Shown in pieces: positions 1-48,977 of a stretch of 48,977 nucleotides of DNA. The notes beneath the pieces were generated by a model. That model saw only the letters and a list, made by a program, of their open reading frames with translations. It ran no database searches and had not been told where the DNA came from. A program made the translations under genes and the position numbers. Origin of the DNA: an uncultured Ignavibacteria bacterium (GTDB lineage Bacteria; Bacteroidota; Ignavibacteria; Kapaibacteriales; Kapaibacteriaceae); NCBI GenBank assembly GCA_903939735.1, contig CAJAIA010000028.1, positions 1 to 48,977 on the forward strand. The letters are read 5' to 3'. The stretch's first letter is position 1. The number at the start of each line of letters is the position of its first letter.

Positions 1-714
1 ACAGTATACGATAGCAGACTCGTGTCGATGTGGCTTAAGCATCTGCGAGAGAACCTCAGCCTTTGCAGCGGTGCGTTCGACGTGAAACGTGAGGTTTGGG
101 CGATCGAAACCGCGGACGATTTCAATCGGATGGTTAAGTCGAAGTGATGTGCGAATATCGGTCCGCACGTCGGGCGTTGCAGTTGCCGTTAGGGCAAGAA
201 TGGGCACACGAACGCGATCATCAAAGAACGTTGCTATTGACTGATACGACGGACGGAAGTCATGTCCCCACTCACTGATACAGTGTGCTTCATCAACCGC
301 AAGCAAGCTTAGAGGGATCGTTCGTAGTTGTCGTCGAAACGTCGTCGACTCAAGACGTTCCGGCGCTATATAGAGCAGCTTGATGCGTCCAGCGTGGGCC
401 TCATGAAGAGCATTGTTCACCTCACCCGCTGCCATCCCACCATGCAGAGCAGCGGCAGGAATACCACGCTCACGCAGACGTTCTGTTTGATCTCGCATCA
501 GTGCGATCAGGGGTGAAACCACAAGGGTCACATGCGGAAAGATCAGCGCAGGAACTTGGTAACACACGGACTTTCCACCGCCCGTTGGGAGCACTCCGAC
601 TACGTCACTACCACCGAGCACTGCGCGGATAATGTCTTCCTGTCCCGGACGGAACTCCTCGTACGAGTAGTACTGTCGGAGATACTGACGCGCACGATCG
701 AGCGCTGAACTCAT
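1..714 (-). CDS. recQ: RecQ-family ATP-dependent DNA helicase, N-terminal 238 residues (runs off the window)
   Basis: This is a superfamily 2 DNA helicase of the RecQ family, which unwinds DNA 3'-5' in recombination and repair. I translated it from the complement, because it is open to the window edge and only the first 238 codons are present. Visible motifs are the Walker A loop with GGGKS at residues 45-49, the DEAH box at 141-144 followed directly by CISEWGHDFR, which is the RecQ aromatic-rich loop, and TATAT at 176-180 (motif III). The second helicase lobe, the zinc/winged-helix region and any HRDC domain lie outside. The ATG at 714 begins a typical RecQ N-terminus. It overlaps a TGA that ends a short upstream reading frame (ATGA). 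No clear Shine-Dalgarno is seen. The family call is very secure; the paralogue cannot be settled from half a protein. Confidence 0.95.
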   Translation of the reverse strand, partial: MSSALDRARQYLRQYYSYEEFRPGQEDIIRAVLGGSDVVGVLPTGGGKSVCYQVPALIFPHVTLVVSPLIALMRDQTERLRERGIPAAALHGGMAAGEVNNALHEAHAGRIKLLYIAPERLESTTFRRQLRTIPLSLLAVDEAHCISEWGHDFRPSYQSIATFFDDRVRVPILALTATATPDVRTDIRTSLRLNHPIEIVRGFDRPNLTFHVERTAAKAEVLSQMLKPHRHESAIVYC

Positions 715-823
715 GGGCGGACGTGTTGATCAGGTGTAGGAAGGAGTGTCTGTCCGGCTATGACGCGCGTAGAGTCTGCGATGTGACACGGCACGATAGC
801 TGCACCAATGCCGTCGTCGCGGA

Positions 824-1816
824 TTAGTTCGCAGCAACGACAGATCCAACGACAAACGGCTTTTCGTGTTCGCATGCTCGCATGACATCGTCAACACGAT
901 CTGGCGATACCACCATCACCATGCCGACGCCGAGGTTGAACACATGCCGCATTTCGTCGTCACTAATGTTGCCCGCTTGTTGGATAACCGAGAATATTGG
1001 CGGCATCGACCATGAGCCCCAGTTCACCTGCAATGCGAGTCCATCAGCGAGAATACGCGAGGTGTTGCCGACAAGACCGCCACCGGTGATGTGGGACAGT
1101 CCGTTGAGGAGGTCAGCATCGAGCAGTGGAGTTATGATATGCAGATACGAGCGGTGCACCTGAAGAAGTGCTTCGCCCACAGTGCAGCCAAGTTCATCGA
1201 GATGCTCACCAACCTTGTACCGCGGGAAGAGCGCTGCACGAGCGAGCGAGTACCCGTTAGTGTGGAGGCCATTTGATGGTAGTCCAATCAAAACGTCACC
1301 AACCGCAACACGACTGCCATTGAGAATCTTCGCCTTATCAACGACGCCAACAATCGTTCCGGCCATATCATAATCGCCATCCGCATACAGCGCCGGCATC
1401 TCGGCGGTTTCACCACCAAGCAAGGCGCAACCGTTCTCACGGCATGCGATTGCAATGCCCTTGATCACATCATGTGCGACGCCTTGTTCCAGCCGACCAG
1501 TAGCGAAGTAATCCAGGAAGAACAGCGGACGGGCGCCACAGGCGAGAATGTCATTCACGCAGTGATTTACCAAGCACTGGCCTACGGTATCGTGGACACC
1601 GGCGTCGACAGCTACCTTGAGTTTCGTTCCGACACCATCCGTGCTCGCGACGAGGACGGGATGATCAAGATCTGGGAAGCGCGCATCGTAGAAACCGCCG
1701 AAGAGTCCGATCTCGCTCAGCACACCAGGAGTGCGCGTTGCCTTCACGTAGGGCTTGATTGAATCAACGAGTGCTTCACCAGCCTCGATATCTACACCGG
1801 CGCTCTTGTAATCCAT
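824..1816 (-). CDS. purM: Phosphoribosylformylglycinamidine cyclo-ligase (AIR synthetase)
   Basis: PurM closes formylglycinamidine ribonucleotide to aminoimidazole ribonucleotide using ATP, the fifth step of purine synthesis, in the cytosol. The 330-residue product has the usual family length and starts with the family-like MDYKSAGVDI. STDGVGTK lies at 58-65, VND around 88-90 and the GGETAEMP signature at 134-141. The frame stays open 25 codons further upstream, but that extension is cysteine-rich, unlike the family, and would run into the preceding glycosyltransferase gene, so I chose the ATG at 1816. Upstream there is only a weak purine run (GAGAGA). It follows the glycosyltransferase by 22 bases and precedes recQ, so co-transcription is likely. 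purN, another purine gene, lies separately near 13 kb. Confidence 0.96.
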   Translation of the reverse strand: MDYKSAGVDIEAGEALVDSIKPYVKATRTPGVLSEIGLFGGFYDARFPDLDHPVLVASTDGVGTKLKVAVDAGVHDTVGQCLVNHCVNDILACGARPLFFLDYFATGRLEQGVAHDVIKGIAIACRENGCALLGGETAEMPALYADGDYDMAGTIVGVVDKAKILNGSRVAVGDVLIGLPSNGLHTNGYSLARAALFPRYKVGEHLDELGCTVGEALLQVHRSYLHIITPLLDADLLNGLSHITGGGLVGNTSRILADGLALQVNWGSWSMPPIFSVIQQAGNISDDEMRHVFNLGVGMVMVVSPDRVDDVMRACEHEKPFVVGSVVAAN

Positions 1817-1838
1817 TGTGGGTCTCTCAAAGACGTCG

Positions 1839-2573
1839 TTAGCGAACAGGTTCCCATTTATCCGAGGACGAGCGGCCGCGCAGCAGCACACTCAGTGCGT
1901 TGATTGTCCATGAGAACAACACACGAAAATACCCAAACTTGCGGAACCGTCTGGGCGACTCGTAGACAAGCAGCTCGGGAGCAAAACGTACGCGGGCGCG
2001 CACGCCGATGCGCGCAAACAGATCGAAATCTTCTCCGGCGACGAGTTCAGGACGATAGCCCCCTACGCGTTCGAATACCTCGCGGCGCACTACTTGGCAC
2101 TCACCCCTACCAGCTCCGATGCGAAGGATGCTCAGGAAATGCACATAGCGGTTGTAAAACACATGGAATAGTATGTCGGGCAGACGTTCCTCACCCTCAC
2201 GGAAGCGAACGGGACATGCCAATGCGGATGCACGAGCGTACCGACCATTTCGTTGGGCGAAATCGACAATGCAGCGTGTGAACTGCTCTATATCAGCTGG
2301 GACGGTATCACCATTGATAAACACGATCACTGCACCACGCGCGATGTGCGCTCCGGCGTTACGCCCGCCCGCAATGGTTTGGCGTTCAGGCCCCTTGTGC
2401 ACCGTGATACTGTCTGCATACGCTTCTGCGATCGCAAGCGTTCCGTCGGTACTGCCGCCATCGCTAACGATCAACTCGGCATGAACACGTCGTCGCCAAT
2501 CGCGATCAAACACGGAGAGCGTCTGCTCGAGCAGCTTCTCTTCCTGCAGTGTGGGAACAACCACGCTGATCAT
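1839..2573 (-). CDS. Family 2 glycosyltransferase
   Basis: This 244-residue protein has a GT-A fold of glycosyltransferase family 2. It opens directly with ISVVVPTLQEE, the nucleotide-binding first strand, followed by VSDGGSTDGT around residues 36-45 and a metal-binding-type INGDT near 90. A VAGEDFD segment near 188-194 matches the acceptor-side acidic motif. The last ~40 residues include one hydrophobic stretch (roughly 213-232) that could associate with the membrane. The short size and sequence resemble the group annotated as rSAM/selenodomain-associated transferase 2 (TIGR04283), but no partner genes of that type are near. The sugar donor and acceptor cannot be deduced. It sits 26 bases after the DUF2279 gene and 22 before purM, in a minus-strand run. 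No clear Shine-Dalgarno precedes the ATG. Confidence 0.88.
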   Translation of the reverse strand: MISVVVPTLQEEKLLEQTLSVFDRDWRRRVHAELIVSDGGSTDGTLAIAEAYADSITVHKGPERQTIAGGRNAGAHIARGAVIVFINGDTVPADIEQFTRCIVDFAQRNGRYARASALACPVRFREGEERLPDILFHVFYNRYVHFLSILRIGAGRGECQVVRREVFERVGGYRPELVAGEDFDLFARIGVRARVRFAPELLVYESPRRFRKFGYFRVLFSWTINALSVLLRGRSSSDKWEPVR

Positions 2574-2599
2574 CGGTGCAGAAGATGGTGTTGTTGAAC

Positions 2600-3580
2600 T
2601 CAGATTGGCACCACGATGGCAAACGGATACAACACACCGAGCTTGACGCCTTCGTCGCCGATCTCAAGCGTTGGTCCGGGAAGACGGATATAGTTGAGCG
2701 CTTGGCGCAGGTAGTTCAATACTCCAACTGATGACGGTGGAATGATCTTCACCCAGTCATAGTCAAGTCCAATCAGGAATCGTCGGGTTGCACCAACTTC
2801 ACGACCAGATGCGTCGACGACATCGTAGTTACGAATGCCATATCCCAATGAGACCATCATCCAGTCGGGCCAGTATTCGGCGGCTTTCGCTGGCAGCATG
2901 TTGTTCACGTTGCATGCCAACCAAAAGGTCGTGCTGTTATAGTCGTCTATAAACGTCTTTGGTCGTTGATTGCTCGTTGGATATCCAACCCATGCAGCCG
3001 GAGTGTAATTCCACCGCGGTGTAAAGTTCTGGAGGTACGGCACATACTCTTGAGCAACGTAGAAGCTCGACCCGACAAGATCGGCAATCGCATCCGACGG
3101 TGAGAAGCCCCAGTCACGAGCATAGCCATCCATGATTTCAACGTAGAGCGTGTATGCAAGTCCCGTGGCACCACCGATCCATGTCGCGGTCTTTCGATCG
3201 AAGCCCGACTCCATAAGCACGTCGCCCGTGAAGGTCGCCGTGATATAACTCGAGTACACGTGACCCGCTTTATCGAGCCCACGAGCATACTCAAAGTCTT
3301 CCTTGAACCGGAATGTTGCGCTATCTCCACTTGGCCACCATGCATTCTTCTGATGATAGTGCAGCGCCAAGGCAAGTCCGGTGAAGCCAGCACCTAATGC
3401 AATTGTTGGGATTGGCTGCACTTGCGTCTCGCGACGCGGCGTTCCGCCGAACATCGTGTAGCGTTGATTATCGGCGTACCGGAACTCATCCGGCCGCAGA
3501 TACAACGAGTCGGTCTGCCCGAATGCTTGCATGCATTCCAGCAGAAGGACGACGACGAGCAAACTATGCTTAGAGCTCAT
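2600..3580 (-). CDS. DUF2279 family protein, probably exported
   Basis: This 326-residue protein of unknown function begins with a signal peptide: basic MSSKHS, then a leucine/valine core, with cleavage plausible after AFGQ near residue 22. The central part, with GLDKAGHVYSSY, a glycine-rich helical stretch and a DGYARDWGFSPSDAIAD-type segment, matches the DUF2279 (YfiM-like) family, which is thought to be membrane- or envelope-associated. A TTG lies one codon upstream, but the ATG at 3580 is the better start. It overlaps the end of the AtuA-like gene by 11 bases, so translation is probably coupled. The second half is rich in tyrosine and tryptophan, as in outer-membrane proteins. No catalytic function can be assigned. 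Confidence 0.75.
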   Translation of the reverse strand: MSSKHSLLVVVLLLECMQAFGQTDSLYLRPDEFRYADNQRYTMFGGTPRRETQVQPIPTIALGAGFTGLALALHYHQKNAWWPSGDSATFRFKEDFEYARGLDKAGHVYSSYITATFTGDVLMESGFDRKTATWIGGATGLAYTLYVEIMDGYARDWGFSPSDAIADLVGSSFYVAQEYVPYLQNFTPRWNYTPAAWVGYPTSNQRPKTFIDDYNSTTFWLACNVNNMLPAKAAEYWPDWMMVSLGYGIRNYDVVDASGREVGATRRFLIGLDYDWVKIIPPSSVGVLNYLRQALNYIRLPGPTLEIGDEGVKLGVLYPFAIVVPI

Positions 3581-4928
3581 CAACCTGAACTGTCATGTCC
3601 ACAACGCGCTTGTCGAGCAGCGCTGGGAAATACGCCACCACATCACTCGGCTTTGGGCGTCCTCCGGAGAAACCGGTCACACTTGGTGGACCTGTCAGAA
3701 TCAGCGGTGCCAGTTCCTTGCTGAATCGCTCGATCGCCGACTTATCGGCACCGCGCACACCGATACGCATCATCACTTCGTTTGGTTCGATGTTTGTTGC
3801 AATCGGACCATGGCACGCGTTGAGTCCGACATACTCCGTGCGAATCTCATCGAAGGACAAACCGAGCACATCGAGACGCTTGCGAAGAATGGCATCTGCG
3901 GCTTGTGCCTTTTCGTACGCATCAGGTGCTGAATACGTAAGCGACCCAAACGCGACAAAGCCATCGAGGTAGCTTGCGCTGACCTTGTAAAACGGTGTGA
4001 AGGGCTTACCGGTGATACCAAAGACGCGCACGCGATCGTTGCCAAGATCTTCAAGATGAATCGACGAGAAATCAGCAATACAGTCAGGTGTGATGTACAT
4101 CGTCGGATCACCAATCTCATACATCAGCTGCTCGCTCACTGTCTCACGCGTAACCGCACCACCCGTTCCCTCGTGCTTCGTCACAATGAACGAGCCATCT
4201 GGGAACGCCTCGATGATTGGGAAGCCGACGTCGTACATGTTCGGGAGTGAACGCCAATCTCCAAGGAAGTTGCCGCCACTCGCCTGCGCACCACATTCAT
4301 TGATGTGGCCCGCAACTGTTCCTGCAGAGAGCAGATCCCAATCTTGTTCGCCCCATCCAAACTCATGAATCATTGGAGCAAGCGTCAAACCGGTGTCGGT
4401 CGTGCGACCAGTGATGATAATCTGTGCACCTTGGCGCAGAGCTTCTACAACAGGCCATGCGCCTGTATAAACGTTTGCACTTAGGAGGCGATCCTTCACC
4501 GAGGCGATCGGTTCGTCTGTTTCCATGTGCCGGAGCTCATGTCCTTGATCGACGAGCTCACTGATACGCGGCAGAATATCATCGCCCATCACAACGCCGA
4601 TTTTTAGCCCCTTTACACCAAGCTTCCGCGCAACCTCAAAGATGCGATCACGCGCTGCGATTGGATTTACTCCACCACCGTTTGTGATAAGGGTAATGCC
4701 GCGCTCGACGAGGTACGGTAGAATCTCTTCACACACATCGACAAGGTCGCGCGCATAGCCGAGGTCCGGATTGCGCATGCGCTGCTTCTGGAGAATCGAC
4801 ATTGTTACTTCGGCAAGGTAGTCCATGACGAGGTAGTCGATCGGACCACGCGATACTTGCTGTAATGGTGCGCTTTGTAGGTCGCCCCAAAAACCTTGTC
4901 CTGATGCGATCCGAATAGATGATTTCAT
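3570..4928 (-). CDS. AtuA-like acyclic terpene utilisation family protein (DUF1446)
   Basis: This 452-residue cytoplasmic protein belongs to the DUF1446 family, named after AtuA of the Pseudomonas citronellol/geraniol catabolic cluster. The biochemical role is not firmly known. It starts as the family does (MKSSIRIASGQGFWGD). Further markers are TNGGGVNP near residue 82, the glycine-rich TGRTTDT near 173 and HEGTGGAVT near 255. The frame is open for 56 more codons upstream, but those lie within the preceding membrane-protein gene and do not resemble the family, so the ATG at 4928 is preferred. The gap to that gene is 8 bases, and the 3' end overlaps the DUF2279 gene. None of the acyl-CoA carboxylase genes that usually accompany AtuA is visible, so a terpene role here is only a family name. 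Confidence 0.85.
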   Translation of the reverse strand: MKSSIRIASGQGFWGDLQSAPLQQVSRGPIDYLVMDYLAEVTMSILQKQRMRNPDLGYARDLVDVCEEILPYLVERGITLITNGGGVNPIAARDRIFEVARKLGVKGLKIGVVMGDDILPRISELVDQGHELRHMETDEPIASVKDRLLSANVYTGAWPVVEALRQGAQIIITGRTTDTGLTLAPMIHEFGWGEQDWDLLSAGTVAGHINECGAQASGGNFLGDWRSLPNMYDVGFPIIEAFPDGSFIVTKHEGTGGAVTRETVSEQLMYEIGDPTMYITPDCIADFSSIHLEDLGNDRVRVFGITGKPFTPFYKVSASYLDGFVAFGSLTYSAPDAYEKAQAADAILRKRLDVLGLSFDEIRTEYVGLNACHGPIATNIEPNEVMMRIGVRGADKSAIERFSKELAPLILTGPPSVTGFSGGRPKPSDVVAYFPALLDKRVVDMTVQVDEL

Positions 4929-4936
4929 GTCAATGT

Positions 4937-5509
4937 CTACCGTATTGAGGAAGTGTTGCGCTCGGTTGTCCCGACGTAGAAAATCTCTGCCCGCGAGTTT
5001 GCGCGCAAGATCTGCTCCAGGGGGCGAACAGAAAACGTAAAAATACGAAACGTCACAGGCCCGTTCGTCGGATCTAGAACCGTAACAGCCGTCCAAAGCC
5101 GTTCGGAGCGGAACGAAACGGTAATCATTCGATCATAGTGCATCGCTGAGAGTGTATTTCGAAGCACGGGGCGGACGATGATTCCGTGCGTCGTGACGCG
5201 TGTTCGCTGAAAGACCAGCCTGAGAAACATCTGTGCGTTTTGGACCAGAAAGATCAGAGGAAGCGCATAGAGGAAGATCGACTCGTGGGGTGTAGCGTAA
5301 ATGAGGCCCATCAGCAACACCGTGGCCATCGTGACACCGACAGCGATCAGAATTCCCGGAGCACTGACGTAGGATGCGCGATCCTCACCGAATCGAAGAC
5401 GGCGGACGTCGAGGTTGTCGAGCACCTGACGGTAGGCCAGAGCCCCGAAGAAGAGAACCCCAAAGGCAAAGGCGACATACGCCCCGTGAAGCCATAACGA
5501 CCAGTCCAT
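4937..5509 (-). CDS. Hypothetical membrane protein with three predicted helices
   Basis: I do not recognise this 190-residue protein. It has three hydrophobic segments, at about residues 8-28, 50-71 and 77-97, followed by a roughly 90-residue soluble C-terminal part. That part is rich in beta-type sequence (residues 103-180: TRVTTHGIIVRP, MITVSFRSERLW, VTFRIFTFSV) and could be a PH-like or similar small domain, as in bacterial PH-domain membrane proteins; that is inference. It is the first gene of the minus-strand run that continues with the AtuA-like gene 8 bases on. The 26-base gap to the divergent RodZ-like gene must hold or overlap both start regions. The start is the only ATG at the head of the frame. 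Confidence 0.7.
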   Translation of the reverse strand: MDWSLWLHGAYVAFAFGVLFFGALAYRQVLDNLDVRRLRFGEDRASYVSAPGILIAVGVTMATVLLMGLIYATPHESIFLYALPLIFLVQNAQMFLRLVFQRTRVTTHGIIVRPVLRNTLSAMHYDRMITVSFRSERLWTAVTVLDPTNGPVTFRIFTFSVRPLEQILRANSRAEIFYVGTTERNTSSIR

Positions 5510-5535
5510 AACCGTACCGTCGAAAAGGTGAATGA

Positions 5536-6696
5536 ATGTCGCGCAGGGACGGCATATTTGCAGTCATGGATCCCCTGTCACAACGGTTTCAAGCAGAGCG
5601 CCAGCGCCGCGGTTTATCTATCCGCGAACTCGCAACCACAACGAAAATACGAGAGCCCTACATTGAGGCGCTCGAGCGTGGACGTTACGACGTTCTGCCT
5701 GCCGTCTACGTGCGGTCATTCATACGAACACTTGGATCTGCCCTAGGAATTCCCTCGGATGAACTTGCGTCACTCATGACGGCAACATTCGATGAACAGC
5801 AGGATGTCGGCGAGCGACTTCCCGCATACCAACCGACGCCACCTCCACGCGAATCCTCTATCTCCCTGAGTCAGGCTGCTCAGCGAACGTCAGATGCTGT
5901 CGTTGCATCCGTGGAAAAAGTACGTGCAGCTGCGCAGCAGCCAATGCAGCAGATTCACGATGCATCATCACGCATTCCGCGTGTTGCTGTCATTGGCATC
6001 GGAGTAGCACTGCTGGCAGTCCTGCTGTGGCTCACTCTTCGCATGTTCGATTCGTCGTCGACACAGGAACAAGCCAGTGAGGATGTTCTCACGGTTACGG
6101 AAGATGGCAGCATCGCCCCGACTGACTCGATCATACTCACAGCTGTGGCACAGGATACGGCGTGGGTGAGCATCACCATGGATGGCACACGCTCACAGCA
6201 GGTTGTGGTAGTACCAGAGACCGAGTATCGGTGGAGCGCGATGGAAAAGTTCGTCGTGTCGATTCAGAATGCCGGAGCAGTGCAATTCTTCCGGAATGAG
6301 GCACCACTCCCCGTCTTCGGAAAAGCTGGTGAAGCCGTCCGCGAGGTCAAGATCACAAGGAAGGATGTAACGGCTTCAAACACCGCATACAAGCCCCCAA
6401 CGCAACAGCAGCCTCCACCGAAACCAGCACCAAAGCCTGCACCGAAACCTGCACCGAAACCTGCACAACAAGTAGCGCCAGCGCGGCCAAAGCCAGCAGC
6501 TGTTGCTAAGGCTGCCCCATCACGACAACAACGTGGTGCTGCTCAACAGCGTGGACGCCGGCAGGTGGTCCAGCAGCGTCGCAAGCCAGCTCCACAACGC
6601 CAGGCTCAGCAGCGGCGTCCGGCTACATCGCAGCGACGTCGTGCAATCGAGCAGCCGATCATCACGCCAGCACCACGTCAGCCAATTCGTCGATAG
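5536..6696 (+). CDS. RodZ-like protein: HTH, one transmembrane helix, DUF4115-type domain and a basic repetitive tail
   Basis: This 386-residue protein has the RodZ layout. A cytoplasmic helix-turn-helix domain of the HTH_25 type lies at residues ~15-85 (FQAERQRRGLSIRELA, then YIEALERGRYDVLP). An Ala/Gln-rich linker leads to a single membrane helix (~149-169), then a periplasmic beta domain (~190-285) like DUF4115. RodZ links MreB to the cell-wall elongation machinery. The last ~95 residues are unusual: PKPA repeats followed by a tail very rich in Arg, Gln and Pro. AGGTGA a few bases before the ATG at 5536 supports this start; the ATG at 5566 (MDPLSQRF) is an alternative without a ribosome site. 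Its TAG directly abuts the stop codon of convergent kdsD. Confidence 0.85.
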   Translation: MSRRDGIFAVMDPLSQRFQAERQRRGLSIRELATTTKIREPYIEALERGRYDVLPAVYVRSFIRTLGSALGIPSDELASLMTATFDEQQDVGERLPAYQPTPPPRESSISLSQAAQRTSDAVVASVEKVRAAAQQPMQQIHDASSRIPRVAVIGIGVALLAVLLWLTLRMFDSSSTQEQASEDVLTVTEDGSIAPTDSIILTAVAQDTAWVSITMDGTRSQQVVVVPETEYRWSAMEKFVVSIQNAGAVQFFRNEAPLPVFGKAGEAVREVKITRKDVTASNTAYKPPTQQQPPPKPAPKPAPKPAPKPAQQVAPARPKPAAVAKAAPSRQQRGAAQQRGRRQVVQQRRKPAPQRQAQQRRPATSQRRRAIEQPIITPAPRQPIRR

Positions 6697-7665
6697 TTAC
6701 AACTGTGCTCGCACGATGTCGTGCACACGCACAACACCCACGCAGCGATCATCATGCATAACTGGTACAGCGCCGATCTGACGATCGCGTTGCTCCATGA
6801 CTTGCAGAGCTGCATGCAGCGTTTCTGAAGCCTGGACAACTGCTGGCTTCGTGGTCATCACATCACGCACGAGCAACGTCATTGGATTGCCAGACGTTGC
6901 CATGAGACGGCGTACATCGCCATCTGTGAGTACCCCGGCAAGCACACCGCTATCATCCATAACACAGACGATCCCCAGAGCTCTGCGCGAGAGTTCGTCG
7001 ACAGCATCAGCCACGGTGGCACTGACAGACACACGTGGGAGTGCCTCCCCTGCGTGCATCACCTGCTCTACCGTCCGAAGAAGCGTTGAACCTATACCGC
7101 CATGTGGATGAGTACGCTGCAGCCGCTCAACAAGATCACCGTTCACCTGTGCTGCAGAAACACTCAAGAGGTCAGCCAGAATCAACGCCTGTGTTGTACT
7201 CGTCGTCGGCAGGATATTGTGCTCGTCATACTCGTGAACGATGGGAGCATAAAGACTGATCGATGCGATCTCATTCATTGTGGTGTTTTGACGCGACGTG
7301 ATCGCAATCACTGGCATCCCTAGCTCACGAACGAGCTTCACAATGTGAACGACTTCTGATGTTTCACCGCTCTTTGAGAACGCTACAAGCACGTCCGTCG
7401 GACCCAGCAAGCCGAGATCACCGTGTAGCGCGTCAACTGGATGCAAGTAGACCCCAGGGATGTGCACACTCGTTAGCGTTGCCGCCATCTTACGGGCGAT
7501 GAAGCCAGACTTACCCAGCCCCGTCGTCACGACCTTTGTCGCTGCCGCAAGGAGCTGCGCTGCTTCAACGAATCCTCCGTCTAGTTGCTGCTCAAGCAGC
7601 AGGAGTGACTCTCTCTGCCACGCCAAGGCTTGCATAGCGTGTGGTAGTAGTTCTGCTCGTTTCAT
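6697..7665 (-). CDS. kdsD: Arabinose-5-phosphate isomerase (SIS domain plus CBS pair)
   Basis: KdsD/KpsF-type enzymes convert ribulose-5-phosphate to arabinose-5-phosphate, the first step to the lipopolysaccharide sugar Kdo. The 322-residue product has the family length and layout. The N-terminal SIS domain carries GLGKSG at 49-54, HGDLG at 81-85 and the sugar-phosphate-binding SKSGET at 97-102. A linker with HPHGGIG leads to two CBS domains, roughly 205-260 and 268-322. The ATG at 7665 gives the standard N-terminus. A strong hairpin lies 24 bases upstream, belonging to the preceding gene, so the promoter is squeezed into 7666-7688 or read-through occurs. Other Kdo genes are not in the window; the lpxH-like gene near 42 kb supports lipopolysaccharide synthesis. 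Confidence 0.95.
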   Translation of the reverse strand: MKRAELLPHAMQALAWQRESLLLLEQQLDGGFVEAAQLLAAATKVVTTGLGKSGFIARKMAATLTSVHIPGVYLHPVDALHGDLGLLGPTDVLVAFSKSGETSEVVHIVKLVRELGMPVIAITSRQNTTMNEIASISLYAPIVHEYDEHNILPTTSTTQALILADLLSVSAAQVNGDLVERLQRTHPHGGIGSTLLRTVEQVMHAGEALPRVSVSATVADAVDELSRRALGIVCVMDDSGVLAGVLTDGDVRRLMATSGNPMTLLVRDVMTTKPAVVQASETLHAALQVMEQRDRQIGAVPVMHDDRCVGVVRVHDIVRAQL

Positions 7666-7688
7666 ACTGCAATCTCGTAATAAACAGC

Positions 7689-7721
7689 GAAAGCCCTCGA
7701 CACAACGTGTCGAGGGCTTTC
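7689..7721 (-). terminator. Strong hairpin terminator after the large type IX-secreted protein gene
   Basis: A perfect 15-bp inverted repeat (7689-7703 with 7707-7721) encloses the three-base loop AAC and can be extended by one more pair. The stem core is GCCCTCGACAC. On the minus strand it begins 20 bases after the stop at 7742. The following bases (GTTTATTAC) form only an imperfect U-tract. Position and strength favour a minus-strand terminator insulating kdsD from the large upstream gene. Confidence 0.8.
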
Positions 7722-7741
7722 GAAAAGATCAACCAATTCGC

Positions 7742-10700
7742 TTAGCGAACGATTGTGAGTGTCTTCGAGAGCACTGTCTCGCCAACAGTCAGCTTGTACA
7801 TGTACGAGCCTGATGCGACATCCATGCCGAGACCGTTACGGCCGTCCCACTCAACAGCATATGTTGAAGTAGCACCAGCGACATTGTTGTCATAGACTGT
7901 GTGAACGAGGTTGCCCACCATGTCGAACACTTCGAGCTTCACCTTTGAGCTAAACGGAACGTTAAAGCTGAAGGTTGTCTTACCGTTCGTTGGGTTCGGG
8001 AAGTTGTCGTCGAGCGATACTGCGTTTGATGAACCGAATTCAACATTCACAACGTTCGAGAACGATTGAGCACCATCTACGTCTACCTGACGGAGGCGAT
8101 ACTCATACTTCGTCGCTGCAGCAACGTTGGCATCGAAGTACTTGTAGTTCGATACTGTAGTTGCATTACCGACACCTGCAACGTAGCCGATCGGCTGCCA
8201 TGGGTTTTCGATCGAGCTTGTGCGATCAACACATGTCAGTGATGTAGCTGTTGCGAGGTTCGTTACTTCCTTGACGGAACGACGCTCTACATGGAAGCCA
8301 GCATTGTTCTTCTCTGTTGCTGTTTCCCAGAAGATGTCGACACCCTTTGCGCGAGCCTTTGCATCCAAGTATGTGAGTTCCACTGGAACACCACAGTCGA
8401 CGAATACAGGAGGGCTTGCGAATGAGCGGTTACCGAAGTATGGACGAAGCATCGGGATCCATGAACCACGTGTGAACGTAGCATAGCCAAGGCTTGTACC
8501 CATAGCGTCGAGGTGTGGATAGCCAGGGTTACCGATTGTCGGTGTGAATGGCACCCAGTCACCGCTAAAGCGTGTGAGTTCGTATGCGAAACGGTTGTCA
8601 TTGAGAAGAGCACCGCTACGCTGACGAACGCGGAAGTTCTTGTCGACAAGAAGTGTACGGTTACCGATACCGAAGACAGGAACGTCAGAGTAGAGCGTTG
8701 TCACCATACCCATGCGTGACTCCGATGCACCGAGTTCGTAACCTTCTGTACCCATCTGAGCAACCGATGCCCAGTATTCGCCTGGAGGAATAACAACCGG
8801 AGCAGCGAGGAGGTAGGTTACATACTTACCGAACTGAGGCTCAGTGAATGCACCTGTCTCATCTTCACCACGACGACGGAGGATTGTCGAGTTCGCGATA
8901 CGATCATCACCAGGCAAACCGCCTTGGTCACGATAGAGCGAGAACGAGATATTCAACACGTCTTGGTTGAGTTCTGCCCAGTATGCTTGGTAACCAATCA
9001 CTGTGTCTTGTGAATACAGCGAGAAGCGCATAGCGATCTGACCCGAGGCATTACCAGCGTCGGCACCGAACATGTCGTTCGCTCCAACACCTGCTGGGAA
9101 TGTACCCCATGTGCTGCCAGCCGTGTACTGAGAATTTGGACCAACGAGTGGTGACTGCCAGCCTGAACCTGCTGCACCTGATGATGCACCACGGTGGTTC
9201 AGACCCTTACCTGAGATACCAGAGAACTGAAGCTTCGGTACATCGTTCGTTGTATTTGTTGGGTTGTTCTCATACGAGAACGACGGACCAAATGTCATAC
9301 GGAACGTTGTGAACGTTGAATCGTTCAGAGTATCAAGGTCATTTCCTGGGAAGAAGATGCGACCAGTGATCTTGTACAGACCTGGTGTTGTCGTGCGGAA
9401 GTTCGCATCTGGGAATGGGAGCAATACTTCACGGTTACCAGCAAGAGTTGGAACTGTGATTGTACGGCAGTAGATCTGTTGGAATTCGTTACCGTCAGGC
9501 TTGATCTGGAGACGAACCGAGAACGCCGGAGCAGCAATGTTTGTGTTGTTCGACAGCTTTACGCGAATCGGAACACGTGTTGCCTGCGATGCCGGAGCCA
9601 TCGTGTATGGCCAGATCAGCTGGATGTTCGAGAACTCAACGTCAGTGACTTCATCTGGATAGAGGATCTTCACGTTGTCGATGAAGAAGTTATCCTCGTC
9701 ATCAGCTGGGTTTGGAGGTGTCGAGTTGTTCAAGCAACGAGCACGGAGACGGAAACGGAAGTTACGAGCACCTTCGTTGACCCAGCGAAGAACTGTGTCT
9801 GGGATTGGGATCGTGACCTTGAAGTATTCGAAGTCCTTACCGTCGTCGAAGAGATCTTCACGGAAACCACCAAGTGGCGGTGTCGCATTCGCCTCCATTT
9901 GCATGTTATAGTCGTTCAAGTCGTAACCACGAGCCATACCACCACCACCCCACATACGGAACGGCTGGAGGTAACGCGTGCCACGGTTTTGAACGTCCAT
10001 CACCCATTGCTGGATGTTTGTGATACCGTTGAGCTGGTCGACAGATGGACGTGCAAATTCAACCCACAATTCGTCTGGGTTACGGTATCCTGGTGTGAAT
10101 CCGTTGACAGCAAGCATGTTCACACGGTGCTCTGGACCGATCAGACGGTTGTCTGAGAAGCCACGACCAATGTTTGTGAGCTTACCTGTACGCTGATACG
10201 AGATCGAGAGTACAGCGCGCTTGCGACGTGACAGATTGATTGGGAACGAACGGAGTTCGTCACCACCATACTGACCGAACGCAGGAATATCACCGTTCGA
10301 GAGGTTCACGCGGTTGATACGGATCACCGGTGACTTCAGACGGAAGATGTCAGAGTTCTTTGCAGCATACTCACCACGTGGAGGCGGTGGGTTGTTTGTC
10401 ACTTCATCACCGTCAACAACGTCTGTTTCAATGTTTACCCACTTGAGAACCGATGGCATTGCTGCACCGCCTACAAGGTGGAATTCATTCACATCGTCGT
10501 TGAAGTCTGTAAGGCGGCGCATCACGAAGACGCGGATCGATGTCGTATCGTCAAACGGCCATTGGTCGCCAATCGGCTGATTGAGCGAGTCCTTTGGTTC
10601 GGCGATAACAGTCGTCAACAAGCGACCGATCTGGTCGTCGATGAACTCGTTTGGTTCGAATGGAGGGAACACAACCTTGACGAACTCGTATGGCAACACG

Positions 10701-12454
10701 AACGTACCAGCTGCCTGGTATGCAAGGTTGTTACCATTGATGTCACAGCGGTAGATACCTGAAAGAGTTGTGTCGCGAAGAGCAGCATCTGTAACAGACT
10801 TCGAAGTGTTGTACACGATCTTGCCAGTAGCCTCATTCACGATGCGGAAACGCACCTTGAAGTTGATACCCTGCGCTGTGTAGTTGACACCTTGTGGGCC
10901 TTGTACATCGTTCGTCAAGTTTTGTACGATAGCAACCGGCTGGATAGCGCCGAGGCGGATATCACCAGCAAGAAGTTCGTAGTTGTTCGCTTGTGCCGTA
11001 GGAACGACAACTGAGAAGGCAAGATTTGCGTTCTGGTTCAGCGCACGGACACGATACGACACGTTGATAACGCGAAGTACGTTCTTGTACTGCTTGAACT
11101 TGATCGCAAGGAAGTCCTTCGGAACTGTGTTGTCATCGTTACGTGCGCTCACTGCACGGATACCACCGTCAGCAGCTGTGTTCACGTTGTGCAGATACTC
11201 TGTTGACTGCTGATACTTTACAGCATTGAAGTCAAGGATTGTGCTTGCAGGCATAGCAACAGGGAAACCGCTCCAGTTGAGGCGGCGGGCTGGACCTGTT
11301 ACACCAACTGTTGAGTTACAGCGCATCCAGACAGTTGCTGGGTGCGGCTGCAGAGCGGCACGTGGTGCGATACCGAAGAAACGCTCGTACTGAACAACAA
11401 CAGAGCTGTCGTTACGGTTGAGTGACACCTGGAGCGAGAAGCGATAGTGCTCACCAATACCAGGGCGGTTGTTTGCTGCAAAGTTGACGTTGTGCGTTAC
11501 GCCGCCAACAACAGCTGTCTTTGCGCCGATTGGCGTGAGGTTGACATAGTAGATCACAAGGCGGTCATTTGACGGCGAACGCTTGTAATACACCTTCGAG
11601 AAATCATCAACAGCACTGTTTTCAGTGTTGTATACCGATACCTGGAGGTCATCCCATGCTGGAGCAATCACTTGTGGAAGACGTCCACCAAACAGCGATG
11701 AGATATTCTCGAGACGCATGTTTGCGCCAGAGCGAATACCGCCAGTTGCGTTGGTAGGCGCGCCGCCTGTGGCCATGTCGTAACCCCAGTTGTCAAGAGT
11801 GACATCTGATGTTCCGTCGCCTGAGCGACCACGCGTATCGTCAGAGGCTGGGTCGTATGTCGAGAAGACGCCTGGCGTTACTTCGAGACGGGTACGTGTC
11901 GTCGGGAAACCAAAGTTGTCGTACTCGTAGAAGTAACGACGATTGGTCAGAAGGATCAGACCGTTCGTCGAGACGTAGAACGAATCCTGACGTACGCCGT
12001 TGAAGTAGAACGGGAAGCCGATCGAGATTGGACCTGCGATGGCGTTGTCCGTCGAATCGTTCCCAGTACCTGCTGGGTTACGGAAGAAAGCCCAGCCACC
12101 ATAGGTGTTCTGCGCTGGATCCGTCCAGTATGATGCCGCGAATTGCTTTGGACCAGAGACGATGCGACGCCAGGTTCCTGGCTCTGTCAATGTGTCCACA
12201 AAGAGTGTCGGATCTGGACGCCAGAAATCTGGCGCTTCGTCATCCGAATCAACAAAATAGTACCCCGTGGAGATCTGTGGGGACAGTCGCGAATTGGCTC
12301 CCGTTTCGATAAACGGACGCGGGTAGGAGGACACAGGTGCCCGGCTACCACTCTTTCGCAACACATCCTCACCATCTTTCCCGTCTCCGGCGTAGGCAAG
12401 CGTGCTGCCGACCATAGCCGTCATGAGAGCAAGAAGTAGGAGTCTGCGGCTCAT
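7742..12454 (-). CDS. Very large exported protein with a type IX secretion C-terminal sorting domain
   Basis: This 1570-residue protein opens with a signal peptide (MSRRLLLLALMTAMVGS, cleavage near TLAYAG). Its last ~85 residues are a type IX secretion sorting domain of the Por type: FPNPTNGKTTFSFNV, then a VFDMVGNLV strand, a WDGRNGLG turn and the terminal sorting strand (residues 1555-1570). Just before it lies a fibronectin-like segment (VDIFWETATEKNNAGFHVERR region), common in these proteins. The ~1400 residues between are beta-rich, with many Asn, Thr and Arg and no catalytic motif I recognise; segments resemble jelly-roll surface domains. The protein is probably secreted or anchored at the cell surface. 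The frame is open upstream to 12532, but AGAGGT seven bases before the ATG at 12454 and the signal peptide fix the start. A strong hairpin follows the stop. Confidence 0.88.
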   Translation of the reverse strand: MSRRLLLLALMTAMVGSTLAYAGDGKDGEDVLRKSGSRAPVSSYPRPFIETGANSRLSPQISTGYYFVDSDDEAPDFWRPDPTLFVDTLTEPGTWRRIVSGPKQFAASYWTDPAQNTYGGWAFFRNPAGTGNDSTDNAIAGPISIGFPFYFNGVRQDSFYVSTNGLILLTNRRYFYEYDNFGFPTTRTRLEVTPGVFSTYDPASDDTRGRSGDGTSDVTLDNWGYDMATGGAPTNATGGIRSGANMRLENISSLFGGRLPQVIAPAWDDLQVSVYNTENSAVDDFSKVYYKRSPSNDRLVIYYVNLTPIGAKTAVVGGVTHNVNFAANNRPGIGEHYRFSLQVSLNRNDSSVVVQYERFFGIAPRAALQPHPATVWMRCNSTVGVTGPARRLNWSGFPVAMPASTILDFNAVKYQQSTEYLHNVNTAADGGIRAVSARNDDNTVPKDFLAIKFKQYKNVLRVINVSYRVRALNQNANLAFSVVVPTAQANNYELLAGDIRLGAIQPVAIVQNLTNDVQGPQGVNYTAQGINFKVRFRIVNEATGKIVYNTSKSVTDAALRDTTLSGIYRCDINGNNLAYQAAGTFVLPYEFVKVVFPPFEPNEFIDDQIGRLLTTVIAEPKDSLNQPIGDQWPFDDTTSIRVFVMRRLTDFNDDVNEFHLVGGAAMPSVLKWVNIETDVVDGDEVTNNPPPPRGEYAAKNSDIFRLKSPVIRINRVNLSNGDIPAFGQYGGDELRSFPINLSRRKRAVLSISYQRTGKLTNIGRGFSDNRLIGPEHRVNMLAVNGFTPGYRNPDELWVEFARPSVDQLNGITNIQQWVMDVQNRGTRYLQPFRMWGGGGMARGYDLNDYNMQMEANATPPLGGFREDLFDDGKDFEYFKVTIPIPDTVLRWVNEGARNFRFRLRARCLNNSTPPNPADDEDNFFIDNVKILYPDEVTDVEFSNIQLIWPYTMAPASQATRVPIRVKLSNNTNIAAPAFSVRLQIKPDGNEFQQIYCRTITVPTLAGNREVLLPFPDANFRTTTPGLYKITGRIFFPGNDLDTLNDSTFTTFRMTFGPSFSYENNPTNTTNDVPKLQFSGISGKGLNHRGASSGAAGSGWQSPLVGPNSQYTAGSTWGTFPAGVGANDMFGADAGNASGQIAMRFSLYSQDTVIGYQAYWAELNQDVLNISFSLYRDQGGLPGDDRIANSTILRRRGEDETGAFTEPQFGKYVTYLLAAPVVIPPGEYWASVAQMGTEGYELGASESRMGMVTTLYSDVPVFGIGNRTLLVDKNFRVRQRSGALLNDNRFAYELTRFSGDWVPFTPTIGNPGYPHLDAMGTSLGYATFTRGSWIPMLRPYFGNRSFASPPVFVDCGVPVELTYLDAKARAKGVDIFWETATEKNNAGFHVERRSVKEVTNLATATSLTCVDRTSSIENPWQPIGYVAGVGNATTVSNYKYFDANVAAATKYEYRLRQVDVDGAQSFSNVVNVEFGSSNAVSLDDNFPNPTNGKTTFSFNVPFSSKVKLEVFDMVGNLVHTVYDNNVAGATSTYAVEWDGRNGLGMDVASGSYMYKLTVGETVLSKTLTIVR

Positions 12455-12485
12455 GCAAACCTCTGTTAAACAGTGAACAAGTACA

Positions 12486-12493
12486 GAAAAGTA
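12486..12493 (-). promoter_or_regulatory. Possible -7 box for the large secreted-protein gene
   Basis: The minus strand reads TACTTTTC, one mismatch from the Bacteroidota consensus TAnnTTTG. It would give a leader of about 25-30 bases that contains the AGAGGT ribosome site. A TTG lies 24 bases further upstream, a slightly long spacer. The rest of 12494-12700 is AT-rich and non-coding: it holds a TTGACA at 12582-12587 without a convincing partner box, and I see no gene there. Confidence 0.3.
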
Positions 12494-12700
12494 AAATTCG
12501 ATCAGTTTCCCAGTGAACAAGGCATAACACACCCCACGCGGTGCAGGGAGCGTCCGATAAAATTGTGATTTCGATCCGAATTGTCAAACATTTTCTTCAC
12601 ACACCCACAATAATTGTCGGATTTCCTTCACAGATCGGTCCCGAGGTATCAACTTACCCCCGCTGAAAAAGTTACTCGAAATGCCATAAGTCCTCATTTT

Positions 12701-13297
12701 TCAGCGGTTTTGCTCGAAAAAAGCCCTGCCGGCTAGTTCGGCGCAGAACTTATCAACAGCCCGGGGGTAGAGGCTGTGTTCCAGAGCCTTTACGCGCTCT
12801 TGAAGTTCTACGTCTGACTCCCCGGTACGAATGTCGAGCTGGTCCTGTGCAACAATGCGACCATCATCATACTCCTCTGTCACCACATGAACCGTTGCAC
12901 CGGTTACACTATCGCCGGCTGCGAGAACTGCGCGGTGCACGTGGATGCCATACATTCCCTTTCCACCGTGCAGTGGCAACAGGGATGGGTGAATGTTCAA
13001 CACATGTCCATGCATCACCTGAACAATGCTCATTGGCAGGTGTCGCATGAGTCCGGCAAGCAACAGAACGTCAATCCGATGCTGAAGAAGAGCCTCGAGC
13101 ACGCCTTGCTCAAAGGTCTCAGAGTATTCAAGCACACAAGCCGGTACGTCGAACTCCTCGGCAACACCCATAATGCCTGCAGATGCCTTTGTGCTGATCA
13201 CAAGACATACCTGGTACGTGGACGCAGAATCGCGGGCGTGCGAACAGAGTGCCCGTGCATTCGTTCCCGAACCAGAGCCGATGATTGCGATACGCAT
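12701..13297 (-). CDS. purN: Phosphoribosylglycinamide formyltransferase
   Basis: PurN transfers a formyl group from 10-formyltetrahydrofolate to glycinamide ribonucleotide, step three of purine synthesis. The 198-residue product has the normal length. It begins with the nucleotide-binding MRIAIIGSGSGTNARAL. The catalytic triad is in place: Asn101 and His103 in NIHPSLLPL, and an Asp at 144/145 in EEYDDG. The chosen ATG at 13297 gives the canonical N-terminus. An ATG seven codons upstream (13318) is also in frame and would overlap the divergent receptor transcript. The gene stands alone between the upstream region of the large secreted-protein gene and the receptor; no clear ribosome site is seen. 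Confidence 0.95.
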   Translation of the reverse strand: MRIAIIGSGSGTNARALCSHARDSASTYQVCLVISTKASAGIMGVAEEFDVPACVLEYSETFEQGVLEALLQHRIDVLLLAGLMRHLPMSIVQVMHGHVLNIHPSLLPLHGGKGMYGIHVHRAVLAAGDSVTGATVHVVTEEYDDGRIVAQDQLDIRTGESDVELQERVKALEHSLYPRAVDKFCAELAGRAFFEQNR

Positions 13298-13420
13298 AGG
13301 TTGTGGCGATAGATGCATGGTGGCAAGCTAGACCTGGGGCAGATGTTCCCAAAGCGGAACTTTTACACAATTAGTTACTGTTGTGCTGCCTTTACTGCAA
13401 TGATCATCCTTGGGAGCTGT

Positions 13421-15778
13421 ATGCCAACGACTGCACTCGTTCGCATTGTTACATTCGCTTTTGCATTCGTCGTCGCGACCACGCTGTATGGTCAGTCCGA
13501 CACGACGGAGCCACAATCCCCAACGGGCATTGTTTCCGGACAGGTCGTGGACATGATTACACAGCAGCCAGTTGCCGGTGCAACTGTTGCTGTGGTGGGA
13601 ACGAAACGGGGCGCTGTAACGAAGAAAGACGGACGCTTTGTGATCACGAAGGTGCCCGCTGGTATCTACGCTGTGAAGACGACGCTCGTTGGTTTTTCAA
13701 CCGACATCTCAAGTGATGTTGTGGTTAGCCCGGGGAAGCCCGCTACGCTTCTGATACGGCTTACAGAAGGCACTGTGCAGCTCACAGAAGCCGTTGTTGT
13801 GTCTGATGCATTCAAGCGTGATGGTGCGGCGATCACGTCAACACAGCTTCTCACAGGCGAGGAAGTCCGCCGCGCCCCCGGTGTCCAAGAAGACGTTATC
13901 CGCGCTGTTGCTCTCTTGCCGGGTGTAGCTGTTGCGGGCGCAGGACGTAACGATCTTGCCGTACGTGGTGGAGCCCCCTTCGAAAATCTCTTTGTTGTCG
14001 ACAACATCGAGGTCCCGAACATCAATCACTTTGGATCGCAGGGTTCATCGGGTGGACCTCTTTCGTTGATCAACATTGCATTTGTGCGTGACGTATCGCT
14101 CTCGACCGGTGGATTTGGTCCGAAGTATGGCGATCGTCTCTCGTCCGTTACGAATTTGTCGCTTCGCGAAGGCAACGATCAACGATTTGCTGGCGAAGTC
14201 AATCTCAGCGCGACAGGCTTCGGTGTGATCGCAGAGGGTCCGATTGGTGAGCATGGATCATACCTCGTATCAGCACGACGAAGCTATCTGGATTTGATCT
14301 TCACATTGGCGGGGTTCGGGTTCATCCCGGAGTACTGGGATTTCTCTGCGAAGGTCGCCTATAATCTCTCACCGAATGACAAACTGACGTTTCTGACGAT
14401 CGGCGCACTCGATCAAATCAAGTTCAACAACGACTCTGCAGACAAACGGTATTCAAACAGCCGCGTTACTGCCCCGTCGCAAGACCAGTACTTCTCTGGT
14501 CTTACATGGCGGAGATTGCTGTCAAACGGCTACTTCAATGTCACACTTGGTAGGACGTTCACTGCGTACAACACCACGCAGCAGGACTCGCTTGAGAATG
14601 TTGTGTTTAACACGACGACGTACGAAGGCGATAACTCCTTGCGCGGAGACTTGGTTCTACTTCCTTCCTCAGATATCGAGATCAATGCAGGCGCAATTGT
14701 TCGCTACGCTAGCAACCTCGCATACGACATCACGCTCCCAGGCTTTGCACGCCTCGATGAACGTGGACGTCCAACACCGCTGCAAGTTGATACGTCGTTC
14801 ACTGCTCTGCGGGCTGGTATCTATGGGCAGCTCGACTGGATGCTTACGGATCGTTTGAAGGTTGTGCTGGGTGGACGTGGCGAATACTATGGCTTCCTTG
14901 CCAACGACAAGCTCGTCGTTGCACCTCGTGCAACAATCAGTTATCTCGTCGCACCAGAAATGACGGTTCGACTCGGTGGCGGACGTTACTATCAAGCCCC
15001 ACAGTTCATTTGGCTGGTTGGCGATGCGTCGAATGCATCAACACTCCGTCCACTGCGCGCCGATCAAGCAGTCCTTGGCTGGGAGTGGATTGCAGCAGAA
15101 GATCTGAAGATTCAGGTCGAAGCATACTACAAGGTCTATGGCTCCTACCCAATCCGCACATTCCGACCACAGGCGGTGATCTCGCCAGCAGGTTTCGATG
15201 ACATCTACAACGACATTCCGTTCGGACTTGAACCACTCTCAACTGCGGGCACTGGTGTTGCGTATGGTCTTGAGTTCTTCGTTCAGAAGAAGCTCAGCAC
15301 AGCTATTCCGATCTACGGTCTCGCTTCGATCTCGCTGAACCGCACAGAGTTTACAGCGGCCGACGGAGTATCTCGACTCGGAGCATTCGACTCACCAATC
15401 ATTGGTTCTATCGCCGTCGGATGGCGTCCTGATGCCGAATGGGAAATCAGTAGCAAACTTCGTCTTTCGCAAGGCCTGCCAACGACGCCATACATCACCA
15501 CACCAGAACGCGCTGCAGAAACAGGATTCCCAATCGGCACCCTGGATTTCGCATACTACAACCAAGGCGATCGTCTCCCGTTCTTCTACGCACTTGATGT
15601 TCGCGTCGATAAACGGTGGTTCTTCTCCGGCTGGCAGCTTATCGCCTACATCGACGTACAGAACGTAACGGGCCGGCGTAACTCGAACGCAATACGGTTC
15701 AATCAGCAGACCTCATCGGTGGAGCTCCAACAAAGTATCGGACTGCTGCCATCGATTGGATTAAACATCCAATTCTAA
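13421..15778 (+). CDS. TonB-dependent outer-membrane receptor with carboxypeptidase-regulatory-like N-terminal domain
   Basis: This 785-residue outer-membrane protein imports an unknown ligand using TonB energy. A signal peptide (MPTTALVRIVTFAFAFVVAT, cleavage near LYGQ) is followed by a CarboxypepD_reg-like domain (~35-115: GIVSGQVVDMITQQPVAGATV). A plug domain follows (~130-235) with APGVQEDVIRAVALLPGV, LAVRGG and NLFVVDNIEVP. The rest is a large beta-barrel ending in the aromatic IQF typical of outer-membrane proteins. This is the usual Bacteroidota layout. GGGAG upstream supports the ATG at 13421; ATGs at 13313 and 13400 are in frame but would spoil the signal peptide. It converges with metH, 16 bases apart, without an obvious terminator. 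No SusD partner or riboswitch indicates the substrate. Confidence 0.92.
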   Translation: MPTTALVRIVTFAFAFVVATTLYGQSDTTEPQSPTGIVSGQVVDMITQQPVAGATVAVVGTKRGAVTKKDGRFVITKVPAGIYAVKTTLVGFSTDISSDVVVSPGKPATLLIRLTEGTVQLTEAVVVSDAFKRDGAAITSTQLLTGEEVRRAPGVQEDVIRAVALLPGVAVAGAGRNDLAVRGGAPFENLFVVDNIEVPNINHFGSQGSSGGPLSLINIAFVRDVSLSTGGFGPKYGDRLSSVTNLSLREGNDQRFAGEVNLSATGFGVIAEGPIGEHGSYLVSARRSYLDLIFTLAGFGFIPEYWDFSAKVAYNLSPNDKLTFLTIGALDQIKFNNDSADKRYSNSRVTAPSQDQYFSGLTWRRLLSNGYFNVTLGRTFTAYNTTQQDSLENVVFNTTTYEGDNSLRGDLVLLPSSDIEINAGAIVRYASNLAYDITLPGFARLDERGRPTPLQVDTSFTALRAGIYGQLDWMLTDRLKVVLGGRGEYYGFLANDKLVVAPRATISYLVAPEMTVRLGGGRYYQAPQFIWLVGDASNASTLRPLRADQAVLGWEWIAAEDLKIQVEAYYKVYGSYPIRTFRPQAVISPAGFDDIYNDIPFGLEPLSTAGTGVAYGLEFFVQKKLSTAIPIYGLASISLNRTEFTAADGVSRLGAFDSPIIGSIAVGWRPDAEWEISSKLRLSQGLPTTPYITTPERAAETGFPIGTLDFAYYNQGDRLPFFYALDVRVDKRWFFSGWQLIAYIDVQNVTGRRNSNAIRFNQQTSSVELQQSIGLLPSIGLNIQF

Positions 15779-15794
15779 ACCGCTCGCCACATCG

Positions 15795-18700
15795 TTACAT
15801 GGACAGATTTGGAGCAAGCCAGCGCTCTGCAACATCTCGTGTCCATTCCTTCCGCTTGGCATAATCATCGAGTTGGTCCGACGTGATTTTGTTCACAGCG
15901 AAATACGTCGCTTGCGGGTGGGCAAAGTACCAACCGCTTACACTTGATGCGGGCGACATCGCGTACGATTCGGTAAGCGATACACCAACAGCATTCTCTG
16001 CATCAAGCAAAGCAAACAGCTTCTCTTTCTCTGTGTGGTCAGGACATGCCGGATAGCCTGGAGCTGGACGGATACCTTGGTACGATTCCTCGATGAGCTG
16101 GTCGCTTGTAAGTTGTTCGTTCGTTGCATAGCCCCACAGCTCGGTGCGCACACGCTTGTGCAACCACTCAGCACAGGCCTCCGCGAGACGATCTGCAATA
16201 GCCTTGACCATGATCGACGAGTAGTCGTCATGCATGGCTTCGTACTCAGCACATAACGCATCAACGCCGATGCCCGTATTCACAACGAAGGCACCGATGT
16301 GATCGCTTGCTCCAGGTGGTAGCTCTTCACGCGACGCAATGAAATCCGCCAACGATAACTGCGGCAGTGTTGGCGCTTTGACAGACTGTTGACGTAGGAA
16401 ATTCAAGACGACGCCATTGTCGAGAACAACATCATCGCCCCGACGATGCGCCGGGAACAATCCGCACACAGCACGAGCTGTTATCAGACGTTCGGCGACA
16501 ATGCGATCAAGCAGAACGTCGGCATCATGCTTCAGTTTGGTCGCCTCCACGCCAACGACTGGGTCTGTAAGAATTGCAGGATAACGTCCGCGCAACTCCC
16601 ACGAGAGGAAGAACGGCGTCCAATCGATAAACGCACGTAACTCATCGAGTGGAACATCATCAAAGCTGATGACACCACTGTGCGCTGGTGCAGGGGCTAC
16701 GGCTGCGACATCAAGCCGCAACGCTTTAGCACGAGCGGCATCAATCGTGAGGTAATTCTTTGCGTCACTCCGCGATGCGTAGTCGCTTCGAACACGGTCG
16801 TATTCGGTTCGCGTTGTAGCAACGAATTCATCGCGCTGATCTTCGCTTAGCAGCGTACCTACAACTGGTACGGCACGTGATGCATCTAACACATGGACAA
16901 CTGGGAATGACGCATTGGGCGCAATCTTCACAGCGGTATGTGTTTTACTTGTCGTCGCTCCGCCAATCAAGAGTGGAGTCGTGATGTGTCGTCGCTCCAT
17001 CTCCTTCACAACATGCACCATCTCATCGAGAGAGGGCGTGATGAGTCCGGAAAGACCGATTACATCTGCACCGACCTCAAGCGCTGTGTCGAGGATCTTA
17101 TCTGCTGGAACCATCACGCCGAGATCGATCACCCGGAAATTGTTGCAGCCAAGGACAACACCAACAATGTTCTTTCCAATGTCGTGTACGTCCCCCTTCA
17201 CTGTGGCGAGAAGGACGGTACCGGCATTCTCGTGCACTGCTCCAGTGCGGCGCTTTTCTTCCTCCATATACGGAGTGAGAATCGCGACAGCCTTCTTCAT
17301 CACACGAGCGCTCTTGACGACCTGCGGTAGGAACATCTTGCCGGCACCAAACAGGTCGCCAACATGATTCATCCCGTCCATCAACGGTCCTTCGATAATC
17401 GACAGCGGTGATGGATACGTCACTCGCGCTTCGTCAACATCTGCATCGATGAATTCGGTGATCCCCTTCACGAGGGCATGCTTCAGACGATCAGCAACTG
17501 GAGCTGATCGCCATTGCTCGTCTTGTCCGGCAACCTGCTCGGTAGCCTTCACAGTTTCAGCAAAGGTCAGCATCCGTTCCGTTGCATCGGAGCGTCGATT
17601 CAGCAACACGTCTTCAACGTGCTCGAGCAAATCCTGTGGGATCTGATCATACACATCGACCTGTCCAGCATTGACAATACCCATGTCCATACCGGCGACA
17701 ATCGCATGATAGAGGAATGCTGTGTGCATTGCTCGACGCACTGGCTCGTTGCCGCGGAATGAGAACGAGATATTGCTCACACCGCCACTGACACGTGCGT
17801 GAGGAAGATGCTGCTTGATCCATGCTGTAGCTCGAATAAAGTCTACAGCATATCCATTGTGCTCTTCAATACCGGTTGCAACAGTGAGGATGTTGGGATC
17901 GAAAATGATGTCGTAAGCAGGGAATCCTACGCGATCGACCAGAATGCGATACGCGCGTTCGCATATCTCAATGCGACGTTCATACGAATCAGCTTGTCCC
18001 GTTTCATCGAACGCCATCACAATGACCGCTGCACCATAGTCACGACAAAGCTGTGCACGACGCACAAACTCATCCTCTCCGTCCTTGAGAGAGATCGAGT
18101 TCACGATTCCTTTACCCTGCAGGCAGCGAAGTCCCGCTTCGATGACCGACCATTTCGATGAGTCGACCATCACCGGAACCCGCGCGATATCGGGCTCTGC
18201 CGCTATCAGATTCAGGAAGGTCTGCATGGCCTGTTCGGAGTCGAGCAAACCTTCATCCATGTTGACATCGATGATCTGTGCCCCGTTATCAACTTGTTGT
18301 CGAGCAACATCGCATGCTTGTTCGTAGGCACTTGAGAGAATGAGCTTTGCGAACGCTCGCGAACCAGTCACATTCGTGCGCTCACCTACGTTAACGAAGT
18401 TCGTTTCAGGTCGAAGCTCGATCATTTCTAGACCGCTGAGCCGCATCGTGCGTGGTCGCTGTGACGGAACACGCGGAGCGATCTCCGCCACGGCATCTGC
18501 CATCGCACGAATGTGGTCTGGTGTAGTGCCGCAGCATCCGCCCAGGATATTCAAGAAACCTGCGTTTGCGTAGTCGCGAGCCTGCTCAGCCATGTACTCT
18601 GGCGACTCATCGTAGCCACCCATCGCGTTTGGCAGACCTGCGTTGGGATAGAGCGAAACAAATGACGATGCAACGCCTGACAGCTCTTCAATAAATGGAC

Positions 18701-19457
18701 GCATCATCGAAGAACCCAACGCACAGTTGAGTCCGATGGAGAGCACGTTTCGTGCATGCTCGACCGATGTCCAGAATGCCGAGGGTGTTTGCCCTGATAG
18801 TGTGCGACCAGACATATCGGTAATCGTTCCAGAGATCATCACCGGAACACTCAACCCCAGCTCGTCACACAACTCTGCGTATGCTTTTAGTCCAGCCTTG
18901 AGGTTCAACGTATCTGTGACCGTTTCGAACAGCAAGAGGTCGACACCACCTTCGGTAAGACCGAGAATTTGTTCACGAAACGCAAGACGCATTTCATCAA
19001 ACGTTACAGCGCGGAAGCCAGGATCATTGACATCGGGCGACATCGACAACATCTTGGTTGTTGGACCGATTGATCCAGCGACAAAGCGAGGCCGTGTCGG
19101 CGTGCGTTTTGTCACTTCGTCTGCTGCGCGTCGAGCGATGCGAGCCCCTTCACGACTCACCTCACGAGCAAATGCTCCAAGGCCATACTCGGCCTGACCA
19201 ATCGACGTCGACGAGAACGTATTCGTCTCGATGATATCGGCACCTGCCTCGAGATAGGCACGATGAATGGCGTGAATTGCGTCCGGTTGTGTGAGTGACA
19301 GGAGATCGTTATTCCCCTTCAGCGGTACATCGTGATCACGGAACCGTGAGCCACGATAGTCTTCCTCAGTTAGTCGGAGTCGCTGAATCATAGTGCCCAT
19401 GGCACCATCGAGCATCAAGATGCGACGCTCAAGTATTGTTCGAATGGAGTCGGTCAT
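15795..19457 (-). CDS. metH: Cobalamin-dependent methionine synthase
   Basis: MetH methylates homocysteine to methionine with methyltetrahydrofolate, using a methylcobalamin intermediate. The 1220-residue product is full length with all four modules. The homocysteine domain (~1-325) begins with [13 protein letters not shown] and contains the zinc-binding GGCCGT. The pterin-binding domain (~350-610) has [14 protein letters not shown]. The B12 cap and B12-binding domains (~645-880) contain the lower-ligand signature DVHDIGKN. The C-terminal activation domain binds S-adenosylmethionine ([15 protein letters not shown]). I chose the ATG at 19457; a TTG three codons upstream is possible. No Shine-Dalgarno is present, but TAGTTTTG sits six bases before the ATG, suggesting a leaderless transcript. 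No cobalamin riboswitch fits in the 18-base gap. Confidence 0.97.
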
Positions 19458-19463
19458 TGCGTG

Positions 19464-19471
19464 CAAAACTA
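19464..19471 (-). promoter_or_regulatory. TAnnTTTG-type -7 box directly before metH
   Basis: The minus strand reads TAGTTTTG, an exact match to the Bacteroidota -7 consensus TAnnTTTG, then six bases, then the metH ATG. Initiation about 6-7 bases downstream would fall at or next to the start codon. No good -33 TTG is seen at the expected distance, so the call rests on the box and its position. Confidence 0.4.
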
Positions 19472-19475
19472 GCGA

Positions 19476-20138
19476 CTAGGCAAGTATGGTTACTGTGGTA
19501 TCGTCAATCCGAAACCTGAAACGTTGATCACGCACAGCAAGTTCATAGAGGCCTTCGTCAATGCACTCGATGCGGCGATATGGATGAGGATGTGGATCCG
19601 CAGCAAGGACACGTTCGACATGTGCTCGCAAGTCGCTATCTCCACCATGAAGCGCGTCATTCTGCCATACAATCCTGTAGCTGGGAAGCGCTTCGACATC
19701 GTCGAGCCACGCCACCGTGCTCGTAGGGAAGGCATCAGCATAGGCGACGTACGGCTTGATGTCGAGCACCGGTGTACCATCGAGCAGGTCGGTCCCGCGG
19801 ACGTAAACACTCAGTCCCTCGACCCGCACAAGCTCAACACATGTAAGCCCCAGATTATTGGGGCGGTGCGGTGAACGCGTTGCGAACACACCACGCTTGG
19901 TACGTCCACGTGGGACAAGGACACGAGGTTTCCAGCCTTGCGCGCGGTGGAAGTAGGTGATCAACCAGATGCGCTCACATCCGTCAAGGTCGTCAAGCGC
20001 TTGTTCGAAGTTGCGATGAGGTGTCAGCGTAATGACAGCTTCATCTACCCGATCATCAACGCGGGGCTGTCGTGGAGCATCGTAGGGGGCGGTATAGGGC
20101 GTATTGATGATGCCGATAGGCTCGAGCGAAATCGTCAC
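19476..20138 (-). CDS. trmO: TrmO/TsaA-like tRNA (t6A37) N6-methyltransferase
   Basis: TrmO methylates N6-threonylcarbamoyladenosine at position 37 of certain tRNAs using S-adenosylmethionine. The 220-residue product starts with the TsaA-like beta-barrel (SLEPIGIINTPY) and holds the family signature around residues 85-105 (RGVFATRSPHRPNNLGL, where RPNPIGLS is usual). A C-terminal domain follows, as in full-length TrmO. No ATG fits: two adjacent GTG codons (20141 and 20138) follow GGGAG. I chose 20138, which overlaps the TGA of the upstream gene as GTGA and leaves a better ribosome spacing. The gene ends 18 bases before metH, which may have its own promoter box there. Both enzymes belong to methionine/S-adenosylmethionine metabolism, though a functional link is inference. 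Confidence 0.87.
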   Translation of the reverse strand: MTISLEPIGIINTPYTAPYDAPRQPRVDDRVDEAVITLTPHRNFEQALDDLDGCERIWLITYFHRAQGWKPRVLVPRGRTKRGVFATRSPHRPNNLGLTCVELVRVEGLSVYVRGTDLLDGTPVLDIKPYVAYADAFPTSTVAWLDDVEALPSYRIVWQNDALHGGDSDLRAHVERVLAADPHPHPYRRIECIDEGLYELAVRDQRFRFRIDDTTVTILA

Positions 20139-20866
20139 CACGCACTCCCAACCGACAGTGTGAGGAACAACGCGCCAAAGTTCGTGATGGGCAGTCCCGC
20201 CATACTCTCGAGTCCGGGCTCGCCATAGGGAATCGTGTAATAGCGAACGTTCACGCCGATAACACTCCCCTTGCCTGGTTGTCCGAACACCGAGCCAACT
20301 CCGATAACTCCACCCATGCGCATATGCCATGTCCCGTGACCGAAGGACTCGAAGAACTCGTAGTAGTAGCCATCCTTCAAGTACGGCGTTTGCAGAATTG
20401 GTGCAGCGGTAACTCCGACCGACACATACGGACGGAATGTCTCCTGCAGGACATCTGCAAAAAGCCGGTATTGAAGTCCTGCCGAAACAGGAAACATGAA
20501 GAGTCGGTTAATCTTATTCGCAACAATTGGGATAAACCCCTGATACCAGACGTTCTCCACTTCGTCTGAATTACGACGCGGCGTGATCACCAGGTTTGCA
20601 AATCCGGTAAGATTCTCGGCCACGGCACGTGTGTAGAAGAATCCCGCTCCCCAACCGCTTCCTGAAAAGAGCAAATCGAATCCTGCGGACTGCGTTGCAA
20701 CGGCATTCGACGCGATCTCCTCCATCAATGGACGAACCGGAGTGAAGATGATCGATGTATCGGTGGGAAGGGGCTCTTCGCCAGCGATTTGACCCTTAAC
20801 TGGCGCAATACAAACCCCAATGGCCAGTAGGAGTGAAAGAAAACCGTAGTGTCGAATGATGGTCAT
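20135..20866 (-). CDS. Putative outer-membrane protein, family not recognised
   Basis: I cannot name the family of this 243-residue protein. It has a signal peptide (MTIIRHYGFLSLLLAIG, cleavage near VKGQ). The remainder alternates hydrophobic and polar residues with many Gly, Tyr and Phe (GFFYTRAVAENLTGFANLV, YRLFADVLQETFRPYVSVGV, VIGVNVRYYTIPYG), as expected for an outer-membrane beta-barrel of 8-10 strands. It ends LFLTLSVGSAW with a terminal aromatic residue, also typical. The ATG at 20866 is preferred over one ten codons upstream because it gives a cleaner signal peptide. The stop overlaps the GTG start of the TrmO-like gene (GTGA), so translation is coupled. It diverges from the Nif3-like gene. 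Confidence 0.65.
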   Translation of the reverse strand: MTIIRHYGFLSLLLAIGVCIAPVKGQIAGEEPLPTDTSIIFTPVRPLMEEIASNAVATQSAGFDLLFSGSGWGAGFFYTRAVAENLTGFANLVITPRRNSDEVENVWYQGFIPIVANKINRLFMFPVSAGLQYRLFADVLQETFRPYVSVGVTAAPILQTPYLKDGYYYEFFESFGHGTWHMRMGGVIGVGSVFGQPGKGSVIGVNVRYYTIPYGEPGLESMAGLPITNFGALFLTLSVGSAW

Positions 20867-20925
20867 AACGCCGTGAAGATTCCGAAGAAGCAACAAAGTT
20901 ACTTACGAAGTCGGTGTGGATAACA

Positions 20926-20955
20926 TTGCTAATCCGTTCAGGTTGCGTAGTTTAG
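20926..20955 (+). promoter_or_regulatory. Bacteroidota-type promoter of the Nif3-like gene
   Basis: A TTG at 20926-20928 is followed by a 19-base spacer and TAGTTTAG at 20948-20955, one mismatch from TAnnTTTG. The ATG of the Nif3-like gene begins exactly six bases later, as at metH and hisC. The same intergenic region (20867-20961) must serve the divergent putative outer-membrane protein gene. Confidence 0.45.
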
Positions 20956-20961
20956 CCCTCT

Positions 20962-21774
20962 ATGCTCGTTCGTGAGTTCACACGCAGGCTGCAGGAGGTC
21001 CTTCCTCCTGAGACCGCCATGAGTGGAGATGCCATTGGTCTCCAGGTGGCACCGAAGCGCCCCGACATTGGTCGGGTGAGCGTATGCCTCGAGATCACGG
21101 ACCAGGTTGTGGATGAAGCACGTTCCGCCGGACATGATGCAATCGTGACGTTCCACCCTCTGATTTATTCCCCGCTCCGCAGCATCGATCGCTCCGATCG
21201 CGTTGGACGTATTGTGGCTGATTGCATAGCCGCGGACATCGCGGTGTATAGCGTACATACGGCGTTCGATGCGTACCAGCATGGCACGAATCTCTTGTTG
21301 TGCGCAGCTCTGGGGTGCAACCCAGTCGGACCTCTTGTGCCGAATGGTGATGGACAGTCAGGTATGGGGCTAATCGCCAGCTGCGATGTGTCATACGAGA
21401 CGTTCGTCCAAACGGTCGCCGATGTTTGCGGCGGTCCGGTACGACACTCTGCTCCACCTCGCACAAACGTGTCACGTATCGCTATTGTCGCTGGCAGCGG
21501 CATGTCGTTTTACAACGATGCCCTTGTGGCAGGCGTTGATGTCTTTGTCACTGCAGATGTGAAGTATCATGCATTTCACGCTGCTGCAGGACACATAGGC
21601 CTGGTCGACCCTGGTCATTTCGAAATGGAACAGTTTGTCCCTGCAGGACTTACCGAGCTTCTCCGACAACAGATTCCCTCCGTGGATTTCACTGTGTCGA
21701 ATGTTCGGACAATGCCCGCAGCGTACGCTCTTCCCTCCTCATTCCGATCACAAACATTTTCAATTCAATCGTAG
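20962..21774 (+). CDS. Nif3-like dinuclear metal-centre protein
   Basis: This 270-residue protein belongs to the widespread Nif3/YbgI family, hexameric proteins with two metal ions per subunit and no agreed function; databases often call it GTP cyclohydrolase 1 type 2 homologue. The start fits the family (LVREFTRRLQEVLPPE). Metal-ligand regions visible are TFHPLIY (His65), VHTAFDA (His99, Asp103) and the C-terminal VDPGHFEMEQF (His and Glu). Position 64, often the first His of an HHP motif, is Phe here; non-His residues also occur there in other members (for example the SYHP-type motif). It lacks the extra PII-like insertion of longer relatives. The next gene, a zinc-ribbon coiled-coil protein, starts 8 bases after the stop, a frequent pairing in bacteria. 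Confidence 0.92.
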   Translation: MLVREFTRRLQEVLPPETAMSGDAIGLQVAPKRPDIGRVSVCLEITDQVVDEARSAGHDAIVTFHPLIYSPLRSIDRSDRVGRIVADCIAADIAVYSVHTAFDAYQHGTNLLLCAALGCNPVGPLVPNGDGQSGMGLIASCDVSYETFVQTVADVCGGPVRHSAPPRTNVSRIAIVAGSGMSFYNDALVAGVDVFVTADVKYHAFHAAAGHIGLVDPGHFEMEQFVPAGLTELLRQQIPSVDFTVSNVRTMPAAYALPSSFRSQTFSIQS

Positions 21775-21781
21775 GATCTCC

Positions 21782-22522
21782 ATGGAACAGCAGATCAACC
21801 TCTTGGCACAACTCGCAGCTGTTGACGCACAACTTGATGAGCTACACGACGAGCTCGGTGATCTTCCGCAGGATGTGAAGAAGCTTGAAGTGGCACTTCG
21901 CGAGAAGGTCACAGCACTCGAGGTAACTCAGAAGTCGATCGAGGAACTCAACCATCTTCGCGGCACAGCTCACGTGACGATCCAAGAGAGTCTTGACAAA
22001 GAGCAACGTCTTGCTCAGCAGCAATTCCAGGTAAAGAACAATCGCGAGTTCGATGCGATCACGCGTGAGATCGAACACCTCAAGACACAGCGTACAGAGA
22101 TCGAAGAGCGTCTTCGCACATCAGGCGTTCGCGAAGAGAACCTCAAGACGACGCTTGCACAGCAAGAGCAGGAAGTCGCGACTGTTCGTGAGAAGCTCAC
22201 GGAAAAAGCATCTGAACTTGAAGAGCGGTCAGGTGGCCAGAACGATGAACTCAAGAAGTATATCGATGTTCGCCTTCGCTTGAGTGGACAGATCGACGAT
22301 GCACTCGAAGCCGAGTATGAGCGCATCCGTACGTTCCACAATAACGCCGCCGTGGCAATCAAGCGGAACTCGTGCAGTGGATGCTACTCTGCTATCCCTT
22401 CACAGCGCATCATGGAAATGAAGTATCAGCGGGACAAGGTCTACACATGTGAAGGTTGCGGACGTATCCTCTTCACTGAGGATGTGGAAGCAGACATCGA
22501 CACGTTGATGGCCGGAGCGTAA
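21782..22522 (+). CDS. C4-type zinc-ribbon coiled-coil protein
   Basis: This 246-residue protein has a long coiled coil (roughly 5-190, rich in Glu, Lys, Leu and Gln heptads) ending in a C4 zinc ribbon (CSGC near 202-205 and CEGC near 226-229). This is the architecture of the zf-RING_7 family, related to CT398 of Chlamydia and HP0958 of Helicobacter. Those relatives are proposed to bind RNA or sigma/flagellar factors, but no general role is established. AGGA eight bases before the ATG supports the start at 21782; the frame is open 49 codons upstream inside the Nif3-like gene, but that part does not look like the family. Ten bases after its stop the RNase P RNA gene begins, on the same strand. 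Confidence 0.88.
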   Translation: MEQQINLLAQLAAVDAQLDELHDELGDLPQDVKKLEVALREKVTALEVTQKSIEELNHLRGTAHVTIQESLDKEQRLAQQQFQVKNNREFDAITREIEHLKTQRTEIEERLRTSGVREENLKTTLAQQEQEVATVREKLTEKASELEERSGGQNDELKKYIDVRLRLSGQIDDALEAEYERIRTFHNNAAVAIKRNSCSGCYSAIPSQRIMEMKYQRDKVYTCEGCGRILFTEDVEADIDTLMAGA

Positions 22523-22532
22523 CGCAATCGGC

Positions 22533-22935
22533 CACTTGGGGACTCCGGGTGATCGCCGCGTCGCTTGCGACGGGGAGGAAAGTCCGAACTCCATAGAACA
22601 GCACGCTTCTTAACGAGAAGGTGTCGCAAGGCAACGGAAAGTGCAACAGAAAGATACCGCCGATGGCCTCGCAAGAGGATCAGGTAAGGGTGAAATGGTG
22701 GGGTAAGAGCCTACCAGCAGCCGGGCGACCGGCTGGCTCGGCAAACCCCGTGCGGAGCAAGATCAAGCAGATGCAGGGACACTTCGGTGTTCAGAGGTTG
22801 TTCGCCTTGTCTACGTTGTAGACTGCATCGGGTAGATCGCTGGAGGTTAGTGGCAACGCTAATCCTAGAGAAATGATCACCTCCTTCAGCTTCGGCTGGA
22901 GAAGACAGAATTCGGCTTACAGGAGTCTCCTAGTG
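22533..22935 (+). ncRNA. rnpB: RNase P RNA, bacterial type A
   Basis: This is the catalytic RNA that trims the 5' ends of tRNA precursors. The conserved core is visible: GAGGAAAGTCCGAACTCC (about 22574-22591) forms one side of P4 and its neighbourhood. It is followed by ACAGAAAGATACCGCC, a GGTAAGGGTGAAA segment, GTAAGAGCCTACCAGC, AACCCC, AGATCGCTGGAGG and the 3' ACAGAATTCGGCTTAC that completes P4. The ends were set by the P1 helix: CACTTGGGGACTCC at 22533-22546 pairs with GGAGTCTCCTAGTG at 22922-22935, with one G-U pair and one mismatch. Length of about 403 nt is normal. The 3' end adjoins, and may overlap, the HPt gene region. No clear intrinsic terminator follows. Confidence 0.96.
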
Positions 22936-22965
22936 ACTGATTGCTCACCACACAGTCCGTCCAAC

Positions 22966-23256
22966 ATGGGTCCAGCAGATAGTGTCCTCCGCGAGTTACT
23001 TCCGGAGTTTTTTACCATCTGGGATCGCGATCTTTGCAACGCAACGTCCGAGATTCTTGACCGCAACGATAGCGACGCGTTGTATCGTTTCGGTCATACG
23101 ATCAAGGGCTCTATGATGCAGTTCGGTTTTCGAGATCTCGCCCTCTTCGGAATTGAGATCATGCGCGACGCCGAACGGGCTGATTTCCCTGCTGCCGCTG
23201 AACGCATTGCGATGCTTCAACAGCAGCTTCATGTGATTCGACGTCAGTTTGTCTAA
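22966..23256 (+). CDS. HPt (histidine phosphotransfer) domain protein
   Basis: This small protein of 96 residues is a single four-helix HPt domain, a phosphorelay shuttle between response-regulator receivers. His44 lies in the signature FGHTIKGSMMQFGF. Helices before and after are evident (LRELLPEFFTIWDRDL; AAERIAMLQQQLHVIRRQFV). No histidine kinase or response regulator is in the window, so it is an orphan. I chose the ATG at 22966. Alternatives are a GTG at 22933, which follows AGGAG but overlaps the 3' strand of the RNase P RNA P1 helix, or an ATG at 22873 inside that RNA. The secreted-protein gene starts 31 bases after its stop. Confidence 0.82.
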   Translation: MGPADSVLRELLPEFFTIWDRDLCNATSEILDRNDSDALYRFGHTIKGSMMQFGFRDLALFGIEIMRDAERADFPAAAERIAMLQQQLHVIRRQFV

Positions 23257-23287
23257 CGATTCCGCACGTACAGCGGTAGGTACTACG

Positions 23288-23782
23288 ATGACAATTCGAT
23301 CGCTCCTTCTTGTTAGCGCAACAATGCTGCTTATGGCAGGCGCTAATGTCTACGCACAACAACGCGTTGCGGTGCTCCCGTTTCGCAACATGGATCGTGA
23401 CATTCAATACAACGCCTGGAGTGTCCAACTGGCTGACTCAGTGTATAAGGCGTTGCGCCAACACGAGAACTTCGGCAAAGACTTCATTCTCATCGAGCCT
23501 GACTCAATCGAGATGTCAATCGCAGCGCTGAATCTGGATCCGACGAATCCGCAGTATGAGTCTGACATGTGGAAGGCCGTCCGGACCCTCGGCGCAACGA
23601 AGGCCGTACAGGGCAATTTCCAGCTTCGTGGTGATCGCGTTCTGATCAACTGCTACGTGTATGATATGTCGTCGATGCTGCCGGATGCAACGAACCAGGC
23701 AAAGGATTTGTACAAGTCCACAACAACGTTTCTTGAAACAGTTCGTCCCATCGTCAAGCGCATCGTCGCTGGTCTGAAGTAA
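23288..23782 (+). CDS. Small exported protein with a TolB/CsgG-like N-terminal fold
   Basis: This 164-residue protein has a signal peptide (MTIRSLLLVSATMLLMAGANVYA, cleavage before QQ). The mature start RVAVLPFRNMD, followed by a helix ending SVYKALRQ and then FILIEPDSIE, matches the first half of the fold shared by the TolB N-terminal domain, CsgG and FlgO-type proteins. A second half with TLGATKAVQGNFQLRGDRVLINCYVYD continues the pattern (GA..VQG.F...GD.V.I). The molecular role is unknown; such proteins act in the envelope. GTAGG upstream supports the ATG at 23288. It sits between the HPt gene and lipA on the same strand with 31-base gaps each side. Confidence 0.7.
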   Translation: MTIRSLLLVSATMLLMAGANVYAQQRVAVLPFRNMDRDIQYNAWSVQLADSVYKALRQHENFGKDFILIEPDSIEMSIAALNLDPTNPQYESDMWKAVRTLGATKAVQGNFQLRGDRVLINCYVYDMSSMLPDATNQAKDLYKSTTTFLETVRPIVKRIVAGLK

Positions 23783-23813
23783 TTACGCACCAACCGTCTG
23801 ACCGTATCCAACC

Positions 23814-24698
23814 ATGGAACCAACGTTCGAACTTCCCGTCCTTCCCCCACCGGAACAATTGCAGGGTCGTCGCCCAGAGTGGCTTAAAGTACGCGCACCT
23901 GGTGGTGAGGATTATGCTCGCGTCAAATCAATGATGCGGTCAAAGGCGCTGCACACCGTGTGTGAAGAAGCCCGTTGTCCAAACATCACGGAGTGCTGGA
24001 ATGCCGGCACTGCGACGTTTATGATTCATGGTGATACGTGCACACGCTCGTGCGGCTTCTGCGCTGTGAAAACCGGACGCCCCCTTGCCGTTGACACCGA
24101 TGAACCACGCCGAGTTGCCGAGGCCGTAGCTTCCATGAGTTTGAAGCACTGCGTCATCACGTCAGTCAACCGTGACGAGATGAAGGACGGTGGATCAACA
24201 ATCTGGGCCGAGACGATTCAGCGCACGCGCGAACTCTCGCCGTCGACGACGATCGAGGTATTGATTCCCGACTTCAAGGGGAACATGGAGAATCTTCAAC
24301 GGATTATCGATGCTCGCCCTGACATTCTCAACCACAACACAGAAACCGTCCCGCGACTCTACCGTCCAGTTCGTCCGCAAGGAAAGTTCCATTGGACACT
24401 AGACGTACTGCGCGAATCGAAGCGTCAAGGTATGCGCACGAAGACAGGCGTCATGTTGGGCTTGGGAGAAACACCTGCCGAAGTAATCGATGTGATGAAG
24501 GAACTTCGAGCTGTCAATGTCGATATCCTCACGTTAGGACAGTACCTGCAGCCAACGAAGAATCACCTTCCGGTCGATCGGTTTGTCCATCCTGATGAGT
24601 TTGCACACTACCGCACTGTCGGACTTGACATGGGCTTTGCTATCGTAGAATCTGGGCCGCTCGTGCGCAGTTCCTACCATGCAGAACGCCACGTGTGA
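23814..24698 (+). CDS. lipA: Lipoyl synthase
   Basis: LipA inserts two sulfur atoms into octanoyl groups on lipoyl domains, using radical S-adenosylmethionine chemistry; a likely target here is the two-lipoyl-domain E2 subunit at 47-48.7 kb. The 294-residue product has the auxiliary-cluster cysteines 50, 55 and 61 (CEEARCPNITEC), the radical-SAM cysteines 76, 80 and 83 (CTRSCGFC) and the C-terminal RSSYHA at 285-290 whose serine ligates the auxiliary cluster. The ATG at 23814 is the first in frame and gives the family's usual N-terminal extension. Its TGA overlaps the ATG of the next gene, so the pair is translationally coupled. No lipB or lplA is in the window. Confidence 0.97.
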   Translation: MEPTFELPVLPPPEQLQGRRPEWLKVRAPGGEDYARVKSMMRSKALHTVCEEARCPNITECWNAGTATFMIHGDTCTRSCGFCAVKTGRPLAVDTDEPRRVAEAVASMSLKHCVITSVNRDEMKDGGSTIWAETIQRTRELSPSTTIEVLIPDFKGNMENLQRIIDARPDILNHNTETVPRLYRPVRPQGKFHWTLDVLRESKRQGMRTKTGVMLGLGETPAEVIDVMKELRAVNVDILTLGQYLQPTKNHLPVDRFVHPDEFAHYRTVGLDMGFAIVESGPLVRSSYHAERHV

Positions 24699-25465
24699 TG
24701 CGCTGTACAATTCTTGGCAGCGGCACGTCTACGGGCGTGCCTTCCCTGGCATGTGAATGTCCGACCTGCACCAGTGACGACCCTCGTGATCGTCGCTTAC
24801 GGACGTCGCTGTTGGTACAGGACGGCACAACAACGTTTGTCGTCGACACGTCATCTGATTTTCGCCAGCAGATGCTTCAGCACAATGTGCTCGATCTCGA
24901 TGCCGTATTGTTTACGCATCATCACTTCGATCACATCGGCGGGTTCGATGATATCCGCCCGTATAACTTCCGCAGTGGTCGCCCCATGCCGATTTACGGT
25001 CTTGAGGAGACACTTACAGTTCTGCGAGCAACCTTCCCCTACGCATTCGGCGATGTCGTTTCTACGGGAGCGTCCGTTCCATCGATCACACCGTGCGCGA
25101 TTGACGATGCGCCATTTTCGATCGGCACGATTCCCGTGCTCCCCATACCGATGCGCCACGGCGCGTCGATGCGCGTCAATGGATATCGATTCGGCGACAT
25201 CGCCTACTGCACCGACACAAATCACATTCCGCCGGATGCGATGGAGCGCTTGCACGGACTCGATACGCTGATTCTTGACGGACTCCGGTGGGAACTACAT
25301 CCTACACACTACACGATTGAGCAAGCGCTTGAGGTTATCACAGAACTTGCACCTCGACGCGCAATCCTCACACACATAGCACATCAGGTGCTTCATGCAC
25401 GCGACATGCTCCGTCTTCCCGATGGCGTCGAGTTTGCCGTCGACGGACTGACGATCGAGTCGTAA
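24698..25465 (+). CDS. PhnP-like metallo-beta-lactamase-fold hydrolase
   Basis: This 255-residue hydrolase has the metallo-beta-lactamase fold and belongs to the PhnP/lipoate-associated phosphodiesterase group. The N-terminus ILGSGTSTGVPSLACECPTC carries the CxCxxC (Cys19, 21, 24) of PhnP, which holds a structural zinc there. The catalytic metal motif is HHHFDH at 74-79. Further ligands are probably the His in PMRHGASM, the Asp in YCTDTNH and the His in ILTHIAHQV. E. coli PhnP cleaves cyclic ribose phosphates in phosphonate breakdown, but no phosphonate genes are present; coupling to lipA suggests some other small phosphodiester or thioester substrate (inference). The ATG shares its A with the lipA TGA. 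Its TAA abuts the stop of convergent alkB with no base between. Confidence 0.88.
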   Translation: MRCTILGSGTSTGVPSLACECPTCTSDDPRDRRLRTSLLVQDGTTTFVVDTSSDFRQQMLQHNVLDLDAVLFTHHHFDHIGGFDDIRPYNFRSGRPMPIYGLEETLTVLRATFPYAFGDVVSTGASVPSITPCAIDDAPFSIGTIPVLPIPMRHGASMRVNGYRFGDIAYCTDTNHIPPDAMERLHGLDTLILDGLRWELHPTHYTIEQALEVITELAPRRAILTHIAHQVLHARDMLRLPDGVEFAVDGLTIES

Positions 25466-26041
25466 TCATCGCGATGTCACTGCGCGGAACGTAAGGTTGA
25501 TACGAGGCGATTTGCAGCGTGCAGTCTTTGGCAGCGCATGCTTCCATAGTTGTTGCGTCGTGCCACGCATGATCAAGAGACTCATCGATGGAAGCACAAT
25601 CTTTACCGTCGGAATATCAGGATCTACTCGCGAACGAAAGTGCAACGCTCGTTCGGCACCAATGCTCAAGGATGCAATCACCGGATCGCGACCAAGTTCT
25701 GGCTCGTCATCACTGTGGTACCCCATTGAGTCACGACCATCACGATACAGGTTGCAGAGTACGCTGTTAAACACAGCTCCTGCTCGATCCTCAACGACGT
25801 GCCGTAGATACTGTAATGTTGGTGTCCACGGTAGCGGACGGTGCTCGATGCCAGAGTAGGTATAGCACGCGTCTTCATCTCCATACCATGCAACGCGGCG
25901 AGGCTGGAGCATGGTCTTCCCAAACATCGTAATTGGCTCGTCTCGCCAGACAAGACCTTCAAAGAGTGTTACAAACAACGATGACTCGTCGATGTCCAGC
26001 TCCAGTCGATCAATGAGTTCAATGTTGGGGTAGTTGCTCAT
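25466..26041 (-). CDS. alkB: AlkB-like 2-oxoglutarate/Fe(II) dioxygenase (alkylated-base repair)
   Basis: AlkB enzymes oxidatively remove methyl groups from 1-methyladenine and 3-methylcytosine in nucleic acid. The 191-residue product has the complete iron site: His109 and Asp111 in MGYHSDDEPE and His168 in QLWKHALPK. The 2-oxoglutarate-binding RINLTFR lies at 180-186. Overall it resembles the shorter ALKBH2/3-like bacterial group (RRVAWYGD, LPWTP, NLYRDGRDSMGYHSD). The ATG at 26041 gives the best N-terminus. Codons further upstream run into the U-tract of the minus-strand terminator 12 bases away, so the gene's own promoter is unclear. No ada or other repair gene adjoins. Confidence 0.93.
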   Translation of the reverse strand: MSNYPNIELIDRLELDIDESSLFVTLFEGLVWRDEPITMFGKTMLQPRRVAWYGDEDACYTYSGIEHRPLPWTPTLQYLRHVVEDRAGAVFNSVLCNLYRDGRDSMGYHSDDEPELGRDPVIASLSIGAERALHFRSRVDPDIPTVKIVLPSMSLLIMRGTTQQLWKHALPKTARCKSPRINLTFRAVTSR

Positions 26042-26051
26042 GATGCAAGAA

Positions 26052-26182
26052 ACAAAAAACCCCACCAAGATTGGTGGGGCTCGTATCCATGCCGAGGAGG
26101 GGTTTTACGGCATGGAACATTTGCTGTGGCCTTTAACGCGATGCCCCTCTCTGGGTTGAGGGACGGTGCATGACTACCGAGC
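26052..26182 (-). ncRNA. Candidate structured small RNA, or structured 3' end of the scpB transcript
   Basis: The 255 bases between scpB and alkB contain no gene I can support, but on the minus strand they fold strikingly. A short closing stem (CTCG-TA, 26175-26181, with TACGAG, 26080-26085) would enclose two hairpins: 26142-26170 (TCCCTC/GAGGGG, loop AACCCAGA) and 26087-26115 (8-bp CCATGCCG/CGGCATGG, loop TAAAACCCCTCCT). A classical intrinsic terminator follows. The second loop holds CCCCTCCT, complementary to Shine-Dalgarno sequences, as in C-rich-loop regulatory RNAs. I found no matching -7 box, so it could be a processed 3' untranslated region. It lacks the signatures of SRP RNA, tmRNA and RNase P RNA. 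The stretch 26183-26296 shows nothing further. Confidence 0.4.
26053..26079 (-). terminator. Intrinsic terminator downstream of scpB / candidate small RNA
   Basis: On the minus strand CCCCACCAA pairs perfectly with TTGGTGGGG (26060-26068 with 26071-26079), followed immediately by six T residues. This textbook terminator lies 12 bases before the alkB ATG and about 215 bases after the scpB stop. Confidence 0.88.
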
Positions 26183-26296
26183 TGCATCACAGGTATCACA
26201 ACACCATGATCAACAGAGAACGCAGGAAACCGTTACAGTGTTTCTGGTTTCCCGTCGATCCGCGGCGATGCGTAAACAAGAGTAAGCTGTTGATTT

Positions 26297-27271
26297 TTAT
26301 TGTGTTGGCTCGTTATCCACAGCGCCTGCACCATCATCGTCACGCGTCGATTCGTCGTCCCAGGTGCCCGGTTCTGGGTCTTCTACGAGTCCGTGCTCTG
26401 CCTCATTCTCCATCGAGTGATGCCAGTATGCACCCGAGGTTGCCTCTGTTGTATCCGATGTTGACGCGTCGTCGATCGGCGCATCACCGTCGAGCAGCAA
26501 GGCAAGTTGCTTTCGTAGGGTACGGTGATCTGTCTTGATCGATATCGAGTCGTCAAGATCTATCATCGTTGTTGTCGTCTTAATGAGGTCGTCAATCTCT
26601 CGCAGCTTCGGCAAATCGGAGATATCGTTCAGACCAAAGACGCGGAGGAATTCCTCGGTCGTTCCATAGAGCAATGGCTTTCCGAGCGTTTCTGCGCGAC
26701 CAATCATCGCAACGAGTTGCTTCTCGACAAGTGAGTTCACAACCTCGCCGCTATTGACTCCACGAATCGCATCAATTTCTGCCTTCGTGATAGGCTGACG
26801 GTACGCAATGATTGCAACCGTTTCAAGAGCTGCTTGCGTTAGGCGGCGGCGATTCTTCGCCTTAAGCAACCGCTGCACCAACTGTCCATGCGCCGGAGTC
26901 GTTGCGAACTGGAATCCACCTGCGATCTTAACAATGCGATACGGACGCTCCACCCGCTCGAGCTCATCATTGATTTCTTCAACGAGCTCGTCAAAGAACT
27001 CCTTCGGTACATCGAATGTTGGAACAACCGTCTCCGGCGCGGGCTGTGGCTGCTCGCCTTCAAGCGGCAATTGCTGCTGCCCGGGAGCCTGTTGTGAGGG
27101 ATCCTCAAGCACCAACAACCGATGAAGCATGCGATTCGTCAGCGGCTCTTCGCTTGCGAAAATCAGCGCCTCAAGTGCATGGAGTTGCTCGCCACGATCG
27201 AGCGTAAAAAAGTACGGCAGCTCTCGCTGTTCGACTGCACGTTCGAGCTGTTCGTGTTCAAGTTCTGTCAT
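26297..27271 (-). CDS. scpB: Segregation and condensation protein B
   Basis: ScpB is the winged-helix partner of ScpA in the SMC condensin complex that compacts and segregates chromosomes. The 324-residue product has an N-terminal winged-helix domain (LHALEALIFASEEPLTNRML, residues ~30-50), interrupted by an extra Pro/Gln-rich insertion at ~57-85, and continues with YRIVKIAGGFQFATT. The second winged helix contains the family signature LTQAALETVAIIAYRQPITKAEIDAIRGV (~143-172) and LLYGTTEEFLRVFGL. The last ~65 residues are acidic and low-complexity, a common variable tail. Its ATG overlaps the scpA TGA by four bases. It is the last gene of the asparaginase-alr-scpA-scpB run, with the terminator far downstream. 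Confidence 0.95.
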   Translation of the reverse strand: MTELEHEQLERAVEQRELPYFFTLDRGEQLHALEALIFASEEPLTNRMLHRLLVLEDPSQQAPGQQQLPLEGEQPQPAPETVVPTFDVPKEFFDELVEEINDELERVERPYRIVKIAGGFQFATTPAHGQLVQRLLKAKNRRRLTQAALETVAIIAYRQPITKAEIDAIRGVNSGEVVNSLVEKQLVAMIGRAETLGKPLLYGTTEEFLRVFGLNDISDLPKLREIDDLIKTTTTMIDLDDSISIKTDHRTLRKQLALLLDGDAPIDDASTSDTTEATSGAYWHHSMENEAEHGLVEDPEPGTWDDESTRDDDGAGAVDNEPTQ

Positions 27272-28050
27272 TGTGCTTCATCCTGCGTTGACTGCTCGTG
27301 CGATGCATCTTGTTCGGACGCTTCTTCGTCGCGACGAGTGGCAATGATAATGTCGTCAAACCGCTCATCTTGTTGTACGATGATGCGGTGGAGCTTTGCA
27401 AGCTCGAGAAGTGCGAGGAATGTCACCACGATATGCATCTTGGTGAGCCCGCCAATAAGTTCAAAGAACCGAACAGATGGCCGCTGACGCAGCATGTGAA
27501 CGATCTCTTCAGACTTCTCTTCAACCGTTATTGGGAAACGCGTAACAACGTGCGGATCTGGTTTATCTGGTGCACGTTCGATGGCGCGCTTGAGTGCCTT
27601 CAAGAGGTCAAATAGCGTCGCGTTGCGGTAGGCACCCGTCTCTGCTGCATGAATCTCTTCAGCCTCGAAGACGTTGCGATACAGAACATACCGTTGATTC
27701 TCTACCGAAAGTGCAAGAGAATCAGACGCCTCGCGGAATCGCTTGTATTCGATAAGTCTTCGCACGAGTTCAGCACGAGGGTCATCGTCGTCAATCTCGC
27801 CGAGAACCGACGATGATGATTCTTCCCGCGGCAACAGCATCTGCGCCTTGATTTGTACGAGCATCGAGGCCATGACAATGAACTCACCGGCGAGTTCTAA
27901 ATCAAGGAGCTCAAGCACCTTCACATACTCGAGGAACTCTTGTGTGATCGACGCAATCGGAATATCATAGATGTCGAGCTCGTCCCTCTTGATGAAGAAC
28001 AGCAGGAGATCTAGGGGTCCCTCAAAGTTTTGGAGGCGTACGCTATACAT
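27268..28050 (-). CDS. scpA: Segregation and condensation protein A
   Basis: ScpA is the kleisin subunit that bridges SMC heads and binds ScpB. The 260-residue protein has the canonical N-terminus (VRLQNFEGPLDLLLFFIKRDELDIYDIPIASIT), the helical ELAGEFIVMASMLVQIKAQMLLP segment near 54-75, and a C-terminal winged-helix part with FFELIGGLTKMHIVVTFLALLELAKL. The end is acidic and Gln/Glu-rich. The ATG at 28050 lies six bases after the alr stop, and the stop overlaps scpB as ATGA, so all are probably made from one message. The SMC gene itself is not in the window. Confidence 0.96.
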   Translation of the reverse strand: MYSVRLQNFEGPLDLLLFFIKRDELDIYDIPIASITQEFLEYVKVLELLDLELAGEFIVMASMLVQIKAQMLLPREESSSSVLGEIDDDDPRAELVRRLIEYKRFREASDSLALSVENQRYVLYRNVFEAEEIHAAETGAYRNATLFDLLKALKRAIERAPDKPDPHVVTRFPITVEEKSEEIVHMLRQRPSVRFFELIGGLTKMHIVVTFLALLELAKLHRIIVQQDERFDDIIIATRRDEEASEQDASHEQSTQDEAQ

Positions 28051-28056
28051 GCGGGA

Positions 28057-29202
28057 TCATAGAGACGAAGATTGCGCGACTGACGCAAGTTCTCCGGTGA
28101 ACAAACGTGGAACGCGAGCCGACACTGCTGTGGTGATCTCGTACGGAATCGTACCTGCCCACGTGGCAAGTTCTTCGAGGTCAATTGCTCCTGTCCTATC
28201 TGCTAGCGCCTGTGTGCCCAACAGCACCACCTCGTCGCCAAGCTCAACGGGATCAGAACCAACATTGACCATGATTTCATCCATACAGATCGTGCCAACA
28301 ACGGGATATCGTTTCCCACGGATAAGGCATGATGCCGACCCTGTGAGAGCACGCATGTACCCATCACCATAGCCGATTGGCACGGTAGCAATCGTTGCTT
28401 CGTCGGCAAGTATGTACCTACGGCCGTAACTCACGGTATCCCCAGGCCACGCTCGACGAAGCGAAACGACGTTCGACGACACACGCATCACCGGACGCAG
28501 CGTAGCAACATGTGCTTCAGCTGACGAATACCCGTACAAGGCCAGTCCGGGACGTACCAATGAAAAGTGTGTTTCCGACGACTGCCACAGCGCGCCAGTA
28601 TTGGCTGCGTGAACTGTCGCAAAGCTACAGCCTGCGGCGGCACATTGTTCGACGACACGTTCAAAAGTGGATAACTGTTCCTTCATGAAGGGGTTGTGCG
28701 GGTCGTCCGCCGTCGCAAAGTGGGTACAGATCCCCGTACAGCGAAGTCCTTCCGTTGATTGAAGCAGTTCCGCGGTCCTAACAGCGTCGTGGGGCCGAAC
28801 CCCGTCGCGGCTCATACCAGTGTCGATATAGAGGTGGACCTCAGCCGTGGTGTTACGTGCCCGTGCTGCCTGGGCGAGTGCATTGGCTTGTGATACGTCC
28901 CCGACGACAGTGATCAGGTTCAGGGCAATAGCCTCGTCAGCCTCATGCGGTTCGACTTGCGTAAGGACAATGATCGGGATCGTAATGCCGGCGTCGCGCA
29001 ATACACGTGCTTCAGAGACAAAGGCCGTGCCGAGCATGTCCACACCCAGATGCTGAAGAACACGCGATACACCCACCATACCGTGTCCGTAGGCATTAGC
29101 CTTCACCATGGCCAACATGCGAACACCTTGCGTACGGGCACGTAGGACGTGATAATTCCACGCGAGTGCATCGAGATCGATTGTAGCTACTGTGCTTCTC
29201 AT
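28057..29202 (-). CDS. alr: Alanine racemase
   Basis: Alr interconverts L- and D-alanine with pyridoxal phosphate and supplies D-Ala for peptidoglycan. The 381-residue product has the cofactor lysine at 34 in MVKANAYGHGM, a DTGMSRDG segment near residues 131-138, and the C-terminal-domain tyrosine in VSYGRRYILADE. VGTICMDEIMVNVG near the C-terminal third is also characteristic. The ATG at 29202 overlaps the TGA of the upstream asparaginase gene (ATGA); a frame extension of ten codons upstream does not fit the family. scpA starts six bases after its stop. This looks like a single-domain Alr, without the MurF fusion seen in many Bacteroidota. Confidence 0.96.
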   Translation of the reverse strand: MRSTVATIDLDALAWNYHVLRARTQGVRMLAMVKANAYGHGMVGVSRVLQHLGVDMLGTAFVSEARVLRDAGITIPIIVLTQVEPHEADEAIALNLITVVGDVSQANALAQAARARNTTAEVHLYIDTGMSRDGVRPHDAVRTAELLQSTEGLRCTGICTHFATADDPHNPFMKEQLSTFERVVEQCAAAGCSFATVHAANTGALWQSSETHFSLVRPGLALYGYSSAEAHVATLRPVMRVSSNVVSLRRAWPGDTVSYGRRYILADEATIATVPIGYGDGYMRALTGSASCLIRGKRYPVVGTICMDEIMVNVGSDPVELGDEVVLLGTQALADRTGAIDLEELATWAGTIPYEITTAVSARVPRLFTGELASVAQSSSL

Positions 29203-30215
29203 TGCGTACCAGTCCCCACCGCATCCATCCATTCAAATGATCGACGAATCTCCGAGACAGTCCGTCCCGCTCCAATGGCACACATCAGTTTAATCCGCGC
29301 TTTCTGTCCATTAAGGTAATCTGCAAAGATCACACCTGCTTCGTGAAGATGCTTACCGGCCCCCTCGTAGGCATAGATATGCTCTATGCGCCCAACCGGG
29401 CAGCGTGATACGAGCACAACGGGGAGTCCACGCTCGACGGCATCACGCATAGCAGCATACACCTGAGGTGTCACATTGCCAGCACCGAATGCTTCGATTA
29501 CAAGGCCCTGCGCTCCTCGTTCTTGCGCGCAGGAAATCAGCGTTCCATCCATTCCTGCATAGGATTTGAGAAGGGGCACGAAGGTCGGAAGCACCCCGAC
29601 CATAAACGTTTCTCGATGCAGCGGTGTCCGATGAATCATCAGGACGCCGTTAGCTATGCGTCCGATCGGACCGAAATCGAAACTCGTGAACGTCGATAGA
29701 TCCTGCGTGTCGGTTTTCGATGCCTCGGATGCAGCTGTCAGCACGCCGCCGAGGCAGATCAACACTCCCAATCCGCGCGCGCCAACATGCGAGGCTACTG
29801 CGACTGCATCCCGGAGATTACGTGGACCGTCCCAGTCGGGTTCGCTGCTGTTACGCATTGCTCCAACAACCACAATTGGCTTGTCGGTCGCGATTGTCGA
29901 ATCCAGAAAGTACGCGGTTTCCTCAAGCGTATCAGTGCCGTGCGTGATCACGACACCGTCGATCGCTTCATCATCCACGTATGATTGCACGATCTGCCGC
30001 ACTTCATGCATGCGCTCAAGGGTCATGTGCGGACCCGGGAATGTGCCGTATTCGTGCACCCGTAGGTCAGCATGGGCCCGAATCTCGGGGATACGTGCGA
30101 GAATCTCGCCACCGGTAAGGCTTGGCACAACGCCACCCCACTCTCGATCGAGCGTAGAGGCTATCGTTCCGCCAGTAAAGACGATGACAATTGTTGGTCG
30201 GGATGAAGTAGTCAC
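29199..30215 (-). CDS. Asparaginase family protein
   Basis: This 338-residue protein is an L-asparaginase I/II-type amidohydrolase, releasing ammonia from asparagine (or glutamine). The first catalytic threonine is in VFTGGTIAS and the second in the GVVITHGTDTLEETAYF segment, with the lysine-containing GAMR/SEPDWDGPRN region after it. Choosing the start is hard: the only in-frame ATG (30278) overlaps the divergent hisC start codon, and its first 21 residues are atypical. I therefore prefer the GTG at 30215, which begins just before the domain and leaves 61 bases for promoters. No Shine-Dalgarno is seen at either. There is no signal peptide with this start. The stop overlaps alr (ATGA), so it heads an operon with cell-wall and segregation genes. 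Confidence 0.87.
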   Translation of the reverse strand: MTTSSRPTIVIVFTGGTIASTLDREWGGVVPSLTGGEILARIPEIRAHADLRVHEYGTFPGPHMTLERMHEVRQIVQSYVDDEAIDGVVITHGTDTLEETAYFLDSTIATDKPIVVVGAMRNSSEPDWDGPRNLRDAVAVASHVGARGLGVLICLGGVLTAASEASKTDTQDLSTFTSFDFGPIGRIANGVLMIHRTPLHRETFMVGVLPTFVPLLKSYAGMDGTLISCAQERGAQGLVIEAFGAGNVTPQVYAAMRDAVERGLPVVLVSRCPVGRIEHIYAYEGAGKHLHEAGVIFADYLNGQKARIKLMCAIGAGRTVSEIRRSFEWMDAVGTGTQ

Positions 30216-30262
30216 GCGAGAATTCAATACTTGAAGACCCGCGAAGATAGAGACCCCGTTCG

Positions 30263-30270
30263 TAGTTTTG
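30263..30270 (+). promoter_or_regulatory. TAnnTTTG-type -7 box directly before hisC
   Basis: TAGTTTTG matches the Bacteroidota -7 consensus TAnnTTTG exactly and is followed by six bases and the ATG at 30277. No ribosome site precedes that ATG. Transcription would begin at or next to the start codon. A -33 TTG at normal spacing is not seen. Confidence 0.42.
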
Positions 30271-30276
30271 TGGCTC

Positions 30277-31404
30277 ATGATTTCACCGAATGCACATCTA
30301 CGTGATATCTCGGCCTACACGCCGGGTGCATCACCTGAGCAAATCAAGGTTCAGTACGGCCTTGATCATGTTGAGAAGTTAGCCTCGAACGAGAATCCTC
30401 TTGGAGCATCTCCTGTGGCGATAGCCGCTGCAGTTTCAGCGCTCTCGACAATGAGCCTCTACCAAGATGGTGGCATGGCACTGCGTACGCGCCTTGCTCA
30501 CTTCCACCATGTTGATCCGTCCTGCATCAGTTTGAATAACGGAAGCGATGCCATCATTCACCAAGTGATGCGCGTGTTCCTTCATCCTGGTCGCACAGCT
30601 CTGAGTAGCGAGGGCAGCTTTGTAAGTTTTCGCATTGCTGTGAAGGGGGCTGATCGAGATTTCCGTCTCGTGCCGATGCTACCAGGATATCGGTTCGATG
30701 TTCGCGCACTCGCTGCTGCCGTTGACGCGACAACGCAGGTCGTGTACATCGCTAATCCGAACAACCCAACAGGCACCTTCATCACGCACGATGAACTCGT
30801 GTGGCTGATGGATCAGCTTTCAGATGATGTCCTCGTTGTTCTCGATGAGGCCTACATCGAGTATGCACAAGTACTCGCAGCCAGCTCCTACCCAGCAGAG
30901 TCGTTCACACGTCCGAATCTGCTACGACTACGAACGTTTTCGAAGGCGTATGGTCTTGCAGCACTTCGCATCGGATACGCGCTCGGCGATCCCGATGTGA
31001 TTCAGTGGCTTCATCGCACGAAGTTGCCGTTCGATCCGAACGGTATTGGATGTGCAGCTGCTATCGCAGCACTCGACGATGCTGACTTCGTCAAGAGTAC
31101 TGTGGATTTGAATGCGTCTACATCTGCGTTGCTTCACAGAACGCTCCATGAACTTGGCTTCACCACGTCCAACAGCGTGGCCAACTTCGTGATGATTGAT
31201 CTTCACGACCGCGCTCGGGCTGAGGCGTTCCACATCGAACTTCTCCATCATGGCTTCATATCACGGCCATTAGTGGGATTTGGACTCCCAACCTGCGTGC
31301 GGATCAGCACCGGAACAACCGCGCAATCAGAACGCCTAACACACGTTCTGCGATCATGTGCCGCAGCGTTTTCCGGACCACTTCCATCGACATCTGAATT
31401 GTAG
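30277..31404 (+). CDS. HisC-family PLP aminotransferase (histidinol-phosphate or aromatic amino acid)
   Basis: This 375-residue fold-type I aminotransferase is of the HisC group. It has the N-terminal LASNENPLGASP, the NPNNPTGT motif at ~160-167, DEAYIEY near 190-196, the cofactor lysine 223 in RTFSKAYGLAALRIGYA and a C-terminal CVRISTGT arginine segment that binds the substrate carboxylate. HisC enzymes transaminate histidinol phosphate, but relatives act on tyrosine or phenylalanine. The next gene, 12 bases on, is 4-hydroxyphenylpyruvate dioxygenase, whose substrate is exactly what tyrosine transamination yields, and no other his gene is present. I therefore favour an aromatic aminotransferase; this is context inference. 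The start at 30277 sits six bases after a TAGTTTTG box. Confidence 0.9.
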   Translation: MISPNAHLRDISAYTPGASPEQIKVQYGLDHVEKLASNENPLGASPVAIAAAVSALSTMSLYQDGGMALRTRLAHFHHVDPSCISLNNGSDAIIHQVMRVFLHPGRTALSSEGSFVSFRIAVKGADRDFRLVPMLPGYRFDVRALAAAVDATTQVVYIANPNNPTGTFITHDELVWLMDQLSDDVLVVLDEAYIEYAQVLAASSYPAESFTRPNLLRLRTFSKAYGLAALRIGYALGDPDVIQWLHRTKLPFDPNGIGCAAAIAALDDADFVKSTVDLNASTSALLHRTLHELGFTTSNSVANFVMIDLHDRARAEAFHIELLHHGFISRPLVGFGLPTCVRISTGTTAQSERLTHVLRSCAAAFSGPLPSTSEL

Positions 31405-31416
31405 GAGCTTGTTTCC

Positions 31417-32523
31417 ATGAGTACAGCAACAACCGACGACTTCCTGCCGCTTAACGGTACGGATTACCTCGAGATTTACTGCGGAAACGCAAAGCAGTCG
31501 TCATACTTCTACCGCACTGCATTCGGCTTCCAACTCGTCGCCTATGCTGGACCCGAGACGGGCGTTCGTGATCGTGCTTCGTATGTCCTGCAACAAGGCA
31601 AGATTCGCCTGATGCTCACAACGCCGCTCCATCCAGACAATGACATGACTGCGCATATCGCCAAGCACGGCGATGGTGTAAAGGTGCTGGCTCTCTGGGT
31701 TGATGATGCGCGTGCTGCATGGGAAGCAACAACATCGCGCGGCGCGAAAAGCGCACAAGAACCGACAACGCTCGTTGATGAGTTTGGCGAAGTTGTCGTG
31801 GCATCGATTCACACCTACGGCGACACAATCCACACCTTCGTCGAGCGAAAGAACTACACTGGCGCCTTCATGCCTGGCTACAAGGCGATGGACGACGGAT
31901 ATCGCACAGAGCCCATTGGACTGCTGTTCGTTGACCACTGTGTGGGCAACGTCGAGCTTGGTAAGATGAACGAGTGGGTGAAGTTCTATGAAGACGTGAT
32001 GGGGTTCAAGTTGCTCATCACTTTCGACGACAGTGATATTTCTACTGAGTATTCGGCGCTGATGTCGAAGGTTGTGTCGAATGGTTCGGGCTACGTCAAG
32101 TTCCCGATCAACGAACCAGCCCAAGGCAAACGAAAGAGTCAGATCGAAGAGTACATCGAGTTCTATCGCGGCGCGGGTGTGCAACACATCGCCGTGGCAA
32201 CGAACGACATTATTCATACGGTCGGTGAACTTCGTCGACGCGGTGTGCAGTTTCTCTATGTGCCAGAAACCTACTACGAGGACATTCCGACACGCGTTGG
32301 TGAAATCAAGGAAGATCTTGAAGAACTCAAGAAATTGAATATTCTGATCGACCGTGACGACGAAGGGTATTTGCTACAGATCTTTACGAAGCCTGTCGAG
32401 GATCGCCCTACCGTCTTTTTTGAGATTATTCAACGCGCAGGGGCAAAGTCTTTCGGAAAAGGAAACTTTAAGGCCCTGTTTGAGTCGATTGAGCGCGAAC
32501 AGGAGCTTCGCGGTAACCTGTAA
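31417..32523 (+). CDS. hppD: 4-Hydroxyphenylpyruvate dioxygenase
   Basis: This iron enzyme converts 4-hydroxyphenylpyruvate to homogentisate with O2, in tyrosine degradation (and in some organisms quinone, tocopherol or pyomelanin formation). The 368-residue protein has two vicinal-oxygen-chelate halves. The ligands are His174 (FVDHCVGNV), His257 (GVQHIAVAT) and Glu336 (FFEIIQR). The C-terminal FGKGNFKALFESIEREQ is the usual substrate-gating helix. AGGAG before the ATG at 31417 supports the start. It is in tandem with the HisC-family aminotransferase and 41 bases before glutamate dehydrogenase. No homogentisate dioxygenase or fumarylacetoacetase is visible here. Confidence 0.97.
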   Translation: MSTATTDDFLPLNGTDYLEIYCGNAKQSSYFYRTAFGFQLVAYAGPETGVRDRASYVLQQGKIRLMLTTPLHPDNDMTAHIAKHGDGVKVLALWVDDARAAWEATTSRGAKSAQEPTTLVDEFGEVVVASIHTYGDTIHTFVERKNYTGAFMPGYKAMDDGYRTEPIGLLFVDHCVGNVELGKMNEWVKFYEDVMGFKLLITFDDSDISTEYSALMSKVVSNGSGYVKFPINEPAQGKRKSQIEEYIEFYRGAGVQHIAVATNDIIHTVGELRRRGVQFLYVPETYYEDIPTRVGEIKEDLEELKKLNILIDRDDEGYLLQIFTKPVEDRPTVFFEIIQRAGAKSFGKGNFKALFESIEREQELRGNL

Positions 32524-32564
32524 TTCACGATTTTCACGTTTTGTTCCACCGTTCTAGCCTCCCT

Positions 32565-34016
32565 ATGGCTTCCAAAGCAAAAACCGGCGCGGCATCGTCT
32601 CCGTTTGCTGGACACAACCCGTTCCTTGAGTCGGTAAATGCCTATTTCGATAAGGCAGCCGCGATCATGGATCATCCAAAGGGCCTGCTCGATCAGATCC
32701 GAGCATGCAATTCGGTGTACTACATGCAGTTCCCTGTCCGCATTAAGGGCGGCATTCAGGTGATTCAGGCATGGCGTGCTGAGCATAGCCACCACAAGCT
32801 TCCAACGAAGGGTGGTATTCGCTATGCAATGACAGTCGATCAAGAAGAAGTACAGGCACTTGCTGCACTGATGACATACAAGTGCGCTGTCGTTGATGTG
32901 CCGTTTGGTGGTGGTAAGGGTGGCATTCGCATCGATCCGAAGCAGTACACAACGGAAGAACTCGAGCGCATTACCCGTCGCTACACTGTTGAGTTGATCA
33001 AGAAGAATTTCATCGGACCAGCAGTTGACGTGCCAGCACCAGACTACGGTACTGGACCTCGCGAAATGTCATGGATCGCCGACACGTACCAGTCAATGGT
33101 CAAGGACGACATTAACGCGCTTGGTTGCGTAACAGGTAAGCCGGTTGGCCAGGGCGGCGTGCGTGGTCGCACAGCAGCGACAGGACGCGGCTTGTTCTTC
33201 TCTGTGCGCGAAGCTGTGAACGATCCAAAGCTGATGAAGAAGCTCAAGATGACCACAGGCTTGTCTGACAAGCGTGTGATCGTTCAAGGTTTCGGCAACG
33301 TGGGATATCACGCTGCGAAGTTCCTCCAAGAGGGTGGTGCCACGATCGTTGGTATCATCGAGTGGGACGGCGCTGTTGTGAACCCGAAGGGCATCGACGT
33401 TGAGTCCCTCAAGGCACACCATGCGAAGAAGGGCTCAATCACGGGATTCGCCGGAGCAAAGACAATCAAGGAAGGCAATAGCGTTCTCGAACACGATTGC
33501 GAAATTCTTGTACCAGCTGCTCTTGAATCACAGATCCACAAGGGCAACGCTCCAAAGATCAAGGCGAAGATCATCGCTGAAGGTGCGAATGGTCCAATCA
33601 CATCCGAAGCAGAGCCAATCCTTCTCAAGAAGGGTATCCTTGTGATGCCGGACATGTTCGTGAATGCTGGTGGTGTGGTGGTATCGTACTTCGAGTGGTT
33701 GAAGAACCTCTCGCACGTGCGCTTTGGCCGCATGGACAAGCGCTTCGACGAAGGATCAAGCCTGCGCATCATCGAAACAGTTGAGCGTCTGACCGGTAAG
33801 AGCCTCACGCTTGCTGAACGTGCTGTGATTGCCCGTGGTGCTGACGAAGAGGATCTTGTGAACTCGGGTCTCGAGGATACAATGATCATGTCGTACCACG
33901 CGATCATGGAGCACTTTAACGGCAATCCACGCGTGAAGGACATGCGCACAGCGGCCTTCGTGAACTCAATCGATAAGATTGCACAGTCCTACGCAACATT
34001 GGGCATCTTCCCGTAA
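32565..34016 (+). CDS. Glu/Leu/Phe/Val-type dehydrogenase, probably glutamate dehydrogenase
   Basis: This 483-residue enzyme interconverts glutamate and 2-oxoglutarate plus ammonia using NAD(P). Substrate-binding and catalytic lysines are at 82 (LPTKGGIRYA), 106 (MTYKCAVVDVPFGGGKGG) and 118, and PAPDYGTGPREM supplies the catalytic aspartate region. The Rossmann part has VIVQGFGNVGYHAA, and the ANGPIT and MFVNAGGVVVSYFEW segments follow. It is related to the group annotated GdhA/RocG. Behind the aminotransferase it could reconvert glutamate to 2-oxoglutarate for tyrosine transamination (inference). I chose the ATG at 32565 after CTCCCT; a TTG eight codons earlier is open but unlikely. A strong terminator follows. 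Confidence 0.93.
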   Translation: MASKAKTGAASSPFAGHNPFLESVNAYFDKAAAIMDHPKGLLDQIRACNSVYYMQFPVRIKGGIQVIQAWRAEHSHHKLPTKGGIRYAMTVDQEEVQALAALMTYKCAVVDVPFGGGKGGIRIDPKQYTTEELERITRRYTVELIKKNFIGPAVDVPAPDYGTGPREMSWIADTYQSMVKDDINALGCVTGKPVGQGGVRGRTAATGRGLFFSVREAVNDPKLMKKLKMTTGLSDKRVIVQGFGNVGYHAAKFLQEGGATIVGIIEWDGAVVNPKGIDVESLKAHHAKKGSITGFAGAKTIKEGNSVLEHDCEILVPAALESQIHKGNAPKIKAKIIAEGANGPITSEAEPILLKKGILVMPDMFVNAGGVVVSYFEWLKNLSHVRFGRMDKRFDEGSSLRIIETVERLTGKSLTLAERAVIARGADEEDLVNSGLEDTMIMSYHAIMEHFNGNPRVKDMRTAAFVNSIDKIAQSYATLGIFP

Positions 34017-34058
34017 GCAGGAAGGACGCGTTCCCGCGTTCATCAGCATGCAATACAC

Positions 34059-34099
34059 AACGGCCTGACATCTTGAAGAGATGTCAGGCCGTTTTCGTT
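34059..34099 (+). terminator. Intrinsic terminator of the hisC-hppD-glutamate dehydrogenase unit
   Basis: A perfect 15-bp stem (34059-34073 with 34079-34093, core GGCCTGACATCT) has a five-base loop TGAAG and is followed on the plus strand by TTCGTTT. It starts 42 bases after the dehydrogenase stop and could also slow transcription arriving from the minus-strand gene that ends at 34123. Confidence 0.85.
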
Positions 34100-34122
34100 T
34101 AGACGATCTATGACGCTATGCC

Positions 34123-36573
34123 TTATCGGACCAAGATCTTCTCAAAGCGCTGTTGATTGTTGTGATCGATCACAACAACGTAAAGACCCGAAGGTACAAG
34201 AGCACCGCTACGATCACGGCGATCCCACACAACTTCAGATTGACCTCTGAGCGTGGTGATCGTTGTTCCCGTGACATCAACAATGCGAATGTTCATCGTT
34301 GATGGATTCGACGACGTGATCCGAAGCTCATCCGTCATCGGGTTTGGCACCACTCGAACCTTGACGAAACCTGTCACATGTTGCTCGTCATCTTCGAGAC
34401 TGGTTACTGGGTTGCGTGTAACGACGTACTGCGTCGTTCCATGCTCAGTTTCAACCGACAGCAGCGCATCGGGTCCGTCAGGAGCATTCGATTCCACACA
34501 CACGCGCACGATGGAATCAGACGATAGCACATATGGAAGCTGTACGTCGAGTGGACGCAGAGTGTAGGTTGTTGAACCAAGACCTGTAAGTCGAACACGG
34601 GTGATCTGCGTCTGTGGACACGCAAGCGGAAGAGTCACGTTGCACAGTTGCTCACCCGTCACGCCACGTGTATAGCGAACGGTGTCCAGGGCAAACTGCA
34701 CAGCAGGAACAGCGTCGCCGCTAATCGTAAATGATGATGATCCGACGGATGTGAAGAAGGTCACGCTTGCCGTGAATGCACCTACGACGCGCGGCGTAAT
34801 ACTCATTGCCACACTGTATCGCGCATTTGGCTCGAGCGTCAGTGGCGCAACAAAACCCTTGAGAACAACCGTAGAGGCAGGATCAGCAGACACCGAGGTG
34901 ATAGTTATCGGTGAGCCACCCTCATTGACAAGCAGCTCTGTAATCACGGTGTCGATCATTGCGCATGCAGGCACCTGTGGAAGCGATAGACCGGCCGATG
35001 TCAGGGTGAGTTTGCCTGGTCCGCTGTTCGACGTAACGGTAACATTCACCGTACGCGTTTCAATTGTGTCGCAGCGATTCATCACCTTGCATACCCACGT
35101 ACCAGAGTCAGCCTTGCTTACCGGAAGTTTGCGGAAGAGTCGCTCTGTGGCGCCGGGAACAGCCGTTCCGCTGCGGAACCACTGATACGTCAACTCTTCG
35201 CCAAACACTTCAAACGTCAGAAGCAATGTGTCGCCCGCACGGTAGGATCGGTCAACCGGCTGCGTGCGAATCTGTGGTCGCTCGACAATGTTCAATTTTA
35301 CACCATTGGTGGTAGCCGTTGGGGTGCATGCACCCTCCACGAGACAGCTATATGTTGATTCATCGAAGAGCGTAATCTTCGAGAGCACCAACTGCTTGCC
35401 TGTTGCGCTTGGGATAGGTTCTCCGTTCTTCAGCCACTGGAACGTAATGTTCGTGCCAGTAGCATCCATGGTGAACGTCACCGTTTCGCCTTCACACGCG
35501 CTCAAAGCAGCTGGCTGCGAGGTAACAACGGGCGGTGCCCCAACTGTGACAAGAACGCTTTTCGATGTGGTGTTTCCTCCACATCCGTAGATAATACAGT
35601 CGTACACGCCACCATCCTGTGCTGTCAGCTTTTTGATCTCCAACACAGACTTGGTTCCTCCAGGGATTTCAACGCCATCACGACGCCAGCGATACTGGAG
35701 GTCTGTTCCATCGGCACCTACAGTTAGGGTCAGGGCCTTGCCTTCACACACGAGCGTAGGCTCTGGTTGAAGCACAATGACTGGTCCTGCAACGATCGTA
35801 ATCGGCATCATCGTACGAGTAATCTCACCACCCGTGGCAGGATCAACCATGCGCACGACGTAGTTGCCGGCAGCCTGAGTAGGAGGAACAGTATACGCCA
35901 ACGCACCAGCATCGGCCGCGATGCTTGTCGCGATCACGTCGGTCGTTGCGAAGTTATTGCTCGACCACTCAAGGCGCACCTGCCCTAAGCCTGTTTGCTC
36001 CCATGCAAGGTTCAGCGATTGACCACGACAGATCGAGACGCCACTCGTCGGTGCCGTGAAATTTGCTCCCGATACGGTGATGTTGATGTTACCAGTGACA
36101 TTCCAATAGTCAGCGCCCGTTGCAATACCATCGAGGTTTACAGCGTTGCCCGCTCCATTAAACTGATACACACCATGTTGCGCCGGAGCCGTCCATTTGA
36201 AATCGAACCGGGCGGTGTTGTTCACCATTGCTTTGGGACCGGTGTGCGTGAGCTCTGCGTTGAGAACCTGTGATCCATTCCCCGCAGCAAGCACGCCCGC
36301 AGTCTGTCCTCCATCTCGAAACGAGAGATTGAAGCCAGCATCTTGATTTGCAGGATTGGCATGTCCAACCACGAATGTGTAGTTCCCCTGCTGCCCAGCC
36401 CGGATCGTCCGAGGTCCTTCAAGCGCCGCAGAGGCCCCCTGATTGAGTCCGCCGTGACATGTTCCACAGCCGGCTGCGAAGGATCCAATCTTGCCATTAC
36501 TGTCTGCTCGTGCTGTAATTGCACCCACCACAAACACAAGTGGCACAAGAATTCGGAGAATGATACGCGTCAT
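34123..36573 (-). CDS. Type IX-secreted protein with CxxCH motif (choice-of-anchor V type) and Ig-like domains
   Basis: This 816-residue protein has a signal peptide (MTRIILRILVPLVFVVGAITARA). A first mature domain (~25-180) starts with a CGTCHGG motif near residue 35 and resembles the choice-of-anchor V/Reeler-like group. Three Ig-like domains follow (about 270-350, 350-430 and 435-520), each with the YxCxV-type second cysteine and Trp core (YRWRRDG, FQWLKNG, YQWFRSG). A further beta domain (~525-640) precedes the C-terminal sorting domain (VVPNPMTDEL, WDRRDRSGALVPSGLY and the final sorting strand). The protein is probably exposed at the cell surface. GAGGA before the ATG at 36573 and the signal peptide fix the start, although the frame is open to 36714. 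The single CxxCH could bind heme covalently or only be a family cysteine pair. Confidence 0.88.
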   Translation of the reverse strand: MTRIILRILVPLVFVVGAITARADSNGKIGSFAAGCGTCHGGLNQGASAALEGPRTIRAGQQGNYTFVVGHANPANQDAGFNLSFRDGGQTAGVLAAGNGSQVLNAELTHTGPKAMVNNTARFDFKWTAPAQHGVYQFNGAGNAVNLDGIATGADYWNVTGNINITVSGANFTAPTSGVSICRGQSLNLAWEQTGLGQVRLEWSSNNFATTDVIATSIAADAGALAYTVPPTQAAGNYVVRMVDPATGGEITRTMMPITIVAGPVIVLQPEPTLVCEGKALTLTVGADGTDLQYRWRRDGVEIPGGTKSVLEIKKLTAQDGGVYDCIIYGCGGNTTSKSVLVTVGAPPVVTSQPAALSACEGETVTFTMDATGTNITFQWLKNGEPIPSATGKQLVLSKITLFDESTYSCLVEGACTPTATTNGVKLNIVERPQIRTQPVDRSYRAGDTLLLTFEVFGEELTYQWFRSGTAVPGATERLFRKLPVSKADSGTWVCKVMNRCDTIETRTVNVTVTSNSGPGKLTLTSAGLSLPQVPACAMIDTVITELLVNEGGSPITITSVSADPASTVVLKGFVAPLTLEPNARYSVAMSITPRVVGAFTASVTFFTSVGSSSFTISGDAVPAVQFALDTVRYTRGVTGEQLCNVTLPLACPQTQITRVRLTGLGSTTYTLRPLDVQLPYVLSSDSIVRVCVESNAPDGPDALLSVETEHGTTQYVVTRNPVTSLEDDEQHVTGFVKVRVVPNPMTDELRITSSNPSTMNIRIVDVTGTTITTLRGQSEVVWDRRDRSGALVPSGLYVVVIDHNNQQRFEKILVR

Positions 36574-36606
36574 AGAGATCCTCGGAGGTAATGCCCTAAA
36601 ATACAA

Positions 36607-36634
36607 CGGGGTTGGTGGCAAGCCACCAACCCCG
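36607..36634 (-). terminator. Hairpin terminator after the YceI gene
   Basis: A perfect 13-bp inverted repeat (36607-36619 with 36622-36634, GGGGTTGGTGGC arm) lies 22 bases after the YceI stop on the minus strand and is followed by TTGTATTTT, an imperfect U-tract. The same tract contains TATTTTAG, a near match to the -7 box TAnnTTTG, that could start the next gene's transcript about 20-30 bases before its AUG. Confidence 0.78.
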
Positions 36635-36655
36635 GAATAAACATCGAGATGGGCG

Positions 36656-37303
36656 TTAAGAGTTCGCGAACAGCTTAGCTGTGATTGCGATGACTTCGCC
36701 AACGCTCTTGCCAACGACGCCAGCCTTGCCAGTAACCTTGTGGTCTGCCAGAGCTACGTTGAACTTCGCATCGACCATGACCAGATTGCCGGAGGCACGC
36801 TTCTTTGTTTCAGCTGATTCTGGGATGTAGGTAAGCGTGATAGCTGCCGTTGACGCCTTCGTTACGCCGTGGCACGAAAATGTACCGACTGCGTTTGCCG
36901 AAACAACAAACTTGCCGCCATCCTTCGTCACCTTGACATCCTTGAGGCCAGTTACATCGAATGAGATTGATGGATACTTTGTTGCATCAAGCCACATCGC
37001 ATCATACATGTGCTCATCGCGCTTCGAGTTTGCTGTCTTCATTGAAAGAACCGCAACTTCGATCTTCCCGGTCGTTGCCTCGAGATTTGCCGCGTTCAAC
37101 ATGAACATCCCTGTGACACCCTCAGATGTACCATTGATGTCTTCCATCGGAGCCTTCGAGAGAAACTCGAGGCCGTTCTTTCCGACCGCATTGTTGAGCG
37201 AATACTTCTTAACTCCTGCAGGTGCACCTGGGATTGCTGTGCCTGCCGACAACATCATTGATGCTGCCGTGAATGCGAGAATCGATGCTACGAGTGTGCG
37301 CAT
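36656..37303 (-). CDS. YceI-like lipocalin-fold exported protein
   Basis: This 215-residue protein has a signal peptide (MRTLVASILAFTAASMMLSAG) and the YceI lipocalin-like beta-barrel. The family pattern is seen in NGLEFLSKAPMEDINGTSEGVTG, LEATTGKIEVAVLSMKT, a segment with KRDEHMYDAMWLDATKYPSISFDV, and the C-terminal FNVALADHKV. Family members bind isoprenoid or similar hydrophobic molecules in the periplasm; the ligand here is unknown. AAGGAACA before the ATG at 37303 is a good ribosome site. The start of the frame 14 codons upstream is unlikely. It lies 57 bases after the cysteine desulfurase stop and is followed by its own terminator. Confidence 0.9.
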   Translation of the reverse strand: MRTLVASILAFTAASMMLSAGTAIPGAPAGVKKYSLNNAVGKNGLEFLSKAPMEDINGTSEGVTGMFMLNAANLEATTGKIEVAVLSMKTANSKRDEHMYDAMWLDATKYPSISFDVTGLKDVKVTKDGGKFVVSANAVGTFSCHGVTKASTAAITLTYIPESAETKKRASGNLVMVDAKFNVALADHKVTGKAGVVGKSVGEVIAITAKLFANS

Positions 37304-37360
37304 GATTGTTCCTTCCAATGTGATAATGTGTGTTGCAACACGCAACTTACAGATTTAGAT

Positions 37361-38491
37361 CTACCCTCGCAAGTCTCGCATGATCGTAGCGAGCGCGTCA
37401 ACCGCCGTGTCGATATCGGTGCGTGTGGTTGTCCAAGATGCCGAAAGGCGCACTGCTGCGCGTGATTCTGCTGCTGAACGACCCATCGCCGACAACACAT
37501 GCGACGGTTGAAGACTACCCGAAACGCATGCGCTGCCATTCGACACCGCTATTCCACGGATATCCATGAGCTGGAGAATCGACTCACCATCCAGCTGCGC
37601 AGCATCGGGGAAGGAGATATTCAGAATGTGTGGCAGGGAATGAGCTTCGGGTGTGTTCACGCGAACGTTCGGAATTGTCGTCGAAATGCTCTGTCGAGCA
37701 TGCTCAATCAGCTGGCGCATATGAGCCGCACGTTCTTGCATGCACTCTACACTGCGGCGGGCTGCGGCTGCAAACCCAACAATCAACGCAACCGGCTCTG
37801 TGCCTGCACGACGGTTTCGCTCCTGTCCGCCCCCTACCTGATGTGCTTTGTAGTCGATTCCCTTGCGGATAAACATCGCACCAATCCCCTTTGGTCCGTG
37901 GATCTTGTGTGCGGAGATTGTCGCGAAGTCGATTCCCAGTTGCTGTGCATCGACTGAGATCTTTCCGAAGGTCTGCACTGCGTCAGTGTGGAGGAGTGCA
38001 GAGGGCGCAGCAGCACGAATCTCTTCAATTGCCTGAATCACCCCGGTCTCATTGTTTGCATGCATCACGGAGAGAAGCGTACGGGGGTCGTCGTACCTCC
38101 GTGCCTCTTCTGGACTGTACCGACCGTGAGCATCGACAGGAAGAATGGCGTGCGCAAATCCCTGCCGAGCGAGCTCCTCGGCCGGAGCAAGCACAGCATG
38201 ATGCTCGATACTCCCAACGACGACTCGATCGACGAGACCCGATTCACGACACGCACTGGTGAGGATCGAGTTATTCGATTCCGTACCACCACTCGTGAAC
38301 GTAATCTCGGCAGGATGTGCATTCATGAGCGCAGCGATCTCAGACCGAGCTCGCTCCACCGCCACGCGAGCTGTACGCCCCATAGCATAGATGCTCGATG
38401 CATTTCCATACTCGGAACGGAGCCAGGGAAGCATCTCTTCCAGAACAGCTTCATCAAGTGCGGTTGTCGCACTGTTATCCAGATAGATCAC
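37361..38491 (-). CDS. Cysteine desulfurase (NifS/IscS family)
   Basis: This enzyme removes sulfur from cysteine via pyridoxal phosphate for iron-sulfur clusters and thiolated cofactors. The 376-residue protein begins MIYLDNSATT, has FTSGGTESNN at ~65-74, the cofactor lysine 196 in SAHKIHGPKG, and the catalytic cysteine 322 in SNGSACVSGSLQPSHVL, so it is of the NifS/IscS class I group. It could supply sulfur for clusters such as those of LipA, but which acceptor it serves is not visible, since no iscU or mnmA is near. The start codon is GTG at 38491, overlapping the TGA of the small upstream gene (GTGA); no better ATG exists. Confidence 0.93.
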   Translation of the reverse strand: MIYLDNSATTALDEAVLEEMLPWLRSEYGNASSIYAMGRTARVAVERARSEIAALMNAHPAEITFTSGGTESNNSILTSACRESGLVDRVVVGSIEHHAVLAPAEELARQGFAHAILPVDAHGRYSPEEARRYDDPRTLLSVMHANNETGVIQAIEEIRAAAPSALLHTDAVQTFGKISVDAQQLGIDFATISAHKIHGPKGIGAMFIRKGIDYKAHQVGGGQERNRRAGTEPVALIVGFAAAARRSVECMQERAAHMRQLIEHARQSISTTIPNVRVNTPEAHSLPHILNISFPDAAQLDGESILQLMDIRGIAVSNGSACVSGSLQPSHVLSAMGRSAAESRAAVRLSASWTTTRTDIDTAVDALATIMRDLRG

Positions 38492-38748
38492 GTTGCCCGC
38501 CCGTAGCCTTTGTACAAGTCGAACTTTGCACTGTACAGTACAATGTTCAGCTCCGTATCACGGAGGGTGCCGCCCGATGGCGACAGGTAAAACGTGGCGG
38601 TCGCCGATGTAGGCAGTTTCGCCAGCAGACCTTGCTCATCCACGTAGAACTCAACGAGCTTGTAGCCCAGGTGTTCGGGTGCCTGTGCCGCCTGCTCAAG
38701 CAAATGCTCTGGTGTGTAGACTCGAAGATCAGATGATTGTTCGCTCAT
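38488..38748 (-). CDS. Small protein of unknown function before the cysteine desulfurase
   Basis: I do not recognise this 86-residue protein. It has no signal peptide or membrane segment. An N-terminal helical part (VYTPEHLLEQAAQAPEHLGYKLVEFYV) is followed by beta-type sequence (ATATFYLSPSGGTLRDTELNIVLYS), suggesting a small alpha/beta domain. Its TGA overlaps the desulfurase GTG (GTGA), so the two are translationally coupled and may work together. The ATG at 38748 lacks a good ribosome site; the frame is open 29 codons upstream, but the protein-like part begins here. Codon usage resembles the neighbours, which favours a real gene. Confidence 0.62.
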   Translation of the reverse strand: MSEQSSDLRVYTPEHLLEQAAQAPEHLGYKLVEFYVDEQGLLAKLPTSATATFYLSPSGGTLRDTELNIVLYSAKFDLYKGYGRAT

Positions 38749-38775
38749 AGGGGGCTCGGAAATCGGAATATCTCG

Positions 38776-38807
38776 TTGGGGTGCCACGAAGTTACAGAGT
38801 ATTTTTG
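38776..38807 (+). promoter_or_regulatory. Bacteroidota-type promoter of secA
   Basis: TTG at 38776-38778, a 21-base spacer and TATTTTTG at 38800-38807 match the Bacteroidota vegetative consensus (TTG near -33, TAnnTTTG near -7). Initiation near 38812 would give secA a leader of about 65-70 bases that lacks a Shine-Dalgarno. The box lies in the 132-base divergent gap between secA and the 86-residue gene. Confidence 0.55.
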
Positions 38808-38880
38808 CAGGCTTAGACGATTCGGGCGGCACCAAACCGCTACGACATCCGTCACCGACCGCTGATGTTCACTTCTAGTA

Positions 38881-41800
38881 ATGACCATGCTCAAGTTTCT
38901 CCAGTCTGTTCTTGGTGGCTCCAAGCACGATAAAGACGTTAAAGCGCTTCGTCCAATTGTTGATGAGATCAACGGACACTTTGCATCGTATGCATCACTG
39001 AGCGACGACGAGCTTCGTGCGAAGACCGTGGAGTTTCGCGAACGAATCACGGAATCTGTACAGCACCTCGTGAATGAGGTTGAGGAGATTCGCGAACGCC
39101 TTCGCAGCGATGCGACGATGGAGCATGCAGAGCGTTCAGATCTCTACGCACGCATCACTGCAAATGAGCGCGAGCAGTTCGAGACGATCCAATCAACGCT
39201 GAACGAGATCCTCCCTGAAGCATTCGCTGTGGTGAAGGATGCGTGTCGCCGTTTGGTTGGTCATCGCTACATGGTTGTTGGCACCGAACACACGTGGGAT
39301 ATGGTTCCGTACGATGTGCAGCTCATCGGTGGTATGGTGCTTCATCAAGGCAAGATTGCCGAAATGAGCACGGGTGAAGGTAAGACGCTCGTCTCGACGC
39401 TACCGATGTATCTGAATGCGCTCGCCGGACGTGGCGTACATCTGGTTACGGTGAACGACTACCTGGCTCGACGTGACCGCGAGTGGATGCGTCCAATCTT
39501 CGACTTCCTTGGCGTACAAACCGGTTGCATTCAGTCGGAAATGCGCCCTGAGCAACGCCACGAGCAGTATGCTGCCGACATCACATGGGGCACGAATAAC
39601 GAGTTCGGTTTTGACTACCTGCGCGACAACATGGTGACGGATGCTGCAGACATGGTGCAGCGTGGTCACTGGTTTGCAATCGTTGACGAAGTCGACTCGG
39701 TTCTGATCGACGAAGCGCGTACACCGCTCATCATCTCGGGTCCGGTTACTGCTGGCTCCACTGAGCAGGCGTTTGTCGAAATGAAACCTCGCGTGCAACG
39801 CTTGATTGATGCGCAAGCTCGTCTCGCAAACAGCATTGTTGCGGAAGCAGAGAAACTCCTGACTACGGGATTCAAAGAAGATCGTATCGCTGCGGGTGTG
39901 AACATCCTCCGAGCACATCGCGGTATGCCGAAGCAGAGCAAGCTGCTGAAGATGATGCAGGATCCGGACATTCTCAAGCTGATGCGCGACACCGAGCTCG
40001 AGTACCTCAAGGATCAGGGTCAGCGCATGTCAATCATCGACCAGGAGTTGTTCTTCACGGTTGATGAGAAGAACCACCAGATCGATATCTCAGAGAAGGG
40101 CCGTGAACTTCTGAGCAGCTCGCAAGAGGATCCAGAGATGTTCGTGATTCCCGACATCGCCTCGCAAATGAGCGCGCTCGAGGGCGATGCATCCCTTTCC
40201 GCAGATGAGAAGACACTTCGCCGTGACGAATTCATGCGCGTGTTTTCAGACCGTTCAGATCGTATCCACATCATCAACCAACTCCTTCGCGCCTACACGC
40301 TGTATGTCCGCGACGACGAGTACGTTGTTGCCGATGGAAAGATCAAGATCGTTGATGAGTTTACGGGTCGTATCCTTGAGGGACGTCGGTATTCTGACGG
40401 ACTTCACCAGGCGATCGAAGCCAAGGAAGGTGTGTTCGTTGAACAAGACACGCAGACATTTGCGACCGTCACGCTTCAGAACTACTTCCGTCTCTACCAC
40501 AAGCTCGCCGGCATGACAGGAACAGCCGAGACAGAAGCTGGTGAGTTCTGGCAGATCTATGAACTCGATGTCGTTGTGATTCCTACGAACCGCGGTATTC
40601 AGCGCAAGGACATGGATGACAAGATCTTCCGTACCAAGCGCGAGAAGTACAATGCACTGGTGATTGCAGTTCAAGAGGAACTGACAAAGGGACGTGCTGT
40701 TCTGGTTGGAACAACAAGCGTTGAAGTTTCTGAGCTTCTCTCAAAGATGCTCAAGCGTGCCAATGTGAATCACAACGTGCTCAATGCCAAGCAACACCAG
40801 CGTGAGGCGGAAATCGTCGCAAATGCGGGTCGTCGTGGTGCGGTGATGATTGCGACAAATATGGCTGGTCGTGGAACTGACATTAAGCTCGACCCAGATG
40901 TGCGCGAGGCTGGCGGCCTTGCTATTCTTGGTACCGAGCGCCACGAAGCGCGCCGTATCGACCGTCAGCTTCGCGGTCGTGCCGGACGTCAGGGCGACCC
41001 TGGATCATCCCAATTCTTCATTTCATTGGAAGATGATCTGATGCGCCTCTTCGGCGGTGAGCGTATCGCGGCCGTCATGCAACGTCTCAAGGTGCCAGAT
41101 GGCGAACCAATTGAGAGTGGCTTGGTCACAAAGAGCGTCGAGAACGCGCAAAAGAAAGTGGAGTCGAACAACTTCGGTGTTCGTAAGCGCCTTCTTGAGT
41201 ACGACAACGTCATGAACCAGCAGCGCGAAGTTATCTATGATCGTCGTCGCCATGCTCTCATGGGCGAGCGCCTCCGCAGTGAAATCGTTGAGTACGTGCG
41301 TGAGTTGGCCGAGGGATGGTATGACGAATATCTCCCATCTGCTGATCTTGAGGCTCTTCGCAATGAAGTTCGCGTAACGATGCTGTGTGATGTGGTGCTT
41401 ACGCAGAACGAGTTTGGATCACTCAAGCGTGAAGATGTTGTTCAACGTATCGTTGATGCAGCAGAAGAATACTACGACCGCAAAGAGACGATGTTGGGTC
41501 CGGACTTCATGGGCGCACTTGAGCGCGTTGCTGCGCTGCGTGCCATTGATGACGAATGGCGCGATCACCTACGTAGCATGGACGACCTCAAGGAAGGTAT
41601 CTACCTCCGAGCCTACGGACAAAAGGATCCGATCCTCGAGTACAAGCAAGAGGCGTATAAGGTCTTCATTGAGCTTATCGCGTTGATCAACAAGGCCACG
41701 GTTGCGTTCGCCTTCAAGTACTACCCGCAAGTCACAGAACAACAGCGCCAGCAACAGCAACAGCAGCAACAGCGCGCTGAACAGGCAGCACAGCAACGTG

Positions 41801-42054
41801 AGACGACTACAACTGCGTCACTGCCGCCGTTGCGCTCTACCGTTAGCGCGTCACGTCCGCTGCAGTTCTCGCACCCAAGCGCGAGCACAACACTCGGTGC
41901 CGATCCCAATGCTGCACCTTCCGAGCATCAACATCCGCACACCGTGCACAAGATGGGACGCGAGGTTGGACGCAACGAGGTGTGTCCGTGCGGTTCAGGG
42001 AAGAAGTTCAAGGCTTGCCACGGTCTGAGCGGCGCGACAACGTACGAGGGATAA
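38881..42054 (+). CDS. secA: Preprotein translocase motor subunit SecA
   Basis: SecA is the ATPase that drives proteins through SecYEG; the signal-peptide-bearing proteins in this window, including the type IX cargo, depend on it. The 1057-residue product is longer than E. coli SecA because of insertions typical of Bacteroidota: about 50 residues near 60-110 and about 100 around 295-400. Visible features are GEGKT at 165-169 (Walker A), FDYLRDN, DEVDSVLIDEARTPLIISGP, the GMTGTAETEAGEFW and MAGRGTDIKLD segments, and the preprotein cross-linking and helical scaffold regions. A Gln-rich linker (~958-975) precedes the C-terminal zinc motif CPCGSGKKFKACHG (from 1035), which binds SecB or ribosomes. 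The ATG at 38881 has no ribosome site. Confidence 0.97.
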   Translation: MTMLKFLQSVLGGSKHDKDVKALRPIVDEINGHFASYASLSDDELRAKTVEFRERITESVQHLVNEVEEIRERLRSDATMEHAERSDLYARITANEREQFETIQSTLNEILPEAFAVVKDACRRLVGHRYMVVGTEHTWDMVPYDVQLIGGMVLHQGKIAEMSTGEGKTLVSTLPMYLNALAGRGVHLVTVNDYLARRDREWMRPIFDFLGVQTGCIQSEMRPEQRHEQYAADITWGTNNEFGFDYLRDNMVTDAADMVQRGHWFAIVDEVDSVLIDEARTPLIISGPVTAGSTEQAFVEMKPRVQRLIDAQARLANSIVAEAEKLLTTGFKEDRIAAGVNILRAHRGMPKQSKLLKMMQDPDILKLMRDTELEYLKDQGQRMSIIDQELFFTVDEKNHQIDISEKGRELLSSSQEDPEMFVIPDIASQMSALEGDASLSADEKTLRRDEFMRVFSDRSDRIHIINQLLRAYTLYVRDDEYVVADGKIKIVDEFTGRILEGRRYSDGLHQAIEAKEGVFVEQDTQTFATVTLQNYFRLYHKLAGMTGTAETEAGEFWQIYELDVVVIPTNRGIQRKDMDDKIFRTKREKYNALVIAVQEELTKGRAVLVGTTSVEVSELLSKMLKRANVNHNVLNAKQHQREAEIVANAGRRGAVMIATNMAGRGTDIKLDPDVREAGGLAILGTERHEARRIDRQLRGRAGRQGDPGSSQFFISLEDDLMRLFGGERIAAVMQRLKVPDGEPIESGLVTKSVENAQKKVESNNFGVRKRLLEYDNVMNQQREVIYDRRRHALMGERLRSEIVEYVRELAEGWYDEYLPSADLEALRNEVRVTMLCDVVLTQNEFGSLKREDVVQRIVDAAEEYYDRKETMLGPDFMGALERVAALRAIDDEWRDHLRSMDDLKEGIYLRAYGQKDPILEYKQEAYKVFIELIALINKATVAFAFKYYPQVTEQQRQQQQQQQQRAEQAAQQRETTTTASLPPLRSTVSASRPLQFSHPSASTTLGADPNAAPSEHQHPHTVHKMGREVGRNEVCPCGSGKKFKACHGLSGATTYEG

Positions 42055-42067
42055 CACGCCCCGACGA

Positions 42068-42817
42068 TTACGGGCAGGAGTGAATCGCTATCGTACCGTC
42101 ATGGTCGATGACGATGTATGTTGATGGCTTGTCGGTCCACGACCCTGAGTTGAGATACCGCACACCGTCGAGCATGACGTCCATAGGATGGTGCGTATGC
42201 CCGCATGTGACCACCTGCGCGCCGTATGTGCTCTTACCGTGGGCTGATGCTTCCTTCGCGACTTTATCGCTTCGTCGCATCCACCGTTTGGATTGACGAC
42301 TGGCATTCTTCACGAGACGTGAAGCACGATGTTTTGGGTCGAGCTTCTGCACTATGGAGTACGCCCATATCGCTGCATCGACGAATCGTGAGTGCTCTGA
42401 TACAAATGCATCGAACTGATGACCATGCACCGCCAACAAAGTGCGTCCGGCATGATTCCAGACGTATTCCTCGTGGATGTGAATGCCTAGCAGATGCGAG
42501 AGGATTTCGGGAGCCCCACCGTCGTGATTACCGATCACCCAGACGAGTTCATGCTCAAGTCGCTCATTTGTCGACGCACGGATAAACGACAGGAATTCCC
42601 AGTCGTCGCGTGAGAGTCGTTTAAAATTGAGATCATCGAACACGTCACCATTAAGAATGAGACGCTTGTAGGTTAGCTGTCGGAGCAACTCGGTGAGTTG
42701 TTTCGAACGTGACATCGTCGAGCCGAGGTGTAAGTCGGACACGATCACGGTATCGACATCCGCGGCATGCGCGAGATTGACCGTGGCAACGTTCTCGTCG
42801 TCTATGGTTGTATCCAT
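42068..42817 (-). CDS. LpxH-like metallophosphoesterase (UDP-2,3-diacylglucosamine diphosphatase family)
   Basis: This 249-residue calcineurin-type phosphoesterase has every metal motif of the family: SDLH at 27-30, GDVFDD at 57-62, GNHD at 96-99, HGHQFD at 131-136 and GHTH at 206-209. It resembles the LpxH group, which hydrolyses UDP-2,3-diacylglucosamine to lipid X in lipid A synthesis, and the related UDP-2,3-diacylglucosamine pyrophosphatase-like proteins found in Bacteroidota. The exact substrate is therefore likely but not certain. A basic segment (SRLVKNASRQSKRWMRR, ~166-182) could contact the membrane surface, as LpxH does. It overlaps the peroxidase gene by 16 bases and converges with secA, with 13 bases between stops. 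Confidence 0.85.
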   Translation of the reverse strand: MDTTIDDENVATVNLAHAADVDTVIVSDLHLGSTMSRSKQLTELLRQLTYKRLILNGDVFDDLNFKRLSRDDWEFLSFIRASTNERLEHELVWVIGNHDGGAPEILSHLLGIHIHEEYVWNHAGRTLLAVHGHQFDAFVSEHSRFVDAAIWAYSIVQKLDPKHRASRLVKNASRQSKRWMRRSDKVAKEASAHGKSTYGAQVVTCGHTHHPMDVMLDGVRYLNSGSWTDKPSTYIVIDHDGTIAIHSCP

Positions 42818-43827
42818 GCTGGGTTTGTGAGCACCGATGAATCTGTGAGCGCACGCATAAACGCAACCAGCGCAAGCTTCTCACGATCAGTGAGGTTCAG
42901 GGGCGCTACGCGTTTGTCCTTATTCGGAAACGCAGTGCCACCTTCGTTATAGTGTTCCACCACATCCTCGAGTGTCGACATCAAGCCTTTTTGGCTATCC
43001 CCTGTTGCCATGTACGGAGCTGTAAGAGCAACGTTCCGTAGGGTTGGCGTTTTGAACAGACCCTCATCACGCGGCTCGCGTGTCACGTTAAAGCGACCAC
43101 GATCAAAGTAATGATGGAAGAGACCAATATTGTGAAACTGATCATTCGTGAAATCGGGTCCGTTATGACATGAACTGCACATGCTCCGAGAGCTAAAGAA
43201 GAGATCCATCCCTTCACGCTCAATGTGCGTGAGTGCCGACCGATCTCCACGCACGAATTTGTCGTACCTGCTATTTGCGCTAACGATCGTACGCTCGAAC
43301 GTTGCGATAGCCTGCATCGTGCGTCGCATCGTAACGGCTGTATCACCAAACGCAGCGATCCACTGACCCCGGTAATCGGCCGAGCGGAGCAACGCTGCTA
43401 CGGCAACCGTATCTGCATCCATTTCTGCTGAGTGCATAAACGCGCTCTTCGCCTGATCTTCCAGCGTTGAGGCACGTCCGTCCCAGAACAACGTTGTGCG
43501 GTACGCAACATTGATAAGCGTTGGAGCATTGCGCTGTCCGAGAGCACCGCCCACGCCACGACTCACCTGATTCGGCGCGTCGGAGAACGAACGACTCGGG
43601 AGATGGCACGACGCGCAGGCAGTTGTTCCATCACTGCTGAGTCGACGTTCAAAAAAGAGCGTCTTGCCAAGCGCTGCCTTAGCGGGAGTAATCGGATTGT
43701 CCGGAGGAACTGGTAACGGCGGAAAGTTTGACGGTACGCTTGGGTAGATGTCAGGTAATGGCTGGATCTGCTGCTCTGCGCAGCCGACACAGAGGACGAT
43801 GATCGTAGCCAATACCCACTGCATCAT
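42802..43827 (-). CDS. Di-heme cytochrome c peroxidase (MauG/CcpA superfamily), lipoprotein
   Basis: This 341-residue periplasmic protein has two heme c sites: CASCH (71-75) and CSSCH (217-221), with Met and His ligand candidates in the YMATGDSQKGLM segment and nearby. It belongs to the bacterial peroxidase/MauG superfamily, which reduces H2O2 with cytochrome c electrons or, in MauG-like forms, oxidises other substrates. The N-terminus VLATIIVLCVGC ends in a lipobox with Cys16, so it is probably a lipoprotein. Its ATG overlaps the thyX TGA (ATGA), and its end overlaps the LpxH-like gene. The combination thyX-peroxidase-lpxH is odd functionally and may reflect only operon packing. Confidence 0.92.
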   Translation of the reverse strand: MMQWVLATIIVLCVGCAEQQIQPLPDIYPSVPSNFPPLPVPPDNPITPAKAALGKTLFFERRLSSDGTTACASCHLPSRSFSDAPNQVSRGVGGALGQRNAPTLINVAYRTTLFWDGRASTLEDQAKSAFMHSAEMDADTVAVAALLRSADYRGQWIAAFGDTAVTMRRTMQAIATFERTIVSANSRYDKFVRGDRSALTHIEREGMDLFFSSRSMCSSCHNGPDFTNDQFHNIGLFHHYFDRGRFNVTREPRDEGLFKTPTLRNVALTAPYMATGDSQKGLMSTLEDVVEHYNEGGTAFPNKDKRVAPLNLTDREKLALVAFMRALTDSSVLTNPAWIQP

Positions 43828-44672
43828 AACTCCGCTAACTCATCAAGCTTGGCGAGAAACTCTTGTGCCTCGCGCCCCTTTAATCCCGCCGCCTCAAGAA
43901 CTGCTGGGTCAACGCTTGTTGATGGGAGAAGCGCCTTCAGCGCAGCACGCTCTCTGCGAGAGAAGCGACGTGCGTGAAGGATGTAATCTTCAAATGCTTC
44001 ATAGGCCACAGGGACAGCTGCTTTCACGAGCTGCGCCATTGCCTCGCCGTAAACGCGAATCTCATACTGCGCATGTGGGTCGATACGAAGCTTGAGGAAG
44101 TGGAAGAGGTTGTGAAGATCAACCTTCCAATACCACTCCGTGTAGTTCGACACCGGCAGATTGATACGCGCAATCTCCCGTGCAAGATCAGCATTGAGGA
44201 GATCTTGATACTCGCCATACAAACGCGACTGTGTCTCGAACATGCCTGTGCGAATACGATCGGCGACGGCTGGATCAAATGCTTCCTCGGCACGACCCTG
44301 CTTGTTTGTAGCACTCTGTGCGCGCACCTGATCGATTGCAGGCACGTAGAACTCGTCCTTCATCTCCGAGTATCGCCCGGAGTATTCATTGACATTCGCT
44401 GTGCGGTGTCGTATCCACTGACGTGCAACGAAGATGGGAAGCTTCACGTGAAACTTGAACTCCACCATTTCAAACGGCGTCGTGTGAAGATGGCGCAAGA
44501 GGTAGCGAATGAGACCAACGTCTTCGTTGATCTTCTTCGTGCCTGCACCATAGGAAACACGCGCAGCCTGAACGATTGCGGCGTCATCGCCCATCACGTC
44601 GATGAGACGAACAAAGCCTTTGTCAAGGCACGGGAATTCTTTCCCGATCAGTTCTTGTACCTGTTCTGTCAT
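43824..44672 (-). CDS. thyX: FAD-dependent thymidylate synthase
   Basis: ThyX makes dTMP from dUMP using methylenetetrahydrofolate, FAD and NADPH, and replaces ThyA. The 282-residue protein has the ThyX motif RHRTANVNEYSGRYS beginning at residue 88, including the substrate-binding serine. The flanking FKFHVKLPIFVARQWIRHR and the C-terminal NLFHFLKLRIDPHAQYEIRVYGEAM segment are also family features. The ATG at 44672 follows a TATCTTTG box by only four bases and has no Shine-Dalgarno, suggesting a near-leaderless message. The TGA overlaps the peroxidase ATG. A folate cycle using ThyX avoids making dihydrofolate. No thyA is in the window. Confidence 0.96.
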   Translation of the reverse strand: MTEQVQELIGKEFPCLDKGFVRLIDVMGDDAAIVQAARVSYGAGTKKINEDVGLIRYLLRHLHTTPFEMVEFKFHVKLPIFVARQWIRHRTANVNEYSGRYSEMKDEFYVPAIDQVRAQSATNKQGRAEEAFDPAVADRIRTGMFETQSRLYGEYQDLLNADLAREIARINLPVSNYTEWYWKVDLHNLFHFLKLRIDPHAQYEIRVYGEAMAQLVKAAVPVAYEAFEDYILHARRFSRRERAALKALLPSTSVDPAVLEAAGLKGREAQEFLAKLDELAEL

Positions 44673-44676
44673 GCGA

Positions 44677-44684
44677 CAAAGATA
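44677..44684 (-). promoter_or_regulatory. TAnnTTTG-type -7 box directly before thyX
   Basis: The minus strand reads TATCTTTG, an exact match to TAnnTTTG, followed by four bases and the thyX ATG. A TTA lies about 20 bases further upstream in place of the usual TTG. The 37-base gap to the AIM24-like gene holds nothing else. Confidence 0.42.
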
Positions 44685-44709
44685 CTACGGGCGTGGATGC
44701 TGTGTAACG

Positions 44710-45387
44710 CTATGATCCTGATTGCGGCAGGAATGGGATTAATGACTGGGCAAAGCCCCGGACGTTCCGTGTCTGCATCCAGATGGTGCCGGGTCCGGAG
44801 AACATGCACACCAGACCCTCGCCGCTTGCCAGCGTGCTGAAGAGTCCGCGAGCAGCCTTCTTGATCGAGTACTGAATGCCGTCGGTAAATGCCACAACGT
44901 GCCCAGAATCCACCACATAGGGTTCACCCGGACCGAGCGTCTTGGTGTAGATAGCCCCAAATCCGTTCAGGAACACCGGTCCCGTTCCAGTGATCGTTGT
45001 CAGGAACAAGTCCGAACCTCCAATCATCGACTTCAACGAACCGCGTGCACTGAGTTGTAGCGCTGTGTCCCCTGCCAGATATGCTCCGCCATATGCGAGA
45101 ATCGTTTGATTCTGAAGATCAATGCGAATGATATCACCGGGTGCCGAGGGGGCGAGGTAGAGCTCTCCTGGACCATGGAGTGCGGTGAAGATCGACGCGA
45201 AGATCGACTCACCACCAACGGCTGCCTTCAGCGTGCCAAAGAGCCCCTTACCAGCAGTCGTTGTCTCAAGCTCGATACTTGGCGTCATCGACAGCATTGC
45301 GCCTGGCTCTGCGCGAAATGTTTCACCCTGCTCCATATCGATGCGGAGGGATGCATAAACCGGTGCGTGTTCGATGGTGAATTTCAT
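44710..45387 (-). CDS. AIM24-like (TIGR00266-type) protein
   Basis: This 225-residue protein belongs to the AIM24/TIGR00266 family, beta-rich proteins related to a yeast mitochondrial factor and of unknown function in bacteria. It shows the family's start (FTIEHAPVYASLRIDMEQGETFRAEPGAMLSM), a glycine-rich block with TTTAGKGLFGTLKAAVGGESIF, and a repeat of the same beta unit in the centre (LSARGSLKSMIGGSDLFLT). The C-terminus has KKAARGLFSTLASGEGLVCMFSGPG. GGGAGAGA before the ATG at 45387 supports this start; the frame is open 28 codons upstream inside the deaminase gene. It lies 10 bases after that gene's stop, so both are probably in one operon. Confidence 0.87.
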   Translation of the reverse strand: MKFTIEHAPVYASLRIDMEQGETFRAEPGAMLSMTPSIELETTTAGKGLFGTLKAAVGGESIFASIFTALHGPGELYLAPSAPGDIIRIDLQNQTILAYGGAYLAGDTALQLSARGSLKSMIGGSDLFLTTITGTGPVFLNGFGAIYTKTLGPGEPYVVDSGHVVAFTDGIQYSIKKAARGLFSTLASGEGLVCMFSGPGTIWMQTRNVRGFAQSLIPFLPQSGS

Positions 45388-45397
45388 CTGTCTCTCC

Positions 45398-45937
45398 CTA
45401 TGCGTTGTACAACAAACCACCTCGCGTGGCATACTCCCGAAGAACGGCAATGGACTCCTCGCGGAGCACATCTCTGCGGACGCTTATTCCGCGGCGCTGA
45501 TATACGCTGATCCAGTCTGAAGGTTTCGCCCCTTCGTCAAATCCAATCACACGAACATCCTCATCTCGAGCAGCAATCACCACACGGTGCACGCCCGACC
45601 AAGGAATTGCGCCCATACACATGGCGCATGGTTCTGCTGACGTGTACAGCGTGGCACCGTGCTCAGCGCTTAGGTCCCATGATTGCATGTGTTCGCTGGC
45701 ATTGATGATTGCAACGACCTCAGCATGAAACACACAGCAGCGTTCCTGTTCGACGAGATTTACGCCGACACCAAGAATCTCACCTGCATCACTTACGATC
45801 GCGCATGCAAAGGGTCCGCCTGTGCCATGTTCGACGTTTGCGCGTGCGAGATCGATCACATACCGCATAACATCATCATCACCATGCGAGGTCGGTAGAG
45901 CAATATCTGCTACCCACGATGGCAGCGCAACGGTCAC
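45398..45937 (-). CDS. GuaD-like nucleobase/nucleoside deaminase
   Basis: This 179-residue zinc deaminase belongs to the cytidine/deoxycytidylate deaminase fold. The zinc and proton-shuttle motifs are His71-Ala-Glu73 (FHAEVVAI) and Cys104/Cys107 (EPCAMCMGAI). The GGPFACAIV strand before them, the ATLYTSAEPC context and a later IGFDEG resemble guanine deaminase GuaD more than the tRNA-specific TadA, but the substrate is not proven. The start is GTG at 45937, overlapping the TGA of the DUF4920 gene (GTGA). An internal ATG at residue 24 would leave a shorter but still plausible enzyme. It is followed by the AIM24-like gene after 10 bases. Confidence 0.86.
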   Translation of the reverse strand: MTVALPSWVADIALPTSHGDDDVMRYVIDLARANVEHGTGGPFACAIVSDAGEILGVGVNLVEQERCCVFHAEVVAIINASEHMQSWDLSAEHGATLYTSAEPCAMCMGAIPWSGVHRVVIAARDEDVRVIGFDEGAKPSDWISVYQRRGISVRRDVLREESIAVLREYATRGGLLYNA

Positions 45938-46446
45938 TTCTTCGGCGCGAGTACGCCCGTAGCTTCAAAACCCAGTTCGCGCTGATCACCCTTGATCTTC
46001 GCGATCTCAGCCTTCGACTTGCCTGCATCTTCAGCGTAGTGGCGGGCATCCTTCTCGCTGAGTACTTCCTCTGAGAGCACACCTTCGACCACGACCTTGG
46101 CTCCGGCAAGATCCTTCGGCATGAAGAATCCGTAGTCCTTAAACGTCACGCGAACCTTGGTGTCGCCATCAAGCAGGATCATCCAACAGCCCTTCACCTG
46201 ACATACTTCGGCGACTGTTGCGGTGAGCGCAATGCTTGTGTTGAACTTCTTTTCTGCTACGGCTTGCGCAAGGGGCATGCGCGCCTTCGACTTCACGCCG
46301 GCGCCATACGACGTCATCTTCTCCGTGCGTGTGTCTGCCGTTGCAGCTGTCGCAGTCTTTGATGATCCGGCTTGAGCAAATGATGGTGTCGCCAATGATG
46401 CAGCGAGAAGTCCTATGAGGATGATGTTCATGGTAGTAGCACGCAT
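45934..46446 (-). CDS. DUF4920 exported protein
   Basis: This 170-residue protein has a signal peptide (MNIILIGLLAASLATPSFAQ, after five extra residues). The DUF4920 domain follows: a small beta-rich fold with CQVKGCWMILLDG near 82-94 and VRVTFKDYGFFMPKDLAGAKVVVEGVL after it. The two cysteines of CQVKGC are typical of the family and may bind metal or heme, but no function is established. An ATG at 46431 is an alternative that begins directly at the signal peptide; neither start has a clear ribosome site. It heads the run DUF4920-deaminase-AIM24-like. TAGTTTCG upstream is one mismatch from a -7 box. It diverges from dtd. Confidence 0.8.
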   Translation of the reverse strand: MRATTMNIILIGLLAASLATPSFAQAGSSKTATAATADTRTEKMTSYGAGVKSKARMPLAQAVAEKKFNTSIALTATVAEVCQVKGCWMILLDGDTKVRVTFKDYGFFMPKDLAGAKVVVEGVLSEEVLSEKDARHYAEDAGKSKAEIAKIKGDQRELGFEATGVLAPKK

Positions 46447-46496
46447 AGTGAAGAATCGTCCACGAAACTACATATTGTTTGTCGGAAAGGACAGTC

Positions 46497-46952
46497 ATGA
46501 AACTCGTCATACAGCGCGTCACCGAGGCCCGCGTCGATATAGCTGGAAGCACTGTGGGGTCTATCTCCTACGGCCTTTGTGCACTTGTTGGAATCACCCA
46601 CACGGATACGCTCGCACAGTGTGAGTGGATGGCAGAGAAACTTCTGGCGCTGCGCGTCTTTGCAGACGAGGAAGGCAAGATGAATCGCTCCTTGCGCGAC
46701 ACCGGAGGAGGGATTCTCTTGGTGTCGCAGTTCACACTGTACGGAGACCTCTCGAAAGGGACACGTCCGTCGTACATCGATGCTGCACGACCAGAGCATG
46801 CCGAGCCGCTGTTCCAGGCCTTCGTCGATATGGTGCGCACACGCGCTTCAAGCTGTCAGCCGCCGATCGATGTTGCCACAGGCGTCTTCGGTGCGATGAT
46901 GCAGGTCCACCTCATCAACGACGGACCCGTGACGATTATTCTGGAGAGGTAA
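46497..46952 (+). CDS. dtd: D-aminoacyl-tRNA deacylase
   Basis: Dtd hydrolyses D-amino acids (and glycine mischarged on tRNA-Ala) from tRNAs, a chiral proofreading step. The 151-residue product is full length. It has [13 protein letters not shown] at the start, the catalytic SQFTLYGD at 77-84 and NDGPVTI at 141-147 with the Gly-cisPro pair (143-144) that excludes L-amino acids. AAGGACAG before the ATG at 46497 is a good ribosome site, so I excluded six codons of upstream open frame. It stands alone between the divergent DUF4920 gene and the convergent E2 gene, with a shared hairpin between the stops. Confidence 0.96.
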
Positions 46953-46982
46953 AGTGCCATTGCAGACACGCCCAAACGAAGA

Positions 46983-47013
46983 ACGGGAGGCCGTGCATTG
47001 CACGACCTCCCGT
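46983..47013 (-). terminator. Hairpin between dtd and the E2 gene
   Basis: ACGGGAGG (46983-46990) pairs with CCTCCCGT (47006-47013), with an inner GTGC/GCAC stem after a small internal mismatch. On the minus strand the hairpin is followed by TTCTTCGTTT, a partial U-tract, so I assign it to the E2 gene; it may act on dtd too. Confidence 0.65.
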
Positions 47014-47039
47014 ATCAGATGATTTACTAGAACGAGACC

Positions 47040-48728
47040 TTACAGTGTCACTGTATTCTCGTTAACCGATTCCAGCGCGCGGGTCATTGCAGCGAGTGCT
47101 TGCGTTGCGAGCGCACCGTCGATAACGCGGTGATCGTACGTGATCGACAAGTACACCATGCTGCGTACGACGATCACATCTTCACCATCGAGTTCGCGAA
47201 CAACTGGACGCTTTTGGATTGCGCCGATACCCACGATGCATGTCTGCGGCTGGTTGATGACCGGTGTGCCGAACAGTGAGCCGAATGAACCAACATTCGT
47301 CACCGTGATTGTTCCACCAGCGATGTCATCTGGCGACAGCTTCTTCGAGCGTGCACGATCGGCAAGATCCTGCATCGCACGTCCCACACCAGTGATGTTG
47401 AGTGTATCTGCACCCTTGATCACCGGCACGATGAGATTGCCGTCTGGCAACGCTGTTGCCATACCAAGATTGACGCGCTTGTGCTGGATGATGTTCGTAC
47501 CATCCACGCTCACATTGATGCGAGGGAATGCCTTCACGCCTTCACATACAGCCCATCCGAAGAACGGATTGTACGTGAGCTTCATGCCTTCACGCTTTTG
47601 GAATGCATCCTTCACCTTCTCACGAAGCTTCACGATACCTGTCACGTCGACTTCAGCGACGCTTGTGACGTGTGGCGATGTGTGCTTCGAGCGAACCATG
47701 TGCTCAGCAATAAGCTGACGCATACGATCCATCGGGATGACTTCTGACTGACCGCCTGTAAGTACCGTCGGTGCTGGTGCCGCTGCGACCGGTGCTGGCG
47801 CTGATGCCATTGGCGCAGGTGCTGCTGCAACTGGTGCTCCCGTGCCGCGACGTGCGAGGTAGCCCATGACGTCGTTCTTCGTCACGCGACCTTCGATGCC
47901 GGTGCCCGGAATGCTATCGAGTTCCGCAACCGAGATGTTCTCTGCTGCAGCGATGCTGCGTACAAGGGGCGAGTAGAAGCGCGAGCCCGACTGGCGTGGC
48001 ACGCTCGATGTTGCTGCGTGTGCAACGTTGACTGCTGCAACCGCTGCTGGAGCAGGAGCCGCTGCAACCGGAGCCGGAGCAGGTGCCGCAGGTGCTGGTG
48101 CAGGAGCCGCCGCTGGTGCTGCTGCGCCCGATGAGAGACGCGCAACAACCTTACCGACCTCAACAACATCTCCCTCGTTTGCGAGAATCGCAACGAGTGT
48201 TCCAGCTGCAGGAGACGGAACTTCAGTGTCAACCTTATCTGTCGAGATCTCGAGCAGAACTTCATCACGCTCGATCTTGTCGCCAACCTTCTTTACCCAG
48301 CGAAGGACCGTGCCCTCTTGGATCGACTCGCCCATCTTTGGCATCACGACCTCGATCTCGCCACCGCCCGCTGCAGGAGCAGCAGCTGGTACAGGAGCAG
48401 CAGCTGGTACAGGAGCCGGAGCTGGTGCAGGAGCAGGCGTTGGTGCAGGAGCAGGCGTTGGTGCCGGTGCAGGTGCCGATACGGCAGCGCCGTCACCACC
48501 AAGCACGCAAATCACCTTGCCAACTTCAACGGTGTCTCCCTCTTGGAACATGATCTGTGTGATCACGCCCGCTGCTGGCGATGGGACTTCGGTGTCCACC
48601 TTATCGGTCGAGATCTCGAGGATAACCTCATCGCGCTCAACCTTGTCGCCAACCTTCTTCACCCAACGAAGGATCGTACCTTCTTGGATCGATTCGCCCA
48701 TTTTGGGCATGACAACTTCGATGCTCAT
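47040..48728 (-). CDS. Dihydrolipoamide acyltransferase (E2) with two lipoyl domains, probably 2-oxoglutarate dehydrogenase complex
   Basis: E2 subunits carry acyl groups on lipoyl-lysine and pass them to CoA. The 562-residue protein has two nearly identical lipoyl domains (about 2-77, with Lys43 in STDKVDTE, and 124-200, with Lys165), joined by Ala/Pro linkers. A peripheral-subunit-binding domain (~255-292: YSPLVRSIAAAENISV, GIEGRVTKNDVMGYL) and a catalytic domain (~330-562) ending in YDHRVIDGA (His533, Asp537) follow. The catalytic domain suggests the 2-oxoglutarate or branched-chain type rather than pyruvate, but the neighbours (E1, E3) are absent, so the substrate is open. AGGAAGAG before the ATG supports the start. 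LipA near 24 kb would modify both lipoyl domains. Confidence 0.93.
   Translation of the reverse strand: MSIEVVMPKMGESIQEGTILRWVKKVGDKVERDEVILEISTDKVDTEVPSPAAGVITQIMFQEGDTVEVGKVICVLGGDGAAVSAPAPAPTPAPAPTPAPAPAPAPVPAAAPVPAAAPAAGGGEIEVVMPKMGESIQEGTVLRWVKKVGDKIERDEVLLEISTDKVDTEVPSPAAGTLVAILANEGDVVEVGKVVARLSSGAAAPAAAPAPAPAAPAPAPVAAAPAPAAVAAVNVAHAATSSVPRQSGSRFYSPLVRSIAAAENISVAELDSIPGTGIEGRVTKNDVMGYLARRGTGAPVAAAPAPMASAPAPVAAAPAPTVLTGGQSEVIPMDRMRQLIAEHMVRSKHTSPHVTSVAEVDVTGIVKLREKVKDAFQKREGMKLTYNPFFGWAVCEGVKAFPRINVSVDGTNIIQHKRVNLGMATALPDGNLIVPVIKGADTLNITGVGRAMQDLADRARSKKLSPDDIAGGTITVTNVGSFGSLFGTPVINQPQTCIVGIGAIQKRPVVRELDGEDVIVVRSMVYLSITYDHRVIDGALATQALAAMTRALESVNENTVTL
48195..48359 (-). repeat. Second copy of the lipoyl-domain coding repeat
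   Basis: Residues 124-178 of the E2 protein repeat residues 2-55 with only a few conservative changes (for example IL to VL, KV to KI, VI to LL), and the DNA is very similar. This is an internal duplication within one gene. Confidence 0.85.
48564..48725 (-). repeat. First copy of the lipoyl-domain coding repeat
   Basis: This encodes residues 2-55 of the E2 protein, the N-terminal lipoyl half-domain, matching the copy at 48195-48359. The region between them encodes the rest of the first domain and a PAPAPT-type linker. Confidence 0.85.
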
Positions 48729-48797
48729 GCAACTCTTCCTGGCTGGATATTTTCGTTATTCAAGATGCGCAAGTTAACCAAAAATCTTCACGGGGAC

Positions 48798-48977
48798 TTA
48801 GCCGAGCAAGTCGGTTAAGGCCTCGTTAAGTTCAGGGTGTGCGAATCGAAATGGTGTGCCGAGCAGACGACTCGGGATCACATACTGTCCGTGGAGGACG
48901 ACGTCTGCCTGCTTGCCCAATAATAGTCGAAGTGCGGGACTTGGCACCGGCAACCACGACGGTCTATGCAGAACACG
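48798..48977 (-). CDS. TIGR01777-type epimerase, C-terminal 59 residues (runs off the window)
   Basis: Only the C-terminal end is in the window: HRPSWLPVPSPALRLLLGKQ, a VVLHGQYVIPSRLL segment, then FRFAHPELNEALTDLLG and TAA. This matches the DUF1731 end of the TIGR01777 (YfcH/SulA-like) NAD-dependent epimerase family, whose catalytic N-terminal Rossmann part would lie to the right. The function of the family is unknown. I read it from the complement; the frame is open to the window edge. It ends 69 bases before the E2 ATG. That gap shows AGGAAGAG for E2 but no clear terminator. Confidence 0.8.
   Translation of the reverse strand, partial: RVLHRPSWLPVPSPALRLLLGKQADVVLHGQYVIPSRLLGTPFRFAHPELNEALTDLLG

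Follow-up and report, generated by a model that had tools for sequence, protein, structure and literature searches.

A structured element on the minus strand of the analysed window (the whole stretch of 48,977 nucleotides of contig CAJAIA010000028.1) is conserved at one locus, directly 3' of scpB, in nine of the 21 Kapaibacteriaceae genomes in which this flank can be read. It possesses a stem whose two arms co-vary, unpaired bases that are rich in C and poor in G, and a unique block of conserved sequence immediately upstream. We suggest that it most likely represents a small RNA of the anti-Shine-Dalgarno kind, a functional assignment that is a prediction by analogy. The fuller proposal, to which we give an even chance, is an independently transcribed, trans-acting RNA of about 155-185 nt whose C-rich loops block the initiation of translation; its transcription, its regulator, its pairing with mRNAs and its targets are parts of this proposal that we infer.

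Locus and Fold of the Element

The element sits between scpB (26297-27271; SMC_ScpB family) and alkB (ATG at 26041; 2OG-Fe(II) oxygenase superfamily), the placement given in an earlier sequence-only reading of this DNA. The predicted RNA covers about 157 nt (26052-26208, minus strand); its putative 5' end is set by a GTT motif lying a few bases upstream, and its putative 3' end by the T run of the terminator. When 171 nt of the minus strand are folded, a free energy of -65.9 kcal/mol is obtained (z -4.93), and none of 200 shuffled sequences is equally stable. Without the terminator, the element reaches a z-score of -3.36 (one of 200 shuffles equally stable); the first 89 nt by themselves attain only -2.02 (nine of 200).

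The two hairpins and the terminator described in the sequence-only reading were all recovered in the fold, with 7, 9 and 11 pairs, respectively. The first hairpin exposes the loop AACCCAGA on a stem of 7 bp that includes one U-G pair (26164-26158/26149-26143); the second carries the loop UAAAACCCCUCCU on a perfect stem (26116-26108/26094-26086) that is 9 bp long and not 8 bp as had been stated. The sequence of this second hairpin (26086-26116) is almost unchanged in G003 and G005. The intrinsic terminator (26054-26082) consists of 11 pairs (26082-26057) followed by the T run.

The closing stem envisioned earlier did not hold. Judging from its start at 26182, we take it to have been GCUCG (26182-26178) paired with CGAGC (26083-26079); this pairing is missing from the minimum-energy fold, borrows bases from the terminator, and is disrupted in the two nearest relatives when these are inspected by eye. 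The conserved closing stem lies further out (26203-26122) and is composed of two tiers, P0 and P1. P0 is formed by the arms 26197-26203 and 26122-26128, with pair probabilities of 0.86-0.98 in the window. The arms of P1, in the register found across the family, are located at 26184-26191 and 26137-26144; in the window this register faces competition from the AACCCAGA hairpin and from a P1 in shifted register, and its pair probability is therefore about 0.21.

The evidence for P1 comes from comparison among genomes. In an alignment fitted to the structure and comprising seven of the nine members (G012 and G015 were left out), 94.6% of the P1 cells are paired and both sides have changed in five of the eight pairs; the score of this fitted alignment was matched by one of 500 shuffles. 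With arms picked by eye, the 5' and 3' arms from the same genome pair with an average of -13.4 kcal/mol, compared with -4.2 kcal/mol for arms combined across lineages, and none of the 66 cross-lineage combinations of these arms is as strong as the weakest own pair. A duplex test on all nine genomes without prior selection of the arms served as a control for this choice: G002, G004, G012, G013 and G017 surpass their shuffled counterparts (at most 6 of 300 as good), and G000, G003, G005 and G015 fail to do so (84-144 of 300). Co-variation among relatives, which had been named as a check on the element, is found in the P1 arms, and in five of nine genomes the pairing stands out even when the arms are not chosen beforehand.

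Distribution within the Kapaibacteriaceae

Twenty-three genomes of the family were surveyed; one (G022) has no scpB match and in another (G016) the contig ends 22 bases past scpB, leaving 21 with a readable flank. The carriers are G000, G002, G003, G004, G005, G012, G013, G015 and G017; eight of these assignments are firm, and that of G015 is weak. In the remaining 12 genomes, the element was not seen 3' of scpB. A ScpB tree, which represents a single gene and was read by eye, places carriers on early as well as late branches, a pattern that fits an ancestral element that may have been lost several times.

Whole-genome searches with a model built from five genomes (R1) returned G013 (E-value 4.5e-6), G012 (0.049) and G017 (0.066), in each case at the scpB locus; a further R1 match in G016 (0.135) was judged by eye to be coding sequence and hence false. 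The seven-genome model R2, run with stricter search filters than R1, detected the element in G012 (1.4e-5) and G015 (0.258). The order was also searched beyond the family, in 100 further genomes, and 12 of these contain an R2 match at E-values of up to 0.3; these are weak and partial, extending over 36-119 bases of a model with 134 positions, and the one that was inspected (L189) was dismissed by eye as AT-rich noise. In L068, a relative without the element, imperfect short direct repeats of the GCTGACCTACCGTC type occur right after scpB.

The Upstream Block and the Question of an Independent Transcript

About 42 bases directly 5' of the predicted RNA form a conserved, promoter- or operator-like block (26212-26253, minus strand) with the pattern GGGAAACC...GTAAC-N17-GTT (GTAAC at 26236-26232, GTT at 26214-26212). 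The latter motif is present in G000, G003 and G005, and G012 and G013 have GAAAC-N17-GTC at this place; neither version is found in the blocks of G002, G004, G015 and G017. A second pattern, GAAAC-N16-GTTTYC, is contained in the block of six of the nine members, and the fuller pattern GAAACN6AACN7GTTTYC is matched exactly four times in the 23 genomes, every time at the element. Searches for a wider regulon with relaxed patterns were unproductive: AAAACTGAAACAGTTT, with up to two mismatches, gave seven sites in nine genomes against eight for a reversed-pattern control, and GAAACN6AACN7GTTTYC, with up to one mismatch, gave 54 sites in 23 genomes (seven of them the RNA itself) against 51. In G002, G004 and G013, the sequence TAGGTTTG at the aligned place of the block resembles TAnnTTTG, the -7 element of Bacteroidota promoters. 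The sequence-only reading had noted that no good promoter box is visible, and a simple sigma-70 scan yielded none in the block; the doubt raised there is weakened by the conserved promoter-like block itself.

Several gene starts elsewhere in the window are preceded by TAnTTTTG-like boxes, which we take to be of the Bacteroidota -7 type, at distances of up to about 20 bases from the ATG, as if the leaders of these genes were very short or absent. The GTAAC-type motif also recurs around the starts of genes for extracytoplasmic function (ECF) sigma factors. With a pattern (GTAAC-N16-18-GTY) that was chosen only after an earlier result had been seen, 15 matches were found in the start regions of 38 ECF genes from four genomes (the genes covered being the listed 6 of 11 in G000, 12 of 28 in G013, 13 of 24 in G012 and 7 of 24 in G002), each region extending from upstream of the frame into the first codons. 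Shuffling yielded a mean of 1.1 matches (largest of 200: 5), and the opposite strand yielded 2. Such a recurrence would fit an autoregulatory ECF promoter that is shared within the Kapaibacteriaceae.

We consider it likely that this is not just the tail of the scp message but an independently transcribed element, because scpB of G012 has a terminator of its own (10 pairs and a T run) between the gene and the conserved block; in G013, the terminator scan found only that of the RNA itself. Were the element only the terminator and 3' untranslated region of the scpA-scpB mRNA, from which an RNA might be processed, this would be in keeping with its position directly 3' of scpB on the same strand and with the negative sigma-70 scan, and this was also the doubt voiced in the sequence-only reading. 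The doubt is weakened by both the conserved block and the scpB-specific terminator of G012. Moreover, scpB does not need the element, since in nine of the 12 non-carriers the next frame begins no more than 6 bases from the stop codon of scpB (69, 123 and 271 bases in the other three); taken together, we regard this explanation as improbable. Still less probable, in our view, is a leader or attenuator of alkB. The alkB frame starts 12 bases past the T run in the window, which leaves no room for a promoter or leader of its own, and the same arrangement is observed in G003 and G005; however, alkB occupies the element locus only in these two genomes and G000, and six other carriers lack it there, which argues against a general role of this kind.

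The C-Rich Loops and Their Possible Targets

P1 encloses a loop region of 39 nt in the window (26145-26183), with GUCAUGCACC at 26174-26165; in the window lineage this region closes in part into the 7-bp hairpin with the loop AACCCAGA (26164-26143). Among the members, the large loop measures 32-43 nt and contains C-rich runs and the motif UCRUGC, which is found in all nine when the delimiting arms are picked by eye. In eight members this motif is open, with an unpaired probability of 0.70-0.97; G015 is the exception, most of the motif being paired there (0.17). Overall, 27-45% of the unpaired bases are C and 5-14% are G, and in an anti-Shine-Dalgarno test all nine members displayed C-rich runs with an unpaired probability above 0.5; the long unpaired run of G000, G003 and G005 is CCCCTCCTC. 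A second C-rich loop follows in six members (G000, G002, G003, G004, G005 and G012).

The notion of a regulatory RNA with C-rich loops, advanced in the sequence-only reading, has hence gained support from the conservation at one locus, the co-variation of P1, the excess of C over G in unpaired positions, and the upstream block. Its second part, pairing with ribosome sites, stays conjectural, as no target emerged from the checks made on the large loop, the second loop and rpsU. The complement of the large loop, with up to three mismatches, occurs at 74 sites in the nine genomes (three being the RNA itself) against 44 for a reversed-pattern control, a moderate excess that could not be tied to gene starts. 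Thirty of the 74 sites could be placed, and beyond the three in the RNA itself, four of 27 passed a loose test for a start, none of them convincingly; neither did a convincing start recur between genomes among the placed sites. One candidate in G015 is perhaps the start of a secreted alpha-amylase gene, but the loop of G015 itself does not contain the matching CCTCAACCC, and the protein at a site in G017 has no Pfam match. The gene rpsU was likewise rejected as a target, because the AGG-type site before its assumed start is present in all eight carriers compared (G012 left out) and also in 10 of 13 genomes where the element was not seen (G016 included). For the second loop, complements with up to one mismatch are found at 11 sites in the window against 18.3 expected, and the sole exact one is the RNA itself.

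Shine-Dalgarno motifs are sparse in this DNA. Of the 21 well-bounded gene starts that the window offers, five have such a motif at positions -18 to -4 (0 and 3 of 21 in two control segments), and in a cruder test the count did not exceed expectation (14 of 36, with 13.4 expected). The pattern for the 3' end of 16S rRNA was present in two of 11 genomes and not found in G000. Hfq (PF17209) was not found in the 23 family genomes by a search that, as a control, matched five of 14 known genomes. Bacteroidia rarely use Shine-Dalgarno pairing, according to excerpts of PMC8710568.

Proposed Mode of Action

In the mechanism that we envision, transcription would begin just 5' of P0 from a promoter of the element's own, which an ECF sigma factor may recognize; P0 and P1 would form a stalk that presents the large C-rich loop, a second hairpin would present a further one in six members, and the terminator would end the transcript. 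In sequence, the loops form the complement of G-rich ribosome sites, with CAU facing AUG, and the RNA would most likely block the translation initiation of a few mRNAs equipped with strong Shine-Dalgarno sites. The weak use of Shine-Dalgarno sites and the lack of a convincing target among the sites placed count against ready acceptance of this mechanism; should it be real, it would reach few messages. More tentatively, and with clear doubts on our side, the element may found a new RNA family, in which an anti-Shine-Dalgarno RNA directed at few strong-site mRNAs is produced from its own signal-dependent promoter and places UCAUGC across the start codon, all this in a lineage where Shine-Dalgarno use is weak and Hfq was not detected. 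If real, the element would offer a tangible case, complete with promoter, stalk and loop, for studying how trans-acting RNAs operate near the Bacteroidota, where Bacteroidia rarely rely on Shine-Dalgarno pairing (PMC8710568) and where this family yielded no Hfq.

The main rival to a trans-acting RNA directed at mRNAs is a sponge whose C-rich loops and UCAUGC motif titrate an RNA-binding protein. A conserved unpaired motif next to C-rich runs is what such a sponge might display, and the lack of a conserved mRNA target fits as well; yet Hfq, the one binding protein sought, was not found, and we judge a sponge to be unlikely, if well ahead of the following two ideas. The element might also be a divergent form of a housekeeping RNA, for example 6S (RF00013). 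A search of the 23 genomes at an E-value of 0.1 gave no 6S match, so that one could be hidden in them, and the element has a long stalk; but neither the window nor the relatives' loci match 6S in Rfam, and 12 of 21 genomes lack the element at the locus, with R1 and R2 not finding it elsewhere in them; the chances of this explanation are very slim. We give even less credence to a short coding sequence starting from the AUG of GUCAUGC: the codon is AUG in eight of nine members and GUG in G004, but even for the pair G000 and G003 the frames, compared by eye, disagree in both their length and their register, and the AUG has no Shine-Dalgarno site before it.

Comparison with Known RNA Families

An Rfam search, proposed in the sequence-only reading, was carried out, and no family reached its gathering threshold at the element or at the relatives' loci. 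The best match below threshold was to RF02278, a toxic small RNA of Betaproteobacteria, which scored 30.8 bits (gathering threshold 50 bits; span 26119-26051); G005 reached 29.6 bits, and no other relative's locus matched at an E-value of 0.1. RF02278 resembles the element in having a C-rich hairpin followed by a terminator, but the match omits P0, P1 and the large loop and is confined to two of nine members, and with these scores we reject membership. For RNAs of this type, passages of PMC7011215 suggest pairing with ribosome sites, and passages of PMC4603805 describe their function in Burkholderia cenocepacia as unknown. The anti-hemB RNA (RF02837) shares two hairpins and a terminator with the element, which nevertheless scores only 19.7 bits (gathering threshold 49.5 bits).

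The closest parallel in mode of action may be the alpha-r14 or cuckoo RNAs of the Alphaproteobacteria (NfeR1, SmelA075, SmelA099), although the element is not one of them. According to excerpts of PMC10746234 and PMC3927594, these RNAs expose C-rich loops at the end of stems whose sequence is free, and NfeR1 silences ntrB at its initiation region through its C-rich motifs, independently of Hfq (PMC10746234). Unpaired C-rich anti-Shine-Dalgarno motifs, stems of free sequence and a terminator are common to both. Unlike the three or four hairpins of these RNAs from another phylum, which, as far as the excerpts go, each display the identical loop CCUCCUCCC, the element has one large loop with UCRUGC on a two-tier stalk; the exact CCUCCUCCC is found in one of nine members (G017), and there only once, and with this difference in layout, membership was rejected.

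A search of an open-access collection retrieved no paper that pairs Kapabacteria with small or non-coding RNAs; with the spelling Kapaibacter, the results were too unspecific for a conclusion. The searches made thus point to a conserved RNA that they did not show to have been described. The one family that attained its threshold in the window was the bacterial RNase P class A RNA, located at 22537-22935 on the plus strand with 278.6 bits.
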